Origin: Spirochaetota bacterium
GTDB lineage: Bacteria > Spirochaetota > UBA4802 > JAFGJZ01
Length of the DNA stretch: 45,718 nt
Assembly (NCBI GenBank): GCA_029554345.1
Contig: JAKPJF010000169.1
Location: 1 to 45,718 of the forward strand
Reading direction: 5' to 3'
This document shows, in pieces, positions 1 through 45,718 of the stretch. Made by a program: the position numbers and the translations under genes. Under the pieces are notes generated by a model. It searched no databases. It was not told where the DNA came from and worked only from the letters and a program-made list of their open reading frames with translations. Within the stretch, counting starts at the first letter, position 1, and the number at the start of each line of letters is the position of its first letter.

Positions 1-501
1 AAAAAAATATCTTACGAAAATTTTTCATCTTCATTTTCATCCGATAAGTTTCTGTCCGTTTGGAAAGATCATAACGCAAGCATTTCTGAAGATATTTCGT
101 CGGTAATGAAAGGCCGCGGAATTACCGTTTCTTCCATTGAAATAGGAAGTCCTGTTTTCCCATCTGATGAACGTTATGCGGAGGTTTCGCGATATGCCGC
201 TGAAATTGAAAAGACCGAATTATTTACGGCTGTTTCCCGTGAACGTGAAGCTTCGGAAAGAAATATGACCGAATACAGGCTCAAGAAGTTCGGTGAAGAA
301 CTGGACATAATTTCATCCAGAATAAAGGATAATCCTTCTTTATTGAAATATCTCATTTTTAAGAATTTTTCCGGCGGAGTTAATCCCGCGCTTTATGATT
401 TAAATTCAGCCGGTTTTATTGACTCGTTAATGGCTGAAGAAAACAAAGCTGTCTCAGGACAGAAGAATGATGCGAGAAAAGATATTGACAATTTCAAGTG
501 A
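1..501 (+). CDS. C-terminal part of an unidentified protein, possibly SPFH/prohibitin-like
   Basis: The frame is open from base 1, so the gene begins upstream of the window and only its last 166 codons are present. The visible part is charged and largely helical, with a run rich in E, R and K (AAEIEKTELFTAVSRERE) followed by a segment ending in NPSLLKYLIFKNF. A short beta-like stretch followed by a long charged helix resembles the end of an SPFH/prohibitin domain, but no diagnostic motif is visible and the assignment is a guess. The internal ATG at 106 is not needed as a start because the frame continues upstream of it. The next gene begins 54 bases later and may share the transcript. Confidence 0.6.
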   Translation, partial: KKISYENFSSSFSSDKFLSVWKDHNASISEDISSVMKGRGITVSSIEIGSPVFPSDERYAEVSRYAAEIEKTELFTAVSREREASERNMTEYRLKKFGEELDIISSRIKDNPSLLKYLIFKNFSGGVNPALYDLNSAGFIDSLMAEENKAVSGQKNDARKDIDNFK

Positions 502-555
502 TATTATTCCCTTAACCGAAATTACGAAGATATTATGTTTATATAAGGAGAATTT

Positions 556-645
556 ATGCCTTGCGGTAAAAAGAAAAAAAGAAGAAAGATTGCTAATCAC
601 AAAAGAAAAAAGAGAAGAAGACTTAATAGACACAAGAAGAAGTAA
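556..645 (+). CDS. 29-residue ribosomal peptide, bS22/AURKAIP1-COX24 type
   Basis: This tiny gene encodes 29 residues beginning MPCGKKKKRRKIANHKRKK and ending in RHKKK, almost entirely lysine and arginine. It matches my memory of the bacterial AURKAIP1/COX24-domain peptides (bS22-like in Bacteroidetes; pattern MPxGKKxKRxKxxxHKRKKR). These small basic peptides associate with the small ribosomal subunit and bind rRNA. A good ribosome-binding site (ATAAGGAG) lies five bases before the ATG, and a strong intrinsic terminator follows the stop by three bases, which supports a real expressed gene. It is too short for ordinary gene callers and could easily be missed. The family assignment is by recalled similarity, without alignment. 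Confidence 0.85.
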   Translation: MPCGKKKKRRKIANHKRKKRRRLNRHKKK

Positions 646-648
646 TTT

Positions 649-673
649 ACGGGAGCAAGTCTCCCGTTTTTTT
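649..673 (+). terminator. Intrinsic terminator after the bS22-like peptide gene
   Basis: Perfect 7-bp stem ACGGGAG / CTCCCGT (649-655 and 661-667) with a 5-base loop, followed by a run of seven T. It lies immediately after the stop of the tiny basic peptide gene and separates it from the next gene. Confidence 0.9.
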
Positions 674-698
674 ATCAAATTAATTAAGTGCGGGGCTT

Positions 699-1424
699 AT
701 GCGGGGTAAAACCTTTCGGGATCAAAACAAGGTCGTTGAGGAAACAAAATCCAGAAATGATTATTGGAAGCGCAGACCTTCTGAAATAAGAGGTTATCAA
801 AAAGCTTTTTATATCAATGGAACGGACGGATCTTACGTACGTGTTGATTATAATCTCAAAGATAAAAAAATCCGGCTTTATGTTGAAGACGCTTCTGAAG
901 GCGGAATAGCTTATTATTCGGTAATTTCCAAAGGAAATATCGAAGTAGAAAAGAATCTCGCCACAGGCCGAAGCGGAAACCTTTCTCATAAATTTCAGCC
1001 GCTTGCATCCCTAATCGCCACTTTGCCTCATAAAGAAGTTGTTAGCATGTTTGGTGACTGTTACGGTATATCGAATGCCTTCAAGGACATAAGAGATGCT
1101 GTAAAACGCAAAAAACTTGAGCAGACCCGTGAAAAATATTTCGTCGAAGGTAAAAGAGCCCCTCTATTCGGAAGTTTCAGTTCAACCAAACACTTATCGT
1201 GGATTGATGTAATAGATGTTATTATTGCCGCCGGAGCCGGTTTTGCAATTTACAAGCTTTCCGGTTCTCATTATCAGCCGTCCGGTGCTGTCGTTGCTTT
1301 TCTTGGAATAATAGCCGGGGGAGTTGATATTCTTATGCGTAAGCGTGAACCTATTTTTTCGAAAATAATTCTGCTGTTGACTTCAGGAGCAGGTCTTTAT
1401 ATTTTCGGAAGATTTTTTGACTAA
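699..1424 (+). CDS. Unknown protein with C-terminal membrane segments
   Basis: A 241-residue protein that I do not recognise. The first ~165 residues are soluble and charged (MRGKTFRDQNKVVEE...), with a beta-rich section around residues 35-95. The last ~75 residues contain three hydrophobic segments (about 168-187, 192-212 and 220-237) that look membrane-spanning, so the N-terminal part is probably cytoplasmic and anchored. There is no lipobox or signal peptide. It sits between the bS22-like gene terminator and the cheW promoter, so it is probably a single-gene transcript. No function is proposed. Confidence 0.7.
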   Translation: MRGKTFRDQNKVVEETKSRNDYWKRRPSEIRGYQKAFYINGTDGSYVRVDYNLKDKKIRLYVEDASEGGIAYYSVISKGNIEVEKNLATGRSGNLSHKFQPLASLIATLPHKEVVSMFGDCYGISNAFKDIRDAVKRKKLEQTREKYFVEGKRAPLFGSFSSTKHLSWIDVIDVIIAAGAGFAIYKLSGSHYQPSGAVVAFLGIIAGGVDILMRKREPIFSKIILLLTSGAGLYIFGRFFD

Positions 1425-1433
1425 AAATAGTAC

Positions 1434-1462
1434 TTGAAAAAAAACTCTCAAGGTAATATATT
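1434..1462 (+). promoter_or_regulatory. Housekeeping-type promoter upstream of cheW
   Basis: TTGAAA (1434-1439), a 17-base spacer, then TATATT (1457-1462): a near-consensus sigma-70 promoter with optimal spacing. It lies 38 bases before the cheW ATG and begins just after the previous stop codon. I see no sigma-28 CCGATAA element here. This is a motif match only. Confidence 0.5.
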
Positions 1463-1500
1463 AAGTGCTCTGATGTTTCAATTAATGCAGGAAGAGTCAT

Positions 1501-1989
1501 ATGTTTAAAAAGGCTGAAAAATCATCTTTATCTTCAATGCAGGTTGTATGTTTTAAGATAGGATCCGAAGAATACGGAATTGAGATTCTGAAGGTTCAGG
1601 AAATTCTTAAACTTCCCAAAATAACAAAGCTTCCGAAATCAGCCGATTTTATCATTGGGGTAATCGACTTGCGCGGTCAGGTAATTCCTATAATTGATTT
1701 GAGCAAACGCTTCGGGATTTCCGATAAACAGGAATCTTCTAACATGAGGGCAATTGTCGTTGATATTAACGGAAAGAAAGTCGGCCTGGCTATTGATTCG
1801 GTCAGTCATGTTGTTAAAGTCGACAGCCGTGATATTGAACAGGCTCCGCCGATCGTAAAAGGAATTTCAGGCAAGTATATCGTCGGAATAGCTAAAGTCG
1901 AAAGCGGTTTTGTAGTAATTCTTGATATTAATCAGATTTTTTCACATGATGAGCTTGGCATTATCGGAAATATCAGAGCCGCTGTTTAA
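1501..1989 (+). CDS. cheW: CheW chemotaxis coupling protein
   Basis: CheW links methyl-accepting chemoreceptors to the CheA histidine kinase in the cytoplasmic signalling array. The protein has 162 residues, the usual single-domain length, with about 12 extra N-terminal residues. Family features include FKIGSEEYGIEILKVQEI near the start and GVIDLRGQVIPIIDL (about residues 58-72), which contains the conserved arginine of the receptor/kinase interface. The C-terminal half continues the second beta-barrel (VVKVDSRDIEQAPPIV). It stands alone, without cheA or receptors beside it, so the rest of the chemotaxis system must lie elsewhere. A promoter-like sequence precedes it, and its stop overlaps the stop of the convergent dehydrogenase-like gene. 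Confidence 0.93.
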   Translation: MFKKAEKSSLSSMQVVCFKIGSEEYGIEILKVQEILKLPKITKLPKSADFIIGVIDLRGQVIPIIDLSKRFGISDKQESSNMRAIVVDINGKKVGLAIDSVSHVVKVDSRDIEQAPPIVKGISGKYIVGIAKVESGFVVILDINQIFSHDELGIIGNIRAAV

Positions 1990-1998
1990 TAAGCGGCT
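1977..1998. other. Hairpin spanning two overlapping convergent stop codons
   Basis: AGCCGCT (1977-1983) pairs with AGCGGCT (1992-1998) around an 8-base loop. The loop holds the overlapping stop codons of cheW (plus strand) and the ADH-like gene (minus strand). There is no long T-run, so it is a weak bidirectional terminator candidate at best. Confidence 0.5.
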
Positions 1999-3146
1999 AT
2001 AAGAATTGTTTCAATTTCATCACTGTTAAGAACTCTCGGCGCATTTTCCATAAAAGGATATTTCACTGCAATCTCTGCAATCGCCTTGAATTCATTTTTT
2101 GTTATTCCTGCTGATGATAGTCTTTGCGGAATATCCAGATTTATTCCTATTCTTCTTACTCCCTCAATTGCCTTGATTGCAGCTTCAATTACGGTTATTT
2201 CCTTTACGTCTTCATCCATAACTTTTGCCATCTGAACGTACTTTCCCGGTGACGATGTAAGGTTAAATTCCATGACATGCGGAAGAATGAGTCCCATCCA
2301 TTTTTCGATAGGACTTGCGGTTTTAGAAGCAATCGCGCATGAAACCGACATTGTAACTGAAAGAGCAGAAAGAGAAAAAGCCGTACCTGCCAGAACGGAT
2401 GCAACCGAAATAGGATAACGAAGAGATGGATTATGGTTGTCTCGGTAAGCATTTTCGAGATGTTTGAATAGAAGGTCTATGCTTTTGAGAGCATAAGTGT
2501 TGGTGAATTCACTTGTCACTTTTGATATTATTGATTCTGTAGACAGGGCGAGGGAAGCCATTCCTGTCTGAACGGTTGTTTCGTCAGAAGTATAGATAGC
2601 TATACCCGGATCAATAATGCTCGCGTGAGGATATAGATAATTATGCTGATAGACTTTCTTTTCACCGGTATGAATATCTGTGGCTATAAACATCGGAAGA
2701 ATTTCCTGGCCGTAAAGAGGATTGGACGGGATAGTGACGAAATTTAAAGGCGGTTTGACTTCCGGGTTTTCATAAAGATCTTCACAGAAAAGATAGTTGT
2801 TTGTAAGCAGTGCAACGGCTTTCGCCGCATTAATGGATTCAGTTCCTCCGAAGCCGATTACAAGGTCGCAATTGGTTTTTTTAGTAAAAAACACGGCGGA
2901 ATCAATGTATTCAGTGTTGGCTACAGTCGGGATTTCATCAAATACAATGGTCCCTATTCCGGCGTAATTCAAAGACTTGATAAATATTTCAAGTACCTTC
3001 TCAAGCCTGTCGAAATCAGCCGAAGTTATGATAATAACGGCACGTGAACCCATGCCGGATAATATAGCCCCGGAATTCCTTAAGACATCGGGTCTGATGT
3101 AAAGTTTTGTAGGGAGGTGAAAGTCAGGAAAAATCAAATCGCTCAA
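1986..3146 (-). CDS. Iron-containing alcohol dehydrogenase family protein lacking the metal ligands
   Basis: A 386-residue protein with the length and fold signature of the group III Fe-dependent alcohol dehydrogenases: an N-terminal nucleotide-binding half (DLVIGFGGTESINAAKA, residues 94-110) and a helical C-terminal half ending the core with LILPHVMEFN (286-295). Gapless comparison from memory with E. coli FucO puts Ala197, Leu201, Met266 and Ile280 where the four metal ligands Asp196, His200, His263 and His277 should be, and Cys270 where His267 sits. The usual TTAGTGSE loop is SNPLYGQE (141-148). It is therefore either a metal-free enzyme of changed function or a pseudoenzyme; ordinary alcohol dehydrogenase activity is unlikely. 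The frame is intact and well preserved, so this is not simple decay. It is transcribed alone and convergently to cheW. Confidence 0.8.
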   Translation of the reverse strand: MSDLIFPDFHLPTKLYIRPDVLRNSGAILSGMGSRAVIIITSADFDRLEKVLEIFIKSLNYAGIGTIVFDEIPTVANTEYIDSAVFFTKKTNCDLVIGFGGTESINAAKAVALLTNNYLFCEDLYENPEVKPPLNFVTIPSNPLYGQEILPMFIATDIHTGEKKVYQHNYLYPHASIIDPGIAIYTSDETTVQTGMASLALSTESIISKVTSEFTNTYALKSIDLLFKHLENAYRDNHNPSLRYPISVASVLAGTAFSLSALSVTMSVSCAIASKTASPIEKWMGLILPHVMEFNLTSSPGKYVQMAKVMDEDVKEITVIEAAIKAIEGVRRIGINLDIPQRLSSAGITKNEFKAIAEIAVKYPFMENAPRVLNSDEIETILIAAY

Positions 3147-3204
3147 ACCGTACCGCCTGAGAGTCTAGAAGATATTATTGAAACAGGTTTCAGTCTGTTC
3201 CAAC

Positions 3205-3228
3205 AAAAAAAGCGGCATAAACCGCTTT
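3205..3228 (-). terminator. Intrinsic terminator downstream of flgM
   Basis: On the minus strand, AAAGCGG and CCGCTTT form a 7-bp stem with a 6-base loop followed by a T-run (seen on the plus strand as As before 3212). It lies 27 bases after the flgM stop and before the ADH-like gene, separating the two transcripts. The stem is also followed by TTTCTT on the plus strand, but no plus-strand gene needs it. Confidence 0.8.
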
Positions 3229-3254
3229 CTTGTAAAAGTTCATCTAAGCAAAAA

Positions 3255-3554
3255 TCAATTTCTGAAGAATCCGTCAATCATGCGCTCAGCAACATTCCCG
3301 AGTAATTTATCGTCAATTGCTCTGTCAAATTCGCCTGATGCAATTTTTTCTTTAAGCTCTTTAACTTTATCGGCTCTGATATCAGGAGATTCTTTAACAA
3401 TCTGAGCCAAACGCGCTTCTTCAGCCGCCTTTAACCCTTCTTCGGATATCTGAACAGAATCAGACGCAGGTCTTACATTGTTGACCTGATAGTTCTGTTT
3501 TGGTTTTCGCGGCTCAATTATGCTGTTTACATTGCCGATTTTATCAATAACCAT
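3255..3554 (-). CDS. flgM: FlgM-like anti-sigma-28 factor
   Basis: FlgM holds the flagellar sigma factor FliA (sigma-28) inactive until the hook-basal body is complete and FlgM is exported. This 99-residue protein has the usual length. Its N-terminal half is polar and probably disordered (MVIDKIGNVNSIIEPRKPKQ). The C-terminal half carries the sigma-binding pattern: DSVQISEEGLKAAEEARLA, then SPDIRADKVKELKEKIASGE, the classical IRxDKVxxLKxxIxxGxF core. The next part (DRAIDDKLLGNVAERMID) is the last helix. The start at 3554 is preceded by AGGGAAGGA on its strand. A sigma-28 promoter upstream independently supports the assignment and implies feedback control. Confidence 0.85.
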   Translation of the reverse strand: MVIDKIGNVNSIIEPRKPKQNYQVNNVRPASDSVQISEEGLKAAEEARLAQIVKESPDIRADKVKELKEKIASGEFDRAIDDKLLGNVAERMIDGFFRN

Positions 3555-3580
3555 TTTTATCCTTCCCTTAACTGTTTACA

Positions 3581-3607
3581 TTATCGGAAATATTTGTCAA
3601 TTCTTTA
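3581..3607 (-). promoter_or_regulatory. Sigma-28 (FliA) promoter of flgM
   Basis: On the minus strand: TAAAGAAT (3607-3600), exactly 11 bases, then TCCGATAA (3588-3581), 26 bases before the flgM ATG. The recalled enterobacterial FliA consensus is TAAAGTTT-N11-GCCGATAA, so six of eight and seven of eight positions match with ideal spacing. FlgM would then be made from a promoter that depends on the sigma factor it inhibits. Confidence 0.8.
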
Positions 3608-3664
3608 ATGATATTACTCATTTTTGGCGTTTCAGTCAAAAAAAAAGTGATTATGTCGCAAAAA

Positions 3665-4369
3665 TTATATTTCATCTTCATCATCTATGTTTTTCGGATC
3701 ATTATTGTCAATTGCGATTGCAAATTCGCCTTTTTCGGTTATTTTTGATTCTAAAATGCTTTTAGCCGTTCCGGTTATAAACTCTTCATGGATTTTGCTG
3801 ATCTCCCTTCCTATCAGAATCTGGTTGTCGGGGAAAACTTCAGCAAGTGCCGTGAGCGTTTTGATAATGCGGTGAGGCGATTCGTATATGACGATTGTAG
3901 CGCTGATTCTCTTAAGCGAATTCAGTTCGTTTATTCTGCGTCCTGGTTTTTTGCTCAAAAAGCCTCCGAAGTAAATTTCTTTACCGGCAAAACCCGCAAC
4001 GCTGGCGATTGTAGTTAAAGCCGATGCTCCGGGAAGCGGGATGACCCTTATTCCGTTTTTGCGGGCTTCGCTGGCTAGTTTGGATCCCGGATCCGAGATT
4101 CCGGGTGTTCCGCAATCTGTAAGATAGGCGGCAGAGCCTTCAGCTTTAATTCTGTCTATGAAAAATGAAAGTGAATTGTCCTTGCTGTGAGAATGAAAAG
4201 AGTATAGTTTCTTTCCGGTAATTTCATAATGATCGAGCAGTTTTTTGCTTTGCCGCGTGTCTTCGCACATGATAAAAGATGATTCTTTTAGAGTTCTAAC
4301 AGCTCTGAAAGTGATATCTTCGAGGTTGCCTATCGGTCCGGCTACGATGTAAAGAGTGTTTTCGTTCAT
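3665..4369 (-). CDS. rsmI: RsmI, 16S rRNA (cytidine-1402-2'-O)-methyltransferase
   Basis: RsmI uses S-adenosylmethionine to 2'-O-methylate C1402 in the decoding centre of 16S rRNA. The 234 residues begin with the family signature LYIVAGPIGNLEDITFRAV. They also contain CEDTRQSKKLLDHY (about 35-48), the conserved TDCGTPGISDPG (about 84-95), VIPLPGASALTTI (about 109-121) and YESPHRI (about 162-168). All are hallmarks of the tetrapyrrole-methylase-type fold of RsmI. The protein is slightly shorter than E. coli RsmI at the C-terminus. The start has no obvious Shine-Dalgarno sequence; an A/T-rich inverted repeat (4372-4389) lies immediately upstream. It stands divergent to the FecR-domain gene. Confidence 0.95.
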   Translation of the reverse strand: MNENTLYIVAGPIGNLEDITFRAVRTLKESSFIMCEDTRQSKKLLDHYEITGKKLYSFHSHSKDNSLSFFIDRIKAEGSAAYLTDCGTPGISDPGSKLASEARKNGIRVIPLPGASALTTIASVAGFAGKEIYFGGFLSKKPGRRINELNSLKRISATIVIYESPHRIIKTLTALAEVFPDNQILIGREISKIHEEFITGTAKSILESKITEKGEFAIAIDNNDPKNIDDEDEI

Positions 4370-4486
4370 GGCTAAAAAGGCTTTTTTAGAGTAATTTTAG
4401 CAAGGAATAAATGATTGCATTTATTTTTTTGTCTTGCAAAATGCCGATGATAGGCGGATAAACTTTAGTATGGAAAGAAGGATGAA

Positions 4487-5509
4487 ATGAAATTATTAAT
4501 ATTTATTGGTATGTTTGTTCCGTTTGTTCTGTCTGCGGAAATGAAAATTGATTTTCTGGTTGGTGATGTTTTTATCAAACCAAGAGGACTGAGTTCAGCC
4601 AAAGCCCAGCGTGGACAGATCGTGAATCCGGGTGATTCAATTGAAACAGGTGCAAAAAGCATGGCTGTTATTTCTACAGACGGCAACAAAATAACCGTCA
4701 GAGAAAAAACAAAGGTTATGCTTTCGGAAAGCACTGATTCTGCCGGAAAATACGGTTCACTGTCAGTTTTTGCCGGTAATGTAAATTGTAAGATGAACAA
4801 GCTGAAGAAGAAAGGCGGACAATATGAAGTCAATTCCGCATCAGCCGTTGCTGCTGTCCGCGGCACAGAATTTGACGTTTCTGTTGCGGATAACGGAGCT
4901 ACTCTTCTTAATGTAAACGAGGGATCGGTCGTGCTGACCGGAATTGAAAAATCCGTAATTGTTGCCGCGAATCAGGAATCTACTGTTCCACTGGGATATG
5001 ATCCGACTGAAGTTAAAATTCAGAAAAAACGCGATTGGAAGCTTTGGGCTGAAGAAAATAAAATTGCTCCGGGCAGAGAAAAGGAAGTTGTTAACGGAGC
5101 ATTGATCCGTGCGAAGAAACTGGATGCCGACATTGTATTCCTTGAAGAAGAGATTGAGAAAAAAACGCTTGAAAAAGATGAATTTTTAAAGTACGCGAAT
5201 GCCGCCGCTAAAAGCGGAAATATGAAACTGCGTGATGATTACTATGCTAAGTCGCATGAAGCTAAGCGCCAGGCGTATTCTGCGAAACTAAAAGCCTCTT
5301 ATCAGGCTGATAAAATCGCTCTTGTTAAAAGTGTTGCGGACGGGGTTTTAGTCTGGGCAGAAGATAAAAACCCTCTGAGTGAAGATGTTTCGGCAATAGC
5401 CGTGATATATGAAAAACATTACAAAAAGTATATAAAGCCTGTTGAAGATGAGGCGGAAATGCGTCAGAAAATTATTGATAAAAGAAGAAAAAAGAGTGAG
5501 GGGAAATGA
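4487..5509 (+). CDS. Secreted FecR-domain protein with a C-terminal helical region
   Basis: A 340-residue protein with an N-terminal signal peptide (MKLLIFIGMFVPFVLSAE, cleavage probably near residue 17) and a FecR domain at about 20-160. Family features are FLVGDVFIKPRG, NPGDSIETGAKSMAVIS, KITVREKTKVML and AAVRGTEFDVSV followed by LLNVNEGSVVL. FecR domains outside classical iron-citrate systems are common in periplasmic or surface proteins of spirochaetes and related groups, where they may bind peptidoglycan or carbohydrate; the function here is unknown. Residues ~190-340 are charged and helical (EEEIEKKTLEKDE...), probably a coiled coil. No FecI sigma factor or receptor is adjacent. Its last four bases overlap the next gene (ATGA), so the two are translationally coupled. 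Confidence 0.85.
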   Translation: MKLLIFIGMFVPFVLSAEMKIDFLVGDVFIKPRGLSSAKAQRGQIVNPGDSIETGAKSMAVISTDGNKITVREKTKVMLSESTDSAGKYGSLSVFAGNVNCKMNKLKKKGGQYEVNSASAVAAVRGTEFDVSVADNGATLLNVNEGSVVLTGIEKSVIVAANQESTVPLGYDPTEVKIQKKRDWKLWAEENKIAPGREKEVVNGALIRAKKLDADIVFLEEEIEKKTLEKDEFLKYANAAAKSGNMKLRDDYYAKSHEAKRQAYSAKLKASYQADKIALVKSVADGVLVWAEDKNPLSEDVSAIAVIYEKHYKKYIKPVEDEAEMRQKIIDKRRKKSEGK

Positions 5510-5904
5510 AAAATTTAAAGTATGTCTTGATTCTGTTTCTGGTTGCAAATGTATTCTCTTGTTTCAGTGATGAGAGTTCAGTGGATATTCAGGCCCGGAT
5601 TGATGCTTTGGAAGAAGCGATCAACAGCAATGACTATGACGCGTTTCGTGACTGTTTTGATGAGACTGCTGTTAATTTCGACACGTATACTTCGTCAATG
5701 TTCTATAGTTTGACTGATAACGGATTAACTAATTACAGCTTCGGAACACTTGTAATCATAGGGAATAGTGTTAGCTGTACGGCAACAATTACTGGAGCAA
5801 CTAACAGTGTTGAAACAACGACTTTTATCATGATTGAACGCAACGGTGATTATTATATACAGGAATGGAAAGAAGGCAGCACATTGATGTTCGATAAGAA
5901 GTAG
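5506..5904 (+). CDS. Small putative lipoprotein, unknown function
   Basis: 132 residues with a lipoprotein-type leader (MKNLKYVLILFLVANVFSCF; the cysteine at 19 is the likely acylated residue, with Ser at -1). The mature part begins acidic and helical (VDIQARIDALEEAINSNDYDAF) and continues with beta strands ending in TTTFIMIERNGDYYIQEW. This helix-then-sheet order resembles NTF2-like (SnoaL-type) folds, but that is a shape-level impression only. It is coupled by an ATGA overlap to the FecR-domain gene, which suggests the two exported proteins act together. A terminator follows. Confidence 0.75.
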   Translation: MKNLKYVLILFLVANVFSCFSDESSVDIQARIDALEEAINSNDYDAFRDCFDETAVNFDTYTSSMFYSLTDNGLTNYSFGTLVIIGNSVSCTATITGATNSVETTTFIMIERNGDYYIQEWKEGSTLMFDKK

Positions 5905-5936
5905 TTTAATTTGTTTTGTTGATGTGGGAATATTTG

Positions 5937-5966
5937 ATAGAGGTGCGTGTTTGTGCCTCTATTTTT
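5937..5966 (+). terminator. Intrinsic terminator after the FecR/lipoprotein pair
   Basis: ATAGAGG (5937-5943) pairs with CCTCTAT (5956-5962) across a 12-base loop and is followed by TTTTT. It lies 33 bases after the lipoprotein stop and ends the two-gene unit. The loop is longer than usual. Confidence 0.7.
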
Positions 5967-6025
5967 CTATTATCTAGTATTATGATGTCAGTCAGTGGAA
6001 TTAATTATTAAATGAGACGGCTTGT

Positions 6026-6424
6026 ATGAAGATATATTCTTTTATTTTTTTATGTCTGGTTTTTGTTTCTGGATGTTCGAAGGCTCCTAAGGACGAAATT
6101 CTTAAGGATATTTACAGACTCGGTGAGGCTAAAACCTCTGCCGAAGCTGAAGCTTTTTATACAAAGCGGACAGTGGAATTAAGCAGAAAAAGCGATGCTG
6201 TTTCAGATATTCTTCTCTCATTTGAAAGAAAGATTTTCGTCAAGGGTTCAGAGTATGAGGTCAAAGACAAAAAAATTTCGGGTTCAGATGCTGTAATAGT
6301 TCTTAGGATAATAAAAAATCCTTCCATGAATTTAATAGGACTAGAGCTCGAAATTCCTTTCAAATATGAAGACGGAAAATGGAAAATTGACCGGTCGGAA
6401 GATATTGTTCCAATTTCGAGATAA
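6026..6424 (+). CDS. Small putative lipoprotein, unknown function
   Basis: 132 residues beginning with a clear lipoprotein signal (MKIYSFIFLCLVFVSGC; lipobox VSGC, cysteine at 17). The mature protein starts with helices (KDEILKDIYRLGEAKTSAEAEAF) and continues with strands ending in FKYEDGKWKIDRSED, a pattern seen in NTF2-like/DUF4878-type lipoproteins; this is only a fold-level suggestion. It has the same length and overall architecture as the lipoprotein encoded about 120 bases upstream, though I cannot see convincing sequence identity between them. It is flanked by a terminator upstream and a 55-base gap downstream. Confidence 0.72.
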   Translation: MKIYSFIFLCLVFVSGCSKAPKDEILKDIYRLGEAKTSAEAEAFYTKRTVELSRKSDAVSDILLSFERKIFVKGSEYEVKDKKISGSDAVIVLRIIKNPSMNLIGLELEIPFKYEDGKWKIDRSEDIVPISR

Positions 6425-6479
6425 TTCATTTTTTGCGAAAATGGATTGACCTTTGTTTTCCATGTGATTTCCATTAGTC

Positions 6480-6830
6480 ATGAAAAAAATAATCATTTTT
6501 TTATTTTTGGTTTTTGCTTTTTCAGGTATTGATTCCGCGGATATAATTGCATATCCCGTACCTTTTGATCCGTCTGTTCAAACACTTACAATTGATGATA
6601 AAAGCGGTGAATTGAGCGGAAATCTTGAAATTAATTTCCGAATATACGATATTGCCAGTGATCTGGTTTATTCCAGAAAATATAATTCTTTTCCGATCAA
6701 GTGGAAGGGCTATAATAACAAAGGCGGTAAAATTGCGGCAGGATTTTATATTATAAAAATTGATGTGATAAATGATATTACCGGCGAAAATTATAAGAAG
6801 ATTATACGCATTCTGGTAAAGAAAAAATGA
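6480..6830 (+). CDS. Exported FlgD-Ig-like domain protein
   Basis: 116 residues with a signal peptide (MKKIIIFLFLVFAFSGIDSA) followed by one FlgD Ig-like/sorting-domain-type module. The features are AYPVPFDPS near the start of the mature protein, a central strand with INFRIYDIASDLVYSRK, then KWKGYNNKGGKIAAGFYIIKI. This follows the YPNPFNP ... F.IYD..G ... W.G.n..G..v..G.Y pattern of FlgD_ig and type IX sorting domains. Here the domain is the whole mature protein rather than a C-terminal tag. The stop overlaps the start of the barrel-protein gene by four bases, so the pair is coupled; a periplasmic partner for the barrel is a reasonable inference. Confidence 0.78.
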   Translation: MKKIIIFLFLVFAFSGIDSADIIAYPVPFDPSVQTLTIDDKSGELSGNLEINFRIYDIASDLVYSRKYNSFPIKWKGYNNKGGKIAAGFYIIKIDVINDITGENYKKIIRILVKKK

Positions 6831-7819
6831 AAAAACTCTTCATCATTACCGCAGTTCTCATATGTTCAGACGTTTACAGCGCCGGACTCGGCGTCAGGGG
6901 AGCATTTACGCGTAACTGTTTTATCGGTTCTGAATATATTGCATCAGGCAGATCTTGTGAATCATACTCGGATGATGTTTATTCGGTTTACTGGAATCCT
7001 GCCGGTCTTATATCCATTTATAACAAAAAAAATCTGACAGCCGATGAGATTCGTAAAAAGGCCGATAAGGGAGAAATTGAGGATATTTCCGAAGACGATA
7101 TCCGGAAGATGGATGACAATTCGAGAAAAGGCTTTTTGCAGTTGGGATTTACTGCTTCAAGTATTGATATCGACCGCCGTTCGCTTTTTGCTGCTTCTGC
7201 TTTCAAGTTTTTTAATGGTGTTATGGCAGTCGGCGCTTATGCTATAAATTCGCCCGATATTGAAACCCGTGATGAATCAGGAAATCTTACCGGTAAGACT
7301 TCATATACTGCAGCCGTCGCATCTATTTCGTACGCTTTCGAATCTAAACTCGCCAATTTCGGATTTACCTTCAAGGGGTTATCTGAGAATATTGACGGCG
7401 ATGCATATTACGGTGCTGCAGGTGATGCAGGTGCTCAGTTTTATATTTTACCGATACTCAAGATTGGAGTAGTTGCTCAGGATTTGGGCTTATTCATGTA
7501 CGGCGGTTCAATCGAAGGAGATAAATATGATTTCGGTTCACCATTGATCCGCGGCGGTTTGTCATTCTCGAATGCAAGCAGAACGGTTATTCTTTCGGCT
7601 TCGACAGTCAGAAGGCTAGAATCGGATTCTTTTGCTTTCAATATGGGATTTTCTTACTATATGGATTCCGTTTCTTTTATGACGGGGCTTGCCGATAAAT
7701 GTCTGACTGCCGGTGCTGTGATTTCCATTTCGGGAAAATATGAATTTTCATACGCTTTTTCAGTTGATCCGGTTGATCTCGGATATAATAATTCGGTTTC
7801 TCTTTCGGCGGTATTTTAA
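6827..7819 (+). CDS. Outer-membrane beta-barrel protein, UPF0164/PorV-like
   Basis: 330 residues with a signal peptide (MKKLFIITAVLICSDVYSAG) and a beta-barrel-like alternation throughout, finishing with an aromatic strand end (SVSLSAVF) typical of outer-membrane barrels. The motif YSVYWNPAGLISI (about residues 53-65) is the N-terminal plug-like signature shared by PorV/FadL-type proteins and the spirochaetal UPF0164 family. An acidic/basic insertion follows at about residues 70-95. Members are thought to move hydrophobic compounds or act as adaptors in the outer membrane, but the substrate here is unknown. It is coupled to the FlgD-Ig-like gene upstream, and its stop codon overlaps the folP start (TAATG). 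Confidence 0.8.
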   Translation: MKKLFIITAVLICSDVYSAGLGVRGAFTRNCFIGSEYIASGRSCESYSDDVYSVYWNPAGLISIYNKKNLTADEIRKKADKGEIEDISEDDIRKMDDNSRKGFLQLGFTASSIDIDRRSLFAASAFKFFNGVMAVGAYAINSPDIETRDESGNLTGKTSYTAAVASISYAFESKLANFGFTFKGLSENIDGDAYYGAAGDAGAQFYILPILKIGVVAQDLGLFMYGGSIEGDKYDFGSPLIRGGLSFSNASRTVILSASTVRRLESDSFAFNMGFSYYMDSVSFMTGLADKCLTAGAVISISGKYEFSYAFSVDPVDLGYNNSVSLSAVF

Positions 7820-8619
7820 TGACGTCCAAAGTCAGAATTATGGGGATTCTCAATGTCACCCCTGATTCATTTTATGACGGCGGAAAATATAATAATCTTG
7901 ATTCGGCGCTTTTTCGCGCCGAGGAAATGATAAGAGACGGTGCCGATATAATCGATGTCGGCGGTGAATCAACGCGTCCGGGCTCGGATGAAGTTTCAGA
8001 AGAAGATGAGCTTTCCAGAGTTCTGCCGGTTGTCGAAAAAATTGTATCAGAACTCGGGGCTTTTGTCTCAATAGATACGATGAAATCCAAGATTGCGGAT
8101 GAAGCCCTTGCTTTAGGTGCTAGAATGATAAATGATGTCAGCGGAAATGAATATTCCCGTGATATGCCTTTTATTGCGGCAAAACATAATGCATCGCTCG
8201 TTATAATGCACATGAAGGGAAAACCTAAAACAATGCAGGAAAATCCCGTTTATGGAAACCTTATAGAAGATATTTGCGCTTTTCTTTCAAAAAAGGCTGA
8301 ATCGGCTATCGAAGCCGGTGTTAAAAAAGAAAATATTATTCTCGATCCGGGTATAGGATTCGGTAAAACGCTTGAAGATAATTATAGAATTATTTACAAT
8401 GTCGGAAGCTTTAAAAAGCTCGGCTATGATCTTCTTATCGCGCTTTCGCGGAAGTCTTTGATCGGCGGACTTTATAAAAGTCCTGAGGACCGGCTTCCGG
8501 CTACGATAGCACTTAATTCTGCCGCGGTTCTCGGTGGCGCCGATATAATACGCGTGCATGATGTGAAAGCTCATAGACTTGCTTTGTCTGCTGTTGAAAT
8601 GCTTGGGAAGGTGTGCTGA
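7819..8619 (+). CDS. folP: Dihydropteroate synthase
   Basis: FolP condenses 6-hydroxymethyl-7,8-dihydropterin pyrophosphate with p-aminobenzoate to make dihydropteroate in folate synthesis. The 266-residue protein carries every family block in order: IMGILNVTPDSFYDGG (residues 7-22), DIIDVGGESTRPGS (about 40-53), FVSIDTMKSKIADEAL, MINDVSGNE, LVIMHMKGKPKTMQ and ILDPGIGFGKT. The length is normal. It begins inside the TAATG overlap with the barrel-protein gene and ends one base before the cdaA start, forming a folP-cdaA-cdaR-pdxJ string. The overlap with the upstream gene suggests read-through from the surface-protein genes. Confidence 0.97.
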   Translation: MTSKVRIMGILNVTPDSFYDGGKYNNLDSALFRAEEMIRDGADIIDVGGESTRPGSDEVSEEDELSRVLPVVEKIVSELGAFVSIDTMKSKIADEALALGARMINDVSGNEYSRDMPFIAAKHNASLVIMHMKGKPKTMQENPVYGNLIEDICAFLSKKAESAIEAGVKKENIILDPGIGFGKTLEDNYRIIYNVGSFKKLGYDLLIALSRKSLIGGLYKSPEDRLPATIALNSAAVLGGADIIRVHDVKAHRLALSAVEMLGKVC

Positions 8620-9429
8620 ATGCCTCAGTTTTTTTACATAGCAATGATGAGAATATCTGAAGTATGGGATTATATGCGCGTTGCGGTGGATATCCTCCTC
8701 GTTGCAGTGCTCTTTTATTATGTTTACCGGTTTTTGTCTCATACCAAGGCTGTTCAGCTTCTTAAAGGGCTGATTGCCATTTTTATATTTTCAGTTATAT
8801 CAAACAAACTTCAGCTTGATACAGTCAATTGGATAATAACAAATCTGACTTCATATTTAGTTTTGGCTGTAATCGTTCTTTTCCAGCCTGAACTCCGGCG
8901 TTTGATAAGCCAGTTTGCTCAGAGAAGCTGGCTCTCAGCATCTTTCAGTGAAGATGCCCTTCAGCTGGATGAACTTGTCAGTGCTGTAATAAGCATGTCT
9001 GAAGAGAAAACCGGCTCATTGATTGTAATAGAAAGAAACAGCGGTTTGAGAAATTATATAGAATCAGGCGTCGCAGTTAATGCGGGAATAAGCGAAGAGC
9101 TTATTCGTACGATTTTTCATCATAATACAGATTTGCATGACGGAGCGATTATTATTCAGCAGGGAAAAATTGCCGCTGCGGCATGTTATCTTCCGTTATC
9201 CGATTCAAAGCAGATAAAAAAGCATCACGGTGCGCGGCATAGAGCTGCACTTGGTATTGCCGAAGAAAGCGATGCGCTTGTCATTCTGACAAGTGAGGAG
9301 ACCGGCGGCATTTCCATAATGGTAAACGGAAAATTATATTCAAAAATCAGACCGCAGGATCTGAAAAACATGATAATATATTTTATGAATCCCAAGACTG
9401 CTTATGAAGGGAAGTATTCTGTTAAATGA
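8620..9429 (+). CDS. cdaA: Diadenylate cyclase CdaA
   Basis: CdaA makes cyclic di-AMP from two ATP molecules at the inner membrane. The 269 residues start with about three transmembrane helices (to about residue 90), followed by the linking segment FQPELRRLISQFAQRSW and the DisA_N catalytic domain. Catalytic motifs are intact: DLHDGAIII (DGA at about 171-173) and GARHRAALG (RHR at about 206-208). It is followed by its regulator cdaR/ybbR with a 4-base overlap, the standard arrangement. c-di-AMP usually controls potassium and osmolyte balance and envelope homeostasis. The start at 8620 follows folP directly. Confidence 0.95.
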   Translation: MPQFFYIAMMRISEVWDYMRVAVDILLVAVLFYYVYRFLSHTKAVQLLKGLIAIFIFSVISNKLQLDTVNWIITNLTSYLVLAVIVLFQPELRRLISQFAQRSWLSASFSEDALQLDELVSAVISMSEEKTGSLIVIERNSGLRNYIESGVAVNAGISEELIRTIFHHNTDLHDGAIIIQQGKIAAAACYLPLSDSKQIKKHHGARHRAALGIAEESDALVILTSEETGGISIMVNGKLYSKIRPQDLKNMIIYFMNPKTAYEGKYSVK

Positions 9430-10394
9430 AAAGCATTGAGTTTTTAAAAACATTTTTTTCAAGGAAGAGCTTTATTCCGAAAATAGTGGCGCTTGCGTTT
9501 GCGGTTCTTCTCTGGTTTTACATCGGCAGCAAGAAAGTCGGAAGTGTTTCTTATAATATTAATGTTGTTCCGATTAATCTATCTGCGGATATGGTTGTGA
9601 CGGAATTTCAAAAAAAGTCAGTCGTTGTTACTCTTCGGGGTAATAAGGAAGACATTAAAAATGTTAGCAAGAAATCCATTTCAGTTGAAGTTGATCTGCG
9701 TAATCCTGTAGTAGGAAAGCTTGCAAAGTATGATTTGAATATAAATTTTTCTGAACAGTATGATTCACTGAAATATGAGCTTTCTGATAGAAAGATGTTT
9801 GTTCTGGTTGATAGAAAGGCTGTTAAACGCGTTCCAATACGCCTGAAAATCGAAGGCAGCGTTGAAGAATCATTTGTTATTGTGAATACTAAAATTAATC
9901 CGGAATATTGTACAATCAGCGGAGCTGAGTCGGAAATAAACTCAATCGAAAGCGTAGAAACGGAACCTGTTGTTATTTCGGGAGAAAAAACTAATTTTAA
10001 AAAATCTGTGCGCATATTAGTTCAGGATCGGGAAAAAATCGGAGTGCAGCCTGAATTTGTTTCTGTAAATTTTATGCTCTCTCCTGAAAAAGATGTTATG
10101 AAAATCAACGTTCCGGTTACTGTCCGCGGAGCCGGTCATAATTACGATTATAAAGTATTGTCGAAAAATATTGATCTGTTTCTCAAGACTGAAGATGACA
10201 AACGCGTTGATGCGTCCGAAGCAGAAGCATATATTGATATGTCTTCATATGATGTGCGGTATGATCAGGATATGAATTCTGAAGGAGTTGCGATTAAAGA
10301 TTTTCCTGTTAAGGTTATTTTTGAAAAGAGAAAAGATATTAATTTTGTGTCGATTGTTCCCGAAACAATCAGCGTTAAGATCCGCAGGAAATGA
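9426..10394 (+). CDS. cdaR: YbbR-repeat membrane protein (CdaR-like)
   Basis: 322 residues with one membrane anchor near the N-terminus (FIPKIVALAFAVLLWFYIGS, about 17-36), followed by about three YbbR repeats of about 80-90 residues on the outside. Each repeat shows alternating strands of the type KKSVVVTLRGNKEDIKNVSK, VPIRLKIEGSVEESFVI and NVPVTVRGAG, and the last ends in PETISVKI. Members of this family bind CdaA and modulate its c-di-AMP synthesis. The start ATG overlaps the end of cdaA by four bases, which supports co-translation. A glmM gene, often next in line in other bacteria, is not here; pdxJ follows instead. Confidence 0.88.
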   Translation: MKSIEFLKTFFSRKSFIPKIVALAFAVLLWFYIGSKKVGSVSYNINVVPINLSADMVVTEFQKKSVVVTLRGNKEDIKNVSKKSISVEVDLRNPVVGKLAKYDLNINFSEQYDSLKYELSDRKMFVLVDRKAVKRVPIRLKIEGSVEESFVIVNTKINPEYCTISGAESEINSIESVETEPVVISGEKTNFKKSVRILVQDREKIGVQPEFVSVNFMLSPEKDVMKINVPVTVRGAGHNYDYKVLSKNIDLFLKTEDDKRVDASEAEAYIDMSSYDVRYDQDMNSEGVAIKDFPVKVIFEKRKDINFVSIVPETISVKIRRK

Positions 10395-10400
10395 GGCAGT

Positions 10401-11123
10401 ATGGGAATTCTTTTAGGTGTAAATATTGATCATGTGGCGACGCTAAGGCAGGCGAGAGGCGGTTCGGAGCCATCGGTAATTGACGCTGCTCTAATATGTG
10501 AACGCTGCGGAGTAAACGGAATAACGATTCACCTTCGGGAAGACAGAAGACATATTCAGGACGCCGATCTTTTTCAGATTAAAGAGCGCATTTCGATCAA
10601 GCTCAATCTTGAAATGGCGCTTTCTGATGATGTTATTTCCGTAGCAAAAAAGGCAAAGCCTCATATGGTAACGATTGTGCCTGAGAAACGAATGGAAGTT
10701 ACTACCGAGGGCGGTCTTGATGTTGTATCTAATTTTGAAAAAATAAAGTCGCTCGTCGAGGATTTTAAACAATCAGGAATTGCATCATCCCTCTTTATCG
10801 AACCGGATATGAAAACAATTGATTTTTCACATAAAACGGGTGCGGAATATGTTGAGTTTCATACCGGAAGCTATTCTTTAAAAACAGAATCAAGCGAAAT
10901 AGATTATGAGCTGAAACGCTTATATGACGCAGCGGCTGCTGCAACAGCTGCGGGTCTTATTGTGAATGCAGGGCATGGCTTAAATTATACTAACGTTATT
11001 CCCGTTCTCAAAATGGAAAAACTTCACGAACTTAATATCGGACATTCGATAATTTCAAGATCTGTTTTCACTGGTCTTGAAAGTGCAGTCATAGAAATGA
11101 AAAATATTCTGGACAGGGGATGA
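10401..11123 (+). CDS. pdxJ: Pyridoxine 5'-phosphate synthase
   Basis: PdxJ joins 3-amino-2-oxopropyl phosphate with 1-deoxyxylulose 5-phosphate to give pyridoxine 5'-phosphate in the DXP-dependent vitamin B6 route. The 240-residue sequence has the family hallmarks: GVNIDHVATLRQARGG (residues 6-21), ITIHLREDRRHIQDADL (about 41-57), MVTIVPEKRMEVTTEGGLD, SLFIEPD, EYVEFHTG, and the closing ELNIGHSIISRSVFTGLE. The length is standard. It is the last recognised enzyme of the folP-cdaA-cdaR-pdxJ string; the next gene starts two bases downstream, so transcription very likely continues into the membrane-protein cluster. Confidence 0.96.
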   Translation: MGILLGVNIDHVATLRQARGGSEPSVIDAALICERCGVNGITIHLREDRRHIQDADLFQIKERISIKLNLEMALSDDVISVAKKAKPHMVTIVPEKRMEVTTEGGLDVVSNFEKIKSLVEDFKQSGIASSLFIEPDMKTIDFSHKTGAEYVEFHTGSYSLKTESSEIDYELKRLYDAAAAATAAGLIVNAGHGLNYTNVIPVLKMEKLHELNIGHSIISRSVFTGLESAVIEMKNILDRG

Positions 11124-11124
11124 T

Positions 11125-11337
11125 GTGAGCGTACTGGCTTTTATTCTCATATTTATAGGCGTTGTTCTGCTTATGTTTTTTTTGAAGATTGCTTTTGCAG
11201 TATTCCGTATGTTTTATTCTGTGAGAAAAATTTCCAAAAATGCTAAAAAAGCCTCATTTGCAAAATCAAATTATTCAAGACAGACAGGATCAGGGAGGAT
11301 TATCGAGCTTGATAAAGATCAGTATAAGATCGATTAA
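11125..11337 (+). CDS. Small single-span membrane protein (DUF4834-like)
   Basis: 70 residues starting at a GTG codon one base after the pdxJ stop. The first ~28 residues form one membrane helix (VLAFILIFIGVVLLMFFLKI), followed by a basic linker (RMFYSVRKISKNAKKASFAK) and a short polar tail. This layout of helix plus positive cytoplasmic tail matches the small DUF4834-type membrane proteins of several Gram-negative groups, whose function is unknown. The tight spacing after pdxJ supports an operon. The last 29 bases appear to overlap the next gene. Confidence 0.65.
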   Translation: MSVLAFILIFIGVVLLMFFLKIAFAVFRMFYSVRKISKNAKKASFAKSNYSRQTGSGRIIELDKDQYKID

Positions 11338-11728
11338 ACCCCTGCTGTGCCTGATGTGTCTGCTGATTTCTTTCTGTTCAAAAGAGAAAGGTGAGTTTGC
11401 GTACAAATTTGCCGATATGGACGGTTACCGCAGACTTGATTCTGAAGCAGAATTTTCCATCAATGATAAGATTCAATGGATTTATAAGTTTCCGAAGTCA
11501 AAAGAAATTCGGAAGCTTGGTATTGTTGTCCAGAAAAAAGAAACTGTTTGGGTTGATGTTTATAAAGATAAAGGTGTTGTTTTTCCCGCTTCGGGAATTT
11601 ATTACGGTGAAATCGATTCGCTTGATGAAGGCCGTTACCGTATAACAGTTATGCAGCTTGAAGGTCTTGATTATAAATTCTATGATGCAATTGAAATAAT
11701 TGTAAATGACTTTGAAGAGGAATTTTAG
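11309..11728 (+). CDS. Putative secreted or lipoprotein, probable TTG start
   Basis: The frame opens upstream at an ATG (11240), but that would place 98 bases inside the previous gene and put a long polar stretch before the hydrophobic leader. The TTG at 11309 gives MIKISIRSIKPLLCLMCLLI, a textbook basic-then-hydrophobic signal ending at ISFC, and it follows GGGAGGA at nine bases' distance. I therefore prefer a 139-residue product. The cysteine at about residue 23 may be lipidated, though Phe at -1 is atypical. The mature part (EAEFSINDKIQWIYKF...) is beta-rich and small, and I do not recognise it. The stop overlaps the RDD gene start. Confidence 0.62.
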   Translation: MIKISIRSIKPLLCLMCLLISFCSKEKGEFAYKFADMDGYRRLDSEAEFSINDKIQWIYKFPKSKEIRKLGIVVQKKETVWVDVYKDKGVVFPASGIYYGEIDSLDEGRYRITVMQLEGLDYKFYDAIEIIVNDFEEEF

Positions 11729-12540
11729 TGTTCAGTGACCATTTCGGAAATCCGATTGAACTCGATTCCGCTTCGATTTTCTCGCGCGGTTGTGCATATA
11801 TTCTAGACAGAATATTTCTTGGAATATTCTGGCTTCTCTTGATATGGCTTGCAATATTTCTTCAAAAACTCGGAATATGGGATTCTCTTGCATCCGCATC
11901 TGATTCAATTTCATCCGAATCTTCATCAGGAAATGACCTTGGTGAAATTGCCATGACCATAATCATTTCAATATTGGTTTTTGTTGCTTATGCAATATTT
12001 TTATTTCCGGTTACATTGACTGAATATTTTTTAAAAGGACGTTCTCCGGGCAAGCTTATATGCGGAATAACTATAATCAGTGAAAACGGAGAAAGACCTT
12101 CTTTCTATCAAATATTTATGAGGGCGATTCTGCGGGATATAGAATCAATGTTCGGAGTTATTTTTATTCTCGCAACGCCGCGAAGACAGACATTTTATGA
12201 TATTTTGTGTTCGACGGTTGTAAAGAACATGCGCAGAAAAAGAACGCGCATGCCTGATCTTAATTCTTCAAAAGGAGCTTTTGTTCTAGATTTCAGATAT
12301 CAGGCAAAGGCAATCCTCTGGCAAAGGTATTATCTTTCCATGATTCCGCAGATTATTTCCGGTACTCATTCCGAGATTTATACAGTTTCAAAAATAATCA
12401 GGGTTCTTACAGATAATATCCCGCCTATGAAAAACAGATTTATGACAGAAGGTGATGATGCGGTTTTGCGGAATAAAAAAATTCTTGAGGATTTTTCCGA
12501 GGCACTTGACAGAGGAGGAGTCCAATGGGTGAGTCGCTGA
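11728..12540 (+). CDS. RDD-family membrane protein
   Basis: 270 residues starting at GTG, overlapping the previous stop by one base. The RDD signature is visible: SRGCAYILDRIFLGIFWLLL (the RxxxxxxD motif, about residues 19-38), a second helix near 75-100, then FLKGRSPGKLICGITIISEN (about 109-128) and RAILRDIESMFGV (about 138-150). After the domain (about 190 residues) there is a soluble, helical C-terminal part of about 80 residues (QAKAILWQRYYLSMIPQIIS...). RDD proteins are thought to be transporters or membrane scaffolds. The pairing of RDD with a SpoIIM-like gene (12525 onwards, overlapping by 16 bases) is widespread in bacteria and supports joint function. Confidence 0.85.
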   Translation: MFSDHFGNPIELDSASIFSRGCAYILDRIFLGIFWLLLIWLAIFLQKLGIWDSLASASDSISSESSSGNDLGEIAMTIIISILVFVAYAIFLFPVTLTEYFLKGRSPGKLICGITIISENGERPSFYQIFMRAILRDIESMFGVIFILATPRRQTFYDILCSTVVKNMRRKRTRMPDLNSSKGAFVLDFRYQAKAILWQRYYLSMIPQIISGTHSEIYTVSKIIRVLTDNIPPMKNRFMTEGDDAVLRNKKILEDFSEALDRGGVQWVSR

Positions 12541-13559
12541 GTAAATTTCTTTCGCGCCGTCCAGTTCTTGTCGATCCGAATTCCACACGTAAAAAGCCGC
12601 GTGATCTAAAGTCTTTTTATACTTTCTGGAAGAAAATGGATTCAACCGCTTCAGATATCTCATTCATCAGATCACGCTATTTTGCTCACGGGACTATCGC
12701 CGAAAGATATCAGATGTATGTAAAAACGGTAATTTCTTTTTTTAAAACAGGATACAGAGATTCAAATGCCGTACTTTATCACGATAAAACTGGTTCTTTC
12801 CGAGTTAATAAAAGGCATATTTTCTTTTCATTTTTTTTAAGAAGGCTCCGTATTCATAACGAGACAATGAGATCTGCCTTTCCGTGGATTCTTATGTTTG
12901 CGGTTCTTTTTACATCAGCCGCATTGGCTGCATTTGCTTCGACTTCTCTTTTTACTCATTACGGAGAATTTTTTCTGCCGCAGCATATTCAGGAAAATCT
13001 TTCACGGGGAGAGCTTTGGACGAATGTATTGTCGGAGGATCCGGTTTCCGGCGGTGTCGGCATAATTGTAAATAACGTTCTGGTGACTCTTAAAGCTTTT
13101 TGTTACGGAATAGTCTTCGGAATTCCCAGCATTTTTATCGCTGTTTTCAACGGATGGCATCTCGGAAGCATAATGGCCGCTACACATAAGTTTTCGATGG
13201 CGCTTAATCTAGTTCAGTTTGTTTTAAATCATGGAATTCTTGAAATTTCGATTATTATTTTTGCTTCCGCCATTGGAATGAAAACCGGATTATCATTTTT
13301 CTTCGTTCCCAAAGGCAGCAAATTGTCATATTTTGCGGAAGAATTCTGGAAGGGCATTAATTCGCTTTTAATATTTTTTGTGTGGCTTTTTGTCTGTGGA
13401 GTAGTCGAGAGCCAGATATCTCCGGCTATGGGAAAACGTATGGCTCACACTAAAGCAATTACGGAGGCTTTGATTACAGGTCTCATGCTTTTCGGTATAT
13501 ATTTTATTATTCATCATGGAGTTTACTTGTATGCAGGAATTAAGAATAGAAAACGATAA
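12525..13559 (+). CDS. SpoIIM-family (DUF95) membrane protein
   Basis: 344 residues. The first ~110 are soluble and basic (DLKSFYTFWKKMDST...FIRSRYFAHGTIAERYQ), then come about six membrane helices. Features of the SpoIIM/DUF95 family are NNVLVTLKAFCYGIVFGIPS (about 182-201), FNGWHLGSIMAATH (about 208-221), NHGILEISIIIFASAIGMK (about 236-254) and the closing helices. Outside sporulating bacteria these proteins occur in RDD-SpoIIM-DUF58-MoxR strings with unknown envelope roles; there is no other sign of sporulation here. It overlaps the RDD gene by 16 bases. Confidence 0.85.
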   Translation: MGESLSKFLSRRPVLVDPNSTRKKPRDLKSFYTFWKKMDSTASDISFIRSRYFAHGTIAERYQMYVKTVISFFKTGYRDSNAVLYHDKTGSFRVNKRHIFFSFFLRRLRIHNETMRSAFPWILMFAVLFTSAALAAFASTSLFTHYGEFFLPQHIQENLSRGELWTNVLSEDPVSGGVGIIVNNVLVTLKAFCYGIVFGIPSIFIAVFNGWHLGSIMAATHKFSMALNLVQFVLNHGILEISIIIFASAIGMKTGLSFFFVPKGSKLSYFAEEFWKGINSLLIFFVWLFVCGVVESQISPAMGKRMAHTKAITEALITGLMLFGIYFIIHHGVYLYAGIKNRKR

Positions 13560-14550
13560 TACCGGTTTTGATAAACCGGCTGTTGTGCGCAATGTCAGCG
13601 ACATGCTTTCGTCAGCGTTTAAGCATGTTCCCAAGATTATCAAAAGCAATTTAAACCTGATAATTATAATGTCTATTGCCGCCTTGGTTCTAGCAGGAGT
13701 AATGGATTATGTAGTAAATTATTTCTGGGCAGAAACGATTTCGCGGAAAATTCAGGAAATTGCAGGAAGCGGTACCGGAACTTCAACAGAACTTCTACGA
13801 ATGGCCTTAAAAGGATTAAAGAAACTGGGATTAGCCTATGCATATTTTATAGTCGTTTTGCCGGGTGTTCTTATTTGTTTGTATTATATGTATTATTCGT
13901 ATATTAAAAAAAGCGATGCTTTTTCTGAAATGCCGCTTAGAAGCTTTTTCAAGTATGTTGTAATGTCAGTAGTGAATACTTATGTTTTGATGATTGCAGT
14001 TTTATTGGTATTAATGATTCCGATTTTAATAATAGTCGGTATTATTGCGGCATTTTCTCTGATACCTATTATCGGACCTATTATCGGCGCGCTATTTCAG
14101 ATAGCACTTCAATTGGTTTCAATGGTTTTTCAGTATATTTTTATGGCAATAATTTCGCAGGCGACGATTCTTTCTGTCTTTAGAAAAATATATCCTATAA
14201 GATGCATAAAGCTTTCGTGTCTAATTCCTTTTAAAGCGTGCGGAAATAAAAAAGGCGGTTTTTTCGGCGGCAATCTCTGGCGTCTTGTATTAGCGAACTT
14301 TTTATCCGGATTAATATTTAATTTAGGAGGAATCTTTGTTGCGCTGATTCTGTTTTTAATCGGTTTTTTGATTCCTGACAAAAGTGTATTCGCATATTTG
14401 TCAACAGGTTTGATCTTCGCGGTTATGTTTTTAATTATGCTTTTGATTTGCGCATATTCATTTTCGCTGCAGACAGCTTATACAATTGAGAACCTTTACT
14501 TCGGCAATTATCCGTACCTAGAGGAAATAAAGAATGCCTCAGCAGAATAA
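13531..14550 (+). CDS. Polytopic membrane protein, unknown function
   Basis: The ATG at 13531 is preferred over the one at 13516 because TGGAG lies nine bases before it; either start overlaps the SpoIIM gene. The product is about 339 residues, with a polar start (MQELRIENDNTGFDKPAVV) and at least six hydrophobic segments (about 35-55, 95-115, 133-165, 170-190, 240-265 and 280-305). One is a glycine/proline-rich run, SLIPIIGPIIGALFQ. The overall look is of the multi-span domain found at the N-terminus of some glycerophosphodiester phosphodiesterases, but no catalytic part is present. It lies in the middle of the RDD-to-DUF58 string and probably helps form its membrane complex. Confidence 0.72.
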   Translation: MQELRIENDNTGFDKPAVVRNVSDMLSSAFKHVPKIIKSNLNLIIIMSIAALVLAGVMDYVVNYFWAETISRKIQEIAGSGTGTSTELLRMALKGLKKLGLAYAYFIVVLPGVLICLYYMYYSYIKKSDAFSEMPLRSFFKYVVMSVVNTYVLMIAVLLVLMIPILIIVGIIAAFSLIPIIGPIIGALFQIALQLVSMVFQYIFMAIISQATILSVFRKIYPIRCIKLSCLIPFKACGNKKGGFFGGNLWRLVLANFLSGLIFNLGGIFVALILFLIGFLIPDKSVFAYLSTGLIFAVMFLIMLLICAYSFSLQTAYTIENLYFGNYPYLEEIKNASAE

Positions 14551-15130
14551 TTCTGAGCTCGCGGGACTTTGGGAGACTGAACTGTCAAAGATTCAGTCTC
14601 TTGATTCTGTGAATATTCCTGATTTTTTAGGGAATTTCTTTCAAAAGATATTTGATAAACTTATGAAACTTTTTCACATTTTTGACAATCTTCCGGATAT
14701 TACGCTTGCGAAGAATATTATGTTTTACGCTTTCTTTATTGTTTTACTTGGAGTAATTTTGTTTTTTGTAATTAAATATTTCCGCAGAGATATTGCTGAT
14801 TTTTTCCGCAGTATCTTTTTCCGGAGAAAGAAAAATATAAATGAATATGATTATCTCATTCTTTTTAAACAAGGCAATTATTCCGAGGCGATGCGTCTAT
14901 TGATCAAATCTGTTTCACAACTGTATCATCTCGGCGGCAAAACTTTCCGAGAACTTATATTCGGAAATGAATCAATTGCCGATGAGGTTCTTCCGGATGT
15001 TTACGGAAGAGTAATTCATAAGAAAGAACGGGCTGACATTGTTTCATTTGAATCTGCTGAAAAATATGCTTCAGAAACTTACCCTGAAATTAAAAAAAAT
15101 AGAAGCAGGCGGATAAGGTCAGTCAAATGA
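14534..15130 (+). CDS. DUF4129-like membrane protein
   Basis: 198 residues with one central membrane span (FYAFFIVLLGVILFFVIKYF, about 66-85). The N-terminal half is probably outside and the C-terminal half (LILFKQGNYSEAMRLLIKSV, about 107-126, then YHLGGKTFRELI) cytoplasmic. The Gln-Gly-x-Tyr-x-x-Ala-hydrophobic helix pair followed by a KTxREL-like motif is typical of the DUF4129 C-terminal region, which usually sits beside DUF4350, MoxR and DUF58 genes. The start overlaps the previous gene by 17 bases and the end overlaps the next by 4. Function is unknown; context suggests a part of a MoxR-driven envelope assembly or repair machine. Confidence 0.7.
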   Translation: MPQQNNSELAGLWETELSKIQSLDSVNIPDFLGNFFQKIFDKLMKLFHIFDNLPDITLAKNIMFYAFFIVLLGVILFFVIKYFRRDIADFFRSIFFRRKKNINEYDYLILFKQGNYSEAMRLLIKSVSQLYHLGGKTFRELIFGNESIADEVLPDVYGRVIHKKERADIVSFESAEKYASETYPEIKKNRSRRIRSVK

Positions 15131-16371
15131 AAAACCTTTTTTCAACAACAAGGCATTATCTGATTGCGTCGGTTATAATTCTTGCTGCGGGTATAGCTCT
15201 TTTTATTGCAGCTGAAAACGGCATGGTTAAAGAAAAAGCGGAAATGCCTCGTGAAATCAGTGCACAAAGATGGTACAGTGAGGAAACATCTTTTTACAGC
15301 GACACACGGTTCGGATATTCCGCGATATTCGCGGCATTGAAGAAAAAATATAATCTTAATCAGCATTATCTTCCATGGTATCCGGATACCGATTCAACCG
15401 GCAAAATAAAAAATAATGTTAAAACTTCAGTTATAATATTGAATCCGCAAAAAGAGTGGAACGAAACTGAGTCCGAAGAGCTTTTGAAGTATGTCAGCCG
15501 CGGAGGAATCGTTTTTCTTATTACCCCTGATATAGACAGTTTTACAAATACAAAAAAATTTTTGAAAGCTGCTAAAATCAATTATGACGAAAAGGCAAGA
15601 GCAGATTATAAAAACATATTTATTTCTGAACCGGATTTCTTTTTTCCGACTGCGGCAGGAAGAATATATAATTTTCAGAGAGCGGCTTTACGTATTGATA
15701 AATATTTTTCGCTTCAGCGTTTCATGAAGGAATATCCTTTTACTCCTTTGCTGAAAAGCGCGGAAGGCAACGTCGCTCTTTCGAAAATGCAAAGAGCGGA
15801 ATGGAACGGCGGAAGCATTTTCTGGCTGTTTTCTGTTCTGCCTTGTTTTAACGGAGAAAAGAAAGAGCTTACGTTTAAAGACGTTGATATGATTGATATC
15901 CTTGAAAAAAGCGGTGTTGATACTTCGGCAATCAAAGATGAATCGGATAAGTCCGATTTTGCCGAAATGCAGAATGCGAAGCCCATTGCTAAACAAGGAT
16001 CGCCGGAAATTATTTCTTCAGGTCTTGTTTTTATGGAGAGAATATTTACCGTTCTGGGTTCAAAGAACCGGCAGGTTTATACGTTTGAGCATCTTACAAC
16101 TGGCATAGATTCATCGATGAGTATCTTTTCGTCGTCAGCTTTTTATGCCATAATAATAGCCGTAATATTTATTTTCTGCGGAATTATATTTTTTGTGCGC
16201 AGCGGCGTGCCGGTAGAAGTTCTTCGCAGAGTTAAATTTGAAGACAGAATAAAAAGGTATGACTATTCTTCAATTGAGCCGTTTATTAAAAATGATGCAA
16301 AAGCGCGCTTTGCGGCGCAGTTTGTTCAAGCTGAAAAATATTTAAAGCGAATAAAAGAGGAGATTAAATGA
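15127..16371 (+). CDS. DUF4350-containing membrane protein
   Basis: 414 residues with an N-terminal membrane helix (YLIASVIILAAGIALFIA, about 12-29), a large soluble region and a second helix near the C-terminus (FYAIIIAVIFIFCGIIFF, about 339-356), then about 55 basic cytoplasmic residues. The DUF4350 hallmarks are SDTRFGYSAIFAALKKKYN (about 58-76) and SVIILNPQKEWNETESEELLKYVSRGG (about 100-126, split here for reading: strand, acidic helix, GG turn). The region resembles a Rossmann/GATase-like fold without catalytic residues. It overlaps the DUF4129-like gene upstream and moxR downstream by four bases each. Confidence 0.75.
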   Translation: MKNLFSTTRHYLIASVIILAAGIALFIAAENGMVKEKAEMPREISAQRWYSEETSFYSDTRFGYSAIFAALKKKYNLNQHYLPWYPDTDSTGKIKNNVKTSVIILNPQKEWNETESEELLKYVSRGGIVFLITPDIDSFTNTKKFLKAAKINYDEKARADYKNIFISEPDFFFPTAAGRIYNFQRAALRIDKYFSLQRFMKEYPFTPLLKSAEGNVALSKMQRAEWNGGSIFWLFSVLPCFNGEKKELTFKDVDMIDILEKSGVDTSAIKDESDKSDFAEMQNAKPIAKQGSPEIISSGLVFMERIFTVLGSKNRQVYTFEHLTTGIDSSMSIFSSSAFYAIIIAVIFIFCGIIFFVRSGVPVEVLRRVKFEDRIKRYDYSSIEPFIKNDAKARFAAQFVQAEKYLKRIKEEIK

Positions 16372-17333
16372 AAAAAAATACGGGAGCAGTTTACCGCGAT
16401 TTAATTGAAAGATTTCATGAATATATAACTGATGATGCTCTTCTAGGCGAGATGCTGCTTGCAGGTTATCTGACGAAAGGTCATGTTCTTCTTGAGGGCC
16501 CTCCGGGAGTTGCCAAAACATCTGCAGTGAAAGTAATGGGAGCCCTTCTCGGAAAGAAAACAAAGCGCGTTCAGTTTACTCCTGATTTGATGCCGTCTGA
16601 TATTACCGGTTATATGCTTCCTGTTTCAAAAAGCGGAGATGATAAAGGAATCAGTTTGAAGTTTATTCCCGGTCCGGTTTTTTGCGATATTTTTATTGCT
16701 GATGAAATAAACCGCTCGCCTGCAAGAACACAGAGTGCGCTTCTTGAGGCTATGGAAGAACGGATAGTATCTGTTGAAGGAAAGGATTATCCGCTTGATG
16801 AACGTTTCTGGGTTCTTGCGACTGAGAATCCGCGCGAAATGGAGGGAACTTATCCGTTGCCTGAAGCCGAAATCGACCGTTTTTCTCTTGTTCTCCGTGT
16901 CGGATATCTCAGCGAAGAAAATGAAATTAATCTGGCTAAGAAATATCTTTCGAATGAAATTCCGATCGATGTTTCAAAAATTAAGCCTTTTGCAAAAAGA
17001 GATGATTTAATTGCAATGTGGCAAAAGGATTTCAAGGCTCTGACTTTTTCAGATGAACTGATTTCTTATGCGACCGCAATAGTAAGAAAAACCAGGGATG
17101 ATGAGCTTCTCCGTTATGGAGCAAGTTCGCGTGCGTTGTTTAATTTGCTTTCGATAGGCGGAGCCGTTGCCGTGTTTGACGGAAGAGACTATGTTGACTT
17201 TGATGACATAAAAAAAATCGCGCTTCCTGTTCTTTCTCACAGAATTAAACCGGTTGACTCATTCGGTCTTGAGATTGAGTCTTCAGGCGAAAACGTTAAA
17301 CGAATTCTTGAGTCTGTAGAGGTTCCGCGCTGA
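16368..17333 (+). CDS. moxR: MoxR-family AAA+ ATPase
   Basis: MoxR ATPases are chaperone-like AAA+ proteins that mature or activate partner proteins, often those with VWA or DUF58 domains. The 321 residues show Walker A (LLEGPPGVAKTSAVKVMG, about residues 40-57), the pore-loop region RVQFTPDLMPSDITG, Walker B with the helix-2 insert signature (IFIADEINRSPARTQSALLE), sensor 1 (FWVLATENPREMEG) and the lid domain containing the conserved YGASSRA (about 243-249). Note Ala in GxAKT, which is normal in MoxR. It is directly followed, without gap, by the DUF58 gene, the usual partner. Confidence 0.93.
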   Translation: MKKNTGAVYRDLIERFHEYITDDALLGEMLLAGYLTKGHVLLEGPPGVAKTSAVKVMGALLGKKTKRVQFTPDLMPSDITGYMLPVSKSGDDKGISLKFIPGPVFCDIFIADEINRSPARTQSALLEAMEERIVSVEGKDYPLDERFWVLATENPREMEGTYPLPEAEIDRFSLVLRVGYLSEENEINLAKKYLSNEIPIDVSKIKPFAKRDDLIAMWQKDFKALTFSDELISYATAIVRKTRDDELLRYGASSRALFNLLSIGGAVAVFDGRDYVDFDDIKKIALPVLSHRIKPVDSFGLEIESSGENVKRILESVEVPR

Positions 17334-18689
17334 ATGTTCTATGAACTGTATGCCCAGGGTATAATAACTCTTTCGACTCTTTTAATCAGCCTTGCTCTTT
17401 TAGCGCTGATTTTAATATTCTCAATTATTCTGTACAGAAGCAGAATAATCATTTCGATGAAATATTTTTCTTTTGCTGTATTGTTTTCTGCCGGAGTGTG
17501 TTTTTTTCTTCCGCCGGAATTATGGCTGAAAGTTGCCGCCGTAATGATTGTTTTCGGATTTGTTCAAGGAATTATCCTTTGTCTTTTTGTGAAGCTTAGC
17601 GGAATCGGCGGCATAAATCTGAAATATTCTCATGCAAGAATTGCTTTTGTAGGAATAAATGAAACATTGTCTGCTGAAGTGAAAATCAGGCGTTTTTCAT
17701 TTCTTGCAAAATATTTCAGTTATTATATTGAGGGAAGTGACAGCTGTTATCTGAGAATTAAACCCGAAGCAAAGCAGTTTTCATATCAACCAGGAAAAAT
17801 ACTCTCATTTGATGTGGATGTTTCGTTTGCTCTCAGAGGTTATGATAAAGATTCAAATCTATTCGGTTATATTGCGCTCAAATATCCATATAGTCTGATT
17901 TTTCCATGGAGAAAGAAAGCAGTTTTAATTCTGCCTGAACTTGCTGTTTTAAGTTCATCATTTGCAGTTTTTGCAGGCAAGAAAATTCCAAAATCGGATG
18001 ACCTGAATAAACTGACGCCTGTCAGAAGACTATCTAAACTGCGTACGGAATCTTTTCTTCATCTTGCTAAATTTTCAGCCGGAGAATCTCTTTCACAAAT
18101 TGATTTCAGGGCGAGCATGCGTTCGAAAGAAATTATTTCTAAGAAGTATTCAAAAAGTATCGATCTTCGCGCCTTAACGGCTATAGGATTCGGAAGAAGA
18201 GTTCTATCAGCCGGAGTTCCAGAAGAGATGCTTTCAGTTTTCGGAAAGATGATTGCCGAAAATTTCGCCAAAGGAATTCATACCGACGCGGTATTGTTCG
18301 ATATGGCATGCCGGCAAAATTATGATTTGTCCACCGATTCATCTAAGGCTCTCCGTTTCGGAAAAGATATCGCTTCGGTACAACCGACAGTTCATGAAGA
18401 GGATGAATTCTGTATACCTGAAACTATCGGCAGAAGAATAAAAGATTATACTCATTTCAGGCTTCTTATTGCGTGGGGAGGATCTTTTGACTGTTCGCGC
18501 GCGATTGAAGTCGCCTCGATGTTTGTCAAAAACGGAGCTGATGCGGAAATAAACATTTATGCTCCTGAGGTTTTTTCCATTCTTGATAAAAATGCGGATG
18601 CTAAGGCTTCAGTTTTTTTTGGAAAACTTATGGATGAATATTCTATGAAGGCCAAAAAATGCGGGGTTGATGTAATCTGGTTTTCTTGA
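17334..18689 (+). CDS. DUF58-domain membrane protein
   Basis: 451 residues, beginning at the base after the moxR stop. Three hydrophobic helices lie in the first ~95 residues. A beta-rich region follows (about 95-215), and then the DUF58 signature around residues 240-270: AKFSAGESLSQIDFRASMRS, in the same position as the typical (REY..GD..R.IdW..sAR) motif but with divergent residues. The C-terminal part has a VWA-like layout without an obvious MIDAS site. This is a divergent member, identified partly by its place next to moxR. It closes the long string that starts at pdxJ or earlier. Confidence 0.75.
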   Translation: MFYELYAQGIITLSTLLISLALLALILIFSIILYRSRIIISMKYFSFAVLFSAGVCFFLPPELWLKVAAVMIVFGFVQGIILCLFVKLSGIGGINLKYSHARIAFVGINETLSAEVKIRRFSFLAKYFSYYIEGSDSCYLRIKPEAKQFSYQPGKILSFDVDVSFALRGYDKDSNLFGYIALKYPYSLIFPWRKKAVLILPELAVLSSSFAVFAGKKIPKSDDLNKLTPVRRLSKLRTESFLHLAKFSAGESLSQIDFRASMRSKEIISKKYSKSIDLRALTAIGFGRRVLSAGVPEEMLSVFGKMIAENFAKGIHTDAVLFDMACRQNYDLSTDSSKALRFGKDIASVQPTVHEEDEFCIPETIGRRIKDYTHFRLLIAWGGSFDCSRAIEVASMFVKNGADAEINIYAPEVFSILDKNADAKASVFFGKLMDEYSMKAKKCGVDVIWFS

Positions 18690-18738
18690 TGCGTTTAAAC
18701 GTATAATGATATTAACGAATAAATAATCCTTTGATTAC

Positions 18739-19224
18739 TTAGTCTATATTATTGATGAAATCATCTCTAGTCAGGAAAAGTTCTTCTACTCTGTACATGT
18801 GCCAGTACTCATGAAAAATCATGTGTGTAACGATTATAGGGATACTATATTTTTTGTACTCTTTATGTAAAGCTTCTCTTCGCAATTCTTCTTCGCTGCA
18901 TGATTCGATAATTTCTATCTGCTGATTTCTGTATGTTTTATATTCAGTAAGTGCCGCAGAGATTGAGTTGTATTTGCTGCCGATGCTATTATCATTTTGC
19001 GGAAAATATGGTTCTATGACGGGATCAATATTGTTTTTGATCGTTTCAATTCTTTCCAGAAGCATTTTTTGAACACCGCAAATGTGGTATAAGTGTTCGC
19101 GTATTGTCCATGATTCGGTGTTTATTTTTCGGTCAAAATCACTGTCATTAATCTGAGATATGAAAGAGTTGGTGATATCGGGAATATTTTTGAGTGTAAT
19201 CAATTCGTTAAAGTTTATCATCAT
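18739..19224 (-). CDS. DinB/YfiT-type four-helix metalloprotein
   Basis: 161 residues with the layout of the DinB superfamily: the SWTIREHLYHICG motif (39-50) gives His47, and HMIFHEYWHMYRVEEL (134-149) gives His138 and His142. Together these make the usual three-histidine metal site on helices 2 and 4. Members include thiol-dependent transferases and stress-induced proteins; the substrate here is unknown. It is the last gene of a minus-strand group with a cupin, a glyoxalase-fold protein and a lipoprotein. Gaps of about 50-60 bases between them mean co-transcription is possible but not certain. Confidence 0.82.
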   Translation of the reverse strand: MMINFNELITLKNIPDITNSFISQINDSDFDRKINTESWTIREHLYHICGVQKMLLERIETIKNNIDPVIEPYFPQNDNSIGSKYNSISAALTEYKTYRNQQIEIIESCSEEELRREALHKEYKKYSIPIIVTHMIFHEYWHMYRVEELFLTRDDFINNID

Positions 19225-19275
19225 TTTGAACCTTTATGAATAATATCGAAGTATTTGATACAAAAATTCGTTGTT

Positions 19276-19617
19276 TCATATTCTTCCCCAATCGTCTTTG
19301 ATTCTTACAATATCAGTTTCGATGCATTCGCCTAATTGAGTTTCAATAAATATAAAATCTTCTTTTCCGGTATTTTCAACCTGATGAACTCCTTCAACCG
19401 GAATGTTAACCACATCTCCGGCAGTTAATTCTTTCGATTTTCCGTTGAGTGAGAATAAACCTTTGCCCTGGACTATTACCCAGTTTTCGCTCCGAAGCAT
19501 GTGCTTTTGAAGCGAGAGCCTCATGCCGGAATGAACAATGATTCTCTTGACCCTGTAATTTCTTTCATTGATATATTCTTCCCACTTGCCCCATGGTCTT
19601 TCTTCTTCGAAAATCAT
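19276..19617 (-). CDS. Stand-alone mannose-6-phosphate isomerase type II cupin domain
   Basis: 113 residues forming one cupin. It matches the C-terminal isomerase half of bifunctional GMP/PMI enzymes: RPWGKWEEY at the start, then LSLQKHMLRSENWVIVQGKG (34-53, the HxHRxEhW motif, with Gln in place of the first His), NIPVEGVHQVENTG (71-84) and ECIETDIVRIKDDWGR (97-112), the family's closing motif. It would interconvert mannose-6-P and fructose-6-P, or act on another sugar, in the cytoplasm. The guanylyltransferase half is absent, which is common for short paralogues. The substituted metal-site histidine leaves activity uncertain. Confidence 0.85.
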   Translation of the reverse strand: MIFEEERPWGKWEEYINERNYRVKRIIVHSGMRLSLQKHMLRSENWVIVQGKGLFSLNGKSKELTAGDVVNIPVEGVHQVENTGKEDFIFIETQLGECIETDIVRIKDDWGRI

Positions 19618-19678
19618 TAATTGCCCCGTGATTTATCAGATAAGAATTTAATCATGATCCGATGTATTTAGTAAAGAG

Positions 19679-20080
19679 TTATACTTTCGGATTTACAGCT
19701 CTGTCAACATAAGCAAGCTCGATAATATTTCCGTCCGGATCGCAAACGGCGCTTTCATAAAAACCGTCATCGTACTGCTCTTTTATTTTTTTCATTTCGA
19801 CGTTCTGACTGATAAAATAATCAGTGAGTCTGTCAACTTCTTCTTTGGAATCGACTTCAAGAGAAAAATGCGAGTATCCTGTTTTTTCATTTAAATCAGC
19901 GTCTGAAATGGCGGTACGGGTCATAATTTCAATTTTTGTTCCTGAAGATATTTCGATGAAGACACATGAGAAATCTCCGGCAGTGTGACGGAAAAGAACG
20001 GAAGCGTTGAAGTGTTTTTTGTAGAATTCTATTGAGCGTTCGATGTTTTTTGTCCAGAAAGCTATGTGATGAAGTTTCAT
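19679..20080 (-). CDS. Glyoxalase/bleomycin-resistance (VOC) fold metalloprotein
   Basis: 133 residues with two beta-alpha-beta-beta-beta units (MKLHHIAFWTKNIERSIEFY and YSHFSLEVDSKEEVDRLTDY). Residues in the four positions of the glyoxalase I metal site are present: His5, Glu51, His71 and Glu121 (GNIIELAYV). The closing CDPDGNIIEL pattern is typical of glyoxalase I and VOC enzymes. It may be a lactoylglutathione lyase-like detoxification enzyme, but VOC proteins are diverse and substrate cannot be read from the sequence. It overlaps the lipoprotein gene upstream by four bases, so the two are translated together. Confidence 0.88.
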   Translation of the reverse strand: MKLHHIAFWTKNIERSIEFYKKHFNASVLFRHTAGDFSCVFIEISSGTKIEIMTRTAISDADLNEKTGYSHFSLEVDSKEEVDRLTDYFISQNVEMKKIKEQYDDGFYESAVCDPDGNIIELAYVDRAVNPKV

Positions 20081-20496
20081 TCCAGTATCTCCGCGCGTAT
20101 ATAGTTGTTTACTTTAACAGTTTTACCTCTTGGATCTATTTCTGTTCCTTCTGTGTAATAAATTATGAATATTTTGCCGAAAAGTTTCCTGTTCTGAACA
20201 GGAAGAAGATTGTCTTTGGCCGGTACAAAAAAGCCGTATTCGGGATTGTCTTTTGAGCGGAATGTCATTACTGTTTTCTGTGCGTTTCTGAACTTTAAAT
20301 AATACCCGCTTCCTTCAAATCCCATGAATCCGCCGATATATCTTCCTGTGAATAACAATATATCATCTTCTTTATCTGCTGCGGATTCTGCTTGAATATT
20401 TTTTGACGGTATAGGTTCGGTTTTAATCTGTGTTGCGTTTTTTTCAGCGCATGAAATGGAAAGAGAAAGAATTATTGCTATAAATGCTGTTTTCAT
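20077..20496 (-). CDS. Small putative lipoprotein
   Basis: The frame is open further upstream (to 20631, into the polA start), but the leader there is not credible. The ATG at 20496 gives MKTAFIAIILSLSISCAEKN, a lipoprotein signal with a lipobox (SISC, cysteine at 16), and CCGGAG lies nine bases before it. The resulting 139-residue product has a short polar linker, then a beta-rich domain (LLFTGRYIGGFMGFEGSGYY...) that I do not recognise. It overlaps the glyoxalase-fold gene by four bases. It is divergent to polA, with a 105-base intergenic gap that holds no clear element beyond A/T-rich sequence. Confidence 0.75.
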   Translation of the reverse strand: MKTAFIAIILSLSISCAEKNATQIKTEPIPSKNIQAESAADKEDDILLFTGRYIGGFMGFEGSGYYLKFRNAQKTVMTFRSKDNPEYGFFVPAKDNLLPVQNRKLFGKIFIIYYTEGTEIDPRGKTVKVNNYIRAEILE

Positions 20497-20601
20497 TGAT
20501 GCAGGCTCCGGTAAATGTATTAGTATCAGGAATCTGATTTTCAAGATATATATCAAGTTTTTTATTATTGCAATAAATCGATTTTTATTCTCTCTGGATT
20601 T

Positions 20602-23304
20602 ATGAAGAAATTTTATATTATTGACGGTCATGCGCTTTGCTACCGCGCTTATTACGCTTTCATAAAAAATCCCCTGATTAATTCGAAGGGTCAGAATACT
20701 TCAGCTGTTTACGGATTCGCCAAAATGCTGTTGAAGCTTGTTGCCGAACAGAAGCCCGATTATCTCGCTGTCGCGTTTGATCCGAAAGAGAAATCATTCC
20801 GTTTCAAGCTTTATGATGAATATAAGGCAAACAGAAAGAAAATGCCTGATGACCTCCGTCAGCAGATTGAAGAAATCAAAAATCTCGTCGGACGCCTGGG
20901 AATTCCGTCGCTCATATCAGATGGGTTTGAAGCCGATGACGTTCTTGGTTCTGTCGCTAAAAAATTCGGAAAGGACTCGACTGCAGTCGTTTTGGTGACC
21001 GGAGATAAAGACGCCTATCAGCTTGTTAATCCCAATGTTTCCATTTACGCGAATACAAAGGGAATTTCCGAATATGATATCTATGACCGGGAAAAAGTAT
21101 TTTCAAAGCTTTCAATTTATCCCGAACAGGTTATCGATTACATGGCTCTCACCGGAGATACTGCTGATAATGTTCCGGGGATAAAGGGTATCGGTGAGAA
21201 GACAGCGCTTAAGCTTATTTCTGATTACGGTTCTCTCGATGGAATATTCGCTAATTCGGAAAAGCTTAAGGGAAAGCTCAAGGATCAGATTGAAAACGGA
21301 AAGGACTCGGCATATCTCAGCAAAGAGCTCGTTACGATTAATTGCGATGTCGAAATAAATCATTCTCTTGATGATTTTTTATTTAAGGGAATTGATAATG
21401 CAAAGGCTCTCGAATATTTCCGCGAACTTGAAATGAATTCGCTGATAAATGAATTTTCCGCTCAGCAAGAGGAAAAAACTTTTGAGGCGGAAATTAAAAA
21501 TTATATTACTGTAACAACACGCGCTAAGCTTGATGAAATGCTTGCTTCAATAAGAGAGAAGGGTATCGTTTCAATCGACACAGAAACGACTTCCGTCAAA
21601 CCGATGGAAGCTTCAATTGTAGGTGTTTCTTTTTCGGTTGAAGAGAAGCAAGGATGGTATATCCCTGCTGATCAGGCGGATTTATTTTCAGAAAAGAGAT
21701 GCGAATTCTCATTTGATGAAGCTCTTTCGCTCATTAAGGCAATTCTCGAAGATGATTCAATAAAAAAAATCGGCCAGAATATCAAATACGACATACTCGT
21801 TTACCGCAATGCCGGAATTGATGTCAGAGGTGTAATCTTTGACACGATGATCGCCTCATACGTTCTTGAAAACGACAGGCGCCGCCATAATCTCGATGAC
21901 ATGGCGCTGGATTATCTGAATTATAAAACAATAACTTATGACGATATTACGGGAACGGGAAAGAACAGACTGGATATCCGTGATGTTCCGCTTGATAAAA
22001 TTTCTGAATATGCCGCCGAAGATACGGATATTGCACTCAGACTGTTTAATTATCTCAAACCGCGAATTGAAGCGGAAGAGAGCCTTAAAAAACTGTTTTA
22101 TGATATTGAAATGCCCTTGGTTGAGGTGCTGGCGGATATGGAGTATTGCGGAGTAAAAATCGACAAAGCCCACTTCGCATATCTTTCGAACCATCTTTCA
22201 TCATTGATGAATGAATGCGAAGAAAAAATATATTCACTAGCCGGCGGCAAGCTCAATCTGAATTCGACAAAAGAGCTTGCATCGCTTCTTTTTGATAAGC
22301 TCGGTCTCAAGACTTCAAAGAAAACAAAAACAGGTTATTCTACTGATATTTCCGTCCTTGAATCTCTTAAAGGATCGCATGAAATAATCGATTATATAAT
22401 TGACTACCGTATTTACAATAAGCTGAACGGAACTTATATCGCTCCGATTCCTCTTCTCGTAAATGAGCGGACGGGAAGGGTTCATACGAGTTATAATCAG
22501 ACGATTGTTTCTACCGGGCGACTTTCATCGACAGAGCCCAACTTGCAGAATATTCCTGCAAAGAGTGATTTTGTAAAAAAAGTCAGAAGAGGTTTTGTTC
22601 CGGAGAAAGGCTATATTCTGCTTTCGGCGGATTATTCGCAGATTGAACTACGCTTAGCAGCTCATATCACGGGTGACGCGAATATGAAAAAAGCGTTCAC
22701 TGAAAAAATTGATATTCATAATATGACGGCTTCAAGCGTTTTCGGCGTGAGTGCGGATGAGGTAACTCCTCAGATGCGGCGTCAGGCAAAGATAATAAAT
22801 TTCGCTACAATTTACGGAGTGACTCCTTTCGGTCTTTCTCAGCAGGCTGATATTTCAATGAGCGACGCGAAAGTATTTATTGAAAAGTATTATGAAACGT
22901 ATCCGAAGTTCCGCGATTATATCGACCGTATTGTAGCTTTTGCATCAGAAAAAGGTTATGTTGAAACCATATGCGGAAGAAGACGCTATATCCCTGATAT
23001 TGCTTCGTCGGTTTCGTTTAGACGTGAAGGTGCTGAACGAATCGCGATAAATACTCCCATTCAGGGTTCATCCGCAGATATGATAAAGATAGCCATGCGC
23101 GATATTCATTCGGATTTTATCATTAAGAAATTGAAGTCGCGGATAATACTTCAGGTTCATGATGAGCTTGTAGTAGAAACTCATGAAAGTGAAAAGGATG
23201 AAGTGAGTTCCATTGTGCGAAGCAGAATGGAAAACGCTATAAAGCTTGATGTCCCGGTTGTTGTTGATATAAAGACTGCTGATAACTGGGCTGAAGCGCA
23301 TTAG
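20602..23304 (+). CDS. polA: DNA polymerase I
   Basis: DNA polymerase I fills repair gaps and removes RNA primers. The 900 residues include all three domains. The N-terminal 5' nuclease (about 1-290) has YIIDGHALCYRAYYA, FEADDVLGSVA, TGDKDAYQLV and GDTADNVPGIKGIGEKTA. The 3'-5' proofreading domain (about 310-490) keeps its acidic residues in SIDTETTS, IGQNIKYDIL and AAEDTDIALRL. The polymerase domain has motif A (SADYSQIELRLAAH, about 673-686), motif B (RRQAKIINFATIYG, about 727-740) and motif C (LQVHDELVVE, about 850-859). Proofreading therefore looks active, unlike in many Gram-positive enzymes. The length is normal; the gene stands alone with a weak Shine-Dalgarno sequence. Confidence 0.98.
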   Translation: MKKFYIIDGHALCYRAYYAFIKNPLINSKGQNTSAVYGFAKMLLKLVAEQKPDYLAVAFDPKEKSFRFKLYDEYKANRKKMPDDLRQQIEEIKNLVGRLGIPSLISDGFEADDVLGSVAKKFGKDSTAVVLVTGDKDAYQLVNPNVSIYANTKGISEYDIYDREKVFSKLSIYPEQVIDYMALTGDTADNVPGIKGIGEKTALKLISDYGSLDGIFANSEKLKGKLKDQIENGKDSAYLSKELVTINCDVEINHSLDDFLFKGIDNAKALEYFRELEMNSLINEFSAQQEEKTFEAEIKNYITVTTRAKLDEMLASIREKGIVSIDTETTSVKPMEASIVGVSFSVEEKQGWYIPADQADLFSEKRCEFSFDEALSLIKAILEDDSIKKIGQNIKYDILVYRNAGIDVRGVIFDTMIASYVLENDRRRHNLDDMALDYLNYKTITYDDITGTGKNRLDIRDVPLDKISEYAAEDTDIALRLFNYLKPRIEAEESLKKLFYDIEMPLVEVLADMEYCGVKIDKAHFAYLSNHLSSLMNECEEKIYSLAGGKLNLNSTKELASLLFDKLGLKTSKKTKTGYSTDISVLESLKGSHEIIDYIIDYRIYNKLNGTYIAPIPLLVNERTGRVHTSYNQTIVSTGRLSSTEPNLQNIPAKSDFVKKVRRGFVPEKGYILLSADYSQIELRLAAHITGDANMKKAFTEKIDIHNMTASSVFGVSADEVTPQMRRQAKIINFATIYGVTPFGLSQQADISMSDAKVFIEKYYETYPKFRDYIDRIVAFASEKGYVETICGRRRYIPDIASSVSFRREGAERIAINTPIQGSSADMIKIAMRDIHSDFIIKKLKSRIILQVHDELVVETHESEKDEVSSIVRSRMENAIKLDVPVVVDIKTADNWAEAH

Positions 23305-23340
23305 GGAGTAATTGTTTTCATTGATAGATTAGGGGGAATT

Positions 23341-23985
23341 ATGAGTTTTGCCAAAAGAGGCGCCAATACTCAAAATGAAAAAAATTTGGCAGACAGAATA
23401 AAGCTTTTAAATGAGCCGGAAATAGAGAAACTGATTATGGATAACTATGCGGAAAATATTTCAGGATCCATTATGTATTATCTTGAGAAAAATTCTGCAG
23501 ATGTTTTTCATCACGACCGCATATTTCAGATTGTAATAGGAGAAATATCAAAAAGCGGATTCAGATTTGTGAAGAAATATAATGGCGAATATTCTTTTGA
23601 GATATATCTTTCAGCATTAACACGAGAAAAAACTTATGAGTATCTCTATAAGCATAAAATAATTAAAAAAATAAAAAATCCGCATCAGCATTTTGCCGAT
23701 TATTTGAAAGCTGTTTATCCGGATATGGAGTTTCTTTCGCTTGAGCGCCGTGAACTTTTTGTTTCTGCCTGTGACATCGTCGCGGATTGGAAAAAATCTT
23801 TAAAGCCGGAAGAGTCTGCCGTATACGTTATGCGGGTGAAAGAGAAAATGAGTTTTAAAGAAATTGATTCGCTTCTTAAAATTGCAGACTCTGCAAAGCT
23901 TTTTGCAAAAATACTTAAGGAAATGAAAGATGAGCAAATGCCGAGAATAATGAAGGCAATTGACAGCTATTACGGAGTTTACTGA
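23341..23985 (+). CDS. Divergent ECF-like sigma factor (putative)
   Basis: 214 residues with no clear database-grade signature, but with the layout of a small sigma factor. A possible region 2 is near residues 20-110, and EESAVYVMRVKEKMSFKEIDSLL (about 160-182, read as strand, turn and helix-turn-helix) resembles the sigma region 4 pattern (vfxlryxexlsyxEIA). It follows polA after 36 bases with a strong ribosome-binding site (TAGGGGGA). Its stop overlaps the start of a membrane protein bearing a zinc-finger anti-sigma motif, which is the standard ECF sigma/anti-sigma arrangement and is the main reason for this call. The identification is tentative. Confidence 0.6.
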   Translation: MSFAKRGANTQNEKNLADRIKLLNEPEIEKLIMDNYAENISGSIMYYLEKNSADVFHHDRIFQIVIGEISKSGFRFVKKYNGEYSFEIYLSALTREKTYEYLYKHKIIKKIKNPHQHFADYLKAVYPDMEFLSLERRELFVSACDIVADWKKSLKPEESAVYVMRVKEKMSFKEIDSLLKIADSAKLFAKILKEMKDEQMPRIMKAIDSYYGVY

Positions 23986-24965
23986 TGGATATTTTGAAAT
24001 ATATAAATGCCCGAATAGAAGGCAATAGTGTCGCAGAGATTAAGAAAAAAGATAATGCCGAGATTCTTCTATGCAGTGCTGTTCTGCATGGTGAAGAAAA
24101 AGCATCACCCGGTCAATGCCTGAGTTTTGACGAAGCGGTTTATTTCGCGGATAAAGGATCTGAAGTCGATTCGGATAAACTTTTAACTGCTCATATTTCC
24201 GAGTGTGCGGAATGCCGTGCAATGATCAGAGAAATAATAGAAGCTTCGCGTAAAAAGAATATCAAACTTTCAGAAAATTTACGTACGGTAAACGTGAAAG
24301 ATAGAGCTCTTCCGAAATTTAATTTTTCATTTGATTTCAGAAAGTATCTTGCGCCTGCGATTGTCATTGTTGTTTTCGGTATAATTGCTTTTTTTGCTGC
24401 AGACGGAATTTTCGGTTCTGGTGATGATATCGGAGAATTTAAGGTTAAAACGGATTCAATGATAGTAAAGGCGATTACTGATGAAGATGTCAATATGATA
24501 CAGACTGATTCAGTATCTTATAAGAAGGATCAGGAGTCTGGTTATTCAATTACAAAAGATAAAATGATTCGTGCTGGTTATGTTTTTTTCATGATTCAGA
24601 ATTCCGGAGAACGTATACCTATTTATGAAGATATTCTTTCGAGAGATATTTCACGTTCCGGTGAAGTCCACATGAATCTTGCAGTTGCAGTCGGCCAGAA
24701 AGACTTTTATGAGATTTTTGATGAGCTCGAAAGCATCGGCAACGATATGGAGAAATATTTTATTCAGGGTTATGCCGCGGCGTATCTGGTTTATAAGATT
24801 AAAGAAAAGAAAGAAACGGATGACGGAGTTTCTGCTGCGGAATCATTCGATCTTGATTCAAAGACTAAGGTTGAAGCACTTTTGGATAAAATTGACGATG
24901 AAGAAAATTATAGTTTTGAACTTTTTGAACTTAGAAATGCGGTATTTTCTCTTTCTTTGAAATAG
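23985..24965 (+). CDS. Membrane anti-sigma factor-like protein with zinc-finger motif
   Basis: 326 residues. The cytoplasmic N-terminal part has the HxxxCxxC zinc motif of anti-sigma factors in AHISECAECRAMIREI (about 69-84). One membrane helix follows (APAIVIVVFGIIAFFAADGI, about 124-143), and the remaining ~180 residues are outside and helical to mixed, ending acidic. No protein family is recognised for the external part, which could be the sensor. The gene starts one base inside the stop of the sigma-like gene, so the two are tightly coupled. The next gene (aldehyde dehydrogenase) starts nine bases later and may be in the same transcript. Confidence 0.7.
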   Translation: MDILKYINARIEGNSVAEIKKKDNAEILLCSAVLHGEEKASPGQCLSFDEAVYFADKGSEVDSDKLLTAHISECAECRAMIREIIEASRKKNIKLSENLRTVNVKDRALPKFNFSFDFRKYLAPAIVIVVFGIIAFFAADGIFGSGDDIGEFKVKTDSMIVKAITDEDVNMIQTDSVSYKKDQESGYSITKDKMIRAGYVFFMIQNSGERIPIYEDILSRDISRSGEVHMNLAVAVGQKDFYEIFDELESIGNDMEKYFIQGYAAAYLVYKIKEKKETDDGVSAAESFDLDSKTKVEALLDKIDDEENYSFELFELRNAVFSLSLK

Positions 24966-24973
24966 GGGGAAGC

Positions 24974-26341
24974 ATGATTAAGAAGATTCTGAAAGACCAG
25001 AAGGAATATTTTTGCACAGGAGCAACTCTGGATGTTTCATTACGGAAGAAGAGTTTAAAACAACTTCTGTCTGTTATAAAGAAAAGAGAAACGGAAATTG
25101 CGGAAGCTATTGCGAAAGATTTTAAGAAGCCGTTGTTTGAGTCATTTATAACTGAAAGCGGGATTATTGAAGATGAAATAAAATTTATGCTGAAGCGTAT
25201 CGGCAAACTGGCAAAAATCAAAAGTGCAAAAACTCCTGTTTTTCATTTTAAGTCAGCTTCTTATATTGTTCCAGAGCCGTATGGAAATGTGCTCATAATT
25301 AGTCCGTGGAATTATCCTTTTCAGCTTGCGCTTTCTCCTTTGATCGGAGCGGTTGCTGCCGGAAACTGCGCCGTGATTAAGCCGTCTGAACTTTCTCCGA
25401 ATACGTCTGCAATTATCGCCGAGATCATTGCTGAATCTTTTGCCCCCGGCCATGTTTGCGTTATCAACGGCGGACGTGAAGTGAGTGAGGCTCTTCTTGA
25501 TGAAAAGTTCGATTACATTTTTTATACCGGCGGTGAATCTGTCGGAAAAATAGTGATGCGGAAGGCTTCAGAAAATCTAACGCCGGTTACACTTGAGCTT
25601 GGAGGAAAGTCTCCCTGCATAGTAGATAAAACCGCCGACATTGATCTGTCTGCAAAACGTATCGTGTGGGGAAAATTCTTAAACGCGGGCCAGACATGCG
25701 TTGCGCCTGATTATATTCTTGTTGATGAATGTGTATCAGCAGAGCTCAAAGAGCGCATGGTTCATTATATAAATAAGTTTTACGGAAATGAGCCCCGCTA
25801 TAGCTCTGATTATGCGCGTATTATAAATGAAAGACATACAGCGAGACTCGTCGGACTAATGAAGGACTGCAGTATTTATTTCGGCGGGGATTATGATGAA
25901 AAAGAAAAGTATATTTCTCCGACGATTATAGATTCTCCGTCATGGGAAAGTCCTGTTATGAATGAAGAAATTTTCGGTCCTCTACTTCCTGTTATAAATT
26001 ATTCCGACCTGGATGCTGTTCTGGATATAATAAGAAACAGACCGAAACCTCTAGCGCTTTATCTTTTTTCAAAAAATAGAAAAACAGAAAGGAAAATTAT
26101 GATGACCGTTTCATTCGGAAGCGGTGCTGTAAATGATACTATTATCAACGCGGGTTCCGCATATATTCCGTTCGGAGGAGTAGGCTCGAGCGGAATGGGG
26201 TCATATCATGGAGTAAAATCCTTTGAGACATTTACTCATTATAAAGGCGTAATCAAAAAATCGAATGCAGTAGATGTAAATCTCAGATATCCGCCGTATA
26301 CGGATAAAAAGCTTAAGATGCTGAAAAAGATTCTGGGATAG
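24974..26341 (+). CDS. NAD(P)-dependent aldehyde dehydrogenase, class 3-like
   Basis: Oxidises aldehydes to acids with NAD(P)+. The 455-residue length and sequence match the ALDH3 type: GNVLIISPWNYPFQLALSPL, AAGNCAVIKPSELSPNTSA, FYTGGESVGKIVMRKASENL, PVTLELGGKSPCIVD with the catalytic glutamate, NAGQTCVAPDYILV with the catalytic cysteine, and NEEIFGPLLPVI near the end. The C-terminus ends in a basic helix rather than a membrane anchor. It lies nine bases after the anti-sigma-like gene, so it may belong to that stress regulon. Its stop is two bases from the convergent sbcC stop. Confidence 0.95.
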   Translation: MIKKILKDQKEYFCTGATLDVSLRKKSLKQLLSVIKKRETEIAEAIAKDFKKPLFESFITESGIIEDEIKFMLKRIGKLAKIKSAKTPVFHFKSASYIVPEPYGNVLIISPWNYPFQLALSPLIGAVAAGNCAVIKPSELSPNTSAIIAEIIAESFAPGHVCVINGGREVSEALLDEKFDYIFYTGGESVGKIVMRKASENLTPVTLELGGKSPCIVDKTADIDLSAKRIVWGKFLNAGQTCVAPDYILVDECVSAELKERMVHYINKFYGNEPRYSSDYARIINERHTARLVGLMKDCSIYFGGDYDEKEKYISPTIIDSPSWESPVMNEEIFGPLLPVINYSDLDAVLDIIRNRPKPLALYLFSKNRKTERKIMMTVSFGSGAVNDTIINAGSAYIPFGGVGSSGMGSYHGVKSFETFTHYKGVIKKSNAVDVNLRYPPYTDKKLKMLKKILG

Positions 26342-26343
26342 TT

Positions 26344-29300
26344 TTATTCATTCCATGAAGTTTTAACAACGCTTCCATAATTTTCCGTGTTTTCGATTCT
26401 GAGATAGGTATCGATTTCTTCCTGCATATCCTCGACATGGGAAATTACACCGACAATGCGTTTTTCTTTTCTAAGTGCTTTTAAAGTGTCGAATACAACA
26501 TCAAGTGATTCTTTATCGAGCGAACCGAATCCTTCATCGAGAAAGAAGAAGTTTTCTTCTGCGCCGCTGATCTTGTGAATGTCATCTGCAAGCGCGAGTG
26601 AAAGAGAAAGAGCCGCCTGAAATGTCTGTCCGCCTGAAAGCGTTTTGGCGCTGCGTGTTTTGCCGTCGTTTAAAAAATCGCGTATTATGAAGCTGTTATC
26701 TTCTGTGAGTTCAAGTGAAAGTTTCTGACGTGTCAAACGGAAAAATCTTTCATTTGCATTCTGGCAAATATTATTTAGGTAAACTGAAGAGACGTAGTCC
26801 ACAAATCCGTTTGCCTTAAAAAGATTTTTAAGTGTTTTGATGTTTTCTTTTCTCAAGAGAAGTTTTTCTTTTTGATCTGTTATTTCTTTTATCTTCTTTA
26901 TGCCTTCAGAAAGTTTTTTTTCTTCTGTCTCAAGATTTCCGATTTCACGGTTTAAAGAATTAATTGAATTTTCGGTTAATTCGAATTCCTTGTCTATTTG
27001 ATTGTGGAGTTTTTCATCATAGGTTCTGCCGCTAATCTCTGATATTATGGAGTTTAATCCGTTATTTGCTATGCTGAATTTTTCACGGTAATTGCTCAAA
27101 AGTATTCTGTCTTCTGCGATATCACTTATGCTTGAAAGAATTGATTCAACATCAGCAACTGATGAAAATTTGCTGTCTTTAAGCTTCGTTTTGATTTCAA
27201 TTTCGGCTCTTTCGATTTCTGCTGATTCGTGCAATATGTCTTTGCGGCGTGTTGAAATTTCTGCGGTTAAAGCTTGAATTTTTCCTGTGAGCAGTTCGCG
27301 CGCGTTAAGTGCGTCTTTATATTTTGATTCAGCGTTTTCGTACTTTTTAATAAAATCATTTCTGTTTGCACTTAAATCAGAATCAGTCACGGTACGATAT
27401 TCGTCTAAATCAAGCAGTGATATTCTTCCTTTAAGCTTATCGCAATTACTATTCTTGCTTTCGTATTCAGATTGTATGTCTTCAAATCGCTGGATGTAGG
27501 TTTTTTCTTTTTTTTCAAGTGAATCTATTTCAGAATCGAGATTTGCAAGAGATTTTTCTTTTTCAATTATTGATGTATTTGTTTTTTCAGCTTCTTCTAT
27601 CTTAAGCATAATGCTTTTTTTATCGCTCAGGTTATTCCAGATGAAAAGTTTTTGATGTTCACTGATTTTAATTTGATGATTTGACCTTTTGTTTTCAGTT
27701 TTAAGAAGCTCTTCCTGTTTAGCATTATACAGGGTGTGAATATTGGAAAGTTCTTTGGAAACGCAACCGAGATTGTCAATATTCTCTTCAAGTTTATCTT
27801 TCTTTAATTTGGCTGCTGATATTTGTTCAGAGATATCTGACGGTTTCGCAGGTGACGGATGTTCTTTTGATCCGCAAAGAGGGCATGCTTCTCCTTCATG
27901 AAGATTTACCGCGTAATCCGATATTTTCTTTGCGGTATTAAGTTCTTCCAATTCTTTTGTTATAAGTTCCAGATTCTTTTTTGCTTTTGAAATATTCTGT
28001 TCTATTGATTCTGATGACTTTGAAAAATCTTCAATGTTATTAAGTTCTGTCAGATTATTTTTTGTAAATAGATCATTCTTTTTGGTAATGAGTCTTTCAA
28101 TATCCTTTTTGACTGTGTCATGTTCTTTTTCAATTATTTCTTGATCTTTAAGATATCCGTCATTATTAGAAAACCAATTTAACGCGTTTGTAAGACTTGC
28201 AATATCGGGAAGAGAAAGTCTTTGCTTCTTTATTTCTTCCGATTGAACGGTTCTTTCGGTTTTCTTAGATTCTATTTCGTTTCTCAGTTTCAGGCATTCT
28301 GATTTTCCTGTGTCTATACGCGCTTTGAGTTTTTCGGCATCAGTCTGATATTTTCTGAGTTCTATTATTGTTTCAAAGTCTTCCGCTTTGCGTTTGTATG
28401 TTTCTTTTTCTGAATATTCTTTTTCTGCTTCTTGAAGAACTTTGCTTTTTTCTTTGAGCTCATTCGAAAGCTTATTCGATTCATTTTCTTTTAACTGAAT
28501 TTCTTCATTATATATTTTCGTTTTTACTTGGGAGTTTTTCAGCGCGTCAAGCGCGGATTTGAAATTAACTATGCAGTATTCTCTATCGTTAATTGAATTT
28601 TCAAGTTTATCAAATGATTCTTTTTGATTTTGAAGTGCATTAAGTTCTTCTTTTGCTTTTATTTCTTTTTCGATCAGAATTTTGAGAGTATCCCATTCAG
28701 CTTTTTTTTCTCTCAGCAATTTTTGTTGTTTTAAATCTTTATCAAGTTTTGTTTTAAGTATTTTGATGTTTTCAGCTATAGAATCAAATTTTTCAGGAGT
28801 GATATCTCCTAGTTGTTTGAGCTGACCTTCGATATTTTCAAGTTCCGCGTCGTTGCGTTTGTCCAGATTTGAAGTTTTTTCAGCGAGATCATATTTTTCA
28901 AGATGGAACAGTTCTTTCATCATCTGATTTCTTTTGCTGTTTTCAAGTTGAAGAAATTCCTGAAATTTTCCCTGAGGAATTATAATCGTCCTTTTGAAAT
29001 TGTCATAGCTGAGTCCGATTATATTTTCTATTGAATCATATTCAATAGGTTCCCAATCAGTGCCGTTTTGTTTGAACGCGCGTCTGTCCGGAGTTTGAAG
29101 TTTGTAAAACTGTTTCTTTTCGCGTTTGACGCTTACACTTGTCATGTAAGTTCCGGACGATGTTTTGAAAATAAATTCTATCGACAATGAATCGGATTTC
29201 AGATTCATTATATTCGAGCCGCGTTCACGATTATTGAGTCTTTCGGTTTCTCCAAAAAGAGCGAATGTGATTGCTTCGAGTATTGCCGATTTTCCGCTTC

Positions 29301-29412
29301 CTACGTGTCCGAATATTCCGAATATTCCGGCACCGGTGAGTTTCGTGAAATCGATTTCCTGCTTTTCTCTGTAAGAATAAATTCCGCTGAAAGAAAGTTT
29401 TACAGGTATCAT
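26344..29412 (-). CDS. sbcC: Nuclease SbcCD subunit C (Rad50-like ATPase)
   Basis: SbcC is the SMC-like ATPase of the SbcCD nuclease, which cleaves hairpins and processes DNA ends in repair. The 1022 residues have a Walker A motif near the start (GIFGHVGSGKSAILEAITF), long coiled-coil arms, and a zinc hook in the middle (EACPLCGSKEHPSP, CxxC at about 507-510). The C-terminal head has LSGGQTFQAALSLSLALAD (ABC signature) and FFLDEGFGSLDKES (Walker B). Its start overlaps the end of sbcD by four bases. Length and domain order are normal. Confidence 0.96.
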   Translation of the reverse strand: MIPVKLSFSGIYSYREKQEIDFTKLTGAGIFGIFGHVGSGKSAILEAITFALFGETERLNNRERGSNIMNLKSDSLSIEFIFKTSSGTYMTSVSVKREKKQFYKLQTPDRRAFKQNGTDWEPIEYDSIENIIGLSYDNFKRTIIIPQGKFQEFLQLENSKRNQMMKELFHLEKYDLAEKTSNLDKRNDAELENIEGQLKQLGDITPEKFDSIAENIKILKTKLDKDLKQQKLLREKKAEWDTLKILIEKEIKAKEELNALQNQKESFDKLENSINDREYCIVNFKSALDALKNSQVKTKIYNEEIQLKENESNKLSNELKEKSKVLQEAEKEYSEKETYKRKAEDFETIIELRKYQTDAEKLKARIDTGKSECLKLRNEIESKKTERTVQSEEIKKQRLSLPDIASLTNALNWFSNNDGYLKDQEIIEKEHDTVKKDIERLITKKNDLFTKNNLTELNNIEDFSKSSESIEQNISKAKKNLELITKELEELNTAKKISDYAVNLHEGEACPLCGSKEHPSPAKPSDISEQISAAKLKKDKLEENIDNLGCVSKELSNIHTLYNAKQEELLKTENKRSNHQIKISEHQKLFIWNNLSDKKSIMLKIEEAEKTNTSIIEKEKSLANLDSEIDSLEKKEKTYIQRFEDIQSEYESKNSNCDKLKGRISLLDLDEYRTVTDSDLSANRNDFIKKYENAESKYKDALNARELLTGKIQALTAEISTRRKDILHESAEIERAEIEIKTKLKDSKFSSVADVESILSSISDIAEDRILLSNYREKFSIANNGLNSIISEISGRTYDEKLHNQIDKEFELTENSINSLNREIGNLETEEKKLSEGIKKIKEITDQKEKLLLRKENIKTLKNLFKANGFVDYVSSVYLNNICQNANERFFRLTRQKLSLELTEDNSFIIRDFLNDGKTRSAKTLSGGQTFQAALSLSLALADDIHKISGAEENFFFLDEGFGSLDKESLDVVFDTLKALRKEKRIVGVISHVEDMQEEIDTYLRIENTENYGSVVKTSWNE

Positions 29413-30644
29413 TCGTTTTCCTCCGCGATGACTTCTTTAAATAAAGCGATGATATCATCTGAAGGTTTTACGTTTTCTTTATGAACGAAATAATCGATGA
29501 ACAAATCTTCTATGTTTTTTTGTAGATCTATTATCTTTGAATTCTGTGACAGTTCGTTTTTATTTGCGACATCAGGAATTAATGCGACGATTCCGTCATG
29601 TGATGCATATAGACATTTTCTTTCTTCAGCAGAAAGAAAGGTATCAGTTGCCATCGTAAGTTCAACGAGTGCATTGCTGTTTGTTTTAAGCCATTTTTCG
29701 GCTTCAGTTGTATTCTCGAAACAGGCGCGAAGGAGCTTTTTGCCTTTTGTAAGTTCAATGTTTTTTATTTCTGCTTTTTGATCCGGTTTAATTTCTGCGA
29801 TAACAATATATTTTTTCTGATCTGCTTCTCCGAAGCTGTATGCTATCGGACTTCCGGAGTAAACAACAGGTGAGTTTTCATTTGACATAATTTGTTTGCG
29901 GTGAAGATGCCCTGCCGCAGTATATTGAATCTGCGGAGGAATATTATTTGTGAACACTGCCTGTGCTCCGCCTATATGAAGAATCGGTTTTTCATCATCT
30001 CCTTCTTCCGGCATCTCTCCGCCTTCGTTCATGAAAAGCAGATGCGCTGCAAGAATATTAACGCCTTTGCCGTCGCAGTATTTTGATGCTGTTTCATTCC
30101 ACTTGTTCATAAGAACAGTTCTTAATTCTTCTTCGCTGTTTTGTTCTCCGAGATATGTTTTAAGCCGGATTTCATTGGCGTACGGAGTTAAAATTATTCT
30201 AAGAGGAATATCTTTTCCGGGAAGGGAAAGACTTATGAATCCGTTACTGCTTTCTGTAATTTTGAGTCCGCTGTCGAGTTCAAACGGACGGATACATGAA
30301 TTCGGATATCCTGCGAAGATGATTCCGCATTCGCGCGCGAGAGAGTCAGGCGCTTCAATTCTATCCGGTGAATCGTGATTTCCGGCAATTGCAATGACGG
30401 CCCGTTTGCCGTTATTTGAAAGCTTTTTTAGGGTAGAATATAAAAGTTCTGTGGATTCTATAGGAGGGTTCGCTGTATCGAAAATATCGCCTGAAATTAT
30501 CACAGCGTCAACGCACTCATTTTCTGCGATCAAGCATATTTCTTCCATTACTTCAACTTGTTCTGCATGACGCGGATATCCGTTAAGCTGTTTGCCGAGA
30601 TGCCAGTCTGAAGTGTGCAGTATTCTGATTGATTCGGAATTCAT
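29409..30644 (-). CDS. sbcD: Nuclease SbcCD subunit D (Mre11-like)
   Basis: SbcD is the metal-dependent nuclease partner of SbcC. The 411 residues carry the metallophosphatase motifs: ILHTSDWHLGKQL (residues 8-20), VDAVIISGDIFDTANPP (about 40-56), VIAIAGNHDSPDRIEA (about 84-99), and later AAHLL and GHLHRKQ. The C-terminal part includes the capping region that binds SbcC. It is the first gene of the sbcDC pair; modC lies 68 bases upstream, with no strong terminator between them, so some read-through is possible. Confidence 0.96.
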   Translation of the reverse strand: MNSESIRILHTSDWHLGKQLNGYPRHAEQVEVMEEICLIAENECVDAVIISGDIFDTANPPIESTELLYSTLKKLSNNGKRAVIAIAGNHDSPDRIEAPDSLARECGIIFAGYPNSCIRPFELDSGLKITESSNGFISLSLPGKDIPLRIILTPYANEIRLKTYLGEQNSEEELRTVLMNKWNETASKYCDGKGVNILAAHLLFMNEGGEMPEEGDDEKPILHIGGAQAVFTNNIPPQIQYTAAGHLHRKQIMSNENSPVVYSGSPIAYSFGEADQKKYIVIAEIKPDQKAEIKNIELTKGKKLLRACFENTTEAEKWLKTNSNALVELTMATDTFLSAEERKCLYASHDGIVALIPDVANKNELSQNSKIIDLQKNIEDLFIDYFVHKENVKPSDDIIALFKEVIAEENE

Positions 30645-30712
30645 GAAGTCTCCTGCTTTCAGGAAAACTATACATTCGTTAAGATGTCAAGCGTAAAGAG
30701 TAGTAGAAGGTT

Positions 30713-31774
30713 TTATTCCGTTGTAAAAAATATTTTCTCAGGAGGAATCTGAATGAAAAGTTTTTTGTTTTTTCGGAAGACTTTGAGAGCCTCTGACGTT
30801 TTTGATATTTCAGCTCTGAATAAATTGCCGCCGCATTCAGTGATTACTGTAGTTGAAAAAATTCCTTCAGTTACTTCGATGATTTTACAAGGAAAAATAT
30901 TGATTCCTGAAGTTTGCTCGGAAAGAATATTGATATAATGTGCACGTATTCCGATGAAAATATTGTCTTTATCCGGCACTATGCCTGCCGCGCTAATAGT
31001 CATTTCGCCGCATTTGATTATTGTTTCTTTTCCGGATGAAGAAATAATATCGGCAGGGAAGATATTTTTGCATCCGGTAATTCTTGCAGCGTTTACACTT
31101 GCGGGATGATCTATAACTTTGTCTTTTGCCGCAGTCTGTACGCATCTGCCGTTTTCAATTATCATTATTCTGTCGCTGAGCCTGTAGGCTTCTTCTATGT
31201 TATGAGTGACGAGTAGAACCGGTTTATGAAAATTATGTTTTATAATTGTGATAAGTTCGCTTTCCAGAATGTGCTTGGTGTGACCGTCAGCCGCAGAAAA
31301 AGGTTCATCGAGCAGAAGTATTTCAGGTTCTGTAACAAGAGTTCTTGCAAGCGCACACCTCTGCTGCTGCCCGCCTGAAAGCTGGTGAGGGAAACGCTTT
31401 CCGAGCCCATTAAGATGTGTTCGCTCAATTATATCTTTGACTGCCTGTTCTCTGATTTTTCTCGGTTTATCAGAAATGCCGTATTCAATATTTTTGTAAA
31501 CGCTCATGTGCGGAAATAGAGCGGAATTCTGAAAAACAAATCCGATCTTCCGTAAACGTGCCGGAATATTTATCTTGCTGTCGGTGCTGTATAGAGTTTT
31601 ATCATTAATTGTTATTGTGCCGCTGTCAGGTGTGATCAATCCGGCAATACATTTTAGAGTCATGCTTTTGCCGCATCCTGATGAACCGATAATAGAAAGA
31701 ATTCCGCGTTCATGAGTAAAGTTTACATTGAGTGTGAAATCTCCCAATATTTTAGTGGCGTTAACTTCAAGCAT
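30713..31774 (-). CDS. modC: Molybdate ABC transporter ATP-binding protein
   Basis: ModC powers molybdate import through ModB. The 353 residues show Walker A (IGSSGCGKSMTLKCIAGLI, about 31-49), Q-loop region FVFQNSALFPHMSV, signature LSGGQQQRCALARTL (about 134-148), Walker B (ILLLDEPFSA) and the H-loop (VLLVTHNIEEA). A TOBE-like molybdate-binding C-terminal region follows from about residue 235, of normal length for a one-TOBE ModC. The start overlaps modB by 8 bases. The modABC operon faces away from the nitrogenase genes and presumably supplies Mo for FeMo-cofactor. Confidence 0.93.
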   Translation of the reverse strand: MLEVNATKILGDFTLNVNFTHERGILSIIGSSGCGKSMTLKCIAGLITPDSGTITINDKTLYSTDSKINIPARLRKIGFVFQNSALFPHMSVYKNIEYGISDKPRKIREQAVKDIIERTHLNGLGKRFPHQLSGGQQQRCALARTLVTEPEILLLDEPFSAADGHTKHILESELITIIKHNFHKPVLLVTHNIEEAYRLSDRIMIIENGRCVQTAAKDKVIDHPASVNAARITGCKNIFPADIISSSGKETIIKCGEMTISAAGIVPDKDNIFIGIRAHYINILSEQTSGINIFPCKIIEVTEGIFSTTVITECGGNLFRAEISKTSEALKVFRKNKKLFIQIPPEKIFFTTE

Positions 31775-32447
31775 TTCGTTCTCCTTTCCTTTTATACGAA
31801 AGGCGGCTTATGATAAAAAGAGTCGCAAGAGCTATGATGGTCATTATGAGTACCATAATATTTGCGGTTTTTCCATCATCCGCCTGCAGTGAGTTATAAA
31901 TTGCTATCGGCATAGTCAGTGTTTCATCCGGAATACTGCCGGCAACCATAAGAGTAGTTCCGAAATCTCCCAGTGCCCTTGCAAATGCCATGCTGACTCC
32001 GGAAATTACACCTCTCCAGGCAATCGGCAGAATGATTGTGAAAAAAATTACGGTTTCTGTTTTTCCCATTACTCTTGCTGCATTAATGTAATCTTTGTCT
32101 ACTTCTTCAAATGAGACTTTTGCGGCCTTAATCAAATAAGGTATTGAAACTATTGTTGATGCAAGAACCGCTCCGAGAGGTGTGAAAACTATCATTATAT
32201 CAAAGTTGTTCTCGAGAAATTTTCCGATATGCGATTGGCGGCCAAGAAGTACAAGAAGATAGTAACCGAGAACAGTCGGAGGAAATATAATCGGAAGATT
32301 CATTAATGAGTCTATGAAATAACTTAATCTGTTTTTATTTCTGCTGAGGAAGTATGCAAGCGGTATGCCCGTGATAAGAGCTATTGCAACGGATGCTGAA
32401 GCAACTTTAAAAGAAAGAAATAATGGAAAAAGATTAATTCCGTTCAT
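31767..32447 (-). CDS. modB: Molybdate ABC transporter permease
   Basis: ModB forms the membrane channel for molybdate. 226 residues with about five membrane helices and the family's EAA-like loop in the middle (FEEVDKDYINAARVMGKTET, then ILPIAWRGVISGVSMAFARALGDFG). The motif ALGDFGTTLMVAG is characteristic of the ModB/CysTW type. The usual length is about 225 residues. It lies 12 bases after modA and overlaps modC by 8 bases, the usual modABC operon. Confidence 0.94.
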   Translation of the reverse strand: MNGINLFPLFLSFKVASASVAIALITGIPLAYFLSRNKNRLSYFIDSLMNLPIIFPPTVLGYYLLVLLGRQSHIGKFLENNFDIMIVFTPLGAVLASTIVSIPYLIKAAKVSFEEVDKDYINAARVMGKTETVIFFTIILPIAWRGVISGVSMAFARALGDFGTTLMVAGSIPDETLTMPIAIYNSLQADDGKTANIMVLIMTIIALATLFIISRLSYKRKGERNA

Positions 32448-32459
32448 GGTGAATTGCCT

Positions 32460-33233
32460 TTACTTGCCGTCCGGCAGAATGAATCCGTATTTTATCATTA
32501 TTTTTCTACCCTCCGTTCCGTTAACAAATTTGATGAATTTTCTGGCTTCCATTTCTTTTTTTGTTCCTTTTACAACAGCAATGGACTGTTTTAGCGGAGC
32601 ATGAAGTTTATCGTCAGCAAGATAAAAGTTTACCTTCTTTGTATTCACAACTGATAAAGAAATGAAGGCTGCTTCCACATTGCCTGTGTTTAATAAACTG
32701 AGTGAATGCTGTATATCTTTCGCATAAATCATTTTATCTTTGAGTTTATCCCAAAGACCAAGTTTTTCAAGAGTCTGTTTCGCGGCAAGACCGTACGGCG
32801 CATGAGAAGGATCTGCTATTGCGATTTTTTTATAATCAGATTTTAAAAGGTCGTTTAATGATGAGATTCTTAACTTTGTTTTCACAGAGGTTGCGGCTCC
32901 GACGCGTCCGATGCCGTAGAGTTCCTGAGTATCAGGAATAATTTTTCCTGCTTTTATCAGATCATCAACAAACTTAATGTTTGCGGAAGCATATATATCA
33001 AACGGAGCTCCGTTTGCTATTTGCTCCCTTGCCGTGCCGGATGACGAGTAAATTATTTTCGTTCTGATTCCGTACGTCTTTTCAAACAGCTTTCCTATTT
33101 CACTGAATGCAAGAACAAGATCTGCTGCTGCGGCAATTGTTATATCTTTTGATTGTCTATTCTCAGGATGAAGATTCGTGCCGGATGTGTTATATAGAAG
33201 TAATAAAGTGAAGATCAATCTGAATATTTTCAT
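32460..33233 (-). CDS. modA: Molybdate-binding periplasmic protein
   Basis: ModA binds molybdate in the periplasm and delivers it to ModBC. The frame is open back to 33278, but the ATG at 33233 is preferred: it is preceded by AGGTGG and starts a proper signal peptide (MKIFRLIFTLLLLYNTSGTN). The mature part has the family motifs: ITIAAAADLVLAFSEIGKLF, KIIYSSSGTAREQIANGAPF and DIYASANIKFVDDLIKAGKI, with Ser/Ala residues of the oxyanion pocket. It is about 257 residues long, which is normal. It is transcribed divergently from nifH across a 363-base control region. Confidence 0.93.
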   Translation of the reverse strand: MKIFRLIFTLLLLYNTSGTNLHPENRQSKDITIAAAADLVLAFSEIGKLFEKTYGIRTKIIYSSSGTAREQIANGAPFDIYASANIKFVDDLIKAGKIIPDTQELYGIGRVGAATSVKTKLRISSLNDLLKSDYKKIAIADPSHAPYGLAAKQTLEKLGLWDKLKDKMIYAKDIQHSLSLLNTGNVEAAFISLSVVNTKKVNFYLADDKLHAPLKQSIAVVKGTKKEMEARKFIKFVNGTEGRKIMIKYGFILPDGK

Positions 33234-33250
33234 AAACCACCTCGATTTAT

Positions 33251-33278
33251 AAAATATCTTCGCATAGTAAATCGTCAA
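33251..33278 (-). promoter_or_regulatory. Possible modA promoter
   Basis: On the minus strand: TTGACG (33278-33273), a 16-base spacer, then TATTTT (33256-33251). The predicted start of transcription would fall only about a dozen bases before the modA ATG, giving a very short leader, so this is a weak call. The rest of this control region is described in the other entries between 33234 and 33596. Confidence 0.35.
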
Positions 33279-33332
33279 ACGGATTAGTCTTTCTATTGTT
33301 TAATCAATGTAACTTTATCGTGAATTATTCGT

Positions 33333-33374
33333 AATCCTACATTTGTGTTTTTAATCCTACAGAAATGTAGGATT
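33333..33374. repeat. Three-copy AATCCTACA direct/inverted repeat (operator candidate)
   Basis: AATCCTACA occurs at 33333-33341 and 33353-33361, exactly 20 bases (about two DNA turns) apart, and its inverse TGTAGGATT at 33366-33374. The last two copies form a perfect 9-bp inverted repeat with a 4-base loop (GAAA). The group lies between modA and nifH and overlaps the NifA-type site. It resembles neither the recalled ModE box nor the NrpR site. It could be a regulator-binding site shared by the two operons or, less likely, an RNA hairpin on a transcript crossing it. Confidence 0.7.
33346..33361 (+). promoter_or_regulatory. NifA-type upstream activator site (TGT-N10-ACA)
   Basis: TGT (33346-33348), ten bases, ACA (33359-33361): an exact match to the recalled NifA activator consensus. 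It lies about 180 bases upstream of the sigma-54 promoter, slightly farther than the usual 80-150. It is the only match I found in the modA-nifH gap, and its right half overlaps the AATCCTACA repeat. A nifA gene begins at the end of the window. Confidence 0.6.
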
Positions 33375-33509
33375 TTCGGCGTTTCTTTATGAAGTAACAC
33401 CTCGGTAAAAAATAAGTATTATGCAAATGCGTATAGCCCAGGACTGTATTCACTCGTCTAATATTTCATGAATGTAAACTAACTGCCAAAAATAATTCAA
33501 ATGAACTGA

Positions 33510-34421
<912 letters not shown>

Positions 34422-34443
34422 TTGAGATAAAGGAGAAAAAACC

Positions 34444-34797
34444 ATGTTAATGATAAGAGCAATAGTAAGACCGGATAAAGTAAACGCTGTAATGGAAACT
34501 CTCATGCAGGAGGGTTTCCCGGCTGTAACAAAAATGAACGTATCAGGAAGAGGAAAGCAGAGAGGTATTAAAATCGGAGATGTTACTTACGATGAAATAC
34601 CTAAAGAACTTCTTATGATCGTTGTTCCTGATGCTGACAAGGATCTTGTTATCAAAACCATTATGGGTGCTGCAAGAACAGGTGAGCAGGGTGCTTTCGG
34701 TGACGGAAAGATTTTCGTGTCGCCGGTTGAAGAAGTTTATACCGTTAGTTCTGGTGTAAAAGAAACAAGTGAAGGTATCTCGGAGGCAAAGGCATGA
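34444..34797 (+). CDS. nifI1: NifI1, PII-family nitrogenase regulator
   Basis: NifI1 and NifI2 are PII relatives that, in methanogens, bind the dinitrogenase component together and switch nitrogenase off when ammonium rises; they respond to 2-oxoglutarate and ATP. This 117-residue protein has the PII core: MIRAIVRPDKVNAVMETLM, then GRGKQRGIKIGDVTYDEIPK (a T-loop different from GlnB, without the usual uridylylation tyrosine context), LLMIVVPD and GDGKIFVSPVEEVY, with an insert before GDGK (RTGEQGAFGDG). It lies between nifH and nifI2, as in methanogens, clostridia and Chlorobi, and overlaps nifI2 by four bases. Confidence 0.93.
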   Translation: MLMIRAIVRPDKVNAVMETLMQEGFPAVTKMNVSGRGKQRGIKIGDVTYDEIPKELLMIVVPDADKDLVIKTIMGAARTGEQGAFGDGKIFVSPVEEVYTVSSGVKETSEGISEAKA

Positions 34798-35174
34798 AAG
34801 AGGTAATGGCGATTGTGAGAATGAATAAAATCAATCAGACCAAGCGCGCCCTCTCTGAAGCCGGCATAAGTTCAATGCATGCTAAAGACTGCCTAGGCCG
34901 CGGTAAAGGACTTGTTGATTTTAACGTTCTTCACGGTGCGGAACAGGGCTACGAAGAAGCGATAAGCCAGCTTGGAAGCACTCAGAGATTGATACCAAAG
35001 CGTATGATTTCCGTGGTTGTTCCTAACAAACTCGTGAAGAAAGTTGTGGAAACAGTTATCAGCGTGAATCAGACGGGTAAAAGCGGAGACGGCAAAATAT
35101 TCGTTATGCCGGTAATGGACTCAATCAGAATCAGAACCGGTGAATCCGGCGACGAAACTCTGGACGAAGCGTGA
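34794..35174 (+). CDS. nifI2: NifI2, PII-family nitrogenase regulator
   Basis: Partner of NifI1; the two are thought to form a mixed complex that inhibits nitrogenase until 2-oxoglutarate releases it. The 126 residues include MKEVMAIVRMNKINQTKRAL, the altered T-loop LGRGKGLVDFNVLHGAEQGY, ISVVVPNKLVKKVVETVI, and TGKSGDGKIFVMPVMDSIRI, followed by a charged tail (RTGESGDETLDEA). The longer T-loop and tail distinguish it from NifI1 and from GlnB. It begins within the last bases of nifI1 and is followed 18 bases later by nifD with a GGAGGGAGG ribosome-binding site. Confidence 0.93.
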   Translation: MKEVMAIVRMNKINQTKRALSEAGISSMHAKDCLGRGKGLVDFNVLHGAEQGYEEAISQLGSTQRLIPKRMISVVVPNKLVKKVVETVISVNQTGKSGDGKIFVMPVMDSIRIRTGESGDETLDEA

Positions 35175-35192
35175 TTCCGGAGGGAGGAAAAC

Positions 35193-36836
35193 ATGACTAA
35201 AAAAGTAGATTTTAACAGCGTAAAACCGGAAGAAGTCAAAGAGGAACTGCTTTCGAAATATCCGGTGAAAGTTGCGCGTAAAAGAGCAAAGCAGATTGTT
35301 ATCAACAAAGTTGAAAGCGGTGATGTGGTTCCTGAAGTTCTTGCAAATACAAGAACGGTTCCGGGGATTCTCACAATGCGCGGTTGTGCTTATGCCGGAT
35401 GTAAGGGCGTTGTACTAGGACCTACAAGAGACATTCTTCAGATTACTCACGGACCTATAGGATGCGCTTTTTACAGCTGGCTTACAAGAAGAAATCAGAC
35501 TAAACCGAAGACTGATGATGCGACTAATTTTATGCCGTATACAATGTCTACGGATCTTCAGGAAGATGAGGTTATCTTCGGCGGCGAAAAGAAATTAAAA
35601 AAAGCCATCGAAGAGGCAATAGGTCTTTTCAAACCTAAAGCTATCGGGATTTTTTCTACATGCCCTGTTGGTCTTATAGGAGACGACGTGCATGCGGTTG
35701 CCCGTGAAATGGAAGAGAAGTTTCCTGATGTGAACATCTTCGGATTTTCATGCGAAGGATACAAAGGAGTGAGCCAGTCTGCGGGACATCATATAGCAAA
35801 CAACAAAGTATTTACTGATGTTGTAGGTCTTTCTGATAAACCCAAAGAAGGAAAATTCAGATTCAACATTCTCGGTGAGTACAACATCGGAGGTGATGCT
35901 TTTGAAATCGAACGTGTTGCCGAAAAATGCGGTCTTACTATCCATTCGACTTTCAGCGGAAACTCGGAGTATGAGGAATTTATTACAGCTCACACTGCCG
36001 ATCTGAACGTCGTAATGTGTCACAGATCGATCAACTATCTCGCTGAGATGATGGAAAAGAAATACGGTATTCCTTGGTTCAAGGTTAACTTTATCGGTGC
36101 CGATTCTTCTGCGAAATCTCTCAGAAAAATCGCCGAATACTTCGGAGACAAAGAGCTTATGGCTAATGTTGAAAAGGTAATCGCTGAAGAGATGATTGAA
36201 GTAGAAAAAGTCCGTCTTGATGTCAAGAGCAGATGCGAAGGCAAAACGGCGATGCTTTTTGTCGGCGGATCGCGCGCGCATCATTATCAGGATCTTTTCC
36301 GCGAAATAGGCATGCAGACACTTTCTGCAGGATATGAATTCGCGCACAGAGACGACTATGAAGGAAGAAAGGTTATTCCTGAGATAGTAATAGATGCTGA
36401 TACAAGAAACATCGAAGAACTCACTGTAGAAAAAGACGATAAGAGATTCAGCCCGAGAAAGAGCGAATCCGAAATCGAAGCGTATTCTAAGAAAGGATTC
36501 AAATGGTCTGACTATGACGGTATGATGCCGGAGATGATGAACAACACTCTCGTAATCGACGATCTTAATCATTACGAAACTGAAGTTCTCATCGAGAAAT
36601 ACAGACCTGATATTTTCTGCGCAGGGATCAAGGAAAAGTATGTTGTTCAGAAGCAGGGCATTCCGCTCAAACAGCTTCACAGCTATGACTACAGCGGTCC
36701 GTATGCGGGATTCAAAGGTGCGATCAATTTTTACAAAGAAATCGACCGCATTCTGAACACTAACGTTTTCAAACTCGTTAAAGCTCCATGGCAGGAAACT
36801 CCTGAACTTTCGGGAAGCTATGCGTGGAATAAATAG
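35193..36836 (+). CDS. nifD: Nitrogenase molybdenum-iron protein alpha chain
   Basis: NifD holds the FeMo-cofactor and half of the P-cluster ligands. The 547 residues have P-cluster cysteines 65, 91 and 157 (MRGCAYAGC, GPIGCAFYSW, FSTCPVGLIGDD), FeMo-co ligands Cys276 (VVMCHRSINY) and His496 (LHSYDYSGPYAGF), and homocitrate-contact residues Gln195 and His199 (GVSQSAGHHIAN). The functional residues are thus intact and Mo-type. A segment of about 55 residues (roughly 390-445), not present in the Azotobacter-type enzyme, lies before TLVIDDLNHYE; a similar insertion is known in clostridial and some anaerobic or archaeal enzymes. Cys70 in AYAGCKGVV is an extra cysteine near the P-cluster. The downstream nifK gene begins 11 bases later. 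Confidence 0.98.
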   Translation: MTKKVDFNSVKPEEVKEELLSKYPVKVARKRAKQIVINKVESGDVVPEVLANTRTVPGILTMRGCAYAGCKGVVLGPTRDILQITHGPIGCAFYSWLTRRNQTKPKTDDATNFMPYTMSTDLQEDEVIFGGEKKLKKAIEEAIGLFKPKAIGIFSTCPVGLIGDDVHAVAREMEEKFPDVNIFGFSCEGYKGVSQSAGHHIANNKVFTDVVGLSDKPKEGKFRFNILGEYNIGGDAFEIERVAEKCGLTIHSTFSGNSEYEEFITAHTADLNVVMCHRSINYLAEMMEKKYGIPWFKVNFIGADSSAKSLRKIAEYFGDKELMANVEKVIAEEMIEVEKVRLDVKSRCEGKTAMLFVGGSRAHHYQDLFREIGMQTLSAGYEFAHRDDYEGRKVIPEIVIDADTRNIEELTVEKDDKRFSPRKSESEIEAYSKKGFKWSDYDGMMPEMMNNTLVIDDLNHYETEVLIEKYRPDIFCAGIKEKYVVQKQGIPLKQLHSYDYSGPYAGFKGAINFYKEIDRILNTNVFKLVKAPWQETPELSGSYAWNK

Positions 36837-36847
36837 GGGAGGTTCTT

Positions 36848-38224
36848 ATGTTATTAAGACACACAACAGATAAAGTTGCCGAAAGAAGCGCTCTCACAAT
36901 CAACCCGGCAAAGACTTGTCAGCCGGTGGGAGCGATGTATGCGGCTCTCGGCATCAACAAATGCCTTCCGCACAGTCACGGGTCACAGGGATGCTGCGCT
37001 TATCATAGAAGCTCGCTTACCCGTCATTTTAAAGATCCGATAATGGCGACTACAAGTTCGTTTACTGAAGGAGCTTCGGTTTTCGGAGGTCAGGCAAACA
37101 TACTTGAGGCGATCACAAACATTTTCGCTCTTTATGATCCTGAGATAATTGCGGTTCATACAACTTGTCTTTCCGAGACAATCGGTGATGACCTTAATCA
37201 GATCATCAAGAAAGCTTATCAGGAAGGCAAAATTCCTAAGGGTAAAAAAGTTTTCTATGCAAGTACACCGAGTTTCAAGGGTTCTCATGTAACAGGTTAT
37301 TCGAACATGACAACAGGTATGGTTCAGTATTTTTCGGAAAATACCGGAAAACCTTTGAAGCAGATAAACCTAATTCCGAGTTTCATTGAGCCTTCGGATA
37401 TGGCGGAAATCAAACGCATAACAACAGAGATGGGTGTTAAGTTTGTAATGTTTCCTGATACATCCGGTGTCGTAAACGGTCCGATGGACGGAAAGTTCCA
37501 CATGTATCCGAAAGGCGGAACGACTATCGAGCAGATAAAAAGCGCGGGAGATTCATCTTTCACTCTGGCTCTGGGAAGAGTCGGTGCGATGAGTGCTGCC
37601 AAGCTCCTTGACACAAAATGCAAGGTTCCATGCGAGATACTCGATCTTCCGATAGGTGTCCGCGGAACTGATAATTTCATAAATAATCTCCGCAAAGTTG
37701 CGGGAGTACATGTTCCTGATTCACTGATGATGGAACGCGGTCAGCTTGTCGATGTTATGAGCGACATGAGCCAATACACATATAATAAAACAGCGGCTCT
37801 TGTCGGTGATCCTGACATCCTTGTGTCAACAGCTGAGTTTCTGGTCGATCTTGGAATAAAAATTCTCTATGTAGTATCCGGAACACCTGCCGGTCCGAAA
37901 TTCGAAAGACGAATCAAAGAAATTGCAGGTGAGGGTGTCATCGTAAAAACAGGAGCGAATGCGGACATGTTTTATTTCCACCAGCTGATCAAAGGCAATA
38001 AGCCTGATCTGATTTTCGGAAATACTTATGCCAAGTATATCGCACGCGATGAAGACATTCCTCTTATTAGAATAGGATTCCCTATCTATGACAGAGTCGG
38101 ACATCAGTACATGCCTGTTATGGGTTATAAAGGCGGACTTCGTCTTCTTGAAAAAATACTCACAGCGATTATGGACCGTCAGGACAGAGATGCTCCTGAA
38201 GAAAAATACGAGCTTGTAATGTAA
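36848..38224 (+). CDS. nifK: Nitrogenase molybdenum-iron protein beta chain
   Basis: NifK pairs with NifD and provides the other P-cluster ligands. The 458 residues include P-cluster cysteines 24, 49 and 107 (NPAKTCQPVGAM, GSQGCCAYHRS, HTTCLSETIGDD). The chain lacks the roughly 50-residue N-terminal extension of the Azotobacter protein, as in clostridial and methanogen forms. The doublet Cys49-Cys50 gives an extra cysteine beside the second P-cluster ligand. Other features: PSFKGSHVTGYSNM, FPDTSGVVNGPMDG, and the closing PVMGYKGGLRLLEKI. Spacing to nifE is 11 bases with GGGAGGA; the two are co-transcribed. Confidence 0.98.
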   Translation: MLLRHTTDKVAERSALTINPAKTCQPVGAMYAALGINKCLPHSHGSQGCCAYHRSSLTRHFKDPIMATTSSFTEGASVFGGQANILEAITNIFALYDPEIIAVHTTCLSETIGDDLNQIIKKAYQEGKIPKGKKVFYASTPSFKGSHVTGYSNMTTGMVQYFSENTGKPLKQINLIPSFIEPSDMAEIKRITTEMGVKFVMFPDTSGVVNGPMDGKFHMYPKGGTTIEQIKSAGDSSFTLALGRVGAMSAAKLLDTKCKVPCEILDLPIGVRGTDNFINNLRKVAGVHVPDSLMMERGQLVDVMSDMSQYTYNKTAALVGDPDILVSTAEFLVDLGIKILYVVSGTPAGPKFERRIKEIAGEGVIVKTGANADMFYFHQLIKGNKPDLIFGNTYAKYIARDEDIPLIRIGFPIYDRVGHQYMPVMGYKGGLRLLEKILTAIMDRQDRDAPEEKYELVM

Positions 38225-38235
38225 GGGAGGACTCC

Positions 38236-39594
38236 ATGATTGATTTGATTGAAGCGAGAAAGAATCAGGTTTATGTCAATAGAAAGGATTCTTTCAATAT
38301 TGAATGCGATAAGAAAAGTGTAGCCGGTTCAGTCAGTCAGCGCGCCTGCGTGTTCTGCGGATCAAGGGTTGTACTTTATCCGATCGCCGACGCTCTTCAT
38401 CTCATTCATGGTCCGATAGGGTGTGCTGCGTATACATGGGACATACGCGGTGCCCTCTCATCGGGACCCGAACTTCACAGAATGAGCTTCTGTACTGATC
38501 TCCGCGAAAACGACGTTATCTACGGCGGAGAAAAAAAATTATATAATGCTCTCATATCTCTCATTGAAAAATACAATCCGAAGGCTGCGTTTATTTATTC
38601 AACCTGTATCGTGGGTCTCATTGGAGACGACATAAACGCAGTCTGCCGGAAAGTATCAGCTGAAAAAAATATACCTGTCATCCCTGTGCATTCCGAAGGT
38701 TTCAAGGGAACTAAAAAAGACGGATACCGTGCGGCATGCGAAGCTTTGTTTACGCTCACGGGATTTGATAATGAAAGCGAAGTGCCGAAGCACAGCATAA
38801 ACATACTCGGAGATTTTAATTTAGCCGGCGAAAGCTGGATAATAAAAAATTATTACAAAGAAATGGGAATAGATGTCGTTTCGTGTCTTACCGGCGACGG
38901 ACGCATCGATGAAATAAAGAAGGCTCACCGCGCGTCATTGAATGTCGTGCAGTGTTCCGGTTCTATGACTTTTCTCGCTAAACTGATGAAAGAAAAATAC
39001 GGAATACCTTTTATCCGGGTTTCATATTTCGGAATAGAGGATTTATCCGAAGCGCTTTATGAAGTGGCGCGTTTTTTCAAAGAAAAAGAACTAATTGATA
39101 AAGCTGCAGAACTTGTCGGAAGAGAGCTTTCGGTAATATATCCCGAAATAACAAAATTCAAATCAAGGCTTGAAGGAAAGAAAGCCGCGATATATGTCGG
39201 CGGATCTTTTAAGGCATTCTCTCTTGTTAAAGCACTCCGGCATCTCGGAATGAAAACCGAAGTCGTCGGAAGCCAGACAGGAAGCAAGGATGATTATGAT
39301 TATCTCAAAGAAATCTGCGATGAAGGGACAATAATTGTTGATGATACTAATCCGCTTGAACTTTCGCACTTTATTGAAGAGCGCGGAGTTGATCTTTTGA
39401 TCGGCGGAGTAAAGGAACGTCCGATTGCATATAAACTCGGAATTGCATTCTGCGATCATAATCATGAAAGAAAGATTCCGCTGGCCGGATTCGAAGGCAT
39501 GGTCAATTTCTGCCGCGAAGTTTATTCGTCGGTATTGAGTCCCGTGTGGAAATATTCGCCGGCATACAGAAAACGCAAAGGAGGAACCGTATGA
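38236..39594 (+). CDS. nifE: NifE, nitrogenase cofactor-scaffold subunit
   Basis: NifE and NifN form the scaffold on which the NifB product matures to FeMo-co before transfer to NifDK. The 452 residues contain the cysteines of the NifEN P-cluster-like site at 38, 63 and 124 (SQRACVFCGSRVV, GPIGCAAYTW, YSTCIVGLIGDD) and the conserved GEFN-like turn GDFNLAGESW. It is related to NifD but lacks the FeMo-co His ligand context (the equivalent region reads IAFCDHNHERKIPLAGFEG). It overlaps nifN by four bases at an ATGA. The length is normal. Confidence 0.96.
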   Translation: MIDLIEARKNQVYVNRKDSFNIECDKKSVAGSVSQRACVFCGSRVVLYPIADALHLIHGPIGCAAYTWDIRGALSSGPELHRMSFCTDLRENDVIYGGEKKLYNALISLIEKYNPKAAFIYSTCIVGLIGDDINAVCRKVSAEKNIPVIPVHSEGFKGTKKDGYRAACEALFTLTGFDNESEVPKHSINILGDFNLAGESWIIKNYYKEMGIDVVSCLTGDGRIDEIKKAHRASLNVVQCSGSMTFLAKLMKEKYGIPFIRVSYFGIEDLSEALYEVARFFKEKELIDKAAELVGRELSVIYPEITKFKSRLEGKKAAIYVGGSFKAFSLVKALRHLGMKTEVVGSQTGSKDDYDYLKEICDEGTIIVDDTNPLELSHFIEERGVDLLIGGVKERPIAYKLGIAFCDHNHERKIPLAGFEGMVNFCREVYSSVLSPVWKYSPAYRKRKGGTV

Positions 39595-40934
39595 AAGCAC
39601 CAGAGAAAGTAATAGAAAAAATAGCGGATCCCGCAAGAAATACATGCAGATTATGCGCGCCTCTCGGTGCAAGCACGGTCTTTAGAGGTATCGAAAACTG
39701 CATTCCTCTTCTTCACGGTTCCCAGGGCTGTTCGACATACATCCGCCGTTATATGATTAGTCATTTCCGTGAACCGGTGGATATTGCTTCTTCAAACTTC
39801 AGCGAATCGGCGGCTGTGTTCGGCGGAAGAGAAAATCTTCATACAGCGCTTGATAATGTTATCGGAAAGTATCAGCCGTCACTCGTCGGAATCGCAACTA
39901 CTTGTCTTTCTGAAACTATCGGAGATGATGTTTCGCTTTATATAAGGGAATATAATGAAAAGAATAAATCGGAAGTTCCCATTGTAAATGTTCCGACTCC
40001 AAGCTACAAGGGAATTCATACCGATGGATACCGTGATGCTGTTATTTCATGCATCAAAACCGTTTCAAAAGACAATGAAACCGGTGATTTTATAAATATA
40101 ATTCCATCATTTGTTTCTCCTGAAGATTTGCGCCACCTGAAGGAAATAGCATCTGATTTTGAAACTGAAGCAGTTCTTTTTCCTGATTATTCAGAAACTC
40201 TAGACGGCGAATCATGGGACAGTTACCGGAAAATTTCTCCGGGCGGAACACAGTTGAATGATATCGCAAGAATGAAATCGGCAAAGGCATCAATAGTTAT
40301 CGGAAGCAGTCTGTCGCGCAGCGGTCTTTCGGGTTCATTATCAGAACATCTCACGAATGCTCATTTCATGAATCTTCCTATAGGAATAGATTTGTGTGAT
40401 GAATTTTTTGCTGCGTTTGAAAAAGCGACAGGAAAACCGCTCCCTGAAAAATACAGCGCAGAACGCAACCGTCTGGTTGATTCATACATGGATGCGCATA
40501 AATACTTTTTTGAAAAACGCGCGATAATAGCCGGAGACGAAGACCTTGTGGTTTCGCTTGCGTCATTCATGTCGGAAATCGGAATCGTTCCGGTGATATG
40601 CGCTACGGGTTCAGATAATCCTGAAGCCGTAAAACTGATAAAAAAATACGCACCGGATGCTGAAGTCATGGCTGATTCCGATTATGCGACTGTTCTTGAT
40701 AAGGCAAGAGGAATGAACTGTGACCTTGTTATCGGAAGCAGCAAGGCTTTTTATCTTTCAAAGAATCTTTCGATTCCTCTGGTTCGTGTCGGGTTTCCGG
40801 TGCATGACAGATTCGGTTCACAGAGAATTAAGCATCTTTGTTACCGCGGCACGCAGAGCATTCTTGATAATATTGCAAATGCGATTATCGAACATAAGCA
40901 AAACAGCTCAAACATAGGATACAGCTACCTGTAA
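39591..40934 (+). CDS. nifN: NifN, nitrogenase cofactor-scaffold subunit
   Basis: Partner of NifE. The preferred start is the ATG at 39591, which follows GGAGG and overlaps the nifE stop (ATGA); the longer frame from 39546 would lie mostly inside nifE. The 447-residue product has the NifK-like pattern, with cysteines at 19, 22 and 47 (NTCRLCAPLGA, HGSQGCSTYIRR) and 105 (ATTCLSETIGDD), and PSYKGIHTDGY. The end motifs HDRFGSQRIKHLCYRGTQ match the NifN/NifK C-terminal region. It is followed 10 bases later by nifB. Confidence 0.95.
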   Translation: MKAPEKVIEKIADPARNTCRLCAPLGASTVFRGIENCIPLLHGSQGCSTYIRRYMISHFREPVDIASSNFSESAAVFGGRENLHTALDNVIGKYQPSLVGIATTCLSETIGDDVSLYIREYNEKNKSEVPIVNVPTPSYKGIHTDGYRDAVISCIKTVSKDNETGDFINIIPSFVSPEDLRHLKEIASDFETEAVLFPDYSETLDGESWDSYRKISPGGTQLNDIARMKSAKASIVIGSSLSRSGLSGSLSEHLTNAHFMNLPIGIDLCDEFFAAFEKATGKPLPEKYSAERNRLVDSYMDAHKYFFEKRAIIAGDEDLVVSLASFMSEIGIVPVICATGSDNPEAVKLIKKYAPDAEVMADSDYATVLDKARGMNCDLVIGSSKAFYLSKNLSIPLVRVGFPVHDRFGSQRIKHLCYRGTQSILDNIANAIIEHKQNSSNIGYSYL

Positions 40935-40944
40935 GGAGGAAGAT

Positions 40945-42216
40945 ATGAGTGCAAGTGTAAATTTCGGGAATCACCCTTGTTTTAACAGAGAACTAAGGCA
41001 TCAAACGGGAAGAGTTCATCTGCCGGTTGCTCCGGCATGCAATATTCAGTGTAATTTTTGCGACCGTAAGTATGACTGCATAAACGAATCTCGTCCCGGA
41101 GTGACAAGCACGGTTCTTAGTCCGCGTCAGGCTATTACATATCTTGATTCGGTCCTTGAAAAAATACCGAATATAGCCGTTGTCGGAATTGCGGGTCCGG
41201 GAGATCCTTTTGCAAATACAGAAGCCACTCTTGAGACGATGAGATATGTTCACGAAAAATATCCTGACAAGATACTGTGTCTTGCGACCAACGGAGTTGG
41301 TCTTCCTGACGCGGTTGAAGAAATATCAAGGATGAATATTTCGCATGTAACCGTTACGGTGAACGCCGTTGATCCGGAGATAGGCGCTAAGATATACAAA
41401 TGGGCGCGGCACGGCGGAAAAGTTTACCGCGGTGTTGACGCTGCCTGGTTTATTCTCTCGCGCCAGATTGAAGGAATTCGCGCGCTTAAAGAGAAAGGAA
41501 TTACCGTCAAAATAAACACAGTAGTTATTCCGGGTATAAACGATAATCATGTTCAGGAAATATCAATGAGGATGCTTGAACTTGGAGCTGATGTACAGAA
41601 CTGCATACCTCTATGTCCGGTTGCTGAAACTGAATTCGCGAATTTGATTCAGCCGACTCCTGTGGAAATGGCAAAGATACGTGAAGGTGCCGCTTCTTAT
41701 CTTCCTCAGATGAGCCATTGTGCACGCTGCCGTGCGGATGCGGCCGGTCTTCTCGGTCAGGCAAATCAGGAAGAAATTTCGGAACTTTTAAGTAAAGCTT
41801 CTAAAACAGAACTTTCAAATGAAAGACCGTATGTTGCCGTCGCCAGCATGGAAGGGGTTCTTGTGAATCAGCATCTGGGCGAAGCTGAATATTTGCGGAT
41901 ATACGGAATGAATAACGGTTCTCCCGAACTGATTGAAAAAAGATTTACGCCCGAATCCGGAAGCGGAGACCGCAGATGGGAAAACATGGCGGATTTGATT
42001 AAGGACTGCGCGGCGCTTCTTGTCAGCGGCGTGGGAGCAAATCCCAAAAAGATAATCGAAGGCTCGGGAGTAAAAATATATGCCGTGGAAGGTCTTATTT
42101 CAGAAGCAGTAGAAATGATAATGAAAGGAAAAGAACTTCCAAAGGTGATGATGAAAACTGCAGGAAGCTGCGGTATGGGAAAAACCTGCAGCGGCACCGG
42201 TGGAGGATGCGGATAA
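40945..42216 (+). CDS. nifB: NifB, radical SAM FeMo-cofactor core synthase
   Basis: NifB joins two [4Fe-4S] units with a carbide from S-adenosylmethionine to make the NifB-co precursor of FeMo-co. The 423 residues show the radical-SAM cysteines 32, 36 and 39 (APACNIQCNFCDRKYDC), the conserved ExR-like loop region GIAGPGDPFANTEAT, HARRGGKVYRG-like part ARHGGKVYRGVDAA, and CPVAETEFANL. The last ~120 residues form the NifX-like domain seen in many bacterial NifB proteins (VAVASMEGVLVNQHLGEAEY). The extreme C-terminus is glycine/cysteine-rich (GMGKTCSGTGGGCG), with possible Fe-S or metal-binding role. A [2Fe-2S] ferredoxin gene follows. Confidence 0.97.
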   Translation: MSASVNFGNHPCFNRELRHQTGRVHLPVAPACNIQCNFCDRKYDCINESRPGVTSTVLSPRQAITYLDSVLEKIPNIAVVGIAGPGDPFANTEATLETMRYVHEKYPDKILCLATNGVGLPDAVEEISRMNISHVTVTVNAVDPEIGAKIYKWARHGGKVYRGVDAAWFILSRQIEGIRALKEKGITVKINTVVIPGINDNHVQEISMRMLELGADVQNCIPLCPVAETEFANLIQPTPVEMAKIREGAASYLPQMSHCARCRADAAGLLGQANQEEISELLSKASKTELSNERPYVAVASMEGVLVNQHLGEAEYLRIYGMNNGSPELIEKRFTPESGSGDRRWENMADLIKDCAALLVSGVGANPKKIIEGSGVKIYAVEGLISEAVEMIMKGKELPKVMMKTAGSCGMGKTCSGTGGGCG

Positions 42217-42242
42217 TTGCTGATAAATAAACGGAGGATAAA

Positions 42243-42554
42243 ATGAAAAAACCAAAGCATCATATTTTCGTCTGCGCAAGTTTCCGCGCGGGCGGAGATG
42301 CGCAGGGAGTATGCGCGAAAAAAGGAAGCATGAATCTGCTTCAGTACATGGTTACTGAACTTTCCGACAGGGGAATGGCTGACTGCATGGTGTCCAGCAC
42401 GGGTTGCCTGAAAGTCTGTGACAGAGGACCTGCTCTCGTTGTTTACCCCGAGAACTGGTGGTACGGAAAGATTGAAAACGAAGCTATGATTGATGAAATT
42501 ATCGATTCAATCGAGTCGGGAGTTCCGGCTGAAAAATATCTCATAGCGGATTAA
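42243..42554 (+). CDS. Thioredoxin-like [2Fe-2S] ferredoxin
   Basis: 103 residues forming a thioredoxin-fold [2Fe-2S] ferredoxin with ligands Cys11, Cys24, Cys55 and Cys59 (HIFVCASFRAGGDAQGVCAK and STGCLKVCDRGPALVVYPE). The closing NWWYGKIENEAMIDEII is the family's conserved end. Related genes lie near nif genes in several bacteria, where they may carry electrons for FeMo-co synthesis or protect nitrogenase; the exact role is unproven. It lies 26 bases after nifB with a CGGAGG ribosome-binding site. The gene is followed by an imperfect 15-bp hairpin. Confidence 0.92.
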   Translation: MKKPKHHIFVCASFRAGGDAQGVCAKKGSMNLLQYMVTELSDRGMADCMVSSTGCLKVCDRGPALVVYPENWWYGKIENEAMIDEIIDSIESGVPAEKYLIAD

Positions 42555-42559
42555 TCCGG

Positions 42560-42601
42560 TTTCAGCGTTTCCGGACTAAATACATACCGGAAATGCTGAA
42601 A
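42560..42601 (+). other. Intra-operon 15-bp hairpin
   Basis: TTTCAGCGTTTCCGG (42560-42574) pairs with CCGGAAATGCTGAAA (42587-42601), with one G-T pair and a 12-base loop. It sits five bases after the ferredoxin stop and 20 bases before the next gene, and lacks a strong T-run (TTGATTTTG). A partial terminator or mRNA-stabilising structure that lowers expression of the downstream genes is the simplest reading. Confidence 0.7.
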
Positions 42602-42621
42602 TTGATTTTGAAGGAGGAAGA

Positions 42622-43053
42622 ATGGCTAACGATTGGAAGAAGTATTATGATGAAGGTCTGGCTTATATGAATTCTCTGAAGAAGCATATTGATACCGGAA
42701 AAAATTTCTCGCCTGAACTTAAATATAATATCTGTACTATGGGGATGGAGAAATTTTTTATTTCGATTTTGATTTATTATGAGATGATTCCTTTTCATCA
42801 CACGCTGAACGCTCTTGCGCAGGATGTAATGGAGTTTCACGATATGGATCCCGTGCTTGTAGACAATTTAAAAAAGATTGATTCATTTCAGGATATGTGT
42901 TCTCTTGAAATTCCAAAGCCCAGAGTTTTCACAAATGCCGAGATTGATCTGACTGAAAAGACATTTGAGGAAATTCATAGTTTGGCTAAACTAATTCTAT
43001 ACGGCATAAATGGTGCTGACGGTGATTCAAAAAAAGAAAGTGCGGTTTCTTGA
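42622..43053 (+). CDS. HEPN-like small helical protein in the nif operon
   Basis: 143 residues, mainly helical, that I do not recognise with certainty. The layout resembles HEPN domains: an N-terminal helix (DWKKYYDEGLAYMNSLKKHI), a second helix (ICTMGMEKFFISILIYYEMI), a turn with HHTLNALAQDVMEF, then a final helix (TNAEIDLTEKTFEEIHSLAK). The catalytic RX4-6H motif of toxic HEPN RNases is missing, so nuclease activity is unlikely; a binding or chaperone role is possible. It has a strong AAGGAGGAAG ribosome-binding site. The 44-base overlap with the following synthase gene suggests translational coupling. Confidence 0.7.
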   Translation: MANDWKKYYDEGLAYMNSLKKHIDTGKNFSPELKYNICTMGMEKFFISILIYYEMIPFHHTLNALAQDVMEFHDMDPVLVDNLKKIDSFQDMCSLEIPKPRVFTNAEIDLTEKTFEEIHSLAKLILYGINGADGDSKKESAVS

Positions 43054-44551
43054 TACGACTTTACGCGACGGATTGCAGTCTCCGTCTGTTCATTTTAACG
43101 ATAAGGCGAAAATAGAAATTGCATGCGCTCTTGACCGTGCGGGAATTGATGTTATCGAAGCAGGTTTTCCTTCAGCTTCAAAGAAGCAGTTTGATGTTAT
43201 AGATGCTATCTGCGGTGAAGTGAAAGGCTCTGTAGCCGTAATGGGACGAATGAATGAAAAAGATATATCGATATGCGCACAGTCTCTAAGAAAATCAGCT
43301 TCGGGATGCATTCACGTAAGTGTTCCTGCTTCAAAATATCTGCGTGAATCAAAGACGGGTCTTGATACTGCTTCTACGACGAAGCTTGCCCTGCAGTCGC
43401 TAAGTCTTATTAAATCATCAGGCTTCATCGCGGAAATAGGAATTGAAGACGCTGGCCGTACTGAATATTCTTATGTAGAAGAGCTTTGCCGTGTGTTATC
43501 CGAAAACGGCGCGGATATCATTAATATAGCCGACACATCGGGATTTATGCAGACTGATGAATTCGGTCATTTAATCAAAAAACTGCATTCATCTGTTTTG
43601 CGTTTTGAAACAGGAGAAACGGTTCTAAGCGTTCATTGTCACAATGATTTCGGTCTTGCAGCTGCAAATACTCTTGCTGGCATTTACAACGGCGCGTCTC
43701 AAGTAGAAACAACAATCGGCGGTGTAGGCGAAAGATCCGGAAACGCCCAGTTTGAAGCGGTGTTAGCCGCGCTCGAAGAAAGACCTGATTATTATAATGC
43801 CGAAACAAATATTGAAAAGAAGTCGGTTGCCTCATTGTGCGAACTTGTAAGAAAACATTCATGTCTAATCGAACCTGATTCCATACCGCTTTCAGGAAGA
43901 AATTCTTTTCTGCATTCTTCGGGAATTCATCAGAAAGCTCTTATAAAATCTAAAAATTCATATTCGATTATTAATCCTGAAGTTTACGGCTTTGATAAAG
44001 ACAGATTCGATATAACGGTTTTTTCTGGTTCCGGAGCTTTTGTTTTTTACGTAAAGGAACTTTGCGGATTGGAAATAGAAGAGGAGACTGCATCAGTATA
44101 TCTTTCTGAATTGAAAAATGAATATCATTCAAACGGAGTTATCAGTGCGACAGATATTTTGAGTTTTATTTACAATAAGGGATTATTCGCCGGCGAAATA
44201 TGGTTCCTTTCATCGATTAAATCATATGAGGAAAATGCACCCGGAGAGGTTTTACTCGAAGTTGAATTAAATTCGATAAATAATTCAATTCTGAAATGCG
44301 CGGCTTCAGGCAGCGATTTCGCTGATGTTTCTGCGAAAATTATTAATGATCTATTCAATCAAGAAATAGAAATAATTCAGACTCAGACATATTCGTCCGG
44401 ATCGGCGGGCAGTATTAGTTATAGATGTGATTTCAAAGCTTCATTTTCAGGGAAAATATACTATTCATCTAATGTCGCCGAAAGAATTTCGGAATCTGTT
44501 TTCAATGCTTTTCTTGATATTCATAACCAGATCGGAGGATGTAATGCGTGA
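43010..44551 (+). CDS. LeuA/NifV-family synthase, likely homocitrate synthase for FeMo-co
   Basis: The 513-residue sequence is in the 2-isopropylmalate/homocitrate synthase family: VRFLDTTLRDGLQSPSVHFN (Arg19-Asp20; Leu replaces Glu of the common RDGEQ), SVHCHNDFGLAAANTLAG (metal ligands His209 and His211), GGVGERSGNAQFEAV, and SGIHQKALIKSKNSYSIINP. Unlike typical ~380-residue NifV, it has the LeuA-type C-terminal regulatory domain (about 400-510, ALLEVELNSINNSILKC-like part EVLLEVELNSINNSI...), so it is built like 2-isopropylmalate synthase. Position after nifB and before nifA suggests homocitrate synthesis for FeMo-co, but leucine synthesis is possible. The start is uncertain: the ATG gives a 44-base overlap without a clear ribosome-binding site; GTG at 43022 is an alternative. 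Confidence 0.85.
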   Translation: MVLTVIQKKKVRFLDTTLRDGLQSPSVHFNDKAKIEIACALDRAGIDVIEAGFPSASKKQFDVIDAICGEVKGSVAVMGRMNEKDISICAQSLRKSASGCIHVSVPASKYLRESKTGLDTASTTKLALQSLSLIKSSGFIAEIGIEDAGRTEYSYVEELCRVLSENGADIINIADTSGFMQTDEFGHLIKKLHSSVLRFETGETVLSVHCHNDFGLAAANTLAGIYNGASQVETTIGGVGERSGNAQFEAVLAALEERPDYYNAETNIEKKSVASLCELVRKHSCLIEPDSIPLSGRNSFLHSSGIHQKALIKSKNSYSIINPEVYGFDKDRFDITVFSGSGAFVFYVKELCGLEIEEETASVYLSELKNEYHSNGVISATDILSFIYNKGLFAGEIWFLSSIKSYEENAPGEVLLEVELNSINNSILKCAASGSDFADVSAKIINDLFNQEIEIIQTQTYSSGSAGSISYRCDFKASFSGKIYYSSNVAERISESVFNAFLDIHNQIGGCNA

Positions 44552-44993
44552 AGTGGTGATAGAAAAAGCAGTTGCGGGAGATGCTCCGCTTCTTGCTGAA
44601 ATGATAAAAAAGCTTTTTGATATTGAAAAGGATTTTAAATCGGATATAGCGAATCAGATAAACGGAATTGTAATGCTTATTGAAAAAGAGCAGGCTGTAG
44701 TTTTTAAGGCGCTGTCCGGGGATAAAATAATCGGAATGGTTACCGGTCAGCTGGTCGTTTCCACCGCTTCGGGAGGATACTCGGTTTTGCTCGAAGATCT
44801 TTTCGTAGATACTGATTTCCGTCTCGGCGGTGTCGGCAAAGCGCTTCTGAAAAATTTAGTAACTTGGGCAAACCAAAACGGAGCATTAAGGATTCAGCTT
44901 GTGGCGGATACTTCAAATTCATCGGCTGAATCGTTTTATACGGCAATGGGTTTTTCTCCCACCCGCATGATGGGTTGGTATCAGTATCTGTAA
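44544..44993 (+). CDS. GNAT-family N-acetyltransferase
   Basis: 149 residues beginning MREVVIEKAVAGDAPLLAEM, with a GGAGG ribosome-binding site five bases upstream, which decides the start at 44544 over the ATG at 44427. Features are the GNAT beta4/motif A region VLLEDLFVDTDFRLGGVGKA (acetyl-CoA binding loop, RxxGxGxA-like with Leu and Val substitutions), then GALRIQLVADTSNSSAESFY and MGF. The substrate is unknown; homologues acetylate small molecules, amino groups or proteins. It overlaps the synthase gene by eight bases and is the last gene before nifA, so it belongs to the nif transcript. Confidence 0.9.
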   Translation: MREVVIEKAVAGDAPLLAEMIKKLFDIEKDFKSDIANQINGIVMLIEKEQAVVFKALSGDKIIGMVTGQLVVSTASGGYSVLLEDLFVDTDFRLGGVGKALLKNLVTWANQNGALRIQLVADTSNSSAESFYTAMGFSPTRMMGWYQYL

Positions 44994-45002
44994 TTTTTGC
45001 CA

Positions 45003-45019
45003 GCGGGAAGCTCTTTGCA
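45003..45019 (+). promoter_or_regulatory. Weak sigma-54 promoter candidate before nifA
   Basis: GG-N10-GC spacing is met (GG at 45005, GC at 45017) with a good -12 element (TTTGCA), but the -24 element reads GCGGGA rather than TGGCAC. It begins ten bases after the acetyltransferase stop and about 110 bases before the nifA ATG. If real, nifA could be autoactivated. The rest of the 132-base gap is T-rich with no clear terminator. Confidence 0.3.
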
Positions 45020-45125
45020 GGCCATTCTGTTAAATCAAAGTTAATTTGTTGTTATACGAAGCTTGTTTTTCTGTTTTTTCTTTATGATTTGTGTCCTTTT
45101 TTGTTACTTGTTCCAAGAGGACAAT

Positions 45126-45718
45126 ATGGCACAGCAAAACAAAAACAAGGAAATTAACGAGCTTAGTCTTCTTTTTGATATCAGCCGCAAGCTGAACGAA
45201 ACCATGGATATAAAAAGTCTTATCCGTCCTGTACTGGAAATGATGGCGGAAAAGCTCGAAATGATGCGCGGCACTGTCACAATTCTCAACAGAAAAACAG
45301 GCGAACTGTTCATTGAAGAAGCATACGGCCTTTCGGATGATGAAAGGGAAAAAGGCAAATATAAAATCGGAGAAGGAGTTACCGGAAAGGTTTTTAATAC
45401 AGGAAAGCCGGTTGTAATTCCCAGAATTTCCGACGAACCGATGTTTCTTGATAAAACCGGATCGCGCAAAAAACTCAATAAATCGGACATTACTTTTATA
45501 TGCGTTCCCGTTATAGCTGACAATGAAGTTATTGGGACTCTTTCCGCAGACAGGCTGTTCAGCGACAGTGTTGCTCTGGATGAAGATTTAAGACTTTTAA
45601 CAATAATAGCTTCAATCATATCGCAGGGTGTCAGGCTTCGCCAGATTGCAGGTGAAGAAATGGACAAGCTCAAAGATGAAAACATGCGTCTTACCGACCA
45701 GCTGCGCGAAAAGCACGG
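45126..45718 (+). CDS. nifA: NifA-type sigma-54 activator, N-terminal GAF part (truncated by window end)
   Basis: The frame starts at ATG 45126 (AAGAGGACAAT before it) and runs off the end of the window, giving 197 residues. The sequence is a GAF domain in the NifA N-terminal style: ELSLLFDISRKLNETMDIKS, VLEMMAEKLEMMRGTVTILN, YKIGEGVTGKVFNTGKPVV, ITFICVPVIADNEVIGTLSA, then a helical linker (EEMDKLKDENMRLTDQLREK) that normally leads to the AAA+ ATPase. The AAA+ and DNA-binding domains are outside the window. It would activate the sigma-54 nif promoter; signal sensing by the GAF domain is not readable here. Note that nifI1/nifI2 provide a second, protein-level control. Confidence 0.9.
   Translation, partial: MAQQNKNKEINELSLLFDISRKLNETMDIKSLIRPVLEMMAEKLEMMRGTVTILNRKTGELFIEEAYGLSDDEREKGKYKIGEGVTGKVFNTGKPVVIPRISDEPMFLDKTGSRKKLNKSDITFICVPVIADNEVIGTLSADRLFSDSVALDEDLRLLTIIASIISQGVRLRQIAGEEMDKLKDENMRLTDQLREKH

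Follow-up and report, generated by a model that had tools for sequence, protein, structure and literature searches.

A predicted HEPN-fold protein encoded beside a long NifV-like synthase in nif loci of Spirochaetota

Organization of the locus

The window, i.e., the whole stretch of 45,718 nucleotides that was analysed (genome G000), carries nif genes in the order nifH-I1-I2-D-K-E-N-B-Fd. The same order was found in the sister genome G001, and altered versions of it were found in other relatives. The part of the locus considered here contains the following features:

40945-42216, + strand: NifB with a C-terminal NifX-type domain (TIGR01290 over the cut-off; PF02579, 1.8e-15)
42243-42554, + strand: 2Fe-2S ferredoxin of the nif operon, the upstream neighbour (NF041612, E 2.7e-25, below the cut-off)
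42557-42604, + strand: hairpin in the spacer between the ferredoxin and HEPN genes (18-bp stem, 12-base loop, no T run behind it)
42611-42617, + strand: AAGGAGG, ribosome-binding site of the HEPN gene (direct reading of the sequence; also in G001)
42622-43053, + strand: gene for the predicted HEPN-fold protein (143 aa, ATG start at 42622, stop 43053)
43010-44551, + strand: long LeuA-type NifV-like synthase, 513 aa, the proposed partner (family scans, tree and model)
44427-44993, + strand: GNAT acetyltransferase, downstream of the synthase (PF00583, 5.5e-13; the start given here is that of the longest ORF, and the true one may lie further downstream)

The ferredoxin and HEPN genes are separated by a spacer of 67 bases, and the AAGGAGG located directly ahead of the HEPN ATG is a strong ribosome-binding site. 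The synthase ATG lies at 43010, so that the two genes share exactly 44 bases (43010-43053), and no clear ribosome site was found ahead of this ATG. In comparison with its G001 counterpart, the HEPN gene showed a dS of 0.67, a dN of 0.043 and a dN/dS of 0.065, which indicates purifying selection; the ORF is therefore not a chance one. Its dN/dS is close to that of NifB (0.066) and lower than that of the synthase (0.139). An earlier reading made from the sequence alone had placed an ORF between the ferredoxin and a NifV-like synthase with a 44-base overlap, and the coordinates, the ribosome-binding site and the dN/dS value bear it out.

The spacer hairpin has a folding energy of -27 kcal/mol (z -5.5; none of 200 shuffled sequences was as stable) and is also present in G001. 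Because it is not followed by a T run, it may serve in mRNA processing or stability; a role in partial termination is possible as well.

Fold and superfamily placement

The window protein (P0001) taken alone gave no significant match to Pfam, NCBIfam or PDB sequences. No Pfam or NCBIfam family was reached over its cut-off, the nif families of both collections did not match P0001, and PADLOC assigned no family to it. Whole-genome searches across the phylum revealed divergent homologues, mostly 19-33% identical, and the placement of the protein is based on predicted structure and on family profiles.

The AlphaFold2 model obtained with a 15-row alignment was all-helical and comprised five helices (5-25, 31-52, 62-69, 77-88 and 105-127; pLDDT 83, pTM 0.78). 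In a Foldseek search against PDB, the top ten matches were all HEPN proteins (TM 0.46-0.66). These included 1wol, 1o3u, the human sacsin HEPN domain 3o10 (three chains), 2hsb and 4nqf (two chains), which are HEPN by title, and 1ufb, which we take to be a HEPN protein. A further match, 5yep, is the HEPN-MNT pair SO_3166-SO_3165 (PMC4621449). Since the best E value was 6e-3, the strength of this result lies in the agreement among the matches and not in any one of them.

A profile of the HEPN family was then aligned by hhalign with a PF05168-type profile built from 19 sequences that had been found with PF05168 in related genomes, and the match reached 94% probability (E 1.5e-7, 110 columns). Direct matches to PF05168 were sub-threshold: they occurred in six of the 15 members, the best being about 14 bits (E 0.05-0.11) at a Pfam cut-off of 22 bits that no member reached, and P0001 alone gave none. 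Each other Pfam family was matched by at most one of the 15 members, and the MtlR family was not found for any HEPN member in the Pfam and NCBIfam scans. A PDB profile match to 6egc (5e-5) was rejected, as this is a designed helical bundle and the match reflects helix composition.

The small all-helical, HEPN-like layout that had been read from the letters was thus supported by the AlphaFold2 model, Foldseek and hhalign. Structure prediction and profile-profile comparison, the checks proposed with that reading, both returned the HEPN fold, and the known group matched was the broad HEPN superfamily rather than an unrelated family. As judged from the model, the assignment of the window protein to the HEPN superfamily, as a member of the PF05168/AF0298 kind, holds.

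Active-site residues

P0001 has only one Arg in all and no match to the RX4-6H motif, as the sequence-only reading had stated. The motif, expected at the end of helix 3, was missing in P0001 and in 13 other members among the 15 examined; an R-X5-H at the canonical place was found in G187 only. Other positions are strongly conserved in the family, namely C93 (invariant, 15/15), E43 (14/14) and H60 (13/14). Based on HEPN anatomy, these three residues may face one pocket.

AF0298-type HEPN-T proteins likewise have no RX4-6H His, but their helix 2-3 insert contains one, and an alternative active site has been proposed for them; an acidic residue in helix 2 is common to many HEPN families (PMC3710099). 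The nif HEPN family retains both the insert His (H60) and the helix 2 acid (E43). It resembles HEPN-T of PF05168 (AF0298, 2hsb; TM0613, 1o3u) in these residues, in the predicted fold and helix order and in the profile match described above. It differs in falling under the Pfam cut-off, in having no nucleotidyltransferase partner and in its nif context. Furthermore, the Arg or other basic residue of the RYP motif is not conserved, and the invariant Cys93 lies beside that place.

Alternatively, the protein could be a cryptic RNase whose active site, formed by the insert His and the acid, is of the alternative AF0298 type, and which has been domesticated for the cleavage of transcripts, those of nif or others. 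H60 and E43, kept as in AF0298-type proteins (PMC3710099), and the R-X5-H of G187 are in its favour, but the basic RYP residue needed by the proposed site is not conserved, no MNT gene or antitoxin was found nearby, and P0001 has its single Arg; we regard this explanation as improbable. Although H60 and E43 are kept, RNase activity is unlikely judging by the residues, because RX4-6H is absent and the RYP Arg is not retained, and the protein is probably non-catalytic.

The toxin-antitoxin reading was rejected, since there is neither an MNT gene nor an RX4-6H motif. In the window, the HEPN gene is flanked by the ferredoxin and the synthase and no MNT nucleotidyltransferase lies beside it; none was recognised in the homologue loci, where unlabelled ORFs were scanned in part. 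The HEPN/MNT pair SO_3166-SO_3165 shares the HEPN fold with the nif protein and appears among its structural matches. The nif HEPN, in contrast to HEPN/MNT pairs, has no MNT neighbour in the loci examined, does not carry RX4-6H and is paired with a biosynthetic enzyme.

Distribution among Spirochaetota

The family profile was searched against 296 Spirochaetota genomes, and strong matches were found in ten (G000, G001, G002, G003, G018, G187, G032, G052, G213 and G285). NifB over the curated cut-off was present in 14 genomes of the same sample. The HEPN gene occurred in 9 of these 14 nifB-positive genomes vs. 1 of the 282 others (Fisher 5e-13, phylogeny ignored), the exception being G285, which carries a homologue but no NifB. 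With a wider sample of 393 genomes, two further carriers were found, G321 and G451, each of which has a nif cluster. A contig scan with P0001 as the query detected the sister MAG only, and tblastn of plasmids and phages gave no match. Family f15 gave weak matches (E about 1e-4) that fall within ORFs of some 520 aa; these were discounted as unrelated.

In the G213 family, the HEPN gene was found in seven genomes. It lies next to the nif core in five of them (G213, G321, G356, G322 and G354); G385 has the HEPN gene and a long synthase with no nif core found, and G329, whose genome is 82% complete, has neither. Separately, five loci of this family (L103, L104, L106, L110 and L113) contain clusters with NifB, a NifH-like protein of about 48% identity and ABC transporter genes, in part together with NifDK-like proteins (21-28% identical). 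These clusters are nitrogenase-like, probably of the group-IV type reported in PMC13067680.

Seventeen members were obtained in all, of which 11 are located in nif loci, one beside a long synthase alone and one beside a NifX-type gene. The last is that of G002, where the homologue lies apart from the nif cluster and apparently shares an operon with the genes for a PF02579 NifX-type protein and an orphan of 104 aa (L014:8219-9333). In G032, the HEPN gene is situated beyond nifV, directly behind a nifA-like gene, and has a weak PF02579 match beside it. No nif gene was found near the homologues of G003, G018, G329 and G285. The linkage with nif has been retained through changed gene orders in five taxonomic families. 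The link to nif loci suggested from the single locus is therefore confirmed within Spirochaetota by the 9/14 vs. 1/282 distribution, and among spirochaetes the homologues do not lie mostly outside nif loci (11/17 within them). The best explanation is a HEPN protein dedicated to nif in spirochaetes.

The long synthase and its pairing with the HEPN gene

Homocitrate synthase is believed to supply the nitrogenase cofactor with its organic acid. The window synthase matched LeuA models over its full length (331 bits) better than the nifV model, all below the cut-off; TIGR02660 (NifV) gave 239 bits against a cut-off of 463. In its model, residues 398-512 fold into two units, each with three strands and one helix, an arrangement also seen in the regulatory domain of LeuA. 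Foldseek returned LeuA and homocitrate synthases; the region 285-327 was poorly predicted. The long synthases carry Ser at alignment column 104 and Pro at column 293, like most short NifVs and unlike LeuA, and on these residues they likely make homocitrate. The Glu of RDGEQ and that of HE(S/A)GIH are replaced in all long synthases aligned.

Long LeuA-type NifV proteins (503-580 aa) were found in ten genomes, nine in nif loci (G000, G001, G052, G187, G213, G321, G356, G322 and G451) and one, in G385, away from such a locus. In the trees, which were built quickly and contain some long branches, the ten sequences formed one clade (SH-aLRT 97-99), apart from short NifV and from LeuA-type paralogues in the genomes examined. 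The HEPN gene lies beside the long synthase in all ten genomes and overlaps it in eight; in G356 and G322, where the synthase start is uncertain, the plausible choices all leave an overlap. In G385, the HEPN gene is 36 bp upstream of the synthase, and in G052, two ORFs resembling modB and modC separate the two genes. A tie to modABC alone was rejected, as HEPN-less clusters also carry mod genes. G451 was found after the pairing idea had been framed: its HEPN gene overlaps a 503-aa synthase of the long clade by 4 bases.

Among ten nif clusters with a short NifV, none has a HEPN gene upstream of nifV. Six of these, all complete-looking, are without any HEPN gene (G262, G007, G024, G039, G043 and G311), and the four other genomes have a homologue elsewhere that is not next to nifV (G002, G003, G018 and G032). 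For the nine nif-locus pairs, a split of this kind has a probability of 1e-5, common descent ignored. The HEPN gene tracks the type of synthase and not the organism, because families f1, f7 and f43 each contain both synthase types. Outside the phylum, the one case considered, the plasmid nif cluster of Desulfovibrio vulgaris, encodes a homocitrate synthase of the short type; a HEPN gene is absent from it. The earlier suggestion of a role tied specifically to NifB, NifEN, NifI or the ferredoxin was not supported, given that the six short-NifV clusters have those genes and no HEPN gene.

Since G002, G003, G018 and G032 keep a homologue, the need for the protein extends beyond the long synthase, and it may have a broader nif role. 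It could be a general accessory of FeMo-cofactor assembly whose former active-site face (E43, H60, C93) binds a metal, a cluster or an organic acid for delivery to NifEN, NifB or a NifX-type carrier. The conservation of these residues, the homologues in short-NifV nif genomes and the PF02579 neighbours in G002 and G032 are consistent with such a role; against it are the six complete-looking nif clusters without a HEPN gene and its presence in G285 without NifB. In addition, a site for a metal or cluster would be expected to have more than one conserved Cys, and the common pocket is a putative one, based on HEPN anatomy. We consider this accessory role unlikely.

The HEPN tree was poorly resolved, and one clade for the nine long-NifV-linked HEPNs was marginally rejected (p-AU 0.048). 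The pairing may reflect one ancestral event retained via descent or transfer. It is conceivable that the HEPN gene is a relic or hitchhiker with no nif role, carried along with the synthase gene: the long NifVs form a single clade, so the pair may stem from one event, and some homologues lie outside nif loci. However, strong purifying selection, residues conserved over deep divergence, linkage kept in changed gene orders and the genome-level association with NifB make a hitchhiker very improbable.

Relation to known systems

Like the known nif accessories NifX, NafY, NifQ, NifW, NifZ, NifM, HesA and Orf1, the HEPN gene is a small gene of the nif locus that adjoins cofactor genes; to our knowledge, none of these is a HEPN protein. 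No published link between HEPN and nif was found in the literature searched, and two recent papers on termite-spirochaete genomes do not mention HEPN. Together with the results of the Pfam, NCBIfam and PADLOC searches, this agrees with the initial view of an undescribed nif factor. The HEPN fold itself is known, and its nif context appears to be new.

A functional parallel considered was MtlR, a HEPN superfamily regulator of the mannitol operon, often without RX4-6H (PMC3710099), which acts via protein contact with HPr (PMC5320558). MtlR shares with the nif HEPN the superfamily, the location in a metabolic operon and the frequent loss of the motif. It differs in operon and partner, and its regulation and protein contact are known whereas those of the nif HEPN are only proposed. 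By analogy, the nif protein may be an expression regulator that binds RNA or a regulatory protein and tunes the output of the synthase gene or of the nif operon according to the nitrogen status. Motif-less HEPN domains have been proposed as RNA binders and MtlR offers an operon-level precedent (PMC3710099, PMC5320558); the strong hairpin ahead of the HEPN gene in G000 and G001 and the position directly behind nifA in G032 also speak for such a regulator. On the other hand, a small survey of equivalent spacers in other relatives found no comparable conserved hairpin, and coupling by overlap fits a subunit at least equally well. We would give regulation of expression a fairly low probability.

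Proposed role

Based on the above results, we tentatively suggest, at somewhat less than even confidence, that the HEPN protein is dedicated to nif and works with the long homocitrate synthase as its partner or regulator. In this view, a HEPN protein of the PF05168/AF0298 kind, now without the RNase motif, would have become a dedicated component of nif systems in spirochaetes. It would be made together with the long LeuA-type NifV from overlapping genes; the overlap and the lack of a clear ribosome site at the ATG at 43010 suggest coupled translation and a fixed stoichiometry. The HEPN protein would then probably bind the long synthase, and this contact may stabilise or regulate homocitrate production for FeMo-cofactor assembly, perhaps with the LeuA-like C-terminal domain of the synthase as the route of control. 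We infer translational coupling, physical contact, regulation and homocitrate as the product of the long synthase. As first imagined, the protein may also have a chaperone or docking role.

According to a stronger and rather doubtful version, the HEPN protein is an obligate subunit of the long LeuA-type NifV and, in response to a nitrogen or metal signal, gates this enzyme via its LeuA-like regulatory domain, the two proteins forming a second, non-orthologous homocitrate-supply module.

The full gene set of nitrogenase is still being worked out, also for the purpose of moving nif clusters into new hosts. If the HEPN protein is needed with one NifV type only, it is a missing part for such transferred clusters. 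If it serves a biosynthetic enzyme, it widens the known functions of a toxin-rich superfamily.

Adjoining genes

Downstream of the synthase, the GNAT acetyltransferase gene is a candidate for a second undescribed nif-linked gene. It is located next to nifV in the window, G001, G052 and G187 and near nifV in G311; in G451, a weak match near nifV lies on the opposite strand. The window ends within a NifA-like regulator, whose GAF-domain start occupies 45063-45716 and runs off the end (TIGR01817, 113 bits, first 183 positions).
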